Source: Trujillonella endophytica
GTDB taxonomy: Bacteria; Actinomycetota; Actinomycetes; Mycobacteriales; Geodermatophilaceae
Direction: 5' to 3'
Assembly: GCF_900110555.1 (NCBI RefSeq)
Contig: NZ_FOEE01000001.1
Location: 186,001 to 250,000 of the forward strand
Length of the DNA stretch: 64,000 nucleotides
Numbering within the stretch: position 1 is the first letter of the stretch; every line of letters starts with the position of its first letter. The notes beneath the pieces are model-generated. The model was not told the origin of the DNA and made no database searches. It saw nothing but the letters and a program-made list of their open reading frames with translations. Made by a program: the position numbers and the translations under genes. Below are positions 1 to 64,000 of this stretch, piece by piece.

Positions 1-570
1 GAGGGGCTCGACCTCCCGGAGGTCTCGCTCGTCGCCATCCTCGACGCCGACAAGGAGGGCTTCCTCCGCTCGGGCACCTCGCTCATCCAGACCATCGGCC
101 GGGCGGCGCGCAACGTGTCCGGCGAGGTGCACATGTACGCCGACAAGATCACCCCGTCGATGGCCCAGGCCATCGACGAGACCAACCGGCGGCGCGAGAA
201 GCAGGTCGCCTACAACACCGAGCGCGGCATCGACCCGCAGCCGTTGCGGAAGAAGATCGTCGACATCCTCGACGGCATCTACCGCGAGGCCGAGGACGGC
301 ACCGCCGGGGAGCTGCTGGGCGGCTCGGGCCGGCAGCAGTCCCGTGGGAAGTCGCCCGTGCCGGGCCTGTCGTCGAAGGCGAAGGCGAAGGCCGGCTCCA
401 TCGACGTGCAGGGCCTCCCGCGCAACGAGCTGGCCGACCTCATCACGCAGCTCAACGAGCAGATGCTCGCCGCCGCCCGGGAGCTGCAGTTCGAGGTGGC
501 CGCCCGGCTGCGCGACGAGCTGCAGGAGCTGAAGAAGGAGCTGCGCCAGCTCGACGCGGCGCACGCCTGA
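1..570 (+). CDS. uvrB: UvrABC system protein B, C-terminal part (5' end outside window)
   Basis: UvrB is the helicase-like damage-verification subunit of nucleotide excision repair; it is loaded by UvrA and recruits UvrC. The frame is open from the first base. It contains the end of the helicase C-terminal domain ([20 protein letters not shown], then the motif VI region QTIGRAARN), a linker starting [20 protein letters not shown], and a terminal UVR domain ([20 protein letters not shown]) which contacts UvrC. All are typical of UvrB. The N-terminal two thirds lie outside the window. uvrA and uvrC are also in this window, at about 25 and 34 kb, so all three uvr genes are in one neighbourhood but not one operon. 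Confidence 0.97.
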
Positions 571-591
571 GCGGGGAAGTCCCCAGCAGTT

Positions 592-648
592 GATCATCGG
601 CGTCTGGCTGCGTTCGCCGGCGCGTCGGGCAGCCACCTGCCGATGATC
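592..648. repeat. Long interrupted palindrome after uvrB (hairpin; possible dispersed repeat)
   Basis: The outer arms GATCATCGGC (592-601) and GCCGATGATC (639-648) are perfect complements. Inner arms TGGCTGC (605-611) and GCAGCCA (629-635) are also perfect, separated from the outer arms by 3-nt internal loops, with a 17-nt loop. Both arms would form one long stem about 20 bp downstream of the uvrB stop. There is no T-tract, so termination is uncertain. It could instead be a REP-like intergenic element. No second copy was noticed in this window. Confidence 0.6.
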
Positions 649-671
649 GACGACGTCGTGAGGAGTCGAGC

Positions 672-1013
672 GTGGACCGTGCGGAGCTGGCCGCGTACTG
701 CCTGAGCAAGCCGGGCGCCGAGGAGACCTATCCCTGGGGTGACGTCGACCTGGTCGTCAAGGTCGGCGGCAAGGCGTTCGCATTCCTCGGGCCGGAGACC
801 GTCGGGGTGAAGTGCGGCCGGGACGCCGCCGAGGCGTCCGAGTGGCGCGACCGGTACCCGGGTGCGATCACCGTGAGCTCCTACATCGGCCGCTACGGCT
901 GGAACGCCGTGGACTTCTCGGGTCCGGTGCCCGCGGACGAGGTCCGGGAGCTCGTCGACGGCTCCTACGACGCGATCGTCGCGGCCCTGCCGAAGAGCAA
1001 GCGGCCGAGCTGA
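672..1013 (+). CDS. MmcQ/YjbR family DNA-binding-like protein
   Basis: Small cytoplasmic protein of 113 aa, the usual length for the MmcQ/YjbR (CyaY-like fold) family. The opening segment ELAAYCLSKPGAEETYPWGD and the later SSYIGRYGWNAVDF and PADEVRELVDGSYDAIVAALPK match the family pattern of an early pre-Trp motif and a C-terminal helix. Its biochemical role is not established. The GTG start follows GAGGAGTCGAGC. It sits alone between the post-uvrB palindrome and the terC leader. Confidence 0.85.
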   Translation: MDRAELAAYCLSKPGAEETYPWGDVDLVVKVGGKAFAFLGPETVGVKCGRDAAEASEWRDRYPGAITVSSYIGRYGWNAVDFSGPVPADEVRELVDGSYDAIVAALPKSKRPS

Positions 1014-1026
1014 CCACTCGCACCAC

Positions 1027-1081
1027 CCGGCCGGGAACTCCGCGCCATCCGGCCGGGAACTCTCCGGGACGCCGCGGCGTT
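1027..1081 (+). promoter_or_regulatory. Candidate ECF (sigma-R/sigma-H-like) promoter with a duplicated GGGAAC element
   Basis: The 14-mer CCGGCCGGGAACTC occurs twice, at 1027-1040 and 1049-1062, 22 bp apart. In the second copy GGGAAC (1055-1060) is followed after exactly 18 nt by GTT (1079-1081). This is the GGAAY-N18-GTT layout known for SigR of Streptomyces and SigH of mycobacteria. Transcription would start near 1088 and give a leader of about 190 nt carrying the riboswitch. Assignment to this sigma class is inference. Confidence 0.5.
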
Positions 1082-1143
1082 TACCCCCTCGAGACCGCCT
1101 GACGCGACGGCCATGTCGTCACGCCCTCGGGCAGGTCTCACGT

Positions 1144-1278
1144 GGAGGGGAGTATCCCTGCGCGGCAGTGTCGTCAACACGAGGTCCCATGGCCTCCGGC
1201 GCTGCCGGTCGCTCCGACGAGGAGCGGCGGGAGAGACCTCCGGTACCGACACCTGCATGTCGACCGGAGGAGACCCCT
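1144..1278 (+). promoter_or_regulatory. yybP-ykoY family Mn2+ riboswitch with Shine-Dalgarno-sequestering platform, upstream of terC
   Basis: The leader contains GGGGAGTA (1147-1154), then GTCGTCAACACGAGG (1170-1184), CCTCCGGC (1193-1200) and GAGACCTCC (1233-1241). These are the conserved blocks I recall for yybP-ykoY RNAs such as the L. lactis aptamer. Helices can be drawn: GGAGG 1144-1148 with CCTCC 1237-1241 (P1); GGCAG 1164-1168 with CTGCC 1202-1206; GAGG 1181-1184 with CCTC 1193-1196; GCTCC 1211-1215 with GGAGC 1221-1225. The 3' P1 strand can pair instead with the terC ribosome site: CCTCCGGT (1237-1244) with ACCGGAGG (1263-1270), extended by CGACA/TGTCG. This suggests Mn2+-bound P1 frees the SD, as described for E. 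coli alx. Confidence 0.85.
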
Positions 1279-2394
1279 GTGGACGTCCCGTTCTGGATCT
1301 GGGCGCTGACTATCGCCGCGATCCTGGCCATGATCGCCTTCGATTTCGTCGGCCACGTCCGGACACCGCACGCGCCGACGCTGCGCGAGTCGGCCACCTG
1401 GTCAGCCGTCTACGTGGGCCTCGCCGTCCTGTTCGGCCTCGGCGTGCTGTGGTTCGCCGGGCCCGAGTACGGCGGCGAGTACTTCGCCGGGTACATCACC
1501 GAGAAGAGCCTCTCGGTGGACAACCTCTTCGTCTTCGTGCTGATCATGGCGAGCTTCGCGGTGCCCCGGGAGCTGCAGCAGAAGGTGCTGCTGTTCGGCA
1601 TCGCGTTCGCCCTCGTGCTGCGCACCGTCTTCATCCTCGTCGGCGCCGCCGCCATCGAGAACTTCAGCTGGGTCTTCTACCTCTTCGGCGCGATCCTGCT
1701 CTACACGGCGTACATGCAGGCCACCAGCGGCGGGAAGCCCGAGGACCACTACGAGGAGAACGGCATCCTGCGCCTCGTCCGGCGCATCGTGCCGACCACG
1801 CAGGACTACCACTCCGACCGGCTCGTGACGCGGATCCTCGGCAAGCGCCACATCACCCCGCTGATGATCGCGCTGCTCGCGATCGGCAGCGCCGACGTCC
1901 TGTTCGCCGTCGACTCGATCCCGGCCATCTTCGGGCTGACCCAGGAGACCTACCTGGTGTTCGCCGCCAACGCCTTCTCCCTGCTCGGCCTGCGGCAGCT
2001 GTTCTTCCTCATCGACGGGCTGCTCGACCGGCTGGTGTACCTGGCCTACGGCCTCGCCGTGATCCTCGGCTTCATCGGGGCGAAGCTCGTCATCCACGCG
2101 CTGCACACCAACGAGCTGTCGTTCATCAACGGGGGCGAGCACGTCACGGTCGTCCCGGAGATTCCGACCTGGCTGTCGCTGGCGGTCATCCTGGTGACCC
2201 TGCTGGTCACCACGGTCGCCAGCCTGGCCCGGTCCCGCCGGGACGAGCGGGCCGCCGCAGCCGTACCGACGGCCGCCGAGCCCGCGTCCGCCGGGACCAC
2301 GGCCGCCGTCGCCGTCGAGGCCGGCGAGCGGTCCGGCGCGGCGCACGCGACGTCGTCCGGGCGCGGGCCGGACGGACCGGCGCCGGCGTCGTGA
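1279..2394 (+). CDS. TerC/Alx family integral membrane protein (probable Mn2+ exporter)
   Basis: 371-aa polytopic membrane protein of the TerC superfamily. The two family signatures are present: [12 protein letters not shown], with Asp81-Asn82, and [13 protein letters not shown], with Asp206 and Asp212. These acidic residues in membrane helices are thought to line a metal path. About seven to nine hydrophobic segments are visible, followed by a charged Ala-rich cytoplasmic tail of about 55 aa. The GTG at 1279 is chosen because GGAGGAG lies 6 nt upstream; an earlier in-frame GTG at 1168 falls inside the riboswitch aptamer. TerC/Alx/MntP relatives controlled by this riboswitch export Mn2+, so Mn2+ homeostasis is the best guess; a part in tellurite or general metal stress is also possible. 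It heads the ter cluster. Confidence 0.93.
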
Positions 2395-2399
2395 GCGAC

Positions 2400-2428
2400 G
2401 CGACACGGCCGAACCGGGCCGATACTGT
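2400..2428 (+). promoter_or_regulatory. Candidate promoter for the first terD
   Basis: TACTGT (2423-2428) fits the actinobacterial -10 consensus TANNNT. A GCGACA hexamer (2400-2405) lies 17 nt upstream as a partial -35. It overlaps the last bases downstream of terC and is about 75 nt ahead of the terD start. Confidence 0.4.
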
Positions 2429-2503
2429 GCGATCTGCTCCGAGACCCATGTCCGGGCCGGAGATCGGAGCGGGTCATCGAGACCCAGTCGAGGAGGACCG
2501 AAC

Positions 2504-3082
2504 GTGAGCGTCAGTCTGTCCAAGGGTGGCAACGTCTCCCTGAGCAAGGAGGCCCCGGGCCTGACGGCCGTGCTCGTGGGGCTGGGCTGGGACGCCCGGT
2601 CGACGACCGGTGCCGACTTCGACCTCGACGCCTCGGCGCTGATGGTCGGTGCGGACGGCCGGATCCTGTCCGACAGCCACTTCGTCTTCTTCAACAACCT
2701 GACCAGCCCCGACGGCTCCGTGGAGCACACCGGTGACAACCTCACCGGTGAGGGCGAGGGCGACGACGAGCAGATCAAGGTCAACCTCGCCGGCGTCCCC
2801 GCCGAGTGCGACAAGATCGTCTTCCCGGTGAGCATCTACGACGCCGAGTCCCGCGGGCAGAGCTTCGGCCAGGTGCGCAACGCCTTCATCCGCGTGGTGA
2901 ACCAGGCCGGTGGCGCCGAGATCACCCGCTACGACCTCTCCGAGGACGCCTCCACCGAGACCGCCATGATCTTCGGCGAGCTCTACCGGAACGCCGGCGA
3001 GTGGAAGTTCCGCGCCGTCGGTCAGGGCTACGCTTCAGGTCTGGGTGGCATCGCGAAGGACTTCGGCGTCAACGTCGGCTGA
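2504..3082 (+). CDS. terD: TerD family protein (tellurium/stress resistance), copy 1
   Basis: 192-aa soluble beta-sandwich protein, the usual TerD length. It begins with the diagnostic [18 protein letters not shown]. The Ca2+-binding features are intact: FDLDAS (39-44), HTGDNLTG (75-82) and the acidic [10 protein letters not shown] (83-92). The C-terminal block [14 protein letters not shown] is also conserved. TerD proteins bind Ca2+ and are thought to scaffold membrane-associated stress complexes with TerC and TelA. The GTG start follows GAGGAGG. About 70% of residues match copy 2 at 7637 by eye, and both share the same bases after the stop (TGACCGTCGTC), suggesting a fairly recent duplication. 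Confidence 0.96.
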
Positions 3083-3091
3083 CCGTCGTCC

Positions 3092-3147
3092 GGGCGCCGC
3101 GGCTGATGCCGGTACCCGTCCTCTCGGGTCCCGCCTCCGCGGCGCCC
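3092..3147. terminator. Nested hairpin between terD copy 1 and the DUF475 gene
   Basis: Perfect 11-bp arms GGGCGCCGCGG (3092-3102) and CCGCGGCGCCC (3137-3147) enclose a second small stem, ACCCG with CGGGT. No T-run follows, as is usual in this GC-rich group. It may be a terminator, attenuator or mRNA-stabilising structure. A similar nested hairpin follows terD copy 2. Confidence 0.55.
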
Positions 3148-3179
3148 TGTCCGTTGCACGCTGAACAGCAAGGAACAAC

Positions 3180-4349
3180 GTGATCCTGCGAACCTTCGGC
3201 TGGTCCTTCGGGGTCACTGTCGCCAGCCTCGTCGTGGCTTTCATCTACGGAAGCTGGGAGGCGTTCCTCCTCTGCGTCATCCTCGGTGTGCTCGAGGTGT
3301 CCCTGTCGTTCGACAACGCCGTGGTCAACGCCAAGGTGCTCGAGCGGATGAGCGAGTTCTGGCAGAAGATCTTCCTCACCATCGGCATCCTGATCGCCGT
3401 CTTCGGCATGCGGCTGGTATTCCCGCTGCTCATCGTGGGCATCACCGCGAACCTCGGCCCGCTCGAGGCGGTCGACCTCGCGCTCGAGGGCGGCGAGATC
3501 GACGAGCCGGGTACCTACGCCTACCTGCTCGACCAGGCGCACCCGCTCATCGCCTCCTTCGGTGGCATGTTCCTGCTGATGCTGTTCCTCGACTGGCTGT
3601 TCGAGGAGCGCGACATCACCTGGCTGAGCTGGCTGGAGCGCCCGCTCGCGCGGATCGGCAAGCTGGATGCGCTGGCCGTCATCGTCGCCGCCGTCGCGCT
3701 CGTGCTGGCCGCCGAGTTCCTCGCGGCCGAGGACGAGCGGGCCTCCGTGCTGATGTCGGGTCTCCTGGGCCTGATCACCTACCTCGCCGTCAACGGTCTG
3801 GGCAATCTGTTCGAGTCCAGCGGGATCGCCGACGAGGGCACGACCGAGGACGGCGACGAGACCCCCCGCCTGCCTGCCGGCAGCATCGAGGGAGGCGGAG
3901 TCGCGACGACGACCCGCAGCGGCCCCACCCAGCTCGCCAAGGCCACCGGCAAGGCCGGGTTCTTCCTGTTCCTCTACCTCGAGGTCCTCGACGCGTCGTT
4001 CAGCTTCGACGGCGTCATCGGTGCCTTCGCGATCACGTCCGACCCGATCATCATCGCCCTCGGGCTCGGGTTCATCGGCGCGATGTTCGTCCGGTCGATC
4101 ACGGTCTACCTGGTGCGCCAGGGGACGCTCGCCGAGTACGTGTACCTGGAGCACGGCGCGCACTGGGCCATCGGCGCCCTCGCGGCGATCCTGCTGCTGA
4201 GCCTCGAGTGGCACATCCCCGAGCTGATCACCGGCCTCATCGGGGTCGTGTTCATCGGTGCCGCGTTCATCAACTCCCTCATCCGGCGCCGCCGCGGCGA
4301 CGTCCACGACGTCCACGTCGGGGAGACGGCCGAACCCGAGCGGGTCTGA
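3180..4349 (+). CDS. DUF475 family integral membrane protein (TerC superfamily)
   Basis: 389-aa polytopic membrane protein. It has two copies of a TerC-like motif: SLSFDNAVVNAKVL with Asp45-Asn46, and ASFSFDGVIGAFAIT with Asp277. This matches DUF475 proteins, which are distant relatives of TerC and likewise presumed ion transporters. A hydrophilic loop of about 45 aa (roughly residues 217-260, acidic and then Thr/Gly-rich) separates the two halves. The GTG start follows AAGGA with about 6 nt spacing. It is embedded between terD and terA genes, and DUF475 is a known companion of actinobacterial ter clusters. The substrate is unknown; a divalent cation is plausible from the paired acidic/Asn residues. 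Confidence 0.92.
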   Translation: MILRTFGWSFGVTVASLVVAFIYGSWEAFLLCVILGVLEVSLSFDNAVVNAKVLERMSEFWQKIFLTIGILIAVFGMRLVFPLLIVGITANLGPLEAVDLALEGGEIDEPGTYAYLLDQAHPLIASFGGMFLLMLFLDWLFEERDITWLSWLERPLARIGKLDALAVIVAAVALVLAAEFLAAEDERASVLMSGLLGLITYLAVNGLGNLFESSGIADEGTTEDGDETPRLPAGSIEGGGVATTTRSGPTQLAKATGKAGFFLFLYLEVLDASFSFDGVIGAFAITSDPIIIALGLGFIGAMFVRSITVYLVRQGTLAEYVYLEHGAHWAIGALAAILLLSLEWHIPELITGLIGVVFIGAAFINSLIRRRRGDVHDVHVGETAEPERV

Positions 4350-4403
4350 CGAGTCCACCGACCGACACCGCCACACGCCCTACGACGAGGAGGCCGAACC
4401 GGC

Positions 4404-5174
4404 ATGGGGATCGACTACACGAAGCGGCCGTCCAGCAGTGGGGGCGACGCGAATCAGTCGCCGCCCGCCACCCCGCCGCCGGCGGCCGGGTGGCCGCCGC
4501 CCGCGGCGCCCCCCGCACCGGCGGGGCCGGTGAACCTGGGCAAGGTGACGCTCACGAAGAGCGCGCCGAGCGTGTCGCTCACCAAGAGCGGCGCCGCCGG
4601 CGGCGAGCTGAGGGTCAACCTCAACTGGAACGCGAGGCCTGCGCAGCAGTCGGGCGGTGGCGGTGGCGGGTTCTTCAAGCGGATGGCGGCCGCGACGCAG
4701 GGCGGCGGCAGCATCGATCTGGACCTGGGGTGCCTCTACGAGTTCACCGACGGGTCCAAGGGCGTCGTCCAGGCGCTCGGGCGGTCCTTCACCTCGCGCA
4801 ACGCCGGGACACCGATCATCACGCTCGACGGCGACGACCGGTCGGGCACCAACAGCGGCGGCGAGAACCTCCGCATCGACCTGAACCGGCTCGCGGAGAT
4901 CCGCCGGATCATCGTGTTCGCCTTCATCTACGAGGGCGTGCCGAACTGGGCCGCGGCCGACGGCGTGGTGACCCTGTTCCCGGCCGTCGGCGGCCCGATC
5001 GAGGTGCGCCTGGACGAGGCGGACCCGCGGGCCCCGCTCTGCGCCATCGCGCTGCTCACCAACAGCGGCAACGACCTGACGGTGAACCGCGAGGTCCGGT
5101 ACATCCACGGCGGGCAGGACGTGCTCGACCAGGCCTACGGCTGGGGCATGAAGTGGGGTGCCGGCCGCAAGTGA
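4404..5174 (+). CDS. terA: TerA family stress-response protein
   Basis: 256 aa. A disordered Pro/Ala-rich N-terminus of about 43 aa leads into VNLGKVTLTKSAPSVSLTKSG, then a TerA/TerD-like beta-sandwich with the family hallmarks SIDLDLGCLYEFTDGSKGVVQ, IITLDGDDRSG, GENLRIDL and FAFIYEGVPNWAAADGVVTL. The conserved end DQAYGWGMKWGAGRK matches TerA of tellurite plasmids. TerA is a cytoplasmic, TerD-related protein of the membrane-linked Ter complex. The ATG start has GAGGAGG upstream. Its stop overlaps the next gene's GTG by 3 nt, implying translational coupling to the TerD-vWA protein. Confidence 0.92.
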   Translation: MGIDYTKRPSSSGGDANQSPPATPPPAAGWPPPAAPPAPAGPVNLGKVTLTKSAPSVSLTKSGAAGGELRVNLNWNARPAQQSGGGGGGFFKRMAAATQGGGSIDLDLGCLYEFTDGSKGVVQALGRSFTSRNAGTPIITLDGDDRSGTNSGGENLRIDLNRLAEIRRIIVFAFIYEGVPNWAAADGVVTLFPAVGGPIEVRLDEADPRAPLCAIALLTNSGNDLTVNREVRYIHGGQDVLDQAYGWGMKWGAGRK

Positions 5175-6628
5175 GCCCTGCGCCCACCACGCTCACCCCC
5201 GGCGGCAACGTCGGCCTCGCCCAGGCGGGGTTGTCCGGCGAGATCGTCGTCACGCTGACCTGGCAGCCTCTGCCCGGCACCGACATGGACCTGTCGGCGC
5301 TGCTGTGCGGGGCCGGCGGCACGGTCCGCAGCGACGACGACTTCGTCTTCTACAACCAGCCGGTCGGAGGCGACGGCGCCGTCCGGCACCTGGGCAAGTC
5401 CCAGCGGGGCTCTGGCACGGTCGACCAGTTGCGCATCGACCCGGCGCGGGTCCCGGCCGACGTCGACAAGGTCGTCATCGGCGCCTCGCTCGACGGGCCC
5501 GGCACGTTCGGCGCGCTGAGCGGCCTGGCGGTGGAGGTGGCCGCGGCGGCGGACGCGCCGGCCGCCGTGCGGTGCGACCTGACCGCGGGTCCGGAGACGG
5601 CGCTGGTGTTCGCCGAGGTGTACCGGCGCAACGGCGAGTGGAAGGTCCGGGCGATCGGCCAGGGCTACCGCAACGGGCTCGCGGGGCTGGCCACCGACTA
5701 CGGCGTCACGGTCGACGAGCCGTCGGCCGCGCCCGCACCGGCCCCGGCTCCTGCCCCGACGTCCGCGCAGGGCTGGGCGCCGCCCGCCGGCCCGCCCATC
5801 GACGCGCCGCCGCCGGTCGCGGCGCCCGCCGCAGCCGGGGCGCCGACAGCGGCCGGCGCGCCGCCGATCAGCCTGGAGAAGAAGCGCCTGGTCGACCTCG
5901 AGAAGAAGCTCGAGCACCAGGCGCCGCAGATGCTGTCGCTGGTCAAGACGGCCGGGGTGAGCCTGCAGAAGCGCGGCCTGGCCGAGCACACGGCGCGGGT
6001 GGCCCTGGTCCTGGACATCTCCGGGTCGATGAGCGGCCTCTTCCGGTCCGGCGCGGTGCAGCGGCTGTGCGAGCGCGTCCTGGCGCTGGGCCTGCGGTTC
6101 GACGACGACGGCGTCGTCGACGTCTTCCTGTTCGGCAAGGAGGTGCACCAGCCCGAGGGCCTGCGGCTGGAGGGACACCAGCAGTACATCGCCGACCTCA
6201 CCCGGCGGCACAAGCTGGAGTACGACACCCGCTACGGCGCGGCGATGTCCGCCGTCCGTCGGCACTACTTCGGCACCAGCCAGGAGCGCACGGAGCCGCT
6301 GCCCGCCCAGGTGCCGGTGTACGTCATGTTCCTGACCGACGGCGCCCCGAGCGACAAGGCGGTCGCGACGAAGCAGATCCGGGCCGCCTCCTACGAGCCG
6401 GTGTTCTGGCAGTTCATGGGAATCGGCTCGCCGAAGCAGTTCAGCTACCTGCAGCGGCTGGACGACCTGGACAACCGCTACACCGACAACGCCGACTTCT
6501 TCTCGGTCAGCGAGTCCGACCTCCTCGGGCGCAGCGCGATCAGCGACGACGCGCTGTTCGACCGGCTGATGAACGAGTACCCCGGCTGGCTCCAGCGGGC
6601 CCGGGCGCAGCAACTCCTGGTGCCGTAG
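5171..6628 (+). CDS. TerF-like protein: TerD domain fused to a von Willebrand A domain
   Basis: 485 aa. Residues ~1-180 form a TerD domain with DMDLSALL and DDDFVFYNQ, ending EWKVRAIGQGYRNGLAGLATDYGV. A Pro/Ala linker of about 45 aa follows, then a basic/acidic coiled segment (KKRLVDLEKKLEHQ), then a vWA domain. Its MIDAS is intact: DISGSMS at 282-288 and FLTDGAPS from about 387. This is the TerF architecture, in which a metal-dependent vWA adhesion module is tethered to TerD. GTG 5171 overlaps the terA stop and is the only start placing the N-terminus just before the TerD fold. It probably acts as a scaffold or chaperone-like part of the Ter complex. Confidence 0.92.
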   Translation: MSPAPTTLTPGGNVGLAQAGLSGEIVVTLTWQPLPGTDMDLSALLCGAGGTVRSDDDFVFYNQPVGGDGAVRHLGKSQRGSGTVDQLRIDPARVPADVDKVVIGASLDGPGTFGALSGLAVEVAAAADAPAAVRCDLTAGPETALVFAEVYRRNGEWKVRAIGQGYRNGLAGLATDYGVTVDEPSAAPAPAPAPAPTSAQGWAPPAGPPIDAPPPVAAPAAAGAPTAAGAPPISLEKKRLVDLEKKLEHQAPQMLSLVKTAGVSLQKRGLAEHTARVALVLDISGSMSGLFRSGAVQRLCERVLALGLRFDDDGVVDVFLFGKEVHQPEGLRLEGHQQYIADLTRRHKLEYDTRYGAAMSAVRRHYFGTSQERTEPLPAQVPVYVMFLTDGAPSDKAVATKQIRAASYEPVFWQFMGIGSPKQFSYLQRLDDLDNRYTDNADFFSVSESDLLGRSAISDDALFDRLMNEYPGWLQRARAQQLLVP

Positions 6629-6689
6629 GGGCGGTCCGCGCGTCCGGCGCGGTTCCGTCGACCGACCGCCAAGGCCACGGAGGGAACCC

Positions 6690-7511
6690 ATGACGCTCGA
6701 CGTCCAGCTGGTCGGCACCACCACCAAGATGGCCATCGTCTCCCTGCGGCCCGGGCAGGTCGTCTACAGCGAGGCGGGGAAATTCCTCTTCTCCTCCGCC
6801 GACGTCGTGATGGAGACCAAGCTCTCCGCGCCCTCGGCACCGGCGGCGCAGCAGGCACCCGGCGGTGGCGGGGGAGCCGGCGGCCTCGGCGGCATGCTGC
6901 GCGGGGCCATGGACGCCGGCAAGCGCATGCTCGCCGGTGAGTCGTTCGCGTTCACGCACTTCTCCACCCGCGGCGGCGACGGGCTGCTCGCTCTCGCCGG
7001 GGTGCTCCCCGGCGAGATGCGGCTGCTGGAGCTCGACGGCAGCAGCACCTGGTACGCGGAGAAGGACGCCTTCGTCGCCGCCGAGGCCGGCGTGCACTTC
7101 GACGTCGCCTTCGCCGGAGGGCGGCAGGGGTTCTCCGGTGGGGAGGGCTTCGTCCTCGAGAAGTTCACCGGCACGGGCAGCCTGCTCATCGGCGGCGCGG
7201 GGGACTTCATCGACATCAACCCGGCGGACTACGGCGGCAAGCTGCGCGTCGACACCGGCTGCATCGTCGCGTGGGACCAGAACATCCGGTACGGCATCGA
7301 GCGCGTCGGACGGATGAACCGGCAGGGCGCGATGACCGCGATGTTCGGCGGGGAGGGCTTCTCCCTGGCGACCGTCGAGGGGAACGGACGGGTCATCCTC
7401 CAGTCGGTCACGATCGACGGGCTGGCCAAGGCACTGGAGAAGAACGCCGGGGCCGGGGATTCGAAGACCGGCGCCGGCATGGGCGGGATCTTCAGCGGCA
7501 GCGCCGACTGA
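6690..7511 (+). CDS. AIM24/TIGR00266 family protein
   Basis: 273 aa. It opens [33 protein letters not shown] and continues with Gly-rich beta-strand repeats ([48 protein letters not shown]-like [15 protein letters not shown] and [19 protein letters not shown]), the signature of the AIM24 beta-helix family. Function in bacteria is unknown; AIM24 proteins recur in ter clusters. ATG with ACGGAGGGA upstream. It is separated from the TerF-like gene by 61 bp and probably co-transcribed. Three further AIM24 genes lie at 19.4-21.4 kb. Confidence 0.92.
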
Positions 7512-7557
7512 CCACGGCAGTGGCGCCGCCGGCGCGGACACCCGCGCGCGCCGCACC

Positions 7558-7563
7558 TACGAT
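7558..7563 (+). promoter_or_regulatory. Candidate -10 box for terD copy 2
   Basis: TACGAT fits TANNNT and lies 73 nt upstream of the GTG start. No convincing -35 hexamer is visible. Confidence 0.3.
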
Positions 7564-7636
7564 GAGCACAGGGCCGGCAACGGCCGTCACGGACAGCGAC
7601 GCCGGGCAGCGGAGCCCGGCAGGGATGGAGGAAGCG

Positions 7637-8212
7637 GTGGGAGTCAGCCTCTCCAAGGGCGGCAACGTCTCGCTCACCAAGGAGGCCCCGGGCCTGCGGA
7701 CGGTGACCGTCGGTCTCGGATGGGACGCCCGCACGACCGACGGCAAGCCTTTCGACCTGGACGCCTCGGCCATCGGCTGCGGCGCGGACGGCAAGGTCGC
7801 CTCGGACCAGCACTTCGTGTTCTTCAACAACCTGCGCAGCCCCGACGGCGCCATCGAGCACACCGGTGACAACGTGACCGGTGAGGGCGCCGGCGACGAC
7901 GAGCAGATCCGCGTCGACCTGGCCGGCGCGCCGGCCACGCTCGACCGCGTCGTCTTCCCCGTCTCGATCTACGAGGCCGAGGGCCGGGGCCAGAGCTTCG
8001 GTCAGGTCCGCAACGCCTACATCCGCGTCGTGAACCAGGCCGACAACGCCGAGCTCGCCCGCTACGACCTCTCCGAGGACGCCTCGACCGAGACCGCGAT
8101 GGTCTTCGGCGAGCTGTACCGGAGCGGGGCCGAGTGGAAGTTCCGCGCCGTGGGTCAGGGCTACAGCTCCGGCCTGGCCGGCATCGCGCGGGACTTCGGC
8201 GTCAACGTCTGA
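7637..8212 (+). CDS. terD: TerD family protein, copy 2
   Basis: 191-aa TerD with all hallmark segments: [18 protein letters not shown] at the N-terminus, [36 protein letters not shown] and [23 protein letters not shown]. The Ca2+-ligand acidic residues are intact. The GTG at 7637 is chosen over an in-frame ATG at 7625 because GGAGGAAG lies directly upstream of GTG and the resulting N-terminus aligns with copy 1. It is closest to copy 1 and likely arose with it by duplication. Confidence 0.95.
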
Positions 8213-8219
8213 CCGTCGT

Positions 8220-8261
8220 CCCCCGGCCGGAGGCCCCTGTACGGGGCGGACCGGCCGGGGG
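8220..8261. terminator. Nested hairpin between terD copy 2 and copy 3
   Basis: Perfect 11-bp arms CCCCCGGCCGG (8220-8230) and CCGGCCGGGGG (8251-8261) enclose a second stem GCCCC/GGGGC. There is no T-tract. It occupies the same position relative to the stop codon as the hairpin after terD copy 1, so it may be an attenuator or processing signal within the cluster rather than an operon end. Confidence 0.6.
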
Positions 8262-8363
8262 ACCGGACGTCCCCGAGTGCACGACCGGCCGCGCCCGGGC
8301 CGACCGGCGCCGCGGCCGACCCCCGGCGGTTCCGCGCGGGACGAGGCGAGAGGAACGGGTTCG

Positions 8364-8942
8364 ATGAGCATCAGCCTGACCAAGGGGCAGAAGGTCTCGC
8401 TCGCGAAGCGGGACGGCGGAGCCCTCAGCCGGGTCCGCATGGGGCTGGGCTGGGACGCGGTCAAGAAGAAGGGCTTCTTCGGCGGCTCCAAGAGCCAGTC
8501 CATCGACCTCGACGCCTCCGCGCTGCTCTTCGACGCCGCGGGCACCCTGGTGGACCAGGTGTGGTTCCAGCAGCTGCGCAGCAAGGACGGCGCCGTCTCG
8601 CACACGGGCGACAACCTGACCGGCGCCGGCGAGGGGGACGACGAGTCGATCCGCGTCGACCTCTCGGCGGTCCCCGCCGCCGTCACGACCATCGTCTTCG
8701 CCGTGAACTCGTTCACCGGCCAGGACTTCTCCCAGATCGAGAACGCCTTCTGCCGGCTCATCGACGAGTCGAACGAGGCGGAGATCGCCCGCTACGACCT
8801 CAGCGGCTCGGGCCGGCACAACGCGCAGATCATGGCCAAGGTCAGCCGTGACGGTGCAGGCTGGTCCATGACCGCCCTCGGCATCCCGGCCACCGGCCGG
8901 ACGTTCCGCGACCTGCTGCCCGCCATGGCCAGCGCCCTCTGA
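8364..8942 (+). CDS. TerD family protein, copy 3 (TerZ-like)
   Basis: 192 aa beginning SISLTKGQKVSLAKRDGGAL. The loop before the Ca2+ site has the insertion VKKKGFFGGSKSQSIDLDASALLFD, and [21 protein letters not shown] is intact. The C-terminal end (GIPATGRTFRDLLPAM) differs from copies 1 and 2 and resembles the TerZ-like subgroup. ATG 8364 is preferred because it restores the family N-terminus; GAGAGGAAC lies upstream. Followed 19 bp later by telA. A Ca2+-dependent role in the Ter complex is inferred from the family. Confidence 0.93.
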   Translation: MSISLTKGQKVSLAKRDGGALSRVRMGLGWDAVKKKGFFGGSKSQSIDLDASALLFDAAGTLVDQVWFQQLRSKDGAVSHTGDNLTGAGEGDDESIRVDLSAVPAAVTTIVFAVNSFTGQDFSQIENAFCRLIDESNEAEIARYDLSGSGRHNAQIMAKVSRDGAGWSMTALGIPATGRTFRDLLPAMASAL

Positions 8943-8961
8943 ACCGGAGGACACCCACCTC

Positions 8962-10188
8962 ATGTCCGAGCTCGACCTCGGCTCCACCCCCGCCCCGACC
9001 GCGCCCGCTGCCGCCCCGGCGGCCAGCAGCGGCGCCCTCGTGCTCGCCCCGCCGCAGCCGGTCGCCCTCGTGGCCCCGGAGCAGGCGGTCCAGGCCGTCC
9101 CGCTCGAGGACGCCAAGTCCGTCGAGCTGCGCAGCAAGGCGACCGCCTTCGTCACCGAGCTGACGTCGCTCGACAGCCGGTCGCCGGCGTTCGCCGAGAA
9201 GGTCGCCTCGATCACGAACATGGGCGAGCGGGAGATGCGGTCCTCCGCGGCCGTCTCCAACCGCATGCTCGAGCGGCCGGCCGCCGCCATGGGCAAGGGC
9301 GGCGGCGCGGACGCGCAGACGCGCGTCTCCAACACCCTGATCGACCTCCGCCGGACCGTCACCGACCTCGATCCCAACCGGGCCGACCTGACCGGCGTCA
9401 AGAAGGTCCTCAAGTGGCTGCCGGGCGGCGACAAGATCGACCGCTACTTCGACAAGTACAAGACGGCGCAGTCGCACCTGAACGCGATCATCAAGGCGCT
9501 GGACTCCGGTCAGGACGAGCTGCGCAAGGACAACGCGGCCATCGAGACCGAGAAGGCCAACATGTGGACCCTGATGGGAACGCTGCGCGAGTACGACACG
9601 CTCGCCACCGCCCTCGACCAGGCCCTCGAGCAGAAGATCGCCGAGCTCGAGGCGGCGGGGCGGACCGAGGACGCCAACGTCGTCCGGTCCGACGCGCTGT
9701 TCCCGGTGCGCCAGCGGCGGCAGGACATCCAGACCCAGCTCGCGGTGACGGTGCAGGGCTACATGGCGCTGGACCTCATCCGCCGCAACAACCTGGAGCT
9801 GATCCGCGGCGTCGACCGGGCGCAGACCACGACCATCGCGGCCCTGCGGACGGCGGTCATCGTCTCCCAGGCGCTCAGCCGGCAGAAGCTGGTGCTGGAC
9901 CAGATCACCGCGCTGAACACCGTGACGAGCAACCTCATCGAGTCGACGTCCGAGCAGCTGCGCATCCAGGGCGGGGCGATCAACCAGCAGGCGGCGACGT
10001 CGACCGTCGACGTCCAGAAGCTGCAGGCGGCCTTCGAGAACGTGTTCCAGACCATGGACGCCCTCGACACCTTCCGCGCCCAGGCCGTCGACTCCATGGC
10101 ACAGACCGTGCAGGCCCTCGAGGGGCAGATCCAGCGGGCCCAGCCGTACCTGGAGCGCACCCGCCGCCAGGAGCTCAGCGGCGGGTGA
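8962..10188 (+). CDS. telA: Toxic anion resistance protein TelA
   Basis: 408 aa, nearly all alpha-helical, as in TelA/KlaA. After a Pro/Ala-rich start (about 45 aa), the recognisable parts are VASITNMGEREMRSS, VLKWLPGGDKIDRYFDKYKTAQSHLNAIIKALDSGQDEL, EKANMWTLMGTLREYDTLA and VSQALSRQKLVLDQITALNTVTSNLIEST. TelA confers tellurite and toxic-anion tolerance and is thought to associate with the Ter membrane complex; the mechanism is unresolved. ATG with GGAGG upstream. Located between terD copy 3 and an XpaC-like small gene, consistent with a functional unit. Confidence 0.96.
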   Translation: MSELDLGSTPAPTAPAAAPAASSGALVLAPPQPVALVAPEQAVQAVPLEDAKSVELRSKATAFVTELTSLDSRSPAFAEKVASITNMGEREMRSSAAVSNRMLERPAAAMGKGGGADAQTRVSNTLIDLRRTVTDLDPNRADLTGVKKVLKWLPGGDKIDRYFDKYKTAQSHLNAIIKALDSGQDELRKDNAAIETEKANMWTLMGTLREYDTLATALDQALEQKIAELEAAGRTEDANVVRSDALFPVRQRRQDIQTQLAVTVQGYMALDLIRRNNLELIRGVDRAQTTTIAALRTAVIVSQALSRQKLVLDQITALNTVTSNLIESTSEQLRIQGGAINQQAATSTVDVQKLQAAFENVFQTMDALDTFRAQAVDSMAQTVQALEGQIQRAQPYLERTRRQELSGG

Positions 10189-10248
10189 CGAGGGCGGTCG
10201 AGGGCCGGGAGCGACGCCGGCGCGCAGCGCGGACGAGGAGGAGCAGCG

Positions 10249-10737
10249 GTGCCGTGGTTCCGGAGGTCGTCGCCCGCACCCCCCGTGGTGCCTCCGCCCC
10301 AGGACGATCCGGCGGACAGCCCCGAGGCGTTGCGGACGGCGATCTGGGACGTCGTCCGGCTGGTCAACGCCTCCGCCGGCCGGCTCCCGCTCGCGGCGGT
10401 GGTCGAGGCCCGGCGGATCACCGACGTCCTCTCCGACATCGTGGCCACGTCGGAGGCCCGGCCGCTGGACATCCAGGCGGTCCTGTCGGTGCGGGCCACC
10501 ACGACGGACTACCTGCCGACGACGGTGCGGACCTACCTCGCGGTCGACGAGTCGCTCGTCGACGTCCCGCGGGCGTCGGGCCGCACCCCGCGGGAGTCGC
10601 TGATGGAGCAGCTGGACGCGCTGGAGGGCGCCGCGCTCGCGGTCCTGCAGGCCAGCCGTCAGCAGGACGTCGACGGGCTGCTGACGCAGGGGGCCTTCCT
10701 CCGCACGAAGTTCTCCCGCTCTGATCTCGAGATCTGA
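10249..10737 (+). CDS. Small helical protein next to telA, possibly XpaC-like
   Basis: 162 aa, cytoplasmic, with no membrane segment. A Pro-rich start of about 20 aa precedes a mainly helical body. The segment TTTDYLPTTVRTYLAVDESLVD resembles the YLPTT motif near the C-terminus of XpaC, the protein paired with the TelA homologue in Firmicutes; this similarity is from memory and limited to that segment. Start is GTG with GACGAGGAGGAGCAGC upstream. It lies 60 bp after telA and 6 bp before terD copy 4, so co-expression is very likely. Function not established. Confidence 0.75.
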   Translation: MPWFRRSSPAPPVVPPPQDDPADSPEALRTAIWDVVRLVNASAGRLPLAAVVEARRITDVLSDIVATSEARPLDIQAVLSVRATTTDYLPTTVRTYLAVDESLVDVPRASGRTPRESLMEQLDALEGAALAVLQASRQQDVDGLLTQGAFLRTKFSRSDLEI

Positions 10738-10743
10738 GGAGCC

Positions 10744-11307
10744 ATGCCACCCATGCGGCGCGGCGCGAACGTCGCGCTGACCCGGGAGATCCCCGGACTG
10801 ACGGGGATCGTCGTCGGCGTGTCCTGGAACGCCGGCGCCGAGCGGGTGCTCGAGGACAACCTCGTGCTCGCCACCGTGCTCTGCGACAGCCACGGCAAGG
10901 CCCCGTCGGCCGAGCACTTCGTCTTCTTCAACCAGCTGACGTCGCCCGACGAGTCGGTCAGCCAGGTCACGACGACGCTGGCCGGCGACCGGGAGCAGGT
11001 CGAGATCGACCTGCCCGACGTGCCGGCCGACATCGCCCGCATCGTCGTCGTGGTCTACCTCAACGACGGGACGGCGCAGCGGCGCACCCTCGCCCAGCTG
11101 CGCGAGATCACGGTCGTGGTCCGCGAGGCGGGCAGTGCCCGGGAGCTGATCCGGTCGGAGAACCTCGCCCCGCCCCTGACCACCGAGACGGCGCTGGTCC
11201 TCGGCGAGGTCTACCGGCACAGCGGCGACTGGAAGTTCAAGGTCCTCGGCGACGGCTACTCCTCGGGCATCGCCGGCATCGCCGCGGACTTCGGCCTGCC
11301 GCTGTGA
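10744..11307 (+). CDS. Divergent TerD family protein, copy 4, lacking canonical Ca2+ ligands
   Basis: 187 aa. The fold is recognisable from RGANVALTREIPGL, EHFVFFNQLTSPDESV and WKFKVLGDGYSSGIAGIAADFGL. However, the FDLDAS motif is replaced by EDNLVLATVL and the [16 protein letters not shown] block by QVTTTLAGDREQ, with a deletion. The calcium sites of TerD are therefore probably lost. ATG 10744 with GAGGAGCC upstream. Its stop overlaps the GTG of the following TerA-like gene by 3 nt. It may act as a structural or regulatory paralogue of the Ca2+-binding copies. Confidence 0.88.
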   Translation: MPPMRRGANVALTREIPGLTGIVVGVSWNAGAERVLEDNLVLATVLCDSHGKAPSAEHFVFFNQLTSPDESVSQVTTTLAGDREQVEIDLPDVPADIARIVVVVYLNDGTAQRRTLAQLREITVVVREAGSARELIRSENLAPPLTTETALVLGEVYRHSGDWKFKVLGDGYSSGIAGIAADFGLPL

Positions 11308-12347
11308 TCGCCGGTCCGCAGTCGGCGCCGCCCCGCACCGACCTGCCCTGGCTGCGCCACCGCAGCCTGCGTCGGACCCCGGCGTCGGCGCCTCCGCTGC
11401 AGTCGCCGCCGGCGTCGCTGAACCTCTCCGGGCCGCGCCGGCCGTCCGCATCGCCACCGGCTTCCGCTCCGCCGGTCGCCGCGCCTGCGTCCCCGGCGCC
11501 GGCGTCCTCCTCGCTGGATTTGTCGCCGCCCGCGCCGTCCCGGCCGGCCACCGCGCCCGCGTCGGGGCCGGGGTCGGGGCCGGGGCCGGGGCCGGGGCCG
11601 CTGGACCTCACCCGACCGGCCCCGGCCGCACCGCCGCCGGCCGGGTCGACGTCGCTGGACCTCGGGGGTCCACCGGCTCCGGCACCCGGAGGACCGGCCA
11701 CGTCGGCCCGGCCCGCCGGGACCGGGGGCACCGGGCACAGGGGCAGCGGGGGCCCGGCGGCCACGGCGCGGCGGCCACCGGAGCGCGTCGAGCCCGGGGG
11801 GCGGGTGATCCTCACGCCGCGGGATCCGACGCTCACCCTCAACCGCGTGCAGTCCGGCATCGGGACGCTGACGGTGGAGGCGGTCTGCTCGCCGGCCGTC
11901 GGCGACCTCCGCCTGGGCGCGCTGTACCAGCTCGCCGACGGCGCGTCGTCGCTCGTGCGTGCCGCCACGGGGCCGACGGCCGCACCCCCCGGTTCGCGGC
12001 GGCCGGTGATCGCCGCCGCCCGCGCCGAGTACGAGCAGCTCACGCTCGACCTGCGCCAGGCCCGCGCCCTGGAGCGGATGCTGGTCTACGCCTACTCCGA
12101 GTCCCGCGGCGAGCTGGCCTGGGGCGGCACGCTGCGGATCACGACCTTCGGCGGGGCGCGGGTGGAGGTGCCGCTCGACGTCCCCCGGCACGCGGGGCCG
12201 CTCGCGGTGCTGTCGCTGTACGTCGTCGACGGGGAGTTCGTGCTCCGCGCCGAGCTGGAACGGATCGCCGGGGCCGCGCGCGAGGTCGCCCGCAGCTACG
12301 GCTACGACCTCCTGACCTGGGCGGACGACGAGACGCCCCTCCACTGA
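11304..12347 (+). CDS. TerA-like protein with long disordered N-terminus carrying repeated SLxL motifs
   Basis: 347 aa. Residues ~1-165 are Pro/Ala/Ser/Gly-rich and disordered, with four short motifs: SLNLSGP (38), SLDLSPP (70), LDLTRP (100) and SLDLGGP (117). Residues ~170-347 form a divergent TerA-type domain (DLRLGALYQLADGASSLVRA, RMLVYAYSESRGELAWGGTLRITTFGG and VLSLYVVDGEFVLRAE). GTG 11304 overlaps the upstream terD stop. The motif array could be a docking strand for TerD-like sandwiches, since TerD and TerA N-termini carry similar VSLxK/VTLTK strands; this is inference. It closes the first ter gene run. Confidence 0.8.
   Translation: MIAGPQSAPPRTDLPWLRHRSLRRTPASAPPLQSPPASLNLSGPRRPSASPPASAPPVAAPASPAPASSSLDLSPPAPSRPATAPASGPGSGPGPGPGPLDLTRPAPAAPPPAGSTSLDLGGPPAPAPGGPATSARPAGTGGTGHRGSGGPAATARRPPERVEPGGRVILTPRDPTLTLNRVQSGIGTLTVEAVCSPAVGDLRLGALYQLADGASSLVRAATGPTAAPPGSRRPVIAAARAEYEQLTLDLRQARALERMLVYAYSESRGELAWGGTLRITTFGGARVEVPLDVPRHAGPLAVLSLYVVDGEFVLRAELERIAGAAREVARSYGYDLLTWADDETPLH
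11562..11600 (+). repeat. GGGGCC hexanucleotide tandem repeat inside the TerA-like gene
   Basis: Six-base units of the type GGGGCC/GGGGTC run in tandem and encode the Gly-Pro stretch GPGSGPGPGPGP. This is a slippage-prone low-complexity tract, so the linker length may vary between strains. Confidence 0.7.
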
Positions 12348-12395
12348 CCCCCACTGTTCACGTCCCGGGCCCGTTCGGGGCCGTCCGGCGTCGGC

Positions 12396-12401
12396 TAGCG
12401 T
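12396..12401 (+). promoter_or_regulatory. Candidate -10 box for the HpcH-PRTase-HAD operon
   Basis: TAGCGT matches TANNNT, 73 nt upstream of the chosen ATG of the HpcH-like gene. No clear -35 was found. It would separate this operon from the ter genes just upstream. Confidence 0.4.
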
Positions 12402-12474
12402 CCGTCCGATCGGCCCCCGGCCGCCCCTGCCGTGCCCACCCACCGCGTCACGGTGGATGACCGACGAGGTACCG

Positions 12475-13632
12475 ATGCGCCACTTCGACCACTTCTCCGC
12501 CGAGGACGAGCAGAACCTGTTCGCCCTCGCCCCGCAGCCGTTCACGCGGGACGACGAGAGCGCCGTGCTGGCCCAGTCCCTGGGCGCGACGCTCTACTGC
12601 CCCGCGACGCGGCCCGCGCTGGCCAAGGACATCGTGCGGCAGCGGGCCGGGGGCCTGACGAGCGTCGTGGTGTGCCTGGAGGACGCCGTCGCCGACGAGG
12701 ACCTCGAGGCCGCCGAGTGCAACGCGCTCGACCAGCTGCGGGAGCTCGCGGCGCTGGACGCCGCCGGCCCGCTGGTCTTCGTCCGGGTGCGCACGCCCGA
12801 GCAGATCCCGGCCCTCGTGGCCGGGCTGGGCGACGCCGCCGCGGTGCTCACCGGGTTCGTGCTCCCGAAGTTCACTGCGCGGACCGGCCCGGCGTTCCTG
12901 GCCGCGGTCGCCGCCGCGTCGCGCAGCACCGGCCGGATGCTGCGCGTGATGCCCGTGCTCGAGTCCCCGGAGCTGGCGCACGCGGAGTCCCGCACGGCCG
13001 TGCTGCTGGGCGTGCGGGACCTGCTCGCCGAGCACCGGGAGCACGTGCTCGCCGTCCGCATCGGCGCGACCGACCTCTCCGGCGCCTACGGGCTCCGGCG
13101 CAGCCGCGAGCTGACCGTCTACGACGTCCGGGTCGTCGCCGACGTGATCGCCGACATCGTCAACGTGTTCGGTCGGGCCGACGGCTCCGGCCACGTCATC
13201 ACCGGGCCGGTCTGGGAGTACTTCCCCAGCCCCGAGCGCATGTTCAAGCCGCAGCTGCGGCAGACGCCCTTCGCCGAGCACCGGGAGCGGTCGCTGCGCG
13301 CGCGCCTGATCGCCCGCGACCTGGACGGCCTGATCCGCGAGGTGGTCCTCGACCGGGCCAACGGCCTGGTCGGAAAGACGGTGGTGCACCCGTCGCACGT
13401 GGCGGCGGTGCACGCCCTGTCGGTGGTGAACCACGAGGAGTACGCCGACGCCGTCGACGTCCTGGGCCGGACGGACGGCGGGGCCGCGGCCTCGGCGTAC
13501 CGCAACAAGATGAACGAGTCCAAGCCGCACGCGGCGTGGGCGACCCGCATCGTGCAGCGGGCGCGGGTGTTCGGCGTCGCGCGGCCGGAGACCTCGTTCG
13601 TCGACCTCCTGAGCGCCGGGCTGGCCGCGTGA
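12475..13632 (+). CDS. HpcH/HpaI aldolase / citrate lyase beta-like protein of the ter-associated metabolic module
   Basis: 385-aa TIM-barrel enzyme of the HpcH/HpaI/CitE superfamily. SVVVCLEDAVADED (Glu69 region) holds a likely Mg2+ ligand and substrate-binding segment. GFVLPKF, MPVLESPEL and RIGATDLSGAYGLRR follow in barrel order, and KTVVHPSHVAAVHAL is near the end. The ATG at 12475 is preferred over 12457 because GAGG lies 5 nt upstream and MRHF is the start I remember for relatives. Such proteins are encoded with ter genes and two PRTases, in a pathway proposed by Anantharaman, Iyer and Aravind (2012) to make a nucleoside-like metabolite; the actual reaction is unknown. Its stop overlaps the next start. 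Confidence 0.9.
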   Translation: MRHFDHFSAEDEQNLFALAPQPFTRDDESAVLAQSLGATLYCPATRPALAKDIVRQRAGGLTSVVVCLEDAVADEDLEAAECNALDQLRELAALDAAGPLVFVRVRTPEQIPALVAGLGDAAAVLTGFVLPKFTARTGPAFLAAVAAASRSTGRMLRVMPVLESPELAHAESRTAVLLGVRDLLAEHREHVLAVRIGATDLSGAYGLRRSRELTVYDVRVVADVIADIVNVFGRADGSGHVITGPVWEYFPSPERMFKPQLRQTPFAEHRERSLRARLIARDLDGLIREVVLDRANGLVGKTVVHPSHVAAVHALSVVNHEEYADAVDVLGRTDGGAAASAYRNKMNESKPHAAWATRIVQRARVFGVARPETSFVDLLSAGLAA

Positions 13633-16184
13633 GCGGATCCGTCCCGCCGCAGGAGCCGTGGACCGGCCGCTGGACGGCGGACCGGCTGGATGCGGAGCTG
13701 GTGTCGGTCCGGGGGGCCGGGGGCCTGGTCGCCGAGGACCTGGTGGGCATGGCGCTGCGCCGGAACCCGCGGCGCGCGCACCTGCTCGTCAGCCGGGTGC
13801 TCGGCAAGCACGTCCCGGTCGACCCCCGGCTGGTCCTGGGCGCCGGCCGGCTGCTGGGCGCGCTGGTCGCGGACGCGCTGGCCGGCGCCGACAGCGGGAT
13901 CGGCGACGACGGCGGCAAGCTGCTGGCCGCCGCGGTCACGGGCGGCGACCCCGCCGCCGGCGGCCGCCTGCTCGCGCTGTGCGACCAGCACCGCCGCGGC
14001 GCGGCGCCTCCCGACGCGCTCGTGCTGGGCTACGCCGAGACGGCGACCGGCCTGGGCGGCGCCGTCGCCGACGCGCTGCTGGCCGACTGCCTCACCTCGA
14101 CCCGGCGGTCCGTGCCCGGTGCCGTGCCCCTCGGCGCGTTCGAGGAGAGCCACTCGCACGCGACCAGCCACCAGTTGCTCCCCGACGACCCGCGCGTGCT
14201 GACCGCCCCCCGGCCGCTGGTCCTGGTCGACGACGAGCTCTCCACCGGGAACACCGTCATGGACACGGTCCGGGCCGTGCAGGCGCTCGGACCGCGCGAG
14301 CAGTACGTCGTCGCGACCCTCCTGGACCTGCGGTCGGCCGGGGACCGGTCGCGGCTGGAGTCCTTCGCGCGCGGGCTCGGCGTGCGCATCGACGTCGTCG
14401 CGCTGGTCACCGGCGAGGTTCGGCTGCCCGCCGACGTGCTGGCCCGCGGGCAGGAACTGGTCGCCCGCTCCGCACCGGGCGAGGGCGGCGGCGCGCCCGC
14501 ACCGGGCCGGGTCGTCCCGGCACCCGCGGCGGCCGGCTGGCCCGACGGCGTGCGCGAGAGCGCCCGGCACGGCTCGACCGCCGCCGACCGCGCGCCGTTC
14601 GACGCCGCCGTCGCCGCGGTGGCCCGCGGCCTGCTGCCGGCCCTCCCGGCGCGGGCCGGGGCACGGGTGCTGGTGCTCGGCACCGAGGAGCTGATGTACC
14701 TGCCCACGCGGATCGCCGCCGAGCTGGCCGACCTGCTCGAGGAGCGTGGGGTGGCGGTCGCGGTGTCCAGCACCACGCGCTCCCCGGTGCTGCCGGTCGA
14801 CGCCCCGGGCTACGCGATCCGCACGGCCCTGGCCTTCGACAGCTCCGACTCCCCGGTCGACGGCCCCGGACCGCGGTTCGCCTACAACGTGGCCGCGCCG
14901 GCCGGAGGCGCCCCGTTCGACGCCGCCGTGCTGGTCGTCGACGACGGGGGCGCGGGCGGGGGCCGGCTGCCCGAGGTCCTGGCGGGCGCGGTCGCCGGGC
15001 CGGTCACGGTCGTGACCGTGCCGCCGACCCCGCCGCGCCCGGTGCTGCCCGAGCCGCTGCGCGGGCCCGCCTTCGGCTCCTACGCCCCCGACGAGGTCGG
15101 CTGGCTGCTCACCGACCTCTCCCACGTCCCGCTCGAGGCGCCGATCGAGGAGCGGGAGGAGGCCGTGCAGTCCGGCGTGGCGCACTACGCCGCCTCGCTG
15201 CCCGTGGAGTACCAGCCGAGCCCGGAGTACCAGGAGCTGTTCACCCGCGCCCTCGCCGAGGGCGCGGACACGCTGGCGCAGGCCGTCGGGCTGGTCACCG
15301 AGCTCGTCCTCGCCGAGCGCGGGCGGCCGCCGGTGCTGGTGTCCCTGGCCCGGGCCGGCACGCCGATCGGCATCCTCATGCGCCGCTGGGCCGCGGCCGT
15401 GCACGGCCTGGACCTGCCGCACCTGGCCGTCTCCATCGTCCGCGGCCGCGGCATCGACCAGGTCGCGCTGGCCTGGCTGGCCGCCCACCACGCCCCCGCG
15501 TCGGTGCTCTTCGTCGACGGCTGGACCGGCAAGGGCGCGATCACCCGCGAGCTGTCCGACGCCGTCGCCGAGGCGAACGCGGCGCTCGGCCTGGCGCCGG
15601 GTGCCGGCTTCTCCGACGAGCTCGCGGTGCTCGCCGACCCGGGGCGCTGCGTGGGGCTGTACGGCACCCGGGACGACGTGCTGATCCCCTCGGCGTGCCT
15701 GAACTCGACCGTCTCCGGGCTGGTCTCGCGCACCGTCCTCAACGACCGGCTGATCGGGCCCGGGCAGTTCCACGGCGCGAAGTTCTACGCCGGGCTGGCC
15801 GCCGACGACGTCTCCGGCACCTTCCTGGACGCCGTCAGCGACCGGTTCGCGGCCGTCCGCGAGCGGGTCGCCGCCGACCTGCCCGCCCTCCGCGCCGCCG
15901 ACCGCACCCCGGACTGGGCGGGCTGGCGCACCGTGGAGCGCCTGGCGCAGGAGTACGACGTCGGCGCCGTCAACCTCGTCAAGCCGGGGGTGGGGGAGAC
16001 CACGCGGGTGCTGCTGCGCCGCGTGCCGTGGCGGGTGCTGGTCCGCCGCGACGCCCTCCCCGCCCTCGGGCACGTGCTCCTGCTGGCGGAGCAGCGGGGC
16101 GTCGAGGTGGAGGTCGTCGACGACCTGACCTACTCCTGCGTCGGGATCATCAAGCCCGGCTTCACCCGCGGCGGCACGGCATGA
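13629..16184 (+). CDS. Fusion protein: PRTase_2-TRSP-StiP/PRTase_1-PELOTA-like domains
   Basis: 851 aa. Residues ~20-290: a phosphoribosyltransferase (PRTase_2 type) with the PRPP-loop-like VDDELSTGNT at 200-209. Residues ~300-480: a TRSP-like domain (ARVLVLGTEELMYLPTRIA, VSSTTRSPV and FAYNVAAP). Residues ~490-770: the second PRTase, annotated in databases as 'cysteine protease StiP', with VSLARAGTPIGILMRRW from 571 and VLFVDGWTGKGAITREL from 626. Residues ~790-850: a PELOTA-like RNA-binding end (WRVLVRRDALPALGHVLLLA, then CVGIIKPGF). As I recall, these are usually separate proteins. GTG 13629 overlaps the upstream stop, and the downstream HAD gene overlaps in ATGA. The enzyme probably attaches a base to PRPP; the substrate is unknown. 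Confidence 0.87.
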   Translation: MSGSVPPQEPWTGRWTADRLDAELVSVRGAGGLVAEDLVGMALRRNPRRAHLLVSRVLGKHVPVDPRLVLGAGRLLGALVADALAGADSGIGDDGGKLLAAAVTGGDPAAGGRLLALCDQHRRGAAPPDALVLGYAETATGLGGAVADALLADCLTSTRRSVPGAVPLGAFEESHSHATSHQLLPDDPRVLTAPRPLVLVDDELSTGNTVMDTVRAVQALGPREQYVVATLLDLRSAGDRSRLESFARGLGVRIDVVALVTGEVRLPADVLARGQELVARSAPGEGGGAPAPGRVVPAPAAAGWPDGVRESARHGSTAADRAPFDAAVAAVARGLLPALPARAGARVLVLGTEELMYLPTRIAAELADLLEERGVAVAVSSTTRSPVLPVDAPGYAIRTALAFDSSDSPVDGPGPRFAYNVAAPAGGAPFDAAVLVVDDGGAGGGRLPEVLAGAVAGPVTVVTVPPTPPRPVLPEPLRGPAFGSYAPDEVGWLLTDLSHVPLEAPIEEREEAVQSGVAHYAASLPVEYQPSPEYQELFTRALAEGADTLAQAVGLVTELVLAERGRPPVLVSLARAGTPIGILMRRWAAAVHGLDLPHLAVSIVRGRGIDQVALAWLAAHHAPASVLFVDGWTGKGAITRELSDAVAEANAALGLAPGAGFSDELAVLADPGRCVGLYGTRDDVLIPSACLNSTVSGLVSRTVLNDRLIGPGQFHGAKFYAGLAADDVSGTFLDAVSDRFAAVRERVAADLPALRAADRTPDWAGWRTVERLAQEYDVGAVNLVKPGVGETTRVLLRRVPWRVLVRRDALPALGHVLLLAEQRGVEVEVVDDLTYSCVGIIKPGFTRGGTA

Positions 16185-17026
16185 GCGTCCTGGTGGCCAC
16201 GGACCTGGACCGCACGCTGATCTACTCGGCGGCGGCCGCGGGGCGCCCGGTGGCGGACCTCGTGGTGGTCGAGCACTACGAGGGGCGGCCGATCAGCTAC
16301 ATGACCGCGGCGGGGCTGGAGCTGCTCGCCGAGCTCGCGGCCCGGCACGTCGTCGTCCCGGTGACGACCCGCACCCCTGAGCAGCTGGCCCGCGTCCGGC
16401 TTCCGGGCGCGCCGCAGCGCTACGCCGTCGCCGCCAACGGCGGCGCGCTCCTGGTGGACGGGACGCCGGACGCGGACTGGGCCGAGCGGGTGCGGTCCGC
16501 GGTCGCCGGCGCCGCCCCGGTCGAGGAGGCCTTCGCGGTGCTGGAGGCCGCCTGCGACCCCGCCCGGGCCAAGCCGTCCCGGATCGCCGCCGGCCTCTTC
16601 TGCTACCGGGTCGTCGACCGCGCGCTGCTCCCACCGGAGGTGCTGCCGGCCCTCGCCGCCTGGGCCGGCCCGGCCGGCTGGGTGGTCAGCCTGCAGGGTC
16701 GCAAGCTCTACGTCGTCCCGCGGGAGCTCACCAAGTCGGCGGCCGTGGCCGAGGTCGCCCGCCGCGCCGGGTCGGCGACGACGCTGGCCGCCGGGGACTC
16801 GCTGCTCGACATCGACCTGCTCGCCGCCGCCGACCTCGGGATCCACCCGAGGCACGGCGAGATCCACGACTCCGGCTGGGCCGCGCCGCACGTCAGCGCC
16901 CTGGCCTCGGCCGGCATCGCGGCCGGCGAGGACATCCTCCGCTGGTTCGGCGCGCGGGCGGCCGAGGCCGGTGGGTCCGTGGACGCGCCCGCCGCCGGGA
17001 CCGCGCGGGCCGCCGGGGTCGGGTGA
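16181..17026 (+). CDS. HAD superfamily phosphatase of the ter-associated metabolic module
   Basis: 281 aa. The HAD nucleophile motif ATDLDRTLIYS places Asp8 and Asp10 at the N-terminus. TTRTPEQLARV supplies the motif II Thr, KLYVVPRELTKSAAV the motif III Lys, and AAGDSLLDIDLLAAAD the acidic motif IV (Asp206). The middle insert with AANGGALLVDG suggests a Cof-type cap. It overlaps the PRTase fusion gene by 4 nt, so it is co-translated. It probably dephosphorylates the phosphoribosyl product, yielding a nucleoside-like compound. The last ~15 residues are Ala/Gly-rich and unconserved. Confidence 0.92.
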   Translation: MSVLVATDLDRTLIYSAAAAGRPVADLVVVEHYEGRPISYMTAAGLELLAELAARHVVVPVTTRTPEQLARVRLPGAPQRYAVAANGGALLVDGTPDADWAERVRSAVAGAAPVEEAFAVLEAACDPARAKPSRIAAGLFCYRVVDRALLPPEVLPALAAWAGPAGWVVSLQGRKLYVVPRELTKSAAVAEVARRAGSATTLAAGDSLLDIDLLAAADLGIHPRHGEIHDSGWAAPHVSALASAGIAAGEDILRWFGARAAEAGGSVDAPAAGTARAAGVG

Positions 17027-17070
17027 CGCGCCCCGTGGGCGCCGGGAACCGCCTCGCCGCGCCGCCTCGG

Positions 17071-17085
17071 TAGCGTCGGCGCTCG
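17071..17085 (+). promoter_or_regulatory. Leaderless promoter (-10) of the S9 peptidase gene
   Basis: TAGCGT (17071-17076) ends 8 nt before the GTG start at 17085, so transcription should begin at or next to the start codon. No ribosome site is visible. Confidence 0.6.
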
Positions 17086-19001
17086 TGCGCCCGGACCACC
17101 TCTCCCTCCTGCGCACGCCGGGCACCCCGGCGGTCGCGCCGGACGGGCGCACCGCGGTCGTCGCCGTCACCCGCCCGGACCCCGCGACCGACCGGTACCG
17201 CAGCCAGCTGTGGGCGGTGCCCACCGACGCCTCCGCGCCGGCCCGCCCGCTCACGTCCGGGGGCCGCGACACCGATCCCGCGTTCTCCCCGGACGGGCGC
17301 TGGCTGGCATACCTCGGCGCCTCCGACGACGGGCCGCCGCAGGTCCACGTGCTGCCCACGGCGGGCGGCGCCGCGCGCCGGCTCACCGACGCCCCCGGGG
17401 GCGCCGGTGCCCCGGTGTGGTCCCCGGACTCGCGCCGGCTGGCCTGGACCGCGCGCACCGGCCACGCGCCCGACCCCGGCGCCCCGCGGCTGGTGACCGG
17501 CCTGCGCTCCCGGCTGGACGGCGTCGGCTTCGTCACCGGCCGGCGCAGCCAGGTGCACGTGCTCGACCTGCCCGACGACCTCGCCGACGACGCCGCCCAG
17601 GTGCCCGAGCCGGCCGTCGTCACCCGCGGGGACGCCGACTGCACCGACGTCTGCTGGCGCCCCGACGGCGGCGAGCTCGCGTTCGTCTCCGCCCGGCACG
17701 CCACCGCCGAGCGGGACCTGCGCACCGACGTCTTCGCCGTCCGCCCCGACGGCTCCGGGCTGCGCCGGGTGACCACCACCGGCGCGCTGTGCAGCCGCCC
17801 GGCCTGGTCGCCGGACGGGGCGGCCATCTACGTCACGGCCGTGCCCGACCTCGGCCCCGACGGGGTGGACGTGCCGGGCCGGGCGCGGGCCCTGTGCCGG
17901 GTGCCGGCCGGCGGCGGCGAGCTCGAGCTGCTGCTGGACGCGGCCGGGACCGGCGACCGGACGCCCCGACCCGTCGTCACCGACCGCGGCGTCCTCGTCG
18001 GCGTCCAGCGGCGCGGTGCGGTGGAACTGCTACGGGTGCCGCTCGCGGGCGGGCCCCCGGAGGTGCTGGTCGACGGCCCGTTCACCGTGCGGGCGGTGGG
18101 CGCCGGCGGCGGGGTCGTCGTCGCCTCCGTCGGGCACGACGCGTCGGCGGGGGAGCTGATCGCCATCACCCCGGGCAGGAGGCGGCTGCTGACCGCCTTC
18201 GGCCGGGCCCTCGCCGCGACCGGGCGGGTGCACCGCATGCGCGAGCGGACCGCCGCCGCGCCCGACGGCACCCCGGTGCACGGCTGGGTCACCCTGCCCG
18301 ACCGTCCCGGCCCGCACCCGGTGCTGCTGCTCGTGCACGGCGGGCCGTTCGACCAGCACGGCTGGACCCTGCTCGACGAGGTGCAGGTCGCCGTCACCGC
18401 CGGCTACGCGGTGCTGCAGTGCAATCCGCGGGGCTCGGCCGGCTACGGCGAGGAGCACGCGCGCGCGCTCGCCGGGGCGTGGGGGACCGTCGACGCCGAC
18501 GACGTCCTGGCCTTCCTCGACGCCGCCCTCGCCGATCCGGAGCTGGGGCTGGACGCCGACCGGGTGGGGATCGCGGGCGGCTCCTACGGCGGCTACCTGG
18601 CCGCGCTGCTGATCACGCGGACCGACCGGTTCGCCGCCGCCGTCGTCGAGCGCGCGCTGACCGAGCCGCACAGCTTCGCCGGGACGTCGGACGTCGGCTG
18701 GTACGAGCCGGAGCTGGCGTTCGGGCCCGACCGCGCGCGCTGGACCGAGCGCAGCCCGCTGGCGCACGCCGACGCCGTGCGCACCCCCACCCTCGTCGTG
18801 CACGGGGAGGAGGACCTCCGCTGCCCCGTCGACCAGGGCCGGCAGCTGCACGCCGCGCTGGTGCGCCGGGGCGTGCCGGCGGAGCTGCTGCTGTTCCCCG
18901 GCGAGGGGCACGAGCTGCCGCGCTCGGGTCGCCCGCGGTCGCGCATCGCCCGGCTGGAGCACCTGCTGCGGTGGTGGGAGCGCCGGCTGCCATCGACCTG
19001 A
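17085..19001 (+). CDS. S9 family prolyl oligopeptidase / dipeptidyl aminopeptidase-like serine peptidase
   Basis: 638 aa. The N-terminal ~370 residues show TolB-like beta-propeller repeats (DPAFSPDGRWLAYLG, APVWSPDSRRLAW and RPAWSPDGAAIYVT). The C-terminal alpha/beta hydrolase domain has nucleophile GGSYGGY (Ser500), Asp577 in HGEEDLRCPVDQ and His609 in GEGHELP, so the triad is complete. VLLLVHGGPFDQHGW supplies the oxyanion region. No signal peptide; cytoplasmic. It hydrolyses short peptides, often after Pro. The GTG start is supported by the leaderless -10 box. It follows the HAD gene by 58 bp but has its own promoter. Confidence 0.93.
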   Translation: MRPDHLSLLRTPGTPAVAPDGRTAVVAVTRPDPATDRYRSQLWAVPTDASAPARPLTSGGRDTDPAFSPDGRWLAYLGASDDGPPQVHVLPTAGGAARRLTDAPGGAGAPVWSPDSRRLAWTARTGHAPDPGAPRLVTGLRSRLDGVGFVTGRRSQVHVLDLPDDLADDAAQVPEPAVVTRGDADCTDVCWRPDGGELAFVSARHATAERDLRTDVFAVRPDGSGLRRVTTTGALCSRPAWSPDGAAIYVTAVPDLGPDGVDVPGRARALCRVPAGGGELELLLDAAGTGDRTPRPVVTDRGVLVGVQRRGAVELLRVPLAGGPPEVLVDGPFTVRAVGAGGGVVVASVGHDASAGELIAITPGRRRLLTAFGRALAATGRVHRMRERTAAAPDGTPVHGWVTLPDRPGPHPVLLLVHGGPFDQHGWTLLDEVQVAVTAGYAVLQCNPRGSAGYGEEHARALAGAWGTVDADDVLAFLDAALADPELGLDADRVGIAGGSYGGYLAALLITRTDRFAAAVVERALTEPHSFAGTSDVGWYEPELAFGPDRARWTERSPLAHADAVRTPTLVVHGEEDLRCPVDQGRQLHAALVRRGVPAELLLFPGEGHELPRSGRPRSRIARLEHLLRWWERRLPST

Positions 19002-19030
19002 CCGGGAGGGCGCCGGGCGACCCCGGCCAC

Positions 19031-19043
19031 TAGCGTTCGGGCA
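19031..19043 (+). promoter_or_regulatory. Leaderless promoter (-10) of the 95-aa gene
   Basis: TAGCGT (19031-19036), then 6 nt, then ATG at 19043. Confidence 0.6.
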
Positions 19044-19330
19044 TGGCCCTCATCTATCCCGTCCAGGCCGACGCTCCCGAGCCCGACGACGGCACCGAGC
19101 CCGACTTCGCGGAGCTGGCCGCCGACCTCTCCGACACCTGGTTGGTCGAGGTGGCCGTGGAGGAGGACGGCGACGACGCCTGCTTCGGCCCGCTGACGGC
19201 CCGCGCGGCGTGGGACCTGGCGGTGGGCGTCGACCAGCGCCGGCCGGACCTGCTGGTGTCCGTCGTGCCGCTGCACGTGGCCTGCACCGCCGACGAGCTG
19301 GTGGCGATGTTCGACGAGGAGACCGAGTGA
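19043..19330 (+). CDS. Small acidic protein of unknown function
   Basis: 95 aa, strongly acidic (many Asp/Glu, opening DAPEPDDGTEPDFAELAADL). A central block TWLVEVAVEEDGDDACFGPLTARAAWDLAVGV is followed by LLVSVVPLHVACTADELVAMFDEE. No membrane segment or signal. Not recognised as a named family. The ATG has a leaderless -10 box 6 nt upstream. It lies 50 bp before the AIM24 trio. Confidence 0.8.
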   Translation: MALIYPVQADAPEPDDGTEPDFAELAADLSDTWLVEVAVEEDGDDACFGPLTARAAWDLAVGVDQRRPDLLVSVVPLHVACTADELVAMFDEETE

Positions 19331-19366
19331 CGGGGGGCGGTGTTGGCGGCCTCCGCGACCGCCCGT

Positions 19367-19381
19367 TAGGTTGACCCGCCG
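19367..19381 (+). promoter_or_regulatory. Leaderless promoter (-10) of the AIM24 trio
   Basis: TAGGTT (19367-19372), 8 nt, then GTG at 19381. No Shine-Dalgarno precedes this GTG, whereas the third gene of the trio does have one. Confidence 0.55.
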
Positions 19382-19998
19382 TGGCCCGGCTCATCGCGGA
19401 CAAGCGGACGTTGCGGGTCGAGCTCGCGGGTGAGCGCATCCGCGCGGCGAGCGGGTCGATGGTCGCCGTGGAGGGCGACGTCGAGTTCAAGCACTCCGGC
19501 ATGGGCGGCGGCGGCGGGATGCGCGCGGCGCTCAAGCGCGCCGTCGCGGGGGAGAGCATCTCGCTGATGGACTGTGCCGGATCCGGCCGGGTGTACCTGG
19601 CCAAGGACGCCCTCGACGTGATGGTGGTCGACCTGGCGGGGGACACCCTCACCGCCGAGAGCGACCACATCCTGGCGCACACCGACGGGTTGCGGCTCGA
19701 CGTCATGTTCAGCGGGCTGCGCGGCGTGACCAGCGGGCAGGGGCTCGCGACGACGACGGTGTCCGGGCACGGCCAGATCGCGCTCGTGTCCGACGGGCCG
19801 GTGATGGCGCTCGAGGTGAGCCCGGGCAGCGACCTGGTGGTCGATCCGGACGCCTACGTCGGCTCGCGGGGGGCGCTGCAGATGTCGCTGGTCTCCGGCG
19901 TCTCCTGGAAGTCGGTGGTCGGCGAGGGCACCGGTGAGCCGTTCTCGCTGCGCTTCATCGGCCACGGTCTCGTCCTCGTCCAGTCCGCGGAGCGCTGA
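19381..19998 (+). CDS. AIM24 family protein, trio copy 1
   Basis: 205 aa of Gly-rich beta-strand repeats: SGSMVAVEGDVEFKHSGMGG, GESISLMDCAGSGRVYLAKD, GLATTTVSGHGQIALVSDGP and EPFSLRFIGHGLVLVQSAER. The ending FxGxGxVxVQSSE is the AIM24 family signature. Soluble, no signal peptide. First of three adjacent paralogues (gaps 3 and 8 bp), so probably a single complex or co-folded assembly. Function unknown. Confidence 0.9.
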   Translation: MARLIADKRTLRVELAGERIRAASGSMVAVEGDVEFKHSGMGGGGGMRAALKRAVAGESISLMDCAGSGRVYLAKDALDVMVVDLAGDTLTAESDHILAHTDGLRLDVMFSGLRGVTSGQGLATTTVSGHGQIALVSDGPVMALEVSPGSDLVVDPDAYVGSRGALQMSLVSGVSWKSVVGEGTGEPFSLRFIGHGLVLVQSAER

Positions 19999-20001
19999 CC
20001 G

Positions 20002-20646
20002 ATGCCCCTCGAGGCGGTGAACGGCAAGGTCGTCCGGGCCCGGGTCGCCCCGCAGGCGCCGGTGCTCGCGAGGCGCGGCTCGATGCTCGGCTACAGCGGC
20101 CAGGTCACGTTCCGGCCGGTGCACGGCCAGGGCCAGGGCGTGGGCGGGTTCGTCGGCGCCGCGATGTCGGGGGAGTCCAACCCGATGATGGCGACCGAGG
20201 GCGCCGGCGAGGTCCTGTACGGCTATCGCGGCCTCTACGCGACCGTCCTGGAGTTGGACGGCACCGCGCCGCTGGTGTGCGAGGCCGACCGGCTGCTCGT
20301 CCACGACGCCCACCTGCAGACGAGCGTGCAGTTCCTCGGCTCGGGCGGCGTCCGCTCGGCGGTCCGCGGGGCGTTCACCGGGCAGGGGTTGTTCACCACC
20401 AACGTGCACGGTCGCGGCGCGGTCGCCGTCCTCTCCCACGGCGGGGCGTTCCCCCTCCAGGTCTCCGGCGGCACGATCGGCGTCGATCCGCAGGCCTACG
20501 TCGGTCACGTCGGCCAGCTCTCGGTCGACCTGGCCGCGAAGGTCGGCTTCCGCGACGCCGTCGGCCGGGGCTCCGGGGAGGCGATCCAGCTCAAGATCAG
20601 CGGGCACGGGACCGTGTACGTGCAGGCCAGCGAGAAGAAGTTCTGA
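20002..20646 (+). CDS. AIM24 family protein, trio copy 2
   Basis: 214 aa. Opens PLEAVNGKVVRARVAPQAPVL and has LARRGSMLGYSGQVTFRPV, GESNPMMATEGAGEVLYGYRG, GLFTTNVHGRGAVAVLSHGG and the end IQLKISGHGTVYVQASEKKF. Same beta-helix family as its neighbours but clearly diverged from them. It starts 3 bp after trio copy 1 and is probably translated by re-initiation. Confidence 0.9.
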   Translation: MPLEAVNGKVVRARVAPQAPVLARRGSMLGYSGQVTFRPVHGQGQGVGGFVGAAMSGESNPMMATEGAGEVLYGYRGLYATVLELDGTAPLVCEADRLLVHDAHLQTSVQFLGSGGVRSAVRGAFTGQGLFTTNVHGRGAVAVLSHGGAFPLQVSGGTIGVDPQAYVGHVGQLSVDLAAKVGFRDAVGRGSGEAIQLKISGHGTVYVQASEKKF

Positions 20647-20654
20647 GGACCGAC

Positions 20655-21404
20655 GTGACCATGCCCGCGACCACCTGGACGGCGGCCACCCTCCCGGTGG
20701 ACGACAACGTCAACCCCTACGTCTTCAGCATCGCGCTGAACTCCCCGTGGTTCATGAGCAAGGGCGCGATGCTCGCCTACTACGGCGACGTCCGCTTCGA
20801 GGCCGTGACCGCCTACGCGTCGATGCAGGCGTGGGTCGCGGCCCGCTTCTCCAGCCCCATATACGTGCAGGACTGGGTGATCGCCGAGGGCCACGGGAGG
20901 CTGCTGATCGGCGACCGCGGCTACGACCTGAACTCCTACGACCTCGACGCGGGCAACCTGACGATCAAGGCGGGGAACCTGCTGGCCTTCGAGACCGGCC
21001 TGGAGCTCAAGCAGTCGATCGTGCCGGGCTTCGTCACGCTGCTGGGCACCGGCCGGTTCATCGCGTCGTCCAACGGGCCGGTGATCTTCGTCGAGCCGCC
21101 GTTCCGGGCCGACCCCGAGGCGCTGCTGGGCTGGGCCGACTGCCCGTCGCCGTCGGTGCACCACGACGCCGCGTGGATGGCGGCCAGCATCGCCGGGGCG
21201 CTGCAGGGGGCCTTCGGCCGGGCGTCGGGGGAGGAGCGGCAGTACGACTTCACCGGCCAGGGCACCGTGCTGCTGCAGTCGTCGGAGATCGCCCGGGAGG
21301 ACCCGGCGGTGCTCCGGCTGGTCGAGGCGCAGACGCAGCTGCTCACCAACAGCCAGGCCGGGTCGCTCGGTCAGCGGCTGATCGCCCGCGCCCAGCAGCA
21401 GTAG
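20655..21404 (+). CDS. AIM24 family protein, trio copy 3
   Basis: 249 aa. Contains SPWFMSKGAMLAYYGDVRFE, GHGRLLIGDRGYDLNSYDLD, FVTLLGTGRFIASSNGPVIF and YDFTGQGTVLLQSSEI, then a helical C-terminal tail of about 35 aa (DPAVLRLVEAQTQLLTNSQAG) absent from the other two copies. GTG 20655 is preferred to ATG 20661 because of GAGG 6 nt upstream. The tail might mediate assembly. It ends before a bidirectional terminator. Confidence 0.9.
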   Translation: MTMPATTWTAATLPVDDNVNPYVFSIALNSPWFMSKGAMLAYYGDVRFEAVTAYASMQAWVAARFSSPIYVQDWVIAEGHGRLLIGDRGYDLNSYDLDAGNLTIKAGNLLAFETGLELKQSIVPGFVTLLGTGRFIASSNGPVIFVEPPFRADPEALLGWADCPSPSVHHDAAWMAASIAGALQGAFGRASGEERQYDFTGQGTVLLQSSEIAREDPAVLRLVEAQTQLLTNSQAGSLGQRLIARAQQQ

Positions 21405-21407
21405 CCA

Positions 21408-21434
21408 CGGCCGGCGGCAGCCCCGCGCCGGCCG
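21408..21434. terminator. Bidirectional terminator between AIM24 trio and glycosyltransferase gene
   Basis: Perfect 9-bp stem CGGCCGGCG (21408-21416) / CGCCGGCCG (21426-21434) with a 9-nt loop, placed between two convergent genes only 36 bp apart. Confidence 0.65.
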
Positions 21435-21440
21435 CTCGGC

Positions 21441-22871
21441 TCACCGGCCCGGGAGCAGGCGCGCGAACAGCTCGGTGTACTGCACCAGCGACCGGGTCCC
21501 CAGGTACTGATCGGCCACCCGTCGCCTGGCCTCGCCGCCGATGCCCACCGCCCGGGGGGCGTCGCGCACCAGGTCCGTGACGGCCCGGCCGTACGCGGCG
21601 AGGTCGGCCGGGTCGTCGACCAGCAGGCCGGAGCGGGGGTGCTCGATCTGGTCCTGGATACCGCCGATCCGGCTGGCCACCACGGGGCGGGACTTCCACA
21701 TGGCCTCGGCGACGGTGAGCCCGAACCCCTCGGCGATCGACTTCTGGACGACGACGTCGGCGCGCCGCTGCAGGGCGTTCACCATCGCGGCGTTCTCCTC
21801 CAGGTCCGTCATGGGCAGCGACACGAGGTGCACCCGCTCCCGGGCGGCCGCGGGCAGCCCGGCGAAGAGCTCGCGGGCCTCGTCGAGCACCTGCCGGCCC
21901 TCCGGGTCGTCGGCGACCGCCTCCACGGACGGCCCGGCGTAGACCAGATGGGCGTCGGTGTGCGGGAGGACGTGCCGCACGAAGCCGGTGAGCACGCCCA
22001 GCGGGTCCTTGAGGCGGTCCCACCGCGACACCTGGAGCACGACGGGGTCGGTGGACCGCAGGGGGCGCCCCTCGTCGATCTCGGCCCGGCGCTCGACGCG
22101 CCCCGGTGATCCGTCGATGCGCGTGAAGGAGGCCTCGGTGCGGGCGGCCCCGTCCTCCTGCAGCCCCGCCACGTCGAGGATGGCGTGCACGGTGTCCTCG
22201 GCGAGGTCCTGGTTCTTCGCCGAGAACGCGTCGATCGAGGGCGGGATGAGCACCGTCCGGTCGCGGTCGAGCTCGTCCCAGACGTACTGCGGGCGAGAGA
22301 AGACGTACGCGTCGGCCTGCCGGACGTAGCCGCGCAGGAAGTCCCACGCGCCCGCCGTGAGCTCGTGCGGCCGGTCGAGGCCCACGTGGCACCGCCACAC
22401 CACGGGCACCCCGAGCTGCTTGAGGACCGGGATCATGCCCGCCGTCTGCGGGTCGTGCAGCAGGACGGCGTCGTCGGACGCCATCCGCTCGGCGAGGGCC
22501 TCCGCGTTGGCCCGCGTCGTCTCCTCGTACACCTCGCGCGCCGCGCCGTCGAGGCGCCCGCCGTCACCCGCGTTGCCGTGCAGGTGGTTGTGCAGCCGCT
22601 TGGTGACGACGAAGAACGCCGGGTCGCCCGCGATGACCTCCCAGCGTGCGTCGACGCCCTGGCCGCGGGCGTAGGCGAGCAGGGACTGCACCATCTCGGC
22701 GACCCCGCCGCCGCGGGCGGTCGAGTTGACGTTCCACAGGGCCCGGCCGGCGAACAGCTCGCGCGCCCACCGGGCGTGCTCCAGCACCGCGCCGTAGGTC
22801 TGCCGGTCCAGGACCGACTCGAAGCGCTGGAGGGGGATCGAGGCGATCGGCACCGACGTCAGCCCGGACAT
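21441..22871 (-). CDS. GT4 glycosyltransferase, trehalose synthase TreT-like
   Basis: 476 aa, two Rossmann domains of a GT-B enzyme. N-terminal ALWNVNSTARGGGVAEMVQSL, HDPQTAGMIPVLKQLG, VVWRCHVGLDRPHE and LIPPSIDAF, then C-terminal VLQVSRWDRLKDPLGV and AEGFGLTVAEAMWKSRPVVASRIGGI with the retaining-GT Glu motif. This pattern matches TreT, which joins NDP-glucose and glucose to trehalose. The ATG at 22871 is preferred over GTG 22880 because TACGGT sits 7 nt upstream, a leaderless layout. Trehalose synthesis would fit an osmo- or desiccation-tolerant organism. Sugar specificity cannot be read from sequence. Confidence 0.85.
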   Translation of the reverse strand: MSGLTSVPIASIPLQRFESVLDRQTYGAVLEHARWARELFAGRALWNVNSTARGGGVAEMVQSLLAYARGQGVDARWEVIAGDPAFFVVTKRLHNHLHGNAGDGGRLDGAAREVYEETTRANAEALAERMASDDAVLLHDPQTAGMIPVLKQLGVPVVWRCHVGLDRPHELTAGAWDFLRGYVRQADAYVFSRPQYVWDELDRDRTVLIPPSIDAFSAKNQDLAEDTVHAILDVAGLQEDGAARTEASFTRIDGSPGRVERRAEIDEGRPLRSTDPVVLQVSRWDRLKDPLGVLTGFVRHVLPHTDAHLVYAGPSVEAVADDPEGRQVLDEARELFAGLPAAARERVHLVSLPMTDLEENAAMVNALQRRADVVVQKSIAEGFGLTVAEAMWKSRPVVASRIGGIQDQIEHPRSGLLVDDPADLAAYGRAVTDLVRDAPRAVGIGGEARRRVADQYLGTRSLVQYTELFARLLPGR

Positions 22872-22884
22872 GCTCCGCACCGTA
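22871..22884 (-). promoter_or_regulatory. Leaderless promoter (-10) of the TreT-like gene
   Basis: On the minus strand TACGGT (22884-22879) is followed by 7 nt and the ATG at 22871. Confidence 0.55.
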
Positions 22885-22946
22885 GGGGCGGCGGGTCGGC
22901 GGGGGACCTCCTCGCCGCGCCCCGATCGCGGGCCGGCGCGGTCCGG

Positions 22947-23615
22947 TCACCAGCCCCGGCTGCGCCACTCGGAGAGGTGCGGGCGCTCGGTGCCCAGCGT
23001 GGTGTCCTTGCCGTGCCCCGGGTAGACCCATGTCTCGTCGGGCAGCGGCGCGAAGACCCGCTGCTCGACGTCGTCCAGCAGGCTGGTGAACCGCTGCGGG
23101 TCCTTCTGCGTGTTGCCCACGCCGCCGGGGAAGAGGCAGTCGCCCGTGAACAGGTGCGGGCCGGTGTCCCCGGGGCCGCGCCACAGCAGGGCGATGCTGC
23201 CGGGGGTGTGCCCGCGGAGGTGGATCACCTCGAGGGAGTGCCGGCCGACGCGGACGGTGTCCCCGTGCTGGACCGTGCGCTCGACCGGCACCGGCAGGTC
23301 GGCGGCGTCGGCGGGGTGGGCGACGGTCACGGCGCCGGTGGCGGCCACGACGTCGGGCAGCGCGCGGTGGTGGTCCCAGTGCCCGTGCGAGGTGACGACG
23401 GTCCGCAGGTCTGCGTCGCCGATCATCCGCAGCAGCGCCTCGGCGTCGGTGGCCGCGTCGATCAGCAGCGCCTCGTTGCTGTCGACGTCCCGCAGCAGGT
23501 AGGCGTTGTTGTCCATCTCGCCGACGGCGAGCTTGCTCACGACCAGGCCCGGCAGCTCCCGGACGGCGGCCGGGCCCCCGACCGTGGCCTCGCCGGTGTA
23601 GGTGTCCGCGCTCAT
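22947..23615 (-). CDS. Metallo-beta-lactamase-fold hydrolase (glyoxalase II-like)
   Basis: 222 aa. The metal-binding motif TSHGHWDHH (HxHxDH) is followed by HLRGHTPGSIALLW, FTGDCLFPGG and VYPGHGKDTTLGTERP, giving all the expected His/Asp ligands of a two-metal MBL site. The MDNNAYLLRDVDSNEALLIDAA opening is typical of glyoxalase II-like hydrolases acting on thioesters; YcbL-type proteins are closest in layout. The ATG at 23615 has GGAGGGAG upstream. Divergent from the amidase gene with 49 bp between start codons. Confidence 0.88.
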   Translation of the reverse strand: MSADTYTGEATVGGPAAVRELPGLVVSKLAVGEMDNNAYLLRDVDSNEALLIDAATDAEALLRMIGDADLRTVVTSHGHWDHHRALPDVVAATGAVTVAHPADAADLPVPVERTVQHGDTVRVGRHSLEVIHLRGHTPGSIALLWRGPGDTGPHLFTGDCLFPGGVGNTQKDPQRFTSLLDDVEQRVFAPLPDETWVYPGHGKDTTLGTERPHLSEWRSRGW

Positions 23616-23651
23616 CCTCGACTCCCTCCGGAAACTGTCGGCGACCGCGGC

Positions 23652-23665
23652 TACGGTCCTGGTCA
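23652..23665 (+). promoter_or_regulatory. Leaderless promoter (-10) of the amidase gene
   Basis: TACGGT (23652-23657), 7 nt, ATG at 23665. Confidence 0.6.
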
Positions 23666-25137
23666 TGGACGCTAGCGGAGGTCTGCCCCCGTCTCCCGGC
23701 GACGAGAGCGGGAGCGGGCTGGTCGGGCTCCCCGCCACCGAGCTCGCGGCCCGGGTGCGGGCCGGTGAGGTGTCCGCGGTCGAGGTCGTGCGTGCCCACC
23801 TGGCCCACCTGGAGGCGGTGGAGCCCCGGATCGGCGCCTTCCGCGTGGTGCGCCGCGCCGCCGCGCTGGCCGAGGCGGCGGCGGTCGACGCCTCGCCCGA
23901 CCGCGCGTCCCTGCCGCTGGCCGGGGTGCCCGTGGCGGTCAAGGACAACGTCGCCGTGGCCGGCGAGGTGGCCACCGACGGGTCGTCGGCCGGCCGGCCG
24001 ATCCGGGCGACGGCGGACTCCGTAGTGGTCGCACGGCTGCGGGCGGCCGGCGCCGTCGTCGTCGGGATCACCCGGGTGCCGGAGTTGTGCCTCTACGCGT
24101 CCACCGACTCGGCCGGCGCGGTCAGCCGCAACCCGTGGGACACGGCCCGCTCGCCCGCCGGGAGCTCCGGCGGCAGCGCGGCCGCGGTCGCTGCGGGCGT
24201 GGTCCCGCTGGCGCACGGCAACGACGGCATGGGCTCGCTGCGGCTGCCGGCGGCCGCCTGCGGGCTGGTCACCCTGAAGGCCGGCCGCGGTGTCCTGCCC
24301 GGGGGCATCGGCGCCGACGACCGGTCGGGCATGGCCGTCAACGGTGCGCTCACCACCACGGTGGCCGACCAGGCGCTCGCCTTCGCCGTCCTGGCGGGGG
24401 AGGAGCCCGGGCCCCTGCCCGAGCCGGGCCGGCCGCTGCGGATCGCGGTGAGCCTGCGCTCCCCGGTGCCCGGCGTGCGCGCCGACCGGGCCGCCCGCAC
24501 GGCGGTGGCGGCCTCGGCGGCGCTGCTCGCGGAGGCGGGGCACACCGTCGTCCGGCGCGACCCGGTCGTCCCGCCCGACGCCGCGGCCGCCGCGATGGTC
24601 CGCTGGCTGGCCGGCGCGGAGGACGACGCGGCGTTCCTCGGGCTCGACCGGTCGGCCCTGGAGCCGCGCAGCCGCACCCACGCGCGGCTGGGCCGCTGGG
24701 TGCGCCGCCTCGGCCTGGTCCGGCCCGGCCCGGCCGAGCGGTTCCGCCGGCGCACCGAGGCCTTCTTCGCCGGCGACGCCGACGGCCCGATCGACGTCCT
24801 GCTGACCCCCGTCGTCACCGGGCCGCCGCCGGCCGCCCGGCCCTGGCACGAGCGGGGCTTCCTGGCCAACGTGACGGCCAACGCGCGGTGGGGGCCGTTC
24901 GCCTCGCCGTGGAACCTCGCCGGGGTGCCGGCCGCCGTCGTCCCCGCCGGCACGCGGCCCCAGGGGTGGCCGCTGGCGGTCCAGCTGGTCGGCCCCCCCG
25001 GCGCCGAGAGACGACTACTCTGGCTGGCCGGAGACCTGGAACGCCGGCGGCCGTGGCGCCGTCACGCGCCGGTCTTCGACCCCCTCCCGTCGCCGGCCGC
25101 GGCGAGCCGTGGAGCCAGCGCCGCTCGACCCCGCTGA
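23665..25137 (+). CDS. Amidase signature family hydrolase
   Basis: 490 aa. The Ser-cisSer-Lys triad is visible: Lys93 in VAVKDNVAVAG, the cis-Ser in SPAGSSGGSAAA (Ser167/168), and the nucleophile Ser191 in GNDGMGSLRLPAA. Spacings of about 75 and 24 residues fit the family. It hydrolyses an amide bond; the substrate is unknown. It is not part of a gatCAB cluster, so glutamyl-tRNA amidation is unlikely. The ATG is supported by a leaderless -10. uvrA follows 48 bp later on the same strand. Confidence 0.92.
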   Translation: MDASGGLPPSPGDESGSGLVGLPATELAARVRAGEVSAVEVVRAHLAHLEAVEPRIGAFRVVRRAAALAEAAAVDASPDRASLPLAGVPVAVKDNVAVAGEVATDGSSAGRPIRATADSVVVARLRAAGAVVVGITRVPELCLYASTDSAGAVSRNPWDTARSPAGSSGGSAAAVAAGVVPLAHGNDGMGSLRLPAAACGLVTLKAGRGVLPGGIGADDRSGMAVNGALTTTVADQALAFAVLAGEEPGPLPEPGRPLRIAVSLRSPVPGVRADRAARTAVAASAALLAEAGHTVVRRDPVVPPDAAAAAMVRWLAGAEDDAAFLGLDRSALEPRSRTHARLGRWVRRLGLVRPGPAERFRRRTEAFFAGDADGPIDVLLTPVVTGPPPAARPWHERGFLANVTANARWGPFASPWNLAGVPAAVVPAGTRPQGWPLAVQLVGPPGAERRLLWLAGDLERRRPWRRHAPVFDPLPSPAAASRGASAARPR

Positions 25138-25185
25138 CCCGGCCCCCGGCCCGACCGACCGAGCACTCCGACCGACAGGACACCC

Positions 25186-28077
<2,892 letters not shown>

Positions 28078-28144
28078 GCGCGCGCCCCGGTCCTGTCACC
28101 CCCCGGCGGCAGCATCACCCACCCGGCGACCCGGAGGTGGAGTG

Positions 28145-28990
28145 ATGACGCAGCCACGGACCTACCCGCACGGCGTGACCTGCTGGATCGACACCGAGCA
28201 GCCCGACCCGGCCGCGGCCGCGCGGTTCTACGGCGGGCTGTTCGGCTGGTCGCTCACCGACGCGATGCCTCCCGGCGCGCCCGGGTCCTACGTGATCGCC
28301 ACGCAGGAGGGGCAGGACGTCGCCGCGCTCGCCCCCGGCGCCGGCGGCACGGCGACCTGGAACACCTACGTCGCCGTGGACGACTGCGACGCCACGGCCG
28401 CGGCGGTCGCGGCGCTGGGCGGCTCGGTGACCGCGCCTCCGTCGGACGCCGGCCCCGCCGGCCGGACGGCGGGCTGCACCGATCCCCAGGGGGCGCCCTT
28501 CCGGCTCTGGCAGGCCCGGCGCCGGCCGGGTGCGCAGCGGACCAACGCGCCCGGCACCTGGAACTTCTCCGACCTGCACACCCCCGACCCGTCGGCTGCG
28601 CTGGCCTTCTACGTCCCGCTGTTCGGCTGGCGGACGACGGAGCTGCCCGGCGGCGCCGGCACGATGGTCCAGGTGCCCGGGTACGGCGACCACCTCGCGG
28701 CGACGGTCGACCCCGACATCCACGAGCGGCAGGCGGAGGCGCCAGCCGGCTTCGCCGACGTGATCGGTGGCCTGGCCGCGACCCTGCCCGCGGAGCCGCC
28801 GCACTGGCACGTCGTCTTCGCGGTGGCCGACCGGGACGAGGCCGCGGCCACCGCCGAGCGGCTCGGCGCCGTCGTCCTGGACGCGGGCGAGAACGCGTGG
28901 ACGCGGACCGCGCGCCTGCGCGACCCGCAGGGAGCGGAGTTCACGGTCAGCCAGTTCGCCCCGCAGACCGACGGAGCGGCGGACTTGTGA
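28145..28990 (+). CDS. Two-domain VOC (glyoxalase/bleomycin-resistance-like) protein
   Basis: 281 aa with two VOC modules. First: TCWIDTEQPDPAAAARFYGGLFGWSLTD, ending TDPQGAPFRLWQ. Second: NFSDLHTPDPSAALAFYVPLFGWRTTE, ending LRDPQGAEFTVSQF. The pattern resembles mycobacterial CFP-30B-type glyoxalase-like proteins; the reaction is unknown. ATG 28145 with GGAGGTGGAG upstream. Its stop codon lies inside the first CRP-like palindrome upstream of the next gene. Confidence 0.9.
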   Translation: MTQPRTYPHGVTCWIDTEQPDPAAAARFYGGLFGWSLTDAMPPGAPGSYVIATQEGQDVAALAPGAGGTATWNTYVAVDDCDATAAAVAALGGSVTAPPSDAGPAGRTAGCTDPQGAPFRLWQARRRPGAQRTNAPGTWNFSDLHTPDPSAALAFYVPLFGWRTTELPGGAGTMVQVPGYGDHLAATVDPDIHERQAEAPAGFADVIGGLAATLPAEPPHWHVVFAVADRDEAAATAERLGAVVLDAGENAWTRTARLRDPQGAEFTVSQFAPQTDGAADL

Positions 28991-29033
28991 GTGACGTCAC
29001 GCTGCGCGTATGGTGCCTGTGACAGACGTCACC
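28985..29033 (+). promoter_or_regulatory. Promoter flanked by two CRP/FNR-type palindromes
   Basis: TTGTGA (28985-28990) and TATGGT (29009-29014), 18 nt apart, form a plausible promoter. Two 16-mers of the form TGTGA-N6-TCAC overlap it: 28986-29001 (TGTGAGTGACGTCACG) and 29018-29033 (TGTGACAGACGTCACC). They are 13/16 identical and 32 bp apart, close to three helical turns. The first covers the -35, the second the start of transcription, a layout expected for repression. Confidence 0.6.
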
Positions 29034-29066
29034 GGGGCACACCTGTGCCTCGAAAGGGAGGCCGCG

Positions 29067-29375
29067 ATGAGCGCACTCACGCCCGACTGCGACCCGGACA
29101 TGCAGCACTGCGGTCAGCCGTGGCAGGGGAAGGCCAAGCCCGGCTCGGGCATCCTGGCCGCTGCCGTGCTGGTCGCGCTCCTCGGCCTGTCCCTGCTCGT
29201 GGTCACGAAGGACGTGGTGTCCGACGCGTTCGACTTCGTCGCCGTGCCGGTCGGCCTGCTCGCGGCCGTGGCACTCATCCGCCGCGCCGTCCGGCTGGCC
29301 GCCCGTGGCGCTTCCGCCGTCGCCGCGCACCTGCCCACGGCCGTGGCCGTGCGGCGCTCCCAGCCCGTCGGCTGA
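29067..29375 (+). CDS. Small two-helix membrane protein of unknown function
   Basis: 102 aa. A short N-terminal stretch with CDPDMQHCGQPWQG is followed by two hydrophobic segments at about 29-46 and 57-71, then a basic Ala/Arg-rich tail. The Cys/His-containing N-terminus could bind a metal, but this is only suggested by composition. ATG 29067 is chosen for the AAAGGGAG upstream; the frame is open from 29010. Preceded by the CRP-like operator region. Convergent with the next gene. Not recognised as a named family. Confidence 0.8.
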   Translation: MSALTPDCDPDMQHCGQPWQGKAKPGSGILAAAVLVALLGLSLLVVTKDVVSDAFDFVAVPVGLLAAVALIRRAVRLAARGASAVAAHLPTAVAVRRSQPVG

Positions 29376-29401
29376 CCTCCCGCACGCTCGCGTCCCGCGC
29401 C

Positions 29402-29421
29402 CCGCCCGTCAGGCCGGGCGG
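29402..29421. terminator. Hairpin terminator overlapping the stop of the minus-strand gene
   Basis: CCGCCCG (29402-29408) / CGGGCGG (29415-29421), perfect 7-bp stem with a 6-nt loop that includes the minus-strand stop codon. It lies between convergent genes 33 bp apart and may serve both. Confidence 0.55.
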
Positions 29422-31778
29422 AGCCGCGCACCCTCCGGGGCCTCGCTCGCCACGAGGAGCCGGCTGCCCGCGCGCGTGCAGGCGAACACCGCCACGTGGC
29501 CGGCGTCGGGCCCCGGCAGCCCACCGTCGATGTCGTAGCGGCCGCGCGTGACCTTCCGCCGCGAGGCGGCGGGGTCGTCGGGGCCCTCGGGCGGCGCGTC
29601 CGGACGGATCGAGACGACCACCTCGGTGCAGCCCTCGGGCCAGGTCCAGCGCAGCCGGTCGCCGTCCGCGACGACGTCGGTCACCGCGGGCAGCACCACC
29701 CAGGCCGTGCCGGCCCCGGCCACCGCCGCCGTGCCCGCCCGGGTGAGGACGACGTACTCGGTGACCGGCGCCGACGGGCGGGCGTCGACCGCCAGCCCCG
29801 GGACCATCGCGGGCACCAGAGTGCCCAGGGTGTCGGGGTCGACGAGGGAGCCGGCGGCGGGCGGGGTCGCCCCGGCCGGGAGCCGGCGCACCTCGGCGGC
29901 GCCGGCCTCCGGCACGGGGTAGCTCAGCCGCAGCCGGCGGCCGTGCGGCGCGGCCGTCAGCGACCCGACCACCGCGCCGGCCGGCGGGGTGGCGGGAACC
30001 ACGGGAACCACCGGAGCCACGGGAGCCACCGGAGCCACGGGAGCCCGGGGAGCCGGGGGAGCGGCCGGCGCGGGCCGGGCTCCGCTCACCGCCTCCGCGG
30101 CAGCGATCCCCAGCCGCGACGCGACGACGACGTGGGCGGCGACCTCGCCGTAGCCGCCGTCCTCGAGCGCGCAGGTGGCGGTGATGCCGACGACCTCCCG
30201 CCGGCCGTCCGGGCGCACGCGCAGCACCCGGTACTCGACCGGCCCGACCGACCGCGACGCCGTCCACCGGACCTCGCGCGCCCCGCCCGGCGCCGGGACG
30301 ACGTGCACGCCGCCGGCCGGGGCGACGCCGAGGGCGGCGAGCTCCGCCCGGGCCGCGGGGTGGTCCACGACCGCCTCCAGGACCGCGAGGAGCACCCGTT
30401 CCCGCTCCGGCCCGACGGGAGCGGCGGCGAGGGCGGCGTCGGCCTCGGCGAGGGCGGCACGGCTCGCGGCGAGCAGGTCCTCGGCGGAGTCGCCGGCCGG
30501 TCCGCGCACGTCGGCAGCGGTGGCCACCAGGTGCTCCAGCGCCGTCGCCGCGGCGGCGTGCCGGCGGGCGGCCAGGGCCGGCTCCACCGTCCGCCAGGTG
30601 GCGTCGGCCCGGGTGGCCGCGGCCGCGACCTCGTCGGCCAGGGCCCGGATGGGCGGGAGCATCTCCCGGGCGGCGGCGAGGGCCGCGTCGACGTGCCGGC
30701 CTGCAGCGGTCGGCCGCCCCGCCCGCAGCGCCGCCCGCGCGGCCGTCAGCTCCGCCTGCCAGTCGACCCGTCCGCCCGGCCCGCGCGGTGCGACCGGCGG
30801 GGGAGCCAGGTCGACCGGCGTCCCGGCGGCGGCGGCCAGCTCGGACACGACCGCGGAAGCGCGCGCGGGGTCGAGACCGGCGGCCAGGGCCTCCTGCACG
30901 AGCACGGCCGCGTCGTCGGCGGTCAGCCGGTCCTCGACCAGCACCGCGGCGGCGACCCGCGGCCGCAGCGCCTCGCGGACGTCGGCGGCCAGCGCGTCGA
31001 GGTACACCGCCGGGTCGCCGTCCACCAGCAGCATGCCGGCGGCGGCGAGCAGGTCGTCGACGAGCGCCCGCCGCCGGTCGGGCCGGCGCTGCCGGTTGAC
31101 CACCAGCAGCGCGTCCCGCCGCCGCCGGACGGTGTCGCGATCGGCGGTCGGCGGGAGCTCGAGCAGCGCGTGCAGGCTGGGCACGCGGTCGCCCTCGATG
31201 CGGCCGAGCTCCTCGAGCCCGTCGCGGACCTGGCGCAGCACGACCGCCGGGTCGGCGGCCGCGGGCGGCGCGGCGGGTGCGTCGACGGCGCCGAGCAGCC
31301 GGTGCCCGTCCAGCCGCGCCTCGAAGGCGGCGTCGTCGATGCCGGCGGCCGCGGCCAGGCCGCGCAGCCCGGCGACCTTGTCCGCGGGCACCCCGCCGAA
31401 GCGCTCGACCAGCCGCGCCAGTGCGGCGTCGAGCTCGGCGTAGCGGGCGGCGTCGCGGCGGGCGCGCTCGGCGCGGGTCTGCTCGGCCAGCCACTGCCGG
31501 CTCCCGGCGCTGCGCAGCTGGGCGGCCAGCCGGTCGTGCGAGGCCAGCAGGGCGGTGACCAGCCCGCGGTACTTGGGGTGGTCGCGCTGCTTCTGCCAGA
31601 AGGCCCAGACGGCGTCGATCCGGCCGCCCACCTCGTCGTCGGACAGCGATCCGGCGGCGTCCAGGGGGAGGTCGTACACCTCGAACGGATCGCTGTCGTC
31701 GAGACCGCCGCGGGCCTCGACCGAGGCCAGCACCCGCTTGCGGTAGGCGTTGCCGTCGAACGGGGGGAGCACCGTCAT
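29409..31778 (-). CDS. Large protein coupled to an Hsp70-like ATPase; FN3-like C-terminus
   Basis: 789 aa, cytoplasmic, no signal or membrane segment. The N-terminal ~330 residues are helical and Ala/Arg-rich; DPFEVYDLPLDAAGSLSDDEV and FWQKQRDHPKYRGLV stand out. A second helical region spans ~330-470. The C-terminal ~300 residues are beta-rich with fibronectin-III-like patterns (EVRWTASRSVGPVEYRVLRV and LRWTWPEGCTEVVVSIRP) separated by a Val-Ala-Pro linker. Its ATG overlaps the stop of the Hsp70-like gene, so the two are co-translated. It may be a J-like or substrate adaptor for that chaperone; this is inference. No named family recognised. Confidence 0.85.
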   Translation of the reverse strand: MTVLPPFDGNAYRKRVLASVEARGGLDDSDPFEVYDLPLDAAGSLSDDEVGGRIDAVWAFWQKQRDHPKYRGLVTALLASHDRLAAQLRSAGSRQWLAEQTRAERARRDAARYAELDAALARLVERFGGVPADKVAGLRGLAAAAGIDDAAFEARLDGHRLLGAVDAPAAPPAAADPAVVLRQVRDGLEELGRIEGDRVPSLHALLELPPTADRDTVRRRRDALLVVNRQRRPDRRRALVDDLLAAAGMLLVDGDPAVYLDALAADVREALRPRVAAAVLVEDRLTADDAAVLVQEALAAGLDPARASAVVSELAAAAGTPVDLAPPPVAPRGPGGRVDWQAELTAARAALRAGRPTAAGRHVDAALAAAREMLPPIRALADEVAAAATRADATWRTVEPALAARRHAAAATALEHLVATAADVRGPAGDSAEDLLAASRAALAEADAALAAAPVGPERERVLLAVLEAVVDHPAARAELAALGVAPAGGVHVVPAPGGAREVRWTASRSVGPVEYRVLRVRPDGRREVVGITATCALEDGGYGEVAAHVVVASRLGIAAAEAVSGARPAPAAPPAPRAPVAPVAPVAPVVPVVPATPPAGAVVGSLTAAPHGRRLRLSYPVPEAGAAEVRRLPAGATPPAAGSLVDPDTLGTLVPAMVPGLAVDARPSAPVTEYVVLTRAGTAAVAGAGTAWVVLPAVTDVVADGDRLRWTWPEGCTEVVVSIRPDAPPEGPDDPAASRRKVTRGRYDIDGGLPGPDAGHVAVFACTRAGSRLLVASEAPEGARLRPA
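29992..30063. repeat. 9-bp tandem repeat coding a Val-Ala-Pro linker
   Basis: Eight imperfect 9-nt units of the type ACGGGAGCC / ACCGGAGCC run head to tail inside the coding sequence and encode APVAPVAPVAPVVPVVP on the minus strand. Its length is likely variable between strains. Confidence 0.8.
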
Positions 31779-33481
31779 GACTCCCGGCGGCGCACCCGCC
31801 CGACCTGCGCCCGCTCCCGGGCGACGTCGGCCTGGCTCAGCGCCGCCCCGGTCTCGACGCGCACGGTCAGGGGCCGGTCGGCGAGGCCCTCGTGCAGGGC
31901 CGTGAGCTCGAGGATGCCGTCGAAGCCCATCCGCAGGATCACCTGGATCTCGGTGCCGGCCGGATGGCCGGGCGGGATGTCCTCGATCGAGGCCTCGGCG
32001 AGCAGCTTGGCGTCCTCGGGCCGGGGCGACTCGGCGCCCCCGCCCTGCTCGACCACCCGGATGGTGACCACCCGCTGGTCGTCGTGCACGGTGCCGAACG
32101 AGCGGCGGACGGCGATCGGCAGCCGGTCGTTGCGGTGCACCAGGAAGACCGTGGCCGGCTCGCCGAAGCGGTCGAGGGCCAGCACCCCGAACCCGCGGGA
32201 GACGGTGTTGAGGACCTGGATCTCGACCGTGCGCCGGACCTGGGCCGCGGTCAGCCCGACGGCGTCGCCCAGCCGGGCGCAGGCCGCGTCGACGTCGGCC
32301 GGGGCGGCGTACTCCAGCGGGGTGCCGTCGCGCAGCTGCCCGCGGGTCGCCAGGTCGCCGGTGAGCAGCCGCTCGAGCTGCTTCTTGCGGCCGTAGACCG
32401 CGGCGCCCTTGGCGACGGCGAGGTCGGGGTCGTGCACCTCCGCCGGGACGCCGAGTTCCGCCGTCAGCCGCTGGGCCACCGCCGGCATCCGGGTGGAGCC
32501 GCCGACCAGGAGCACGCGGTCGATCCGGTCGACCCCGCGGGCGCGGGCGGCGGCGACGGCGGCCCGGGTGAGCTCCATCGTGCGCTCGAGCAGGCCGGCG
32601 GTCAGGTGCTCGAACTCGGCGCGGGTGACCGGGACGTCGGCGCGGCGGCCGTCGTGCTCCACCGGGACCACGACCTGCTCGCGCGCGCTGAGCTCCCGCT
32701 TGGCGCGCTCGGCGGCGAGCACGAGCGCCTGCCCGCCGGCGCTGTCGTCGAGCGGGTCCTCCGCGTCGGGGTGCGCGGCGAGGAACGCCCGGGAGAGGTG
32801 GACCGCGAGCTTCTCGTCCCAGTCCGCGCCGCCGAGCTCGTGGTCGCCGTCGGTGGCGACGACGGCCAGCCGGCGGTCGGCGAGCTCCACGACCGCGACG
32901 TCCACGGTGCCGCCGCCGAGGTCGTAGACGAGGGCGACCTCCTCGAGGTGGTCCTCGGGGCCGGCGCCGTCGAGCCGGGCGAAGCCGTACGCCAGCGCGG
33001 CGGCGGTGGGCTCGTTGATGACGTCGAGGACGGTCAGCCCGGCGTACTCACCGGCGAGCCGGGTGGCCCGCCGCTCCTCGTCGCCGAAGTATGCCGGCAC
33101 GGTGATGACGACGTCCTGCACCGGGCCGGCGGTGCTGAACGCCGTCTCGCTGACCAGCGCCTTGAGGACGAGGCTGCTGACGGCGGGCGCGGACCAGGAG
33201 CGCCCGTGGCTGACGAACCGCCAGGTGCTCTCGCCCATCCGCCGCTTGACCAGGGTGCAGACGTCGTCGGGCTGCGCGCGGGCCAGGATCCGGGCGCGCT
33301 CGCCGGTGACGTAGTCGTCGGGGCCCACGAAGAGGACGACGCTGGGCAGCGTCGGGGTGCCGTCGAGCAGCGGGACGACCTCGGCCCCGCCGGTGCCCGA
33401 CACCTGCGCCAGGCAGCTGTAGGTGGTGCCCAGGTCGATGCCGTAGACGGTGGCCGACGGCGGACGGGCACCTCGGGGCAT
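31775..33481 (-). CDS. Hsp70/DnaK-like chaperone ATPase (non-canonical)
   Basis: 568 aa, shorter than DnaK (about 610-640). Actin-fold ATPase motifs are complete: [16 protein letters not shown] (phosphate 1), [30 protein letters not shown] (phosphate 2) and [16 protein letters not shown] (adenosine). The substrate-binding region is present but lacks the usual long C-terminal lid and tail. The ATG at 33481 is supported by a leaderless TACCCT 7 nt upstream. No dnaJ or grpE adjacent; instead the coupled 789-aa gene. It likely works with that partner rather than replacing DnaK. Divergent from uvrC. Confidence 0.92.
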
Positions 33482-33494
33482 GCGCCGGAGGGTA
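33481..33494 (-). promoter_or_regulatory. Leaderless promoter (-10) of the Hsp70-like gene
   Basis: Minus-strand TACCCT (33494-33489), 7 nt, ATG at 33481. Confidence 0.6.
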
Positions 33495-33619
33495 GCGGCG
33501 TGCTCCGGGACCGGGGCGGGCGGCGGCCGCGCTCCCGCTCCGCGCGCGGCGGCGGAGGACGGGTGTGGCGCGTGGGACGGACGGGTCCGCACCCGTCCCG
33601 GCGTGTCGGACCCTCGACC

Positions 33620-33633
33620 TAGGCTGGGAGCCA
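33620..33633 (+). promoter_or_regulatory. Leaderless promoter (-10) of uvrC
   Basis: TAGGCT (33620-33625), 7 nt (GGGAGCC), ATG at 33633. The GGGAG could also act as a ribosome site if transcription starts further upstream. Confidence 0.55.
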
Positions 33634-35687
33634 TGCCCGACCCGTCCTCGTACCGCCCAGCGGTCGGCAGCATCCCCGAGACCCCGGGGGTCTACAGGTT
33701 CCGCGACCCGAACGGCCGGGTCATCTACGTCGGCAAGGCCAAGAGCCTCCGCCAGCGGCTGAACAGCTACTTCGCCGACATCGCCGGCCTGCACCCGCGC
33801 ACCCGGCAGATGGTCACGACCGCGGCGAGCGTCGAGTGGACCGTCGTCGGCACCGAGGTCGAGGCGCTGCAGCTCGAGTACAACTGGATCAAGGAGTTCG
33901 ACCCGCGGTTCAACGTCCGCTACCGCGACGACAAGAGCTACCCCTCCCTGGCGGTGACGCTCAACGAGGAGTTCCCCCGCCTGCAGGTGATGCGGGGGCC
34001 CAAGCGCAAGGGCGTGCGGTACTTCGGCCCCTACGCCCACGCGTGGGCGATCCGGGAGACCCTCGACACGCTGACCAGGGTCTTCCCGGCCCGCACCTGC
34101 TCCAACGGCGTCTTCACGCGGGCCGGCCAGATCGGCCGGCCCTGCCTGCTCGGCTACATCGGCAAGTGCGCGGCCCCCTGCGTGGGCCGGGTGAGCGCCG
34201 TGGAGCACCGCGCGATCGTCGACGACTTCTGCGACTTCATGGCCGGCCGGACCGACGCGATGGTCAAGCGCCTGGAGCGCGAGATGGCCGAGGCCGCGGA
34301 GGCGATGGAGTACGAGCGGGCCGCGCGCCTGCGCGACGACCTCGGCGCCCTCAACCGCGCCATGGAGAAGCAGGCCGTCGTCCTCGGTGACGGCACCGAC
34401 GCCGACGTCGTCGCGTTCGCGCAGGACGACCTGGAGGCCGCCGTCCAGGTGTTCCACGTCCGCGGCGGGCGGGTCCGCGGGCAGCGCGGCTGGATCGTGG
34501 ACAAGGTCGAGGAGATCGGCACCGGCGAGCTGGTCGAGCAGTTCCTGCTCCAGGTGTACGGGGGGATCGACGAGGCGACCGGCGTCAGCGAGGCCGGTGA
34601 GACGGTGCCGCGCGAGGTGCTGGTCCCGGAGCTCCCCGCCGACGCCGACGTCTACGAGGAGCTGCTGAGCGAGCTGCGCGGCAGCCGGGTGAGCCTGCGG
34701 GTGCCCCAGCGCGGCGACAAGCGCTCCCTGCTGGAGACCGTCGAGCGCAACGCCAAGGAGGCGTTCGTCCGGCACCGGGTGAAGCGCTCCAGCGACCTCA
34801 CCGCGCGGTCCCTGGCGCTCGCGGAGCTGCAGGAGGCCCTGGAGCTGCCCGAGGCGCCGCTGCGGATCGAGTGCATCGACGTCTCGCACGTGCAGGGCAC
34901 GAACGTGGTGGCCTCGATGGTCGTGTTCGAGGACGGGCTGGCGAAGAAGGCGGACTACCGGCGGTTCTCCGTCACCCACGGCACCGACGACACCGCGGCC
35001 ATGGCCGAGGTCGTGCGGCGGCGCTTCGCCCGGCACCTCAAGGAGGAGGCCGACCGGCGCGACGACCAGGGGATCGCCGCGGAGGAGGGGCGGCCGCGCC
35101 GCTTCGCCTACCCGCCGAACCTCCTCGTCGTCGACGGCGGCGCCCCGCAGGTGGCGGCGGCCGCGCGCTCGCTCGACGAGCTCGGCGTCGTCGACGTCGC
35201 CGTCTGCGGGCTGGCCAAGCGCATGGAGGAGGTGTGGCTGCCGGGCGAGTCCGACCCGGTGATCCTGCCGCGCACCTCCGAGGCGCTGTACCTGCTGCAG
35301 CGGGTGCGGGACGAGGCCCACCGGTTCGCGATCACCTACCACCGGCAGAAGCGCTCGGCGAGCATGCTGGTCTCCCTCCTGGACGACGTCCCCGGTCTCG
35401 GCGACACCCGGCGAAAGGCGCTGATGAAGCGGTTCGGATCGCTCAAGCGGCTGCGGGCCGCCTCGCTGGAGGAGCTCATGGAGGTGCCCGGCATCGGCCG
35501 GCGGACGGCGGAGGTGGTCAGGGCCGCCGTGGCCGAGCCGGGGGAGGCGACGCCCGCCGGGCCCCCGGAGCCGGACGAGTCGACGCTCGGGCCCGACGGG
35601 CCGGCCGAGCTCGGCACCCCGCAGCCGGGCGCCGGCGCCACCGCCGAGGTCGGCCGGGTCGCCCCCGTCCGCGGGGTGGCCTCGTGA
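33633..35687 (+). CDS. uvrC: UvrABC system protein C (excinuclease nuclease subunit)
   Basis: 684 aa. An N-terminal GIY-YIG nuclease ([21 protein letters not shown] from about residue 19) makes the 3' incision. A UVR domain ([23 protein letters not shown]) binds UvrB. The RNase H-like region follows ([21 protein letters not shown], then [14 protein letters not shown]) for the 5' cut. Tandem HhH motifs ([20 protein letters not shown] and [15 protein letters not shown]) bind DNA. A Pro/Gly-rich tail of about 55 aa is an extension. Its stop overlaps rapZ by 4 nt, the usual actinobacterial uvrC-rapZ-yvcK-whiA order. Confidence 0.98.
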
Positions 35688-36619
35688 GCGCGGAGCCGCA
35701 GGAGGGCGCGGGGCCGCAGCGGGACGTCGTCCCGCCGGTCGACCCCACCGGCACCGAGACCGCGCCGCTGGACGTCGTCGTCGTCACCGGGCTCTCCGGT
35801 TCGGGCAAGAACACCGCCGGGCGGGTCCTGGAGGACCTCGGCTTCTACGTCGTGGACAACCTGCCGCCGGCGCTGCTGCAGCCCATGGTCGAGCTCGGCG
35901 CCCGCGGCGACCTGCGCCGGTTCGCCGCGATCGTCGACGTCCGCAGCCGCGCCTTCTCCAGCGACCTGCAGGAGTCGATCGAGGCGCTCGCCTCGGCCGG
36001 CCACCGCCCGCGCGTGCTCTACGTGCACGCCCGCGACGAGGTGCTGGTGCGCCGCTACGAGTCCAACCGCCGGGAGCACCCCCTGCAGGGCAGCGGGCGG
36101 CTGGCCGACGGCATCGCCGCGGAGCGCGCGCTGCTCACCGGCATCGCCGGCGACGCCGACCTGTGGGTGGACACCAGCGACCTCAACGTCCACCAGCTGC
36201 GCGCCACCCTGGAGAACGCCTTCGCCCGCGAGGGCCACGCGCCGCCGCTGACGGCCACCGTGCTCAGCTTCGGGTTCAAGTACGGGCTGCCGCTGGACGC
36301 CGACCTCGTCGTCGACGCGCGCTTCCTGCCCAACCCGCACTGGGTGCCCGAGCTGCGGCCGCGCACGGGCCAGGACCCGGCGGTGCGCGACTTCGTGCTC
36401 GGCCAGGACGACGCCGGCCCGTTCGTCGACCGCTACCTCGACGTCCTGCGGCTGCTCCTGCCCGGGTACCGGCGCGAGGGCAAGCGCTACCTGACCCTCG
36501 CCGTCGGCTGCACGGGCGGCAAGCACCGCAGCGTCGCGATCGCCGAGGAGTTCGCCCGCCGGCTCGCCGCCGACGGCGTCCAGGCCGTGGCCCAGCACCG
36601 CGACCTGGGGCGCGAGTAG
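35684..36619 (+). CDS. rapZ: RNase adapter / nucleotide-binding protein RapZ (YvcJ) family
   Basis: 311 aa. The P-loop GLSGSGKN (36-43) and [15 protein letters not shown] mark the N-terminal kinase-like domain; [12 protein letters not shown] and [20 protein letters not shown] mark the C-terminal domain that binds GlcN6P/RNA adaptors in E. coli. A ~25-aa acidic N-terminal extension precedes the fold. GTG 35684 overlaps the uvrC stop. In Gram-positives (YvcJ) it hydrolyses GTP/ATP; the precise role here is not known. Co-translated with yvcK (1-nt overlap). Confidence 0.95.
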
Positions 36620-37581
36620 TGGCGGCGACGCCCGGCGCCCCGCCGCGCGTGGTCGCGTTCGGCGGCGGGCACGGGCTGGCGGCAGCCCTCGGTGCCTGGC
36701 GGCAGCTCACCCCCGACCTCACGGCCGTCGTCACCGTCGCCGACGACGGCGGCTCCTCGGGGCGGATCCGCCGGGAGATGCCCGTGCTGCCGCCCGGTGA
36801 CCTGCGCATGGCGCTGGCCGCGCTGGCCGGTGACGGCGAACGGCGGGCGGAGATGACCGCGCTGCTGCAGCACCGGCTGGGCGGCACCGGCGTCCTCGCC
36901 GGGCACCCGGTGGGCAACCTGGTGCTGACCGGGCTGGTGGAGCTGCACGGCGGGGACACCGTGCGCGCCCTGGACACCCTCTGCGAGCTCCTGGGGGCCT
37001 GCGGAAGGGTGCTGCCCATGGCCGAGGTCCCGCTGGACCTCGTGGCCCGGGTGGAGACCGTGGATCCCGACGACCCCGCGCGCACCCGCACCATCCGCGG
37101 CCAGGTGGCGATCGCCTCCACGCCGGGCCGGGTGCGCGACATCCTGGTCGCACCGGCGGACCCCCCGGTGCACCCGGCGGTGCTCGAGGCCATCGCCACC
37201 GCGGACGTCGTCTCGCTGGGTCCCGGCTCCTGGTACACCTCGGTGCTCCCGCACCTGCTGGTGCCGCGGCTGCGGGCCGCGCTGGCCGCCAGCCCCGCGC
37301 GCGTCGTCGTCGTCCTCAACCTGGAACCGCAGCCGGGCGAGACGGACGGCTTCTCCCCGGAGGAGCACCTGCGCGTGCTCCAGGGGCATCTGGGCGGAGT
37401 GGCGCTGCACACCGTGATCGCCGATGTCGACTCGGTTGTTGACCGCTGTGGTCTCCTGTCAGCGGCACGGGAGTGCGGTGCCGAACTCGTGCTCGCGCCG
37501 GTGGCGGAGCCGGGGGGCGCGCCGCGGCACGATCCCGAGCGGCTCGCGAAGGCACTCGCCGACGTGCTCGGGGCGGGCTGA
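36619..37581 (+). CDS. yvcK: YvcK/CuvA family gluconeogenesis/cell-shape factor
   Basis: 320 aa. FGGGHGLAAALGAWRQL at the N-terminus, TVADDGGSSGRIRREM, LPPGDLRMALAALAG, HPVGNLVLTGLVE and LGPGSWYTSVLPHLLVP match YvcK, related to CofD and binding UDP-sugars. Needed for gluconeogenic growth and peptidoglycan synthesis in relatives. GTG 36619 overlaps the last base of the rapZ stop. The 224 bp after it contains no convincing gene before whiA. Confidence 0.95.
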   Translation: MAATPGAPPRVVAFGGGHGLAAALGAWRQLTPDLTAVVTVADDGGSSGRIRREMPVLPPGDLRMALAALAGDGERRAEMTALLQHRLGGTGVLAGHPVGNLVLTGLVELHGGDTVRALDTLCELLGACGRVLPMAEVPLDLVARVETVDPDDPARTRTIRGQVAIASTPGRVRDILVAPADPPVHPAVLEAIATADVVSLGPGSWYTSVLPHLLVPRLRAALAASPARVVVVLNLEPQPGETDGFSPEEHLRVLQGHLGGVALHTVIADVDSVVDRCGLLSAARECGAELVLAPVAEPGGAPRHDPERLAKALADVLGAG

Positions 37582-37805
37582 CGGATGGCGATGGTGACCG
37601 TGCTACCGGGAGGATCGGATCCCGGGACGGACCGATCCGTGCCAGGGCGCACCGACGAGGGGGAGGGGACGCCGGACATGGCTCCTGACTGGGCACGGAC
37701 CCGAGGGGTGGTGGCGGTGTCTCCCGCACTGCTGGGGGAGGACGAGGTGGGGATGACCCCTGGGGGAACGAGCGGGCCCGTGGGGACCGGACGGGGGTGG
37801 ACGGC
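37582..37805 (+). other. Intergenic leader before whiA
   Basis: 224 bp, G-rich, with a short palindrome around GGATCGGATCC near 37613-37623 but no clear -10 box, terminator or supported gene. A 76-codon open frame from 37585 has no ribosome site or family resemblance and is not called. It may hold a whiA promoter or be a transcribed spacer. Confidence 0.4.
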
Positions 37806-38786
37806 ATGGCGATGACAGCGATGGTGAAGGACGAGCTCTCCCGCGTGGAGTGCTCGCGGACCTCCGAGCGCAAGGCGGAGGTGACCGCGCTGCTGCGCTT
37901 CTCCGGCGGCCTGCACATCGTGGGCGGCCGGGTGGTCATCGAGGCCGAGCTGGACACCGGCTCGGTGGCCCGCCGGCTGCGCCGCGACATCAGCGAGGTC
38001 TACGGCTACACCAGCGGGGTCAGCGTGCTGGCCGGCGGCAACATCCGCCGGGGGGTCCGCTACCTGGTGCGCATCGCCAAGCACGGCGAGGGGCTGGCCC
38101 GCCAGACGGGCCTGGTCGACCAGCGCGGCCGCCCGGTGCGCGGCCTGCCGCCGTCGGTGGTGTCCGGGGGCATCGGCGACGCCGAGGCCGCCTGGCGCGG
38201 CGCGTTCCTCGCCCACGGCTCGCTCACCGAGCCCGGCCGGTCCTCCTCGCTGGAGGTCACCTGCCCGGGCCCGGAGGCCGCCATGGCGCTGGTGGGCGCC
38301 GCGCGCCGGCTCGGCATCGCGGCCAAGGCCCGCGAGGTCCGCGGCGCCGACCGGGTCGTCGTGCGCGACGGCGACGCGATCAGCGCGCTGCTCACGCGCA
38401 TGGGCGCCCACGACGCGGTCATGGCGTGGGAGGAGCGGCGGATGCGCCGCGAGGTCCGCGCCACGGCCAACCGGCTGGCCAACTTCGACGACGCCAACCT
38501 GCGCCGCTCGGCGCGGGCGGCCGTCGCGGCCAGCGCGCGGGTCGAGCGGGCGCTGGAGATCCTCGCCCAGGACGCGCCCGAGCACCTGCTGGTGGCCGGC
38601 CGGCTGCGGCTGGAGCACGGCCAGGCCTCGCTGGAGGAGCTCGGTCAGCGCGCCGACCCGCCGATGACCAAGGACGCCGTGGCCGGGCGGATCCGCCGCC
38701 TGCTGGCGATGGCCGACAAGCGCGCCAAGGACCTCGGGATCCCCGACACCGAGTCCGTCGTCACCGACGACATGCTCGCGCAGTAG
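37806..38786 (+). CDS. whiA: Sporulation/cell-division transcriptional regulator WhiA
   Basis: 326 aa. [15 protein letters not shown] and [31 protein letters not shown] begin the LAGLIDADG-homing-endonuclease-like domain. The conserved [32 protein letters not shown] and [26 protein letters not shown] follow, then the C-terminal HTH ([31 protein letters not shown]). WhiA activates division and sporulation genes with WhiB in Streptomyces. ATG 37806 gives the conserved N-terminus; a GTG at 37797 is also possible. Followed by a terminator-like hairpin. Confidence 0.97.
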
Positions 38787-38795
38787 CGGAACGGG

Positions 38796-38823
38796 CCGGT
38801 CTCCCCCGCTGGGGGGAGGCCGG
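38796..38823 (+). terminator. Hairpin terminator after whiA
   Basis: CCGGTCTCCCCC (38796-38807) / GGGGGAGGCCGG (38812-38823): a 12-bp stem with one mismatch and a 4-nt loop, 10 bp after the whiA stop. No T-tract. Confidence 0.6.
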
Positions 38824-38901
38824 TTCAGCACCCCGCCTCCCGAGCCGATCTCCCGGGCGTGGCGACCATCCGGTCGGCCGCGGCCGACGGAGGAGCTCGG
38901 G

Positions 38902-40572
38902 ATGACGCAACAGCACTGGGCGCTGGTCTTCGCCTGTGCCGCGGTCGTCGCCCTCGTCACGGCGGCGCTGGCCTGGCGGCGGCGCGGCCGGACCCCGGCC
39001 GCGACCGCGCTGGCCGCGGCGATGCTGGGCGTGGCGGCCTGGTCGGCGGCCGACGCGGTCGTCTACTCGGTCGCCTCCGACGCCGTGCGCCGGGTGTTCC
39101 CGCCGGTGCTCCTGGCCTCGGTCGGCCTGGTGTGCGTCGCCGTCTACGTGGTGGCCCGCACCGTCGTCGACCCCTCCTGGCGGCTCGCCCGCCGGTCGGC
39201 CGCCCTGCTGGCCATCGAGCCCGTCGTGATGGTCGTGGCGGCGTCCGTGCCCGCGACCCGTGACCTGGTGCTGCACCTCCCCACGGTGGGCGCCGCCGGG
39301 GACGACGCCCGGATCACCCTCGGGCCGATCTTCGGGCTCCACACCGCCTACTCCTACGTCCTGGTCGCCCTCGCCTACCGGCGCCTGGCGCGGGGGTGGA
39401 AGCGGGCCACCGGCGTCTTCCGGCGGCAGATCGGGGTCCTGCTCGGGGCGGCGGCCCTGTCCACCGCGGGCAACGTCCTGGCCGTGGCGCTCCAGGCCGA
39501 CGGCAACGGCGACGGCGTCGACCTCACCCCGCTGTGCTTCCTGTTCACCGGGCTCATCGACTCCTGGGCGCTGCTGCGACTCGGCCTGCTCCGGGTGGTG
39601 CCGGTGGCCCGCGACCAGGTCGTCGACACCGTGCCGGACGCGGTGCTGGTGGTCGACCCCGACGGCCGCATCCTGGACCTCAACCCGGCAGCCCGTGCGC
39701 TGCTCGAGGCGTTCCGGCCCGACGCGCCCGCCGACGCCGTCGGTCGGCTCCTCGGCGAGGTCGCGCCGCACGCCGTCGCGATCCTGGAACGGACGGAGGA
39801 CCGCGACGGCCACCGCCTCGCGGAGGTCCGGCCGGGTCGCTGGCTGGACGTCCGGAGCTCGCCGGTGTCCGATCCCCGCGGCCGTCCCCTCGGCCGGATC
39901 CTCGTGGTGCGCGACGTCAGCGACCAGCAGGCGCGGCAGCGCGCGGTCGAGCTGCTCAACCGGCAGCTCGCCGAGCAGGTGGCGGAGATCGAGCGGCTGC
40001 GCGCGGTGCTCGCGGAGGAGGCGGTCCGCGACCCGCTCACCGGGCTGCACAACCGCCGCCACCTCGACCGGGCGCTCGACGCCGCACTGGCCGGCGCGAC
40101 GGACGCGAAACCGGTGTCCCTGGTCCTGGTCGACCTGGACCACTTCAAGGCGGTCAACGACCGCTTCGGTCACGCCGGAGGCGACCGGGTGCTCACCGCG
40201 CTCGGGCGGATCCTGCAGGACGCCGTCCGCGCCGGCGACACCGCCGCCCGCCTGGGTGGCGAGGAGTTCGTCCTGGTGATGGCCGGCGCCGGGCGCGACC
40301 GGGCGATCGAGCGGGCCGAGCAGCTCCGCCGGCGGGTGCGCGCCGCCGTGCACCACCTCGACGGCGACGAGTTGCGGGTGACCCTCAGCATCGGGGTGGC
40401 CGCCTCCCCGGACGACGGCTCGTCCGGCGCGGCGCTGCTCGACGCCGCGGACCGGGCGCTCTACACGGCGAAGGCCACCGGCCGGGACCGCGTCGTGGCG
40501 GCGTCCGCGCTCGACCCGAGGCGCGCGCTCGACCGCCACGGCGCCGTGGTGCCACCGCTGCCCGTGCACTGA
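38902..40572 (+). CDS. Membrane diguanylate cyclase: 7TM sensor-PAS-GGDEF
   Basis: 556 aa. About seven transmembrane segments in residues 1-235 (7TMR-HisK_N-like, with [16 protein letters not shown]) form an input domain. A PAS-like domain follows ([28 protein letters not shown]), then a short coiled coil ([20 protein letters not shown]). The GGDEF domain opens [18 protein letters not shown]; its active site is GGEEF (452-456) and an intact inhibitory site RAGD (443-446) lies five residues before it. It should therefore make c-di-GMP with product inhibition. ATG with CGGAGGAGC upstream. Ligand unknown. Stand-alone gene. Confidence 0.94.
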
Positions 40573-41706
<1,134 letters not shown>

Positions 41707-41714
41707 CGCGGACC

Positions 41715-42926
41715 ATGCGCTCCCTCGACGACCTCCTGGCCGAGGGCGTCTCGGGCCGGCGCGTGCTCGTGCGCGCCGACCTGAACGTCCCCCTGGACCG
41801 CTCGACGCCCTCGCCCCGCATCTCGGACGACGGCCGGATCCGCGCCAGCCTGCCGACGGTGCAGGCGCTGCGGAACGGCGGCGCCCGCGTGGTCGTGGCC
41901 GCCCACCTGGGCCGCCCCAAGGGCGCCCCGGACCCGCAGTTCTCGCTGGCACCGGTGGCCGCGCGGCTCGGCGAGCTGCTGGGCACCGACGTGCCGCTGG
42001 CCTCCGACGTGGCCGGCGACGACGCCCGCGCGAAGGTCGCGGCGCTCGGCGACGGCGACGTGCTGCTGCTGGAGAACGTCCGCTTCGAGGCGGCCGAGAC
42101 GTCGAAGGACGACGCCGAGCGGGGGGAGCTGGCCGACCGGCTGGCCGCCCTCGCCGACGTCTACGTCGACGACGCCTTCGGGGCGGTGCACCGCAAGCAC
42201 GCGTCGGTCTACGACGTCGCGCTGCGGCTGCCGCACGCGGCCGGCCGCCTGGTCGCCACCGAGCTCGACGTCCTCACCCGGCTGACCACCGACCCCGAGC
42301 GCCCCTACGTGGTCGTGCTCGGCGGCTCCAAGGTCAGCGACAAGCTGGCGGTCATCGAGGCGCTGCTGCCCAAGGTGGACCGGCTGCTGGTCGGCGGCGG
42401 GATGTGCTTCACCTTCCTGGCCGCGCAGGGCCACGGCGTCGGCAGCTCGCTGCTCGAGGCCGACCAGGTCGACACCTGCCGGCGGCTGCTGGCCGAGGCC
42501 GGCAACCGGATCGTGCTGCCGGTGGACGTCGTCGCGGCGTCGGCGTTCAGCGCCGACGCGGAGGTCTCCGTGGTCGACGTCGACGCCATCCCCGACGACC
42601 GGATGGGCCTGGACGTCGGGCCGCGGACGGTCGAGGTCTTCGGCCGCGAGCTCGGCGGAGCGCGCACCGTCTTCTGGAACGGCCCCATGGGCGTGTTCGA
42701 GCTGGTGCCGTTCCAGGCCGGCACCCGCGGCGTCGCCGCCGCGGTCGCCGCCGTGGCCGGCCTGTCGGTCGTCGGGGGTGGTGACTCCGCCGCCGCCGTC
42801 CGCACCCTGGGCCTGGACGAGGCCGCGTACGGCCACATCAGCACCGGCGGTGGCGCGTCGCTGGAGTACCTGGAGGGCCGGGAGCTGCCGGGCCTCGCGG
42901 TGCTCGCGCAGGACGGGGCCGCCTGA
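41715..42926 (+). CDS. pgk: Phosphoglycerate kinase
   Basis: 403 aa. [27 protein letters not shown] and [12 protein letters not shown] form the substrate-binding N-domain. [32 protein letters not shown] and [18 protein letters not shown] follow, and WNGPMGVFE plus [15 protein letters not shown] hold the nucleotide. It transfers phosphate from 1,3-BPG to ADP. ATG 41715 is 8 bp after gap; the stop shares one base with the tpiA start, so both are coupled. Confidence 0.98.
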
Positions 42927-43753
42927 TGGCCCGCACCCCGGCCCCCGCGCCGCGCACCGGTCGCCGGCCGCTGATCGCCGGCAACTGGAAGATGCACATG
43001 ACGCACCTGGAGGCCATCGGCCTGGTGCAGAAGCTCGCGTTCTCCCTCAAGGAGACGCAGCTGGAGGCGGCCGAGGTCGTCGTCGTGCCGCCGTTCACGG
43101 CTCTGCGCAGCGTCCAGACCCTCGTGACCGGCGACAAGCTGGGCATCGGCTACGGCGCGCAGGACCTGTCGCTGCACGACTCCGGTGCCTACACCGGCGA
43201 GGTCAGCGGCGCGATGCTCGCGGCCCTGGCCTGCACGTACGTGGTGGTCGGGCACTCCGAGCGGCGCGCGCTGCACGGGGAGGACGACGCCGTCGTCGCC
43301 GGCAAGGTGCAGGCCGCCCAGCGGCACGGCCTCGTGCCGATCCTGTGCGTGGGCGAGGGCCTCGACGTGCGCAAGGCCGGCCGCCAGGTCGCGCACTGCA
43401 CCGAGCAGCTCGACGCCGCCCTCGAGGGGCTGACCGCCGAGCAGGTGCGGGGGACCGCGCCCGGCGGCGAGATCGTGCTCGCCTACGAGCCGGTGTGGGC
43501 GATCGGGACCGGCGAGGTGGCCACGCCGGAGGACGCGCAGGAGGTCTGCGGCGCACTCCGGTCCCGGCTCGCCGAGCGTTTCGGCCCGGAGACGGCCGCC
43601 GCGGTCCGTATCCTCTACGGAGGGTCGGTCAAGGCCGCGAACACGGCCGGGATCCTGGCCGGGCCGGACGTCGACGGTGCGCTCGTCGGCGGTGCCAGCC
43701 TGGATGCCGACGAGTTCGCGCAGATCTGTCGGATCGCCGCCGACGGGGGCTGA
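42926..43753 (+). CDS. tpiA: Triosephosphate isomerase
   Basis: 275 aa, about 20 longer than usual because of an N-terminal extension rich in Pro/Arg. Catalytic residues are Lys22 in AGNWKMHM, His110 in VVGHSERR and Glu188 in [11 protein letters not shown]; the phosphate loop [18 protein letters not shown] is intact. Interconverts DHAP and G3P. Overlaps pgk by one base. A hairpin follows immediately. Confidence 0.98.
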
Positions 43754-43754
43754 T

Positions 43755-43778
43755 CGCTCCCCGTCAACCGGGGGAGCG
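43755..43778 (+). terminator. Terminator hairpin after tpiA
   Basis: CGCTCCCC (43755-43762) / GGGGAGCG (43771-43778), perfect 8-bp stem with 8-nt loop directly after the tpiA stop. The right arm doubles as a ribosome-site-like GGGGGAG in front of the GTG at 43784, which argues against that start. Confidence 0.6.
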
Positions 43779-43789
43779 GGTACGTGAGC

Positions 43790-43855
43790 GAACAGGGGCG
43801 TGAGCATCGCAGCGAGCGCCGGCGAGCGGGGAGCGCAGCGCCCCGCGGCAGCGGA
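43790..43855. repeat. GAGCG/CAGCG-rich low-complexity tract
   Basis: A run of short GAGCGxxGCGAGCG-like words lies between the terminator and the chosen start of the lipoprotein gene. Similar tracts are, from memory, scattered in intergenic DNA of this group. If translated from GTG 43784 it would give an Arg/Ser/Gly-rich extension. Confidence 0.45.
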
Positions 43856-43867
43856 TCGGCCGGCGCC

Positions 43868-45667
43868 GTGAGCAGCACGCTGGAGCGGGTCGCCCGGCGC
43901 CGTCCGTCGTGGCTGCGCGGGAACCTGGGCCGGATCCTCGGCCTGGCCGTCGTCGTCGCCCTGGTCGCCGCCGTGGCCGTCAGCTGCGCGGGCGGCCAGG
44001 ACGCGGGGGCGTCGGTCCCGGTGCTCGGCGACGGTCCCGACGCCGGCCTGAGCGGCGTCCGGTCCCCGTCGGACGCCGACGGCGGCACCCTGCGGGTGGT
44101 CGCCGGCGACATCGACAGCCTCGACCCCCAGCGCTCCTACTCGTCGGGTGTGTGGAACCTCATGCGGCTGTACACCCGCACGCTGGTGACCTACTCGTCG
44201 CGACCCGGGGAGACCGACACCCTCGTCCCGGACCTCGCCACCGACCGGGGCCAGACGCCGGACGGCGGCTCGACCTGGACGTTCACCCTTCGCGAGGGGG
44301 TGCGCTTCGAGACGGGCGCGCCGATCACCGCCCGCGACGTCAAGTACGGCATCGAGCGCTCCTTCGCCTCCGACGTCGTCGTCGGCGGCCCCACCACGGT
44401 GGTGGACCTGCTCGACGACCCGGCCAACCCCTATCCCGGCCCCTACCAGGACGAGGCGGCGGACCGGCTCGGCCTCGCCTCGATCGAGACGCCGGACGAC
44501 CGGACCATCACCTTCCGGCTGCGCACGCCGACCCCGGACTTCCCGGTCGTCCTCGCGCTGCCCTCCAGCAGTCCCGTCCCGATCGGCGCGGACACCGGGG
44601 TGGCCTACGGCGGGGACCCGGTGAGCTCCGGGCCGTACGCGATCACCACGGTCGACGGCCAGACCGGGATCGTGCTGGACCGCAACGCCGAGTGGGACCC
44701 GGCGAGCGACGACGTCCGCACCGCGCTGCCCGACCAGGTCGTCGTCCGCACCGGGCTGTCCGGCCTGGAGCGCGACCAGGCCCTGCTGGCGGGCTCGGCG
44801 GACGTCGACATCTCCGCCACCGGGATCCAGATGGTCACGCAGGCCCGGCTGGCCGACGGCGACAGCGGCGGCGTACCGCTGGAGGACCGGGTGGACGAGG
44901 TCACGACGGGGGCGGTCCGCATCCTGGCGCTGCCCACGGACGTCGCTCCGATGACCGATCCGAACTGCCGCGCGGCGGTCGTCGCCGCGATCGACCGCTC
45001 CGCGGTGCAGCGCGTGCTCGGCGGCCCCTCCGACGCGGTGGTCGCCTCCCGGCTCTGGCCCGCCGGGCTCGAGGGCGGCCCCGAGGCGAGCGACGACGGC
45101 GCCGACCGGGGCGCCGCGCGGGAGGCGCTGGCGGCCTGCGGCGTGCCGGACGGCTTCAGCACCGTGCTGGCGGTGCCCGACGCCACCGCCAGCGTCGCCG
45201 TGGCGGAGGAACTGGCCGACCAGCTCGCCGAGGTCGGCATCGTCGTCGAGGTCCGGTCGCAGCCGGCCAGCAGCTTCTACGCCAGCGACGTCGGCGATCC
45301 GGACAACGTGCGGGCCCAGGGCATCGGCATGATCCTCGCGACCTGGACGGCGGTGGTGCCGACGCCGTCGGCCTTCCTCGTGCCGCTGGTCGACGGCCGC
45401 TCGGTGAGCCGGGTCGGCAACACCAACTACGCCCGCCTGGTCGACCCGGCCATCAGCGCACTAATCGACGCCGCGGTCGCGGTGGGGCCGGACGCGGACG
45501 CCGCCCGGGCGGCGTGGCGCGAGGTGGCGACGGCGGCGCAGGACACGGCCGCGTACGTGCCGCTGGCCGAGACGCGGGCGCAGCTGCTCGCCGGGCAGCG
45601 GCTGCGCAACGGCGTGGTCATGGAGCCCTACGCCAGCTACGACCTGGCGACCGCCGGCGTCCGCTGA
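43868..45667 (+). CDS. ABC transporter substrate-binding lipoprotein, family 5 (peptide/oligosaccharide type)
   Basis: 599 aa from GTG 43868. A basic n-region and hydrophobic segment (LGLAVVVALVAAVAVSC) end in a lipobox-like AVSC with Cys40. The mature part is SBP_bac_5: LRVVAGDIDSLDPQRSYSSGVWNLMRLYTRTLVTY near the N-terminus, then FTLREGVRFETGAPITARDVKYGIERSF and SSGPYAITT. It is lipid-anchored outside the membrane and binds an unknown solute, often a peptide. GTG 43784 in the same frame is an alternative start but would put 67 residues before the Cys. No permease or ATPase gene is adjacent, so it is an orphan between tpiA and secG. Confidence 0.9.
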   Translation: MSSTLERVARRRPSWLRGNLGRILGLAVVVALVAAVAVSCAGGQDAGASVPVLGDGPDAGLSGVRSPSDADGGTLRVVAGDIDSLDPQRSYSSGVWNLMRLYTRTLVTYSSRPGETDTLVPDLATDRGQTPDGGSTWTFTLREGVRFETGAPITARDVKYGIERSFASDVVVGGPTTVVDLLDDPANPYPGPYQDEAADRLGLASIETPDDRTITFRLRTPTPDFPVVLALPSSSPVPIGADTGVAYGGDPVSSGPYAITTVDGQTGIVLDRNAEWDPASDDVRTALPDQVVVRTGLSGLERDQALLAGSADVDISATGIQMVTQARLADGDSGGVPLEDRVDEVTTGAVRILALPTDVAPMTDPNCRAAVVAAIDRSAVQRVLGGPSDAVVASRLWPAGLEGGPEASDDGADRGAAREALAACGVPDGFSTVLAVPDATASVAVAEELADQLAEVGIVVEVRSQPASSFYASDVGDPDNVRAQGIGMILATWTAVVPTPSAFLVPLVDGRSVSRVGNTNYARLVDPAISALIDAAVAVGPDADAARAAWREVATAAQDTAAYVPLAETRAQLLAGQRLRNGVVMEPYASYDLATAGVR

Positions 45668-45719
45668 CGTCCGCGGCCCGCGTGCCGGGTCGTTGGCGGG
45701 AGCACCGCACCGGCTCGGC

Positions 45720-45732
45720 TACCCTGGACCCA
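45720..45732 (+). promoter_or_regulatory. Leaderless promoter (-10) of secG
   Basis: TACCCT (45720-45725), 6 nt, ATG at 45732. Confidence 0.6.
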
Positions 45733-45968
45733 TGGTCGAGCTGGTCCTCAACGTGCTGCTGGTGCTCACCAGCGTGCTCCTCGTGGTGCTGATCCTGCTG
45801 CATCGCGGGAAGGGCGGCGGCCTGTCCTCCATGTTCGGCGGGGCGGCGTCCTCGTCGCTGTCCGGCTCGTCGGTCGTCGAGAAGAACCTGAACCGGCTGA
45901 CCGTGTTCACCGGTCTCATCTGGGCCGTGTGCATCGTCGGCCTGGGCATCCTGCTCAAGGCGAACTAG
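45732..45968 (+). CDS. secG: Preprotein translocase subunit SecG
   Basis: 78 aa, two transmembrane helices (residues ~3-21 and ~55-74) joined by GKGGGLSSMFGGAASSSLSGSSVVEKNLNRLT, the usual Gly/Ser-rich cytoplasmic loop of SecG. It stimulates SecYEG protein export. The ATG is supported by a leaderless -10. The position tpiA-secG-rbpA is common in Actinobacteria, here interrupted by the lipoprotein gene. Confidence 0.95.
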   Translation: MVELVLNVLLVLTSVLLVVLILLHRGKGGGLSSMFGGAASSSLSGSSVVEKNLNRLTVFTGLIWAVCIVGLGILLKAN

Positions 45969-46001
45969 GAGCTCCGCGGCCGATCCCGCGCGAAAACGTG
46001 A

Positions 46002-46030
46002 CCTGGAACGCCCACTCCAGGCCCTAGACT
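46002..46030 (+). promoter_or_regulatory. rbpA promoter with an overlapping inverted repeat
   Basis: TAGACT (46025-46030) is a good -10. Just upstream the perfect inverted repeat CCTGGA (46002-46007) / TCCAGG (46016-46021) covers the -35 region. rbpA starts 58 nt after the -10. The repeat could be an activator or repressor site; no regulator can be named. Confidence 0.5.
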
Positions 46031-46088
46031 TCCGACGGCGGCGCGTCCAGCGCCGTCTGCGATCGGGACCGGAGTCCAGGGGGCGCTC

Positions 46089-46430
46089 GTGGCTGGTGGC
46101 AACGCGATCCGCGGCACGCGGGTCGGTGCGGGTCCGATGGGTGAGGCCGAGCGCGGCGAGGCCGCGCCCCGCCGGCGGGTGGCCTTCTGGTGCGCCCAGG
46201 CGCACGAGACGCGGGTGTCGTTCGCGTCCGAGGCCGACGTCCCCGAGCTGTGGGACTGCCCGCGCTGCGGGCTGCCGGCCGGCCAGGACCAGGCGGCGCC
46301 GCCGCCGGCCCCGCGCACCGAGCCGTACAAGACACACCTGGCGTACGTGCGCGAGCGGCGGACCGACGCCGACGGCGACGCGCTGCTCGAGGAGGCGCTC
46401 GCCAAGCTCCGGGCCCGCCGCGGCGCCTGA
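46089..46430 (+). CDS. rbpA: RNA polymerase-binding protein RbpA
   Basis: 113 aa, actinobacteria-specific. GNAIRGTRVGAGPMGEAERGEAAPR is the core/basic-linker N-terminus, VAFWCAQAHETRVSFASEADVPELWDCPRCG the zinc-ribbon-like core, and PYKTHLAYVRERRTDADGDALLEEALAKLR the sigma-interacting domain. It stabilises the open complex with the primary sigma factor. GTG 46089 with CAGGGGG upstream. Convergent with a 59-aa ORF and the pgl operon. Confidence 0.96.
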   Translation: MAGGNAIRGTRVGAGPMGEAERGEAAPRRRVAFWCAQAHETRVSFASEADVPELWDCPRCGLPAGQDQAAPPPAPRTEPYKTHLAYVRERRTDADGDALLEEALAKLRARRGA

Positions 46431-46438
46431 CGGCAGCC

Positions 46439-46618
46439 TCAGCAGCCGTCCTCGATCGGGCTGGGCCGCCAGGCGGCGACCCGGAAGTCCCAGTACCGCG
46501 GGCGCTGGTCGACCGGCTCCGGCGGGACGATCGGGCTGCTCGGCGCGGCCGGCGCGACGATCTCCAGCGGCCGGAGGTCGTCGTCGGAGGTGTGGGTGCG
46601 GGTCAGGACGGCGGCCAT
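46439..46618 (-). CDS. Small protein of 59 aa with strong ribosome site, unknown function
   Basis: An ATG at 46618 on the minus strand has GGAGG 6 nt upstream (GGAGGACCCCC then ATG). The frame reads MAAVLTRTHTSDDDLRPLEI, a Pro/Ala-rich middle, then RPRYWDFRVAAWRPSPIEDG with a terminal Cys. Aromatic residues cluster in the C-terminal third, unlike random frames. No membrane segment. It is convergent with rbpA (8 bp apart) and lies 88 bp downstream of pgl in the same direction, so it could be part of the pentose phosphate operon. No family recognised. Confidence 0.65.
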   Translation of the reverse strand: MAAVLTRTHTSDDDLRPLEIVAPAAPSSPIVPPEPVDQRPRYWDFRVAAWRPSPIEDGC

Positions 46619-46706
46619 GGGGGTCCTCCGGGGCGGCTGATCGGGACGTCCCGAGCCTGTCGGAGGGCGCTTGCAGCCGGCTGGCAGGCCGCTGGCAGCG
46701 GGAGGG

Positions 46707-47498
46707 TCAGCCTCGGGCCGCGGGGAGCCGGCTCGCGGCGGCGGCGTCGAGCAGCCACCGCGTCGCCCGCCGGCCGTGGACGCCGGCGGCCGGGAGCTCC
46801 TCGCGGGGCGCGCCGCCCAGCGCCAGCGCCACGGCCTCGGCCTTGCCCTCGCCGGAGATTAGGAGCCACACCTCCTCGGCGCTCGTAATCGCCGGGAAGC
46901 CGAGGCTGATCCGCGTCGGCGGCGGCTTGGGGCAGTCGCGGACCGCCACCACCGGGCGCTCGTCGCGCACCGCGGGCGTGCCCGGGAAGATCGACGCCAC
47001 GTGCCCCTCCGGCCCCATGCCCAGGAGCAGCACGTCGAAGCGGGGCAGCGACCGGCCGTCACCCGCCGCGGCGGCCAGCTCACCGGCGTACCGGTCGGCG
47101 GCCTCCTCGGGGCCGGCGAACCCGGCGTCGGAGGCCGCCATCGCGTGCACGCGCTCGGCCGGCACGCCCACCGCGTCGAGCAGGGCCTCCCGGGCGCCCC
47201 GCTCGTTGCGGTCGGCGTCGCCGGCGGGGACGAAGCGCTCGTCGCCCCACCAGACGTCGACGGCGGTCCAGTCCACGCGCTCGCGGACGGGCTCGGCGGC
47301 CAGCTCGGCGACGTGACGCAGGACCGCGGTCCCGATGCCCCCGCCGGTCAGCACCACCGAGGCGGCGCCGTGCACGGCCTGGGCGGCGGCCAGCCGGGCC
47401 ACCAGCGCCTCGGCGACCACGCGGGCCAGCCGGTCGGCGTCCGGCTGGACGACGACGTCCGGCACGGGCCGCTCGTCGTCGCCGGGGGAGGAGCTCAT
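46707..47498 (-). CDS. pgl: 6-phosphogluconolactonase
   Basis: 263 aa. ASVVLTGGGIGTAVLRHV, DVWWGDERFVPAGDADRNERGAREALLD, RFDVLLLGMGPEGHVASIFPG and PPPTRISLGFPAITSAEEVWLLISGEGKAEAV are the DevB/Pgl signatures, including the catalytic GxGxxGHxASxFP loop. It hydrolyses 6-phosphogluconolactone after Zwf. ATG 47498 overlaps the opcA stop (ATGA) and gives the usual length. Last conserved gene of tkt-tal-zwf-opcA-pgl. Confidence 0.96.
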   Translation of the reverse strand: MSSSPGDDERPVPDVVVQPDADRLARVVAEALVARLAAAQAVHGAASVVLTGGGIGTAVLRHVAELAAEPVRERVDWTAVDVWWGDERFVPAGDADRNERGAREALLDAVGVPAERVHAMAASDAGFAGPEEAADRYAGELAAAAGDGRSLPRFDVLLLGMGPEGHVASIFPGTPAVRDERPVVAVRDCPKPPPTRISLGFPAITSAEEVWLLISGEGKAEAVALALGGAPREELPAAGVHGRRATRWLLDAAAASRLPAARG

Positions 47499-48553
47499 GC
47501 GACCGGCGCCGCGGGGCTGGACGGCTCCTCGGCGTCGTCGTCGCGGTCCCCGTTGCCGTCGGGACGGGCGGGGTCCAGCCACACGTGCTCGCGCACGGCG
47601 GCGCGGTTCGACAGCCCCCGCACGCCGGTGGCCTCCTCCAGCGCCTCGGCGTAGGGCTCGTCCGGGTCGAGCCGGCGCAGCTCCTCGCCCAGCAGGTCAC
47701 CCAGCGGGCGGTCCGGCAGCGCGACCGTGGCGTCGGGGCGGTAGGGCTGGGTGAGGACGGCGCCGCCGCGCCGGTCGGCGCGGACCGCCACCTCCTCGTC
47801 CTGGTCCAGCTGCAGCACCACGGCGTCGACACCGCTGGGGCCGGGCCGGCGCGGGCCCTCGACGACGTCGAGGCCGCAGCCGCAGCGGGAGGACAGCCAG
47901 CCGGCCAGCAGCCGCGCCGAGGCGTTGCCCGGGTCGCCCTCCACCCGGCCGCCGAGCAGCCGCACCGCGTCGCCGCGCCGCCCGGAGACCGCGTCGAGCG
48001 TGGAGGTCAGTGCCGCGCGCCAGGGGGTGGTCCGGGTCCAGGCCAGGTCGGTGTCACCGGGGGAGTAGTCCTCCGCCCGGGTGCGCAGCGCCGTCACGTG
48101 GTCCTCGGCGATGGAGCTGTCGGTGATCCGGCGGTCGGCGATGACCGCCAGCGCGTCGGTCTGCAGCCGCTCGGGCGCAGGGGCGTGCCACCAGGTGACG
48201 ACCGGGGCGTCGGCGGCCAGGAGCGGCAGCACGACGGACTCGGCGTGCAGGGCCAGGCGGCCGTACATCCGCATGACCACCGCCTCGCCCGGGCCGAGGC
48301 GGCCACCGATCAGCACCTCGGCGTCCAGCCGCGGCACCGGCGCGTCGATCTGGCGGCGGACCACCACGAGGATCCGGCAGGGGTGCTGCGCGGCGGCGGC
48401 CGTCGCGGCCTCCTCCGCCTCGGCGACGCGGCTCTCGTCGGCGACGACGACGAGAGTGAGGGCGACGCCGGAGAGCACCGCACCACCGGTCCGCCGCTGC
48501 GCGGCCAGTTCCTTGACGACGGCCGAGCCGGTGGTGTCCCAGAGCGTGGTCAC
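47495..48553 (-). CDS. opcA: Glucose-6-phosphate dehydrogenase assembly protein OpcA
   Basis: 352 aa. LWDTTGSAVVKELAAQRRTGG at the start, TLVVVADES, HPCRILVVV, GEAVVMRMYGRLALHAESVVLPLLAADAPVVTWWH and DALAVIADRRITDSS match OpcA, which activates or assembles Zwf in cyanobacteria and actinobacteria. The C-terminal ~45 aa are acidic and variable. GTG 48553 has GAGGAG upstream. Coupled to pgl by a 4-nt overlap and 40 bp after zwf. Confidence 0.95.
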   Translation of the reverse strand: MTTLWDTTGSAVVKELAAQRRTGGAVLSGVALTLVVVADESRVAEAEEAATAAAAQHPCRILVVVRRQIDAPVPRLDAEVLIGGRLGPGEAVVMRMYGRLALHAESVVLPLLAADAPVVTWWHAPAPERLQTDALAVIADRRITDSSIAEDHVTALRTRAEDYSPGDTDLAWTRTTPWRAALTSTLDAVSGRRGDAVRLLGGRVEGDPGNASARLLAGWLSSRCGCGLDVVEGPRRPGPSGVDAVVLQLDQDEEVAVRADRRGGAVLTQPYRPDATVALPDRPLGDLLGEELRRLDPDEPYAEALEEATGVRGLSNRAAVREHVWLDPARPDGNGDRDDDAEEPSSPAAPVA

Positions 48554-48593
48554 GCGATCTCCTCGTGAACGGTGCGGGCGTCTCGGGAGGGGG

Positions 48594-50111
48594 TCACGGC
48601 CGCCGCCACCGGCGTCCGTCCGCGGCGAGCATCTCGTCCGCGGCGCGGGGACCCCACTCGCCGGCGCGGTAGGGGTGCGGCCGGCTCCCGGCCCAGAACT
48701 CCTCGAGCGGGTCGATCACCGCCCAGGAGGCCTCGACCTCGGCGTTGCGGGGGAACAGCGTGGCGTCCCCGAGCAGCACGTCGAGCAGGAGCCGCTCGTA
48801 GGCCTCGGGGCTGGCCTCGGTGAACTGCTCGCCGTAGAGGAAGTCCATGGAGACGTCCCGGACCTCCATGACGCTGCCCGGCACCTTCGACCCGAACTTG
48901 AGGGTGACCCCCTCGTCGGGCTGCACGCGCACGACCAGCTGGTTGTTGCCCAGCTCCTCGGTGTCGGTGTCGGCGAAGGGCAGGTGCGGGGCGCGCTTGA
49001 AGACCAGCGCGATCTCGGTGACCCGCCGCGGCAGCCGCTTGCCGGTGCGCAGGTAGAACGGCACGCCCGCCCAGCGGCGGGTCTCCACGCCCAGCCGGAC
49101 CGCGGCGTAGGTCTCGGTGGTCGACGCCGCGTCGACCCCCTCCTCCTGCCGGTAGCCGTGCGCCCGCTGCCCGGCCAGCCAGCCCGGCTCGTACTGCCCG
49201 CGGATGGCCGCGGTGGCCATGTCGTCGGGCAGCGAGATCGCCCGCAGCACCTTGAGCTTCTCGGTGCGGATCTCCTCGGCGGAGAACTCGACCGGCTCCT
49301 CCATGGCCGTCAGCGCCAGCAGCTGCAGCAGGTGGTTCTGCAGCACGTCGCGGGCGGCGCCGGTCTTCTCGTAGAAGCCGGCGCGGCCGCCGATGCCGAC
49401 GTCCTCGGCCATGGTGATCTGCACCGAGTCGACGTGGTGGCCGTTCCAGATCGGCTCGAACAGCGTGTTGGCGAACCGCAGCGCCATCAGGTTCTGGACG
49501 GTCTCCTTGCCCAGGTAGTGGTCGATGCGGAAGACGTCGTCGGCGCTGAACACCGAGTCCACCAGCTCGTTGAGCTCCCGGCTGGAGGCCAGGTCGGTGC
49601 CGAACGGCTTCTCCACGACCACCCGGCGCCACCGCTCCGCCGTGCTCTCGGCCATCCCGGTGCGCTCCATCTGCTTGAGCACCACCGGGAACATCGCCGG
49701 CGGGATGGAGAGGTAGAACGCCGCGTTGCCGCCGATGCCGTGGCTGCTCTCCAGGTCGCCGAGGGCGGCGGCCAGCTCGTCGAACGCGTCGTCGTCGTCG
49801 AACGCGCCCTGGACGAACCGGACGCTGCCGGCCAGCCGTTCCCACACCTCCTCGCGCCAGGGAGTGCGGGCGGCCTTGCGCGCCGCCTCACGCGCCAGCT
49901 CGGCGAAGTCCTGGTCGCCCCAGTCCCGGCGGGCGAAGCCGAGCAGCGCGAAGTTGGTCGGCAGCAACCCGCGGTTGGCCAGGTCGTACACCGCGGGGAG
50001 CAGCTTCTTGCGGGCGAGGTCCCCGGTGATGCCGAAGACCACGAGCGCGCAGGGGTCCGGTACCCGGGGCAGCCGCCGGTCCCGAGGGTCGCGCAAGGGG
50101 TTGACGATCAA
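48594..50111 (-). CDS. zwf: Glucose-6-phosphate 1-dehydrogenase
   Basis: 505 aa. VVFGITGDLARKKLLPAVYDL is the NADP-binding motif; VVVEKPFGTDLASSRELN, FRIDHYLGKETVQNLMALRFAN (catalytic DHYxGK) and ERLLLDVLLGDATLFPR complete the enzyme. It oxidises glucose 6-phosphate to the lactone, making NADPH. The start is TTG at 50111 with CGAGGA about 10 nt upstream, giving the NPLRDPRDRRLPR opening typical of relatives. 96 bp separate it from tal and include a hairpin. Confidence 0.97.
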   Translation of the reverse strand: MIVNPLRDPRDRRLPRVPDPCALVVFGITGDLARKKLLPAVYDLANRGLLPTNFALLGFARRDWGDQDFAELAREAARKAARTPWREEVWERLAGSVRFVQGAFDDDDAFDELAAALGDLESSHGIGGNAAFYLSIPPAMFPVVLKQMERTGMAESTAERWRRVVVEKPFGTDLASSRELNELVDSVFSADDVFRIDHYLGKETVQNLMALRFANTLFEPIWNGHHVDSVQITMAEDVGIGGRAGFYEKTGAARDVLQNHLLQLLALTAMEEPVEFSAEEIRTEKLKVLRAISLPDDMATAAIRGQYEPGWLAGQRAHGYRQEEGVDAASTTETYAAVRLGVETRRWAGVPFYLRTGKRLPRRVTEIALVFKRAPHLPFADTDTEELGNNQLVVRVQPDEGVTLKFGSKVPGSVMEVRDVSMDFLYGEQFTEASPEAYERLLLDVLLGDATLFPRNAEVEASWAVIDPLEEFWAGSRPHPYRAGEWGPRAADEMLAADGRRWRRP

Positions 50112-50167
50112 TGTGTCCGTCCTCGGAGCCGGAGGTCAGCTGTCAGTGTGTCGGCCTCGTCCAGAGG

Positions 50168-50193
50168 CTCGTCCCGAGCTTGCGAGGGATGAG
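50168..50193. repeat. Hairpin with GAGCTTGCGA loop between tal and zwf
   Basis: CTCGTCCC (50168-50175) / GGGATGAG (50186-50193) form an 8-bp stem with one G-T pair around GAGCTTGCGA. This resembles a hairpin I have seen repeatedly in intergenic DNA of GC-rich actinobacteria. It may attenuate or stabilise the operon mRNA between tal and zwf. Confidence 0.5.
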
Positions 50194-50207
50194 GAGGACG
50201 AGGTCCT

Positions 50208-51314
50208 TCATTTCTTGTCCTCGAGCTCGCTCGCCACCGACGCGGTCAGCTCGTCCCAGGAGTCGACGAACTTCTGCACGCCCTCGTCCTCCAGCACGCG
50301 GAAGACCTCGTCGAGGTCGACGCCGGCGTCGCGGACGGCCTGCATGACCTCCTCGGCGTCGGCGTAGGCCTTCTGCACGGGGGTGCCCGGCGTGCCGTGG
50401 TCGGCGTAGGCCGCCAGCGTCTTCTCCGGCATCGTGTTCACCGTGCCGGGGGCGATGAGCTCGCCGATGTACAGCGTGTCGGGCAGCTCGGGGTTCTTCA
50501 CGCCGGTCGAGGCCCACAGCGGCCGCTGCGGCCGGGCGCCCTTGGCCTCGAGCGCCTTCCAACGGTCGGAGGAGAAGACCTCCTCGTAGGCCTGGTAGGC
50601 CAGCTGGGCGTTGGCGACGCCGGCCTTGCTCTTCAGGGACGCGTCCGCGCCCGCCTTGTCCAGGCGCTTGTCGATCTCGGTGTCCACGCGGGAGACGAAG
50701 AACGACGCGACCGACGCGATGCCCGAGACGTCGGCGCCCGGCTCCTCGGCCAGCCGCTGCTCGAGCCCGGACAGGTACGCGTCCATGACCTTCCGGTAGC
50801 GGTCGGGGCTGAAGATCAAGGTGACGTTGACACTGATGCCGCGCGAGATCGAGGTCTGGATGGCCGGGAGGCCCGCCTCCGTCGCCGGGATCTTGATGTA
50901 GAGGTTGGGCCGGTCCACCAGCCACCACAGGTGCGCGGCCTCGGCCGCGGTGGCATCGGTGTCGTTCGCGAGGCCGGGCGCCACCTCCAGCGACACACGG
51001 CCGTCGCCGGGTCGGCGCGCGGCGACGGGTGCCAGCAGGTCGCACGCGTCGCGGACGTCGGCGGCGGTGATGGTGCGCAGCGCCTCCTCGACGCTGACCC
51101 GCCGCACGGCCATCGCGTGCAACTGGTCGTCGTAGGAATCGGACCCGCTGATGGCCGCGGCGAAGATCGTCGGGTTCGTGGTCACCCCGACGACGCTGCG
51201 CTCGTCGACCAGCGACTGCAGGTTGCCGCTGCGGATCCGGTCACGGGACAGGTCGTCGAGCCAGACGGCGACCCCGGCCTCCGACAGCTCGGCGAGCCTC
51301 TCGTTCTGTGCCAT
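50208..51314 (-). CDS. tal: Transaldolase
   Basis: 368 aa, the actinobacterial/cyanobacterial transaldolase class. [56 protein letters not shown] (with the Schiff-base Lys in IKIPAT), [27 protein letters not shown] and [12 protein letters not shown] are conserved. Transfers dihydroxyacetone units in the non-oxidative pentose phosphate pathway. ATG 51314. 33 bp downstream of tkt. Confidence 0.97.
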
Positions 51315-51347
51315 GGCAGTGCCTCTCGTGGTGGGGACGGCGGTCGC

Positions 51348-53570
<2,223 letters not shown>

Positions 53571-53801
53571 CGTGGCGGTGCTCCTCGGTCGGCCGGGTCG
53601 GTCGCTCCGGGTCGGGGGGCCGACCCGAGCGGCGGACGGGTGTGCGGTGCGGCGACCTGCCAGGTCGGCCCCGGCCCGTGCCGGACCGACGACCGCGTCG
53701 CCCTCGACGCCGTCGTCGCGACCTGGCCCTACCCGCTGCGCCCGCAGCACCAACGTGTCCGACCCTAGTCATCCGCGCCGGGTCTGGGGGCGGCCCCGGG
53801 C

Positions 53802-53807
53802 TACAGT
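53802..53807 (+). promoter_or_regulatory. Candidate -10 box of ctaB
   Basis: TACAGT matches TANNNT in the divergent tkt-ctaB interval, 115 nt before the chosen ctaB start. Confidence 0.4.
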
Positions 53808-53922
53808 GGCCCCGTTCGCCTCGGCGAGTCCGATCCCCGGCCGGAAGGGACCCCGTGCTGTCTCCGTCCCCGGTGGCGCCTTCCCCGGTGGTGCACCGCC
53901 TGCGCGCGCGGACGGGTACCCG

Positions 53923-54840
53923 GTGACCGCGGTCTCCGAGCAGCGCTCGGCCGCTCCGGCCCGCAGGTTCGCCACCGTCGTGGGCGGCTACGTCGCCCTG
54001 ACCAAGCCCAAGCTCGTCGAGCTGCTGCTGGTCACGACGCTGCCGGCGATGATGCTGGCCGCCGACGGGTGGCCCGGGACCGGCCTGGTGGCCGCCACGC
54101 TCGTGGGCGGCATGTTCGCCGCGGGAGCCGCGAACGTCGTCAACTGCTGGTACGACCGGGACATCGACCGCCTGATGTCGCGCACCGTCGACCGGCCGAT
54201 CCCCGCCGGCGTCGTCTCGCCGACCGCCGCGCTGGTCTTCGGCGGCGTGCTCGCCGCGGCGTCGCTCGCCCTGCTGTGGGTGGCCACCACGCCGCTGGCC
54301 ACGGTGCTGGCCGCGGTGGCGATCCTGGCCTACTCCGTCGTCTACACGATGGTGCTCAAGCGCCGGACGGTCCACAACACGGTCTTCGGCGCCTTCCCGG
54401 GCGCGGCTCCGGTGCTCATCGGGTGGGCCGCGATGACCGGCTCGCTGGACTGGCCGGCCGTCGCGTTCTTCGCCGTCGTCTTCTGCTGGCAGATGCCGCA
54501 CTTCTGGGCGCTGGCCAGCCGCTTCCGCGAGGACTACGCGCGCGCCGGCGTGCCCATGCTGTCGGTGGTCGCCGGCCCGGTCAGCGTCGGCCGGCAGTCC
54601 GTGGCCTGGGCCTGGGCGACGCTCGGCGCGACCCTGCTCATGGGCTCGCTGACCCCCCAGCTGGGCTGGGCCTTCGCCATCGGCGGCGGAGCGCTGGGCG
54701 CCTGGTACGTCGCGGAGTCCCACCAGTGGCTCAACCGCATCCGCAGTGCGGTGCCGGACCGGCCGATGCGGCTGTTCTCGGTGTCGATCACGCAGATGAC
54801 GCTGCTGTCGGTCGCCATCGCGATCGACGTCCTCGTCTAG
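53923..54840 (+). CDS. ctaB: Protoheme IX farnesyltransferase (heme O synthase)
   Basis: 305 aa, about nine membrane helices, UbiA family. The prenyl-diphosphate site is NVVNCWYDRDIDRLMSRTVDRP (NxxxDxxxD type); the second motif appears in WQMPHFWALASRFREDYARAG. YVALTKPKLVELLLVTTLPAM begins helix 1. It farnesylates heme B to heme O for cytochrome oxidase. GTG 53923 lacks a good ribosome site; the family start fits. Next to ctaA, the following enzyme, but convergent with it. Confidence 0.96.
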   Translation: MTAVSEQRSAAPARRFATVVGGYVALTKPKLVELLLVTTLPAMMLAADGWPGTGLVAATLVGGMFAAGAANVVNCWYDRDIDRLMSRTVDRPIPAGVVSPTAALVFGGVLAAASLALLWVATTPLATVLAAVAILAYSVVYTMVLKRRTVHNTVFGAFPGAAPVLIGWAAMTGSLDWPAVAFFAVVFCWQMPHFWALASRFREDYARAGVPMLSVVAGPVSVGRQSVAWAWATLGATLLMGSLTPQLGWAFAIGGGALGAWYVAESHQWLNRIRSAVPDRPMRLFSVSITQMTLLSVAIAIDVLV

Positions 54841-54944
54841 GGCGGTCCTGCACGGCGGTGTGCGGTGGGTGACCGTCCCGGCCCCCGAACGGTCCCCGGG
54901 CGCACAGTGCGTGTGCCCGCACCATGGCGGCGTGCGCCGCGGAC

Positions 54945-55913
54945 TCAGCGGGAGACGGGGACCTCGGCGCGGGGAGCGGCCTCCAGCGGCAGCTCGGACG
55001 CCGGCCCGCGGATCGACCACACCAGCCGCGCGGCGTAGGCGGTCACCAGCACGGCGCCGACCATGTGCAGCAGCACCAGCGCCGCGGGCAGGTGCAGGAA
55101 GTACTGCACGTAGCCGACGACGCCCTGCAACGCCAGGACGACCAGCAGGTCGCGGGCGGCCCGGCGGGTGCGGCCGGCGGAGTCGGTCGCGTACAGCGCC
55201 ACCAGCAGCGCGACCACGAGGCCGACGAGCAGGAAGACGACGTCGGCGTGCAGCTGGCTCACCAGCTCCGGGTCGAAGCCCATCCGGTCGACGCGCAGGG
55301 TGCCGTCGGCGTCCTCGGCGAGGTCGCCGCTGTGCGGCCCGCTGCCGGTGACGACCGTGCCCAGCGCGAGGACGGCGGCGGTCGCCACGGCGATGCCGGT
55401 GACCAGCAGGGCGAACGGACGACGGACCAGCAGCTGGCCGACGCCGGGCTCGCGGCTGCGCAGCCACAGCACGGTCATCAGCGCCACCAGCACCGCCGAC
55501 AGCAGGAAGTGCGCGGCGACCGTCCAGGGGTTCAGGCCGGTCAGCACCGTGATCCCGCCCAGCGCCGCCTGGACCGGGATGCCCAGGAAGCCCAGGACGG
55601 CGAGGGGTCGCAGATCGCGGCGAGGGGAACGCCACACCACGACGAGCGTGCTCAGCGCGATGACCGCGAGGACGCCGGTGAGCGTGCGGTTGCCGAACTC
55701 GATCAGGCCGTGGCCGGCCAGCTCCTCGGTGGGCACGAAGCTCGCGTCGGTGCAGTTGGGCCACGTCGGGCAGCCGAGGCCGGAGCCGGTGAGGCGTACG
55801 GCGCCGCCGGTCACGACGATGAGCCCGTTGGCCACCGCGTTGGCGAGGGCGACCCGGCTGATGGTGCGGGGGCCGAACGACAGGGTGGAGAGCGGGGCGG
55901 GCAGGACCGGCAC
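54945..55913 (-). CDS. ctaA: Heme A synthase (COX15/CtaA family)
   Basis: 322 aa, about eight membrane helices in two similar halves. Conserved VVTGGAVRLTGSGLGCPTWPNCTD carries the extracellular Cys pair; FGNRTLTG, NPWTVAAHFLLSAVLV and FLHLPAALVLLHMVGAVLV supply heme-ligand His residues. Converts heme O to heme A. GTG 55913 is preceded on the minus strand by TAGCAT and 6 nt, a leaderless layout. Confidence 0.95.
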   Translation of the reverse strand: MPVLPAPLSTLSFGPRTISRVALANAVANGLIVVTGGAVRLTGSGLGCPTWPNCTDASFVPTEELAGHGLIEFGNRTLTGVLAVIALSTLVVVWRSPRRDLRPLAVLGFLGIPVQAALGGITVLTGLNPWTVAAHFLLSAVLVALMTVLWLRSREPGVGQLLVRRPFALLVTGIAVATAAVLALGTVVTGSGPHSGDLAEDADGTLRVDRMGFDPELVSQLHADVVFLLVGLVVALLVALYATDSAGRTRRAARDLLVVLALQGVVGYVQYFLHLPAALVLLHMVGAVLVTAYAARLVWSIRGPASELPLEAAPRAEVPVSR

Positions 55914-55925
55914 GCACCGATGCTA
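55913..55925 (-). promoter_or_regulatory. Leaderless promoter (-10) of ctaA
   Basis: Minus-strand TAGCAT (55925-55920), 6 nt, GTG at 55913. Confidence 0.55.
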
Positions 55926-56088
55926 GTTGAGGGACCCCGCTGCCCCCGGGCCTCGCACGCTCGCCGCGGGCCCTGCAACGGGCCGTTCCAGCAGTTCGCC
56001 CTCCCGATCGGTGAGGTGGATCACGGGCGGGACGGAGCTCACGCACGGGGTTAGGGCGACCTTGGTTGCGGGGTCCCCGAAATAGGTC

Positions 56089-56103
56089 ACACTCGTGTTG
56101 TGG
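56089..56103 (+). promoter_or_regulatory. Candidate SufR operator over the sufR start codon
   Basis: ACACT-N5-TGTGG (56089-56103) covers the sufR GTG. I recall ACACT-N5-TGTGA for mycobacterial SufR; the match is nine of ten specified bases. Position over the start would allow direct autorepression. The exact consensus is from memory. Confidence 0.45.
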
Positions 56104-56927
56104 AAAACGAGGATCGGAGCACGCGGCATCGCGTGACCGCCCTCCTGCTCGAGCACGGCCCGCAGACGGCCTCCGAGCTGGCGGGGCGGCTCGGCGTCTC
56201 GCCCGCCGCCGTCCGCCGGCACCTCGACGCGCTGGCCGCCACGGGCCGCGTCGAGGAGCGCCGGGGCATGCCGGGTGCCGGGGGCGGCCAGCGCGGGCGT
56301 GGGCGCCCGGCCCGGTACTACCACCTGACCGAGGTCGGCCGGTCCACGTTCCCGCACGCCTACGACGACCTGGCGCTGACGGCCCTGCGGCACATCGCCA
56401 CCTCGCAGGGGTCCGACGCGGTCCGGGCCGTGGCCGAGGCCCAGCTGTCCGGTCTCGAGCAGCGCTGCTCGACCGCGGTCGAGCAGGCCACGGCCGGGCG
56501 CGGCGGTGCCCCGGTCGACCGCGCCCAGGCGCTCGCCACCGCCCTGACGGCCGAGGGCTACGCTGCCGCGGCCTCGACCATCGCCGGCGGGGGGCAGCTC
56601 TGCCAGCACCACTGCCCGGTGGCGCACGTGGCGGCCGAGTTCCCCCAGCTGTGCGAGGCCGAGACGGCGGTCATCGGCCGGCTCGTGGGCACCCACGTGC
56701 AGCGGCTGGCCACGATCGCCCACGGCGACGGGGTGTGCACCACGCACATCCCGGGGCCGCACCTGCCGGGTCCGCGGGGTTCCGTGCGACTCCGGGAGCA
56801 CACCCGAGCGGGGAACAGAAGCACGCCCGCACGCCCTGTACCCGGTGAGCGGAGAGCGCCGCGACCCGCGACCGCCGCCCCGTCCACCGACTCCACCCAG
56901 ACCCACCGGGAGAGGACGCCCGCATGA
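56100..56927 (+). CDS. sufR: Fe-S-sensing repressor SufR (DeoR/ArsR-like wHTH)
   Basis: 275 aa. Residues ~8-75 form a winged helix ([34 protein letters not shown]). The C-terminal sensing domain has Cys168, Cys172, Cys185 and Cys213 ([17 protein letters not shown] and [10 protein letters not shown]), the SufR Fe-S cluster pattern. It represses the suf operon when loaded with its cluster. After Cys213 there are ~60 Pro/Arg/Thr-rich residues without conservation, running into sufB (4-nt overlap). The tail may be a non-functional extension or the result of a lost stop. GTG 56100 begins the operon. Confidence 0.93.
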
Positions 56928-58357
56928 CCAGCACCCAGCAGTCCGTGCCGCTGACCCAGGACGAGCAGATCGATCAGCTCGGCCGCTACCAGTACGGCTG
57001 GGCGGACGCCGACGTCGCGGGTTCCTCCGCCCGGCGTGGCATCAACGAGGACGTCGTCCGGGACATCTCGGCGCGCAAGAACGAGCCCGAGTGGATGCTC
57101 GAGCGTCGTCTCAAGGCGCTGAAGCTGTTCGGTCGCAAGCCGATGCCCGACTGGGGCTCGGACCTGTCCGGCATCGACTTCCAGAACATCAAGTACTTCG
57201 TGCGCTCCACCGAGGCCCAGGCGGCCACGTGGGAGGAGCTGCCCGAGGACATCAAGAACACCTACGACAAGCTGGGCATCCCCGAGGCCGAGAAGCAGCG
57301 GCTGGTCTCCGGTGTCGCCGCCCAGTACGAGTCCGAGGTCGTCTACCACAAGATCCGCGAGGACCTCGAGGAGCAGGGCGTCCTGTTCCTGGACACCGAC
57401 ACCGCGCTCAAGGAGCACGAGGACCTCTTCAAGGAGTACTTCGGCTCGGTGATCCCGGCCGGCGACAACAAGTTCGCCGCGCTGAACACCGCGGTGTGGT
57501 CCGGCGGCTCGTTCATCTACGTGCCGAAGGGCGTGCACGTCGAGATCCCGCTGCAGGCCTACTTCCGGATCAACACCGAGAACATGGGCCAGTTCGAGCG
57601 GACGCTCATGATCATCGACGAGGGTGCCTACGTGCACTACGTCGAGGGCTGCACCGCGCCGATCTACAAGTCCGACTCGCTGCACTCCGCGGTGGTCGAG
57701 ATCATCGTGAAGAAGAACGCGCGCTGCCGGTACACGACCATCCAGAACTGGTCGAACAACGTCTACAACCTGGTCACCAAGCGGGCGATCGCCCACGAGG
57801 GCGCGACCATGGAGTGGGTCGACGGCAACATCGGTTCCAAGGTGACCATGAAGTACCCGGCCGTCTGGATGACCGGCCAGCACGCCAAGGGCGAGGTGCT
57901 GTCGATCGCCTTCGCCGGCGAGGGCCAGCACCAGGACGCGGGCGCGAAGATGGTGCACGCGGCGCCGAACACGTCGTCGAACATCATCAGCAAGTCGGTG
58001 GCGCGCGGCGGCGGTCGCACGTCCTACCGCGGCCTGGTGCAGATCGACGAGGGCGCTCACGGCTCCCGGTCGACGGTGAAGTGCGACGCGCTGCTGGTCG
58101 ACACGATCAGCCGGTCGGACACCTACCCCTACGTCGACGTCCGCGAGGACGACGTCTCCATGGGCCACGAGGCCACGGTCTCCCGCGTCAGCGAGGACCA
58201 GCTGTTCTACCTGATGAGCCGCGGCATGACCGAGGAAGAGGCCATGGCGATGGTGGTGCGCGGCTTCGTGGAGCCGATCGCCCGCGAGCTGCCGATGGAG
58301 TACGCCCTCGAGCTCAACCGCCTGATCGAGCTGCAGATGGAAGGTGCCGTCGGCTGA
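56924..58357 (+). CDS. sufB: Fe-S cluster assembly scaffold protein SufB
   Basis: 477 aa. [43 protein letters not shown] and [38 protein letters not shown] are followed by the beta-helix [33 protein letters not shown] and [23 protein letters not shown]. The catalytic Cys in EGCTAP is present. Builds Fe-S clusters with SufC and SufD. No intein is inserted, unlike mycobacterial SufB. ATG overlaps the sufR stop. Confidence 0.98.
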
Positions 58358-59645
58358 TGCCGGAGAGCTCTGAGACCACCACCCTCGCCGGCGAGCTCTT
58401 CGCTCCGGGCGTGGGCGCACAGGCCGGCCCGCCGACCACCCCGGCGGCCGGTACCGGCTCCGCCGGGGAGGCGGCGCCCGGCGCGCACAGCTCCGGCGGA
58501 CCGACCCCGACCGGCTCGCCGGCCGAGCGGTTCACCGCCACCGACCCGGAGGCGTTCGGCGACCCCACCGGCCGCGAGGAGGACTGGCGCTTCACCCCGA
58601 TGCGCCGGATCCGCCCGCTGCTGCAGGGCGCGCCGTCCGACGCCGCCCTGGAGTGGGACGCCGACCTGCCCGACGGGGTCGAGCTGACCCGCGTCGAGGC
58701 CGGCGACCCCCTGCTCAAGGGCCTGCCAGAGCCGGCCGACCGGCTGGCCGCGCTCACCCGGCAGCGCAGCGGCGGCGCCGCGGTCGTGCGCGTGCCCGCC
58801 GAGGCGCAGCCGGACCGGCCGGTCACCCTGCGGCTGACCGGCACCGGCGGCGACGACGTCGTCTGGGGGCAGCTGGTCGTCGAGGTCGGCGCGTTCGCGC
58901 AGGTCACCGTCGTCCTGGACCACAGCGGCTCCGCGCGCTACTCCGGGGGTGTCAGCGTCCTCGCCGGCGACGGGGCCCACGTCCGGCTCGTCTCGGTGCA
59001 GGACTGGGCGCCCGGCAGCGTCCACGGCGGCCAGTACGACACCGTCGTCGGCCGCGACGCCACGGTCGAGCAGGTCGTGGTCACCCTCGGCGGCGACCTC
59101 GTGCGGCTGGTCAGCAACGTGACCTACGCCGGCCCCGGCGGCACGGCCGAGCTCCTCGGCGTCTACTTCGCCGACGAGACCCAGCACCAGGAGCACCGCC
59201 TCTGGGTCGACCACTCGGTCCCGCACTGCCGCAGCAACGTGCTCTACAAGGGCGCGCTGCAGGGCGAGCAGGCGCACACGGTGTGGGTCGGCGACGTCCG
59301 CATCCGCCCGGCCGCCGTCGGCACCGAGACCTACGAGCTGAACCGCAACCTGGTGCTCACCGACGGCGCGCGCGCCGACTCGGTCCCCAACCTGGAGATC
59401 GAGACCGGCGAGATCGTCGGCGCCGGCCACGCGAGCGCCACCGGCCGGTTCGACGACGAGCAGCTGTTCTACCTGTGCTCGCGCGGCATCGACGCCGAGA
59501 CCGCCCGCCGCCTGGTGGTGCGCGGCTTCTTCGCCGACGTCGTCCAGCGGATCGGGGTCCCCGAGCTGCAGGAGCGCCTCATGACCTCCGTGGAGGCGCG
59601 CCTGGGTGCCCTCCCGGGCCTGGCCGACCAGCCGGTGGAGGTCTG

Positions 59646-59646
<1 letters not shown>
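58357..59646 (+). CDS. sufD: Fe-S cluster assembly protein SufD
   Basis: 429 aa. A variable Pro/Gly-rich N-terminus of ~65 aa precedes EEDWRFTPMRRIRPLLQ. The beta-helix includes YSGGVSVLAGDGAHVRLVSVQDWAPGSVH, LLGVYFADETQHQEHRLWVDHSVPHCRSNVLYKGAL and VPNLEIETGEIVGAGHASATGRFDDEQLFYL. Partner of SufB in the SufBC2D complex. Its ATG shares a base with the sufB stop. Confidence 0.97.
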
Positions 59647-62151
<2,505 letters not shown>

Positions 62152-62155
62152 GCGC

Positions 62156-62632
62156 GTGCAGCTCGAGTCGATGTACCAGGAGATCATCCTGGACCACTAC
62201 CGGAACCCGCACGGCCGCGGCCTGCGCGAGCCGTTCGAGGCCGAGGTCCACCACGTAAACCCCACCTGCGGCGACGAGGTGACCCTCCGGGTGCACCTGG
62301 AGGGCGAGACCATCGCCGACGTCTCCTACGAGGGCATGGGCTGCTCGATCAGCCAGGCGTCGGTCTCGGCGATGTACGACCTCGTCATCGGCAAGACCGT
62401 GCCGCAGGCCCTGGAGACCGGCGACCACTTCGTGACCCTGATGCAGAGCAAGGGCGACGCGGCGGTGGCCGAGAAGCTCGAGGACGAACTGGAGGACGCC
62501 GTGGCGTTCGCCGGCGTCTCGAAGTACCCGGCGCGCATCAAGTGCGCGCTGATGAGCTGGATGGCCCTCAAGGACGCCAGCGCCCGCGCCCTGTCGATCA
62601 CCGAGACCACTCCCGCCGGAGGCAAGGCATGA
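62156..62632 (+). CDS. sufU: Sulfur-transfer protein SufU
   Basis: 158 aa. Zn2+/sulfur ligands Cys38 and Asp40 (NPTCGDEV), Cys63 (EGMGCSIS) and Cys130 (RIKCALMSW) are intact, the SufU pattern rather than IscU. It accepts sulfur from SufS. GTG 62156 is chosen because GGAGG lies 9 nt upstream; ATG 62171 is a shorter option. Overlaps the next gene by 4 nt. Confidence 0.96.
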   Translation: MQLESMYQEIILDHYRNPHGRGLREPFEAEVHHVNPTCGDEVTLRVHLEGETIADVSYEGMGCSISQASVSAMYDLVIGKTVPQALETGDHFVTLMQSKGDAAVAEKLEDELEDAVAFAGVSKYPARIKCALMSWMALKDASARALSITETTPAGGKA

Positions 62633-63018
62633 GCCAGGACACCGACGCCACACCCGCGACCGACGGCGCCCCCGCGGAGCTGCCGGCCTACAAGTCGGCG
62701 CTGATCGAGGACGTCGAGGAGGCCATGCGCGACGTCGTCGACCCCGAGCTGGGCGTCAACGTCGTCGACCTGGGGCTCGTCTACGGGCTCGACGTCGACG
62801 AGAACAACGTCGCCGTCATCGACATGACGCTGACCTCGGCGGCCTGCCCGCTGACCGACGTGATCGAGGACCAGGCCCGCACGGCGCTGACCGGCGGCCC
62901 CGGCCCCGGCCTCGTGGACGACATCCGCATCAACTGGGTCTGGATGCCGCCGTGGGGCCCGGACAAGATCACCGACGACGGTCGGGAGCAGCTGCGGGCC
63001 CTCGGCTTCCGCGTCTGA
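62629..63018 (+). CDS. SufT-like MIP18/DUF59 Fe-S maturation protein
   Basis: 129 aa. After ~20 variable residues comes the DUF59 domain: EEAMRDVVDPELGVNVVDLGLVYGLDV and MTLTSAACPLTDVIEDQ, with Cys in the AACPLT motif, then INWVWMPPWGPDKITDDGREQLRALGF. Such proteins help load Fe-S clusters into targets. Last gene of the suf operon, overlapping sufU in ATGA. Confidence 0.95.
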   Translation: MSQDTDATPATDGAPAELPAYKSALIEDVEEAMRDVVDPELGVNVVDLGLVYGLDVDENNVAVIDMTLTSAACPLTDVIEDQARTALTGGPGPGLVDDIRINWVWMPPWGPDKITDDGREQLRALGFRV

Positions 63019-63030
63019 GCCGCACCGCAT

Positions 63031-63061
63031 GAGCCGGTCCGCCACCTCGGCGGGCCGGCTC
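63031..63061. terminator. Bidirectional terminator between suf operon and membrane protein gene
   Basis: GAGCCGGTCCGCC (63031-63043) / GGCGGGCCGGCTC (63049-63061), a 13-bp stem with one G-T pair and a 5-nt loop. It lies between convergent genes and its right arm contains part of the minus-strand stop codon. Confidence 0.75.
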
Positions 63062-64000
63062 AGCGCATGTCGGCCAGGCGCGCGGCGAACCCGCCGACCG
63101 GGCGCAGCTCCCGCCGGGCGCCGAGGACCAGCAGGGCGACCCCGGCCAGCAGCGCGCCGGCCAGGGGCAGCGGCAGCGACGTGACGGCCAGCCCCGCCGC
63201 CAGCGCCACCGCGGCGCCGGCGCCGACGAGCAGCGGCGTCCGCACGCCCGCGGCCGAGCCGCCCACCATCGCGGCCGCGGCGAGCACCAGCACCAGTAGC
63301 GGCCGTCCGACCCCCGGCTGCACCACCGAGAGCAGGACCGACGGGACGGCGGCCACGAGCAGCCCCGGCCCCCACGCCGGCCAGGAGGCGCCCCGGGTGA
63401 GCTCGGGGCCCGCGGCCAGCAGCAGCCCGGCGGCCGCCGGCAGCGTGTAGGCCTCCAGCGCGGCGCCGCCCGCCGCGGCGGCCGCGGTCCACGCGGCGAG
63501 CACCAGCATGATCACGCCGACCACCCGGGCCGGGGCGGCCTCCCCGGCGTCGCGCTGCCCGAGGACGACGGCCCAGCCCCACGTGGCCGCGCCCTGGACC
63601 GCGAGGGCCGCGGCGAGCTGCCCGCCGGTCCCGGCGGCCACCAGCAGCGCCAGCGCCGCGGCCGCGGCGGCGGCTCCCGCCGCGACGGCCGGCCGGCGGG
63701 TGCCGGGCGCGAGCCGGGCCCCGACGGCCAGGGCGGCGACGTAGAGCGCGGTGAGCAGGCCCGCGGCGGGCGGAGCGGCGAGCAGGCCGGCCGGAACGGC
63801 CAGCAGCACGGCCGCGGCCAGGCACCCGACGGCGGTGGGGACGGCGGCCGGCCGGTCCTCGTGCCGCCGGTGCGCGACCGCGACGGCCGGGAGGGCGGTG
63901 AGCAGGAGCAGGACCGCGAGCTCCCGCCAGGCCGCCGTCCCGGTGAGCTGGACCAGGGCGCACGCGAGCAGGGTCGTGCCGGCGGCGAGGGCGGCGGGCA
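63060..64000 (-). CDS. Polytopic membrane protein, Ala-rich, N-terminal part outside window
   Basis: The frame is open to the window edge (313 codons visible). It consists of repeated hydrophobic Ala/Leu/Val helices, about ten or more, with short loops such as HRRHEDRPA, RLAPGTRRP and GQRDAGEAAPARV. No catalytic or transporter motif is recognised. It resembles the long Ala-rich membrane proteins annotated as SCO7613 C-terminal-domain proteins in actinobacteria; low certainty. A GTG at 63809 could be read as a start but the frame continues with the same character upstream. Confidence 0.75.
   Translation of the reverse strand, partial: PAALAAGTTLLACALVQLTGTAAWRELAVLLLLTALPAVAVAHRRHEDRPAAVPTAVGCLAAAVLLAVPAGLLAAPPAAGLLTALYVAALAVGARLAPGTRRPAVAAGAAAAAAALALLVAAGTGGQLAAALAVQGAATWGWAVVLGQRDAGEAAPARVVGVIMLVLAAWTAAAAAGGAALEAYTLPAAAGLLLAAGPELTRGASWPAWGPGLLVAAVPSVLLSVVQPGVGRPLLVLVLAAAAMVGGSAAGVRTPLLVGAGAAVALAAGLAVTSLPLPLAGALLAGVALLVLGARRELRPVGGFAARLADMR

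Follow-up and report, generated by a model that had tools for sequence, protein, structure and literature searches.

Does the leader upstream of terC in Trujillonella endophytica belong to a known riboswitch class, and does its control extend to the ter genes behind terC? The window analysed here, a stretch of 64,000 nucleotides from this genome, begins with the 3′ end of uvrB (1-570) and yjbR (672-1013), both recognized by Pfam, followed by the leader and terC (1279-2394, + strand, GTG start). Behind terC lie genes encoding TerD (start at 2504), a DUF475/TerC-like protein (3180), AIM24 (6690), TerD again (7271 and 8277), TelA (8962) and a TIM-barrel lyase (12457). An earlier note on this DNA had read the leader as a yybP-ykoY-class Mn2+ riboswitch that controls terC and through which Mn2+ sensing opens the ter cluster. 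From the evidence below, we consider it very probable that the leader is a Mn2+ riboswitch of this class, similar to that of E. coli alx in lacking stem P2, which switches terC translation on in response to Mn2+; we propose control for terC alone.

Fold and class of the terC leader

Read from the sequence, the + strand carries GGAGGGGAGTA (1144-1154), GTCGTCAACACGAGG (1170-1184), CCTCCGGC (1193-1200) and GAGACCTCC (1233-1241) in this order, and GGAGG at 1144-1148 is complementary to CCTCC at 1237-1241. These four blocks, pointed out earlier together with compatible helices, are present at 1144-1241 and belong to a compact fold of about 1142-1243. The predicted Mn2+ riboswitch aptamer, measured from P1.1 to P1.1, occupies 1144-1241 (+); the range 1144-1278 given previously extends beyond this aptamer through the Shine-Dalgarno (SD) hairpin to the start codon. 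Helix P1.1 is formed by GGAGG (1144-1148, +) and its partner at 1237-1241, and appears as GAAGG/CCUUC in two aligned relatives. It is followed by the 5′ strand of L1 (GGAGUA, 1149-1154, +), with GAGA at 1233-1236 as the 3′ strand, and by P1.2, in which UCCC (1155-1158, +) pairs with GGGA (1229-1232) and which occurs among the leaders mainly as UCCC/GGGA, UUCC/GGAA or CCCC/GGGG. The P3 arm (1164-1206, +) consists of P3.1 (1164-1173/1197-1206), L3 (UCAACAC, 1174-1180) and P3.2 (1181-1186/1191-1196), corresponding to covariation helices 3 and 4. The P4 hairpin (1208-1228, +; pairs 1208-1215/1221-1228) is seen both by folding and as covariation helix 5, of which the six inner pairs were counted. 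Upstream of the aptamer, an inverted repeat (GAGACC 1090-1095/GGTCTC 1134-1139) is also present in the leader locus of Blastococcus endophyticus, and its GGTCTC arm could alternatively pair with the aptamer's own GAGACC at 1233-1238.

The region 1125-1290 folded with a z score of -3.9 and, used as a blastn query, matched 74 out of 97 related genomes at E<=0.01. From the fetched loci we obtained 80 leader rows, after merging those from loci showing one place twice; removal of the chance match L086 left 79 distinct leaders, and 78 of these were aligned (alignment A1) after exclusion of L072, which had been cut wrongly at an inner GAGACC. L081 yielded no leader row and stands outside every count. 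GGAGTA and GAGACC occur in 79 of 79 leaders, both having been part of the motif by which the leaders were cut out. Across the 78 homologues, which were collected by similarity to the window, the 31 pairs of P1.1, P1.2, P3.1, P3.2 and P4 were formed in 94.7% of cells, compared with 81.8 +/- 0.4% after shuffling and at most 53.5% for slid versions of the structure. The covariation score was 0.407 versus 0.165 +/- 0.006, and none of 500 shuffles matched the observed pairing or covariation score. Changes on both sides were found in 21 of the 31 pairs, and RNAalifold returned a nearly identical fold of 29 pairs from the same alignment. Together, these data confirm that a structured, aptamer-like leader precedes terC.

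The check proposed in the earlier note, a match to RF00080 above threshold, returned nothing: the Rfam model had no match in the window at its gathering score and none at E<=10 within 1000-1350. On two E. coli stretches, RF00080 likewise failed to list alx at E<=0.01 and scored mntP at 41.6 bits, below its cut-off of 45, so that the check was uninformative and the miss is weak evidence against the class. The structure line of RF00080 shows no P1 pairs, and the model yielded three sub-threshold matches (L001, L002 and L004) when run on 20 of the 86 loci. Sub-threshold matches of other Rfam families near the leader (che1, Atu_Ti1, livK, mir-3070 and wcaG) were dismissed as chance.

Two covariance models of our own placed the leader within the class. 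R1, built from A1, scored the window leader at 109.7 bits, the window being part of its training set, and detected E. coli alx with 42.5 bits (E 6e-8) as the sole match in the two E. coli stretches (L087 and L088), in which mntP was not found. The training set of R2 consisted of 25 leaders located by R1 ahead of unrelated GDT1 genes; R2 is independent in its sequences, though not in their gathering, because R1, with the window in its training set, chose and aligned them. R2 scored the window leader at 68.6 bits (E 2.7e-15), L001, one of the RF00080 matches, at 37.4 bits, alx at 37.0 bits and mntP at 31.8 bits, with the next-best match in 97 kb reaching 16.2 bits. The window leader hence shares one covariance model with the proven class members alx and mntP, and it carries the features of the class, that is, L1 with GGGGAGUA and the GAGACC strand, closed by P1.1. 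With R1 finding alx, R2 finding all three leaders and the helices covarying, the earlier assignment to the yybP-ykoY class held.

Among its closest known relatives is the leader of alx, which is found by both models, has a TerC-family target, contains GGGGAGUA, UCGUCAU.ACG and GUGAGACCUU and, like the window, aligns without P2; for this reason we did not treat P2 as class-defining, although neither this stem nor a four-way junction is present in the fold and alignment of the window leader. The alx leader differs in its longer P4 and in the sequence behind P1.1, whereas the window has UCCC/GGGA as P1.2 and a ter cluster behind its terC. The mntP leader shares the L1, L3 and GAGACC blocks, but has extra bases at the P2 position, is missed by R1 and precedes an unrelated exporter. 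The Lactococcus lactis and Xanthomonas oryzae aptamers, with crystal structures described in PMC6754395, have two docked legs, L1 and L3, a Mn2+-contacting adenosine in UCA/ACA, P1.1 as the switch helix and the GAGACC strand, which occurs in the X. oryzae construct; their likeness to the window is one of sequence, and they form a four-way junction in contrast to its three-way one. According to the same source, the L3 adenosine that contacts Mn2+ is A41 in L. lactis and A48 in X. oryzae; judged by position, its counterpart in the window would be the UCA adenosine at 1176 (+), which is invariant in 78 of 78 aligned leaders. Finally, Corynebacterium glutamicum cg2157, an actinobacterial terC, has a transcribed yybP-ykoY leader (PMC3890552), which we liken to the window by its description only and which, unlike ours, was detected by Rfam (49.13 bits). 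The class as a whole is listed among motifs present in more than 75% of taxonomic groups (PMC3766115).

Distribution and gene company

At E<=0.1, R1 matched 80 of the 97 relatives; in a sample of 296 genomes from across the phylum, it matched 62 at E<=0.001. RF00080 was above its cut-off in none of 59 relatives and in a single one of the 296 phylum genomes; at E<=0.001 it matched ten of the latter, none of them among the 62 R1 genomes. All these whole-genome counts are lower bounds, since the scans pre-filter: over the source genome, R2 reported a copy ahead of gdt1 but missed that of the window, and R1 left out the copy ahead of gdt1, even though both score well in direct searches. With 62 versus 1 of 296 genomes, annotation by RF00080 alone would hide nearly all such switches.

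The genes behind the leaders form a narrow set. Among 60 R1 loci outside the training set (L089-L148), a selection from the places listed, one (L092) has no open reading frame; the remaining 59 matches precede genes for TerC (26), GDT1 (25), Na_Ca_ex (4), a P-type ATPase (1) and others (3). Hence, 56 of 59 belong to TerC or to divalent-cation transporter families. The exceptions are a sigma factor (L098), a gene of no family (L130) and PorA (L148, a weak 29.5-bit match). Complementarily, a DNA pattern taken from the 5′ part of the leader occurred in at least 119 stretches of named genomes, 80 of which were given as loci and hold 82 matches. Among the matches listed, 76 of 82 lie within 500 nt 5′ of TerC. 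The genera carrying the pattern include Blastococcus, Modestobacter, Micromonospora, Nonomuraea, Saccharopolyspora, Mycolicibacterium, Nocardioides, Amycolatopsis and Streptomyces. Of the other six listed, three run off the stretch and three have no TerC, one of which (L210, from a Desulfuromonas metagenome-assembled genome) is missing the rest of the aptamer. A plasmid search returned TerC relatives, the best match, in Rhodococcus rhodochrous, beginning inside the leader.

The second copy in the source genome (G000; C12:27626-27730, - strand; L277) scored 82.3 bits with R2 and lies directly 5′ of gdt1, so that the presumed Mn2+ gene set of this organism would comprise at least two genes. In seven loci (L040, L049, L052, L053, L057, L062 and L064), two leaders occur on the same strand, each ahead of its own TerC match, which for the second leader of L052 follows only at some distance; L030 and L039 each carry two leaders on opposite strands, pointing away from each other. 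The sigma factor is of the ECF type (Sigma70_r2 and r4) and lies directly behind a 72.7-bit R1 aptamer (L098:1852-1952, - strand, seen again in L278; G003, C1:4696251-4696351), where an alternative hairpin, GAGACCU/AGGUCUC, covers the SD. A 90% identical sigma coding stretch elsewhere in G003 matches without the leader part, and the arrangement was seen in this one genome only.

Relation to the ter cluster

The leader is frequently found in genomes without TerD. TerD was detected in 35 of the 97 relatives at E<=1e-10 and the leader in 80, leaving at least 45 of the 80 leader genomes without TerD. Among the matches listed for named genomes, TerD lay downstream in one of 76 leader-terC units, that of B. 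endophyticus (L163), a count for which at least 2.5 kb of downstream sequence was available at 64 of the 82 listed pattern matches. In the sister genome G002, the order uvrB-yjbR-leader-terC is kept with a different gene next and no TerD match; by eye, this next gene may encode a MarR-like regulator.

These counts bear on whether the same riboswitch also governs the ter cluster through a shared mRNA, by polarity or translational coupling, with Mn2+ as the entry signal for TerD and TelA. Such control, which we judge unlikely, would fit the position of terD, which starts 110 nt downstream of terC on the same strand, and the finding that at least ten genomes of several genera have TerD some 1.5 kb downstream of the leader (G000, G005, G015, G020, G022, G060, G061, G069, G072 and G078). 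Against it stand the leader genomes without TerD, the TerD-less unit of G002 and the gap itself. terD has its own SD, and the terC-terD gap (2395-2503, +) contains a promoter-like motif, GATACTGT, which is located about 90 nt before terD both in the window and in B. endophyticus (L163, 2554-2790), at equal distance from the start despite unequal gap lengths; comparison of the two gaps thus counts against simple riboswitch control of terD. We regard GATACTGT as a likely separate promoter of terD. A consensus promoter scan of 1000-2600 found none, and a consensus terminator scan of the same interval gave two terminator-like sites, both within terC. By eye, TACNGT precedes a TerD gene in L023, L034 and L045, and an inverted repeat in the gap, a further point against shared control, is found in other lineages (L031, L036, L056, L058 and L061). 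The window and B. endophyticus also have an inverted repeat near GATACTGT in common, possibly an operator.

The simplest reading would be that the riboswitch-terC unit is the older part and that the ter genes later joined it downstream, keeping their own promoter. The earlier view of the ter cluster as being entered through Mn2+ sensing found no support in the comparison of genomes and gaps, which speaks against Mn2+ opening the whole cluster.

Proposed mechanism and implications

As for control of terC by the leader, the earlier choice of terC as the target was supported; the gene matches PF03741 (E 2e-48), and its SD GGAGG (1266-1270, +) lies 8 nt 5′ of the GTG at 1279. The SD is contained in ACCGGAGG (1263-1270), which is complementary to CCTCCGGT (1237-1244). 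At the RNA level, the expression platform (1237-1270, +) pairs CCUCCGGU (1237-1244) with ACCGGAGG and includes an inner stem (1247-1251/1258-1262); it is mutually exclusive with P1.1. When metal is left out of the calculation, the SD is hidden in the best fold of 1141-1287 (-77.5 kcal/mol, compared with -70.4 for the P1.1 form, a gap of 7 kcal/mol), and the SD hairpin alone (1233-1272) reaches -20.6 kcal/mol with a z score of -4.7. This competing hairpin is conserved: four or more of the five P1.1 bases are paired with the SD motif in the best local fold of 78 of the 79 leaders, the exception being the minus-strand leader of L039. Each of the first seven pairs is found in between 57 and 61 of the 61 distinct arms, partly by construction, as the SD was located by motif. 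When arms were shuffled, the observed pairing was reached in 1 of 2,000 cases and the count of both-sided changes in 28 of 2,000, a modest covariation explained by a hairpin core that hardly varies. Clear single cases are CCUCCAGUUGG/CCGACUGGAGG in L076 and CCUUCGU/ACGGAGG, together with P1.1 GAAGG, in L030. Competition between P1.1 and the SD, as modelled here, would give the translational ON switch that had been anticipated.

We infer Mn2+ as the ligand, the direction of the switch and control at the level of translation from these folds and from the relatives of the leader. Mn2+ stabilizes and closes P1.1 in the yybP-ykoY class (PMC6754395); in E. coli, mntP is under translational Mn2+ control and Mn2+ activates alx reporters (PMC9603457). 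Since the SD-hidden fold wins without metal and Mn2+ stabilizes P1.1, terC should be off at low and on at high Mn2+. With no P2, stems P1.2, P3 and P4 would join in a three-way junction. At low Mn2+, the 3′ strand of P1.1 (CCUCC, 1237-1241) would pair with ACCGGAGG and silence terC translation; at high Mn2+, L1 and L3 would dock around the metal and hold P1.1 (GGAGG/CCUCC) together, which would free the ribosome site, so that TerC is made. In GDT1 leaders (for example, L112, L105 and L277), GUCG(G)AGG, the complement of the P1.1 3′ strand CCUUCGAC.., sits well upstream of the SD, and their expression platform therefore differs from that of the terC leaders.

That the leader acts on transcription, through Rho or an intrinsic terminator, and not by masking the SD is quite improbable. 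Translational arrest could add Rho-dependent loss of transcript. Some class members are transcriptional and the X. oryzae switch is described as such (PMC6754395), unlike our reading of the window; however, a consensus scan found no terminator in 1000-1317, and in 78 of the 79 leaders the competing strand extends to the SD. Still less probable is a riboswitch of the same fold that responds to a different cation or condition, such as Ca2+ or alkaline pH. Proteins of the TerC, GDT1 and Na/Ca-exchanger families may not be limited to a single cation, and the base after GGAGUA as well as part of L3 deviate from the usual consensus. E. coli alx responds to alkaline pH besides Mn2+ (PMC9603457). Yet the L3 UCA adenosine is invariant, and a single model, R2, recovers the window leader along with both Mn2+ riboswitches of E. 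coli. Finally, GC-rich sequence folds readily and no Rfam match was obtained, but a chance fold is refuted by the covariation, the R2 match and the independent pattern matches preceding TerC in 76 of the 82 cases listed.

The predicted Mn2+ switch ahead of terC is thus a new yybP-ykoY member that the standard database model overlooked, in a P2-less form shared with alx. A leader of this class ahead of an actinobacterial terC is already in print for C. glutamicum (PMC3890552), and given the limited literature covered, we do not claim that actinobacterial switches of the window's type are unreported. The most useful outcome is the extent of the RF00080 oversight in this phylum. These sequence comparisons suggest that, in this actinobacterial family, TerC and GDT1 genes are as a rule under RNA control by Mn2+, and that such control is also common outside the family. 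More tentatively, and with somewhat less than even confidence, we propose that a compact, P2-less branch of Mn2+ riboswitches, nearly invisible to RF00080, is the usual sensor before TerC and GDT1 in the window's family and widespread in the phylum, and that several lineages now carry it in front of a ter cluster and one genome before an ECF sigma factor. If true, the sigma factor case would put a whole sigma regulon under Mn2+. For the ter locus, terC, and not yet terD or telA, is tied to Mn2+, which favors TerC as a manganese-handling rather than a tellurite-specific protein.
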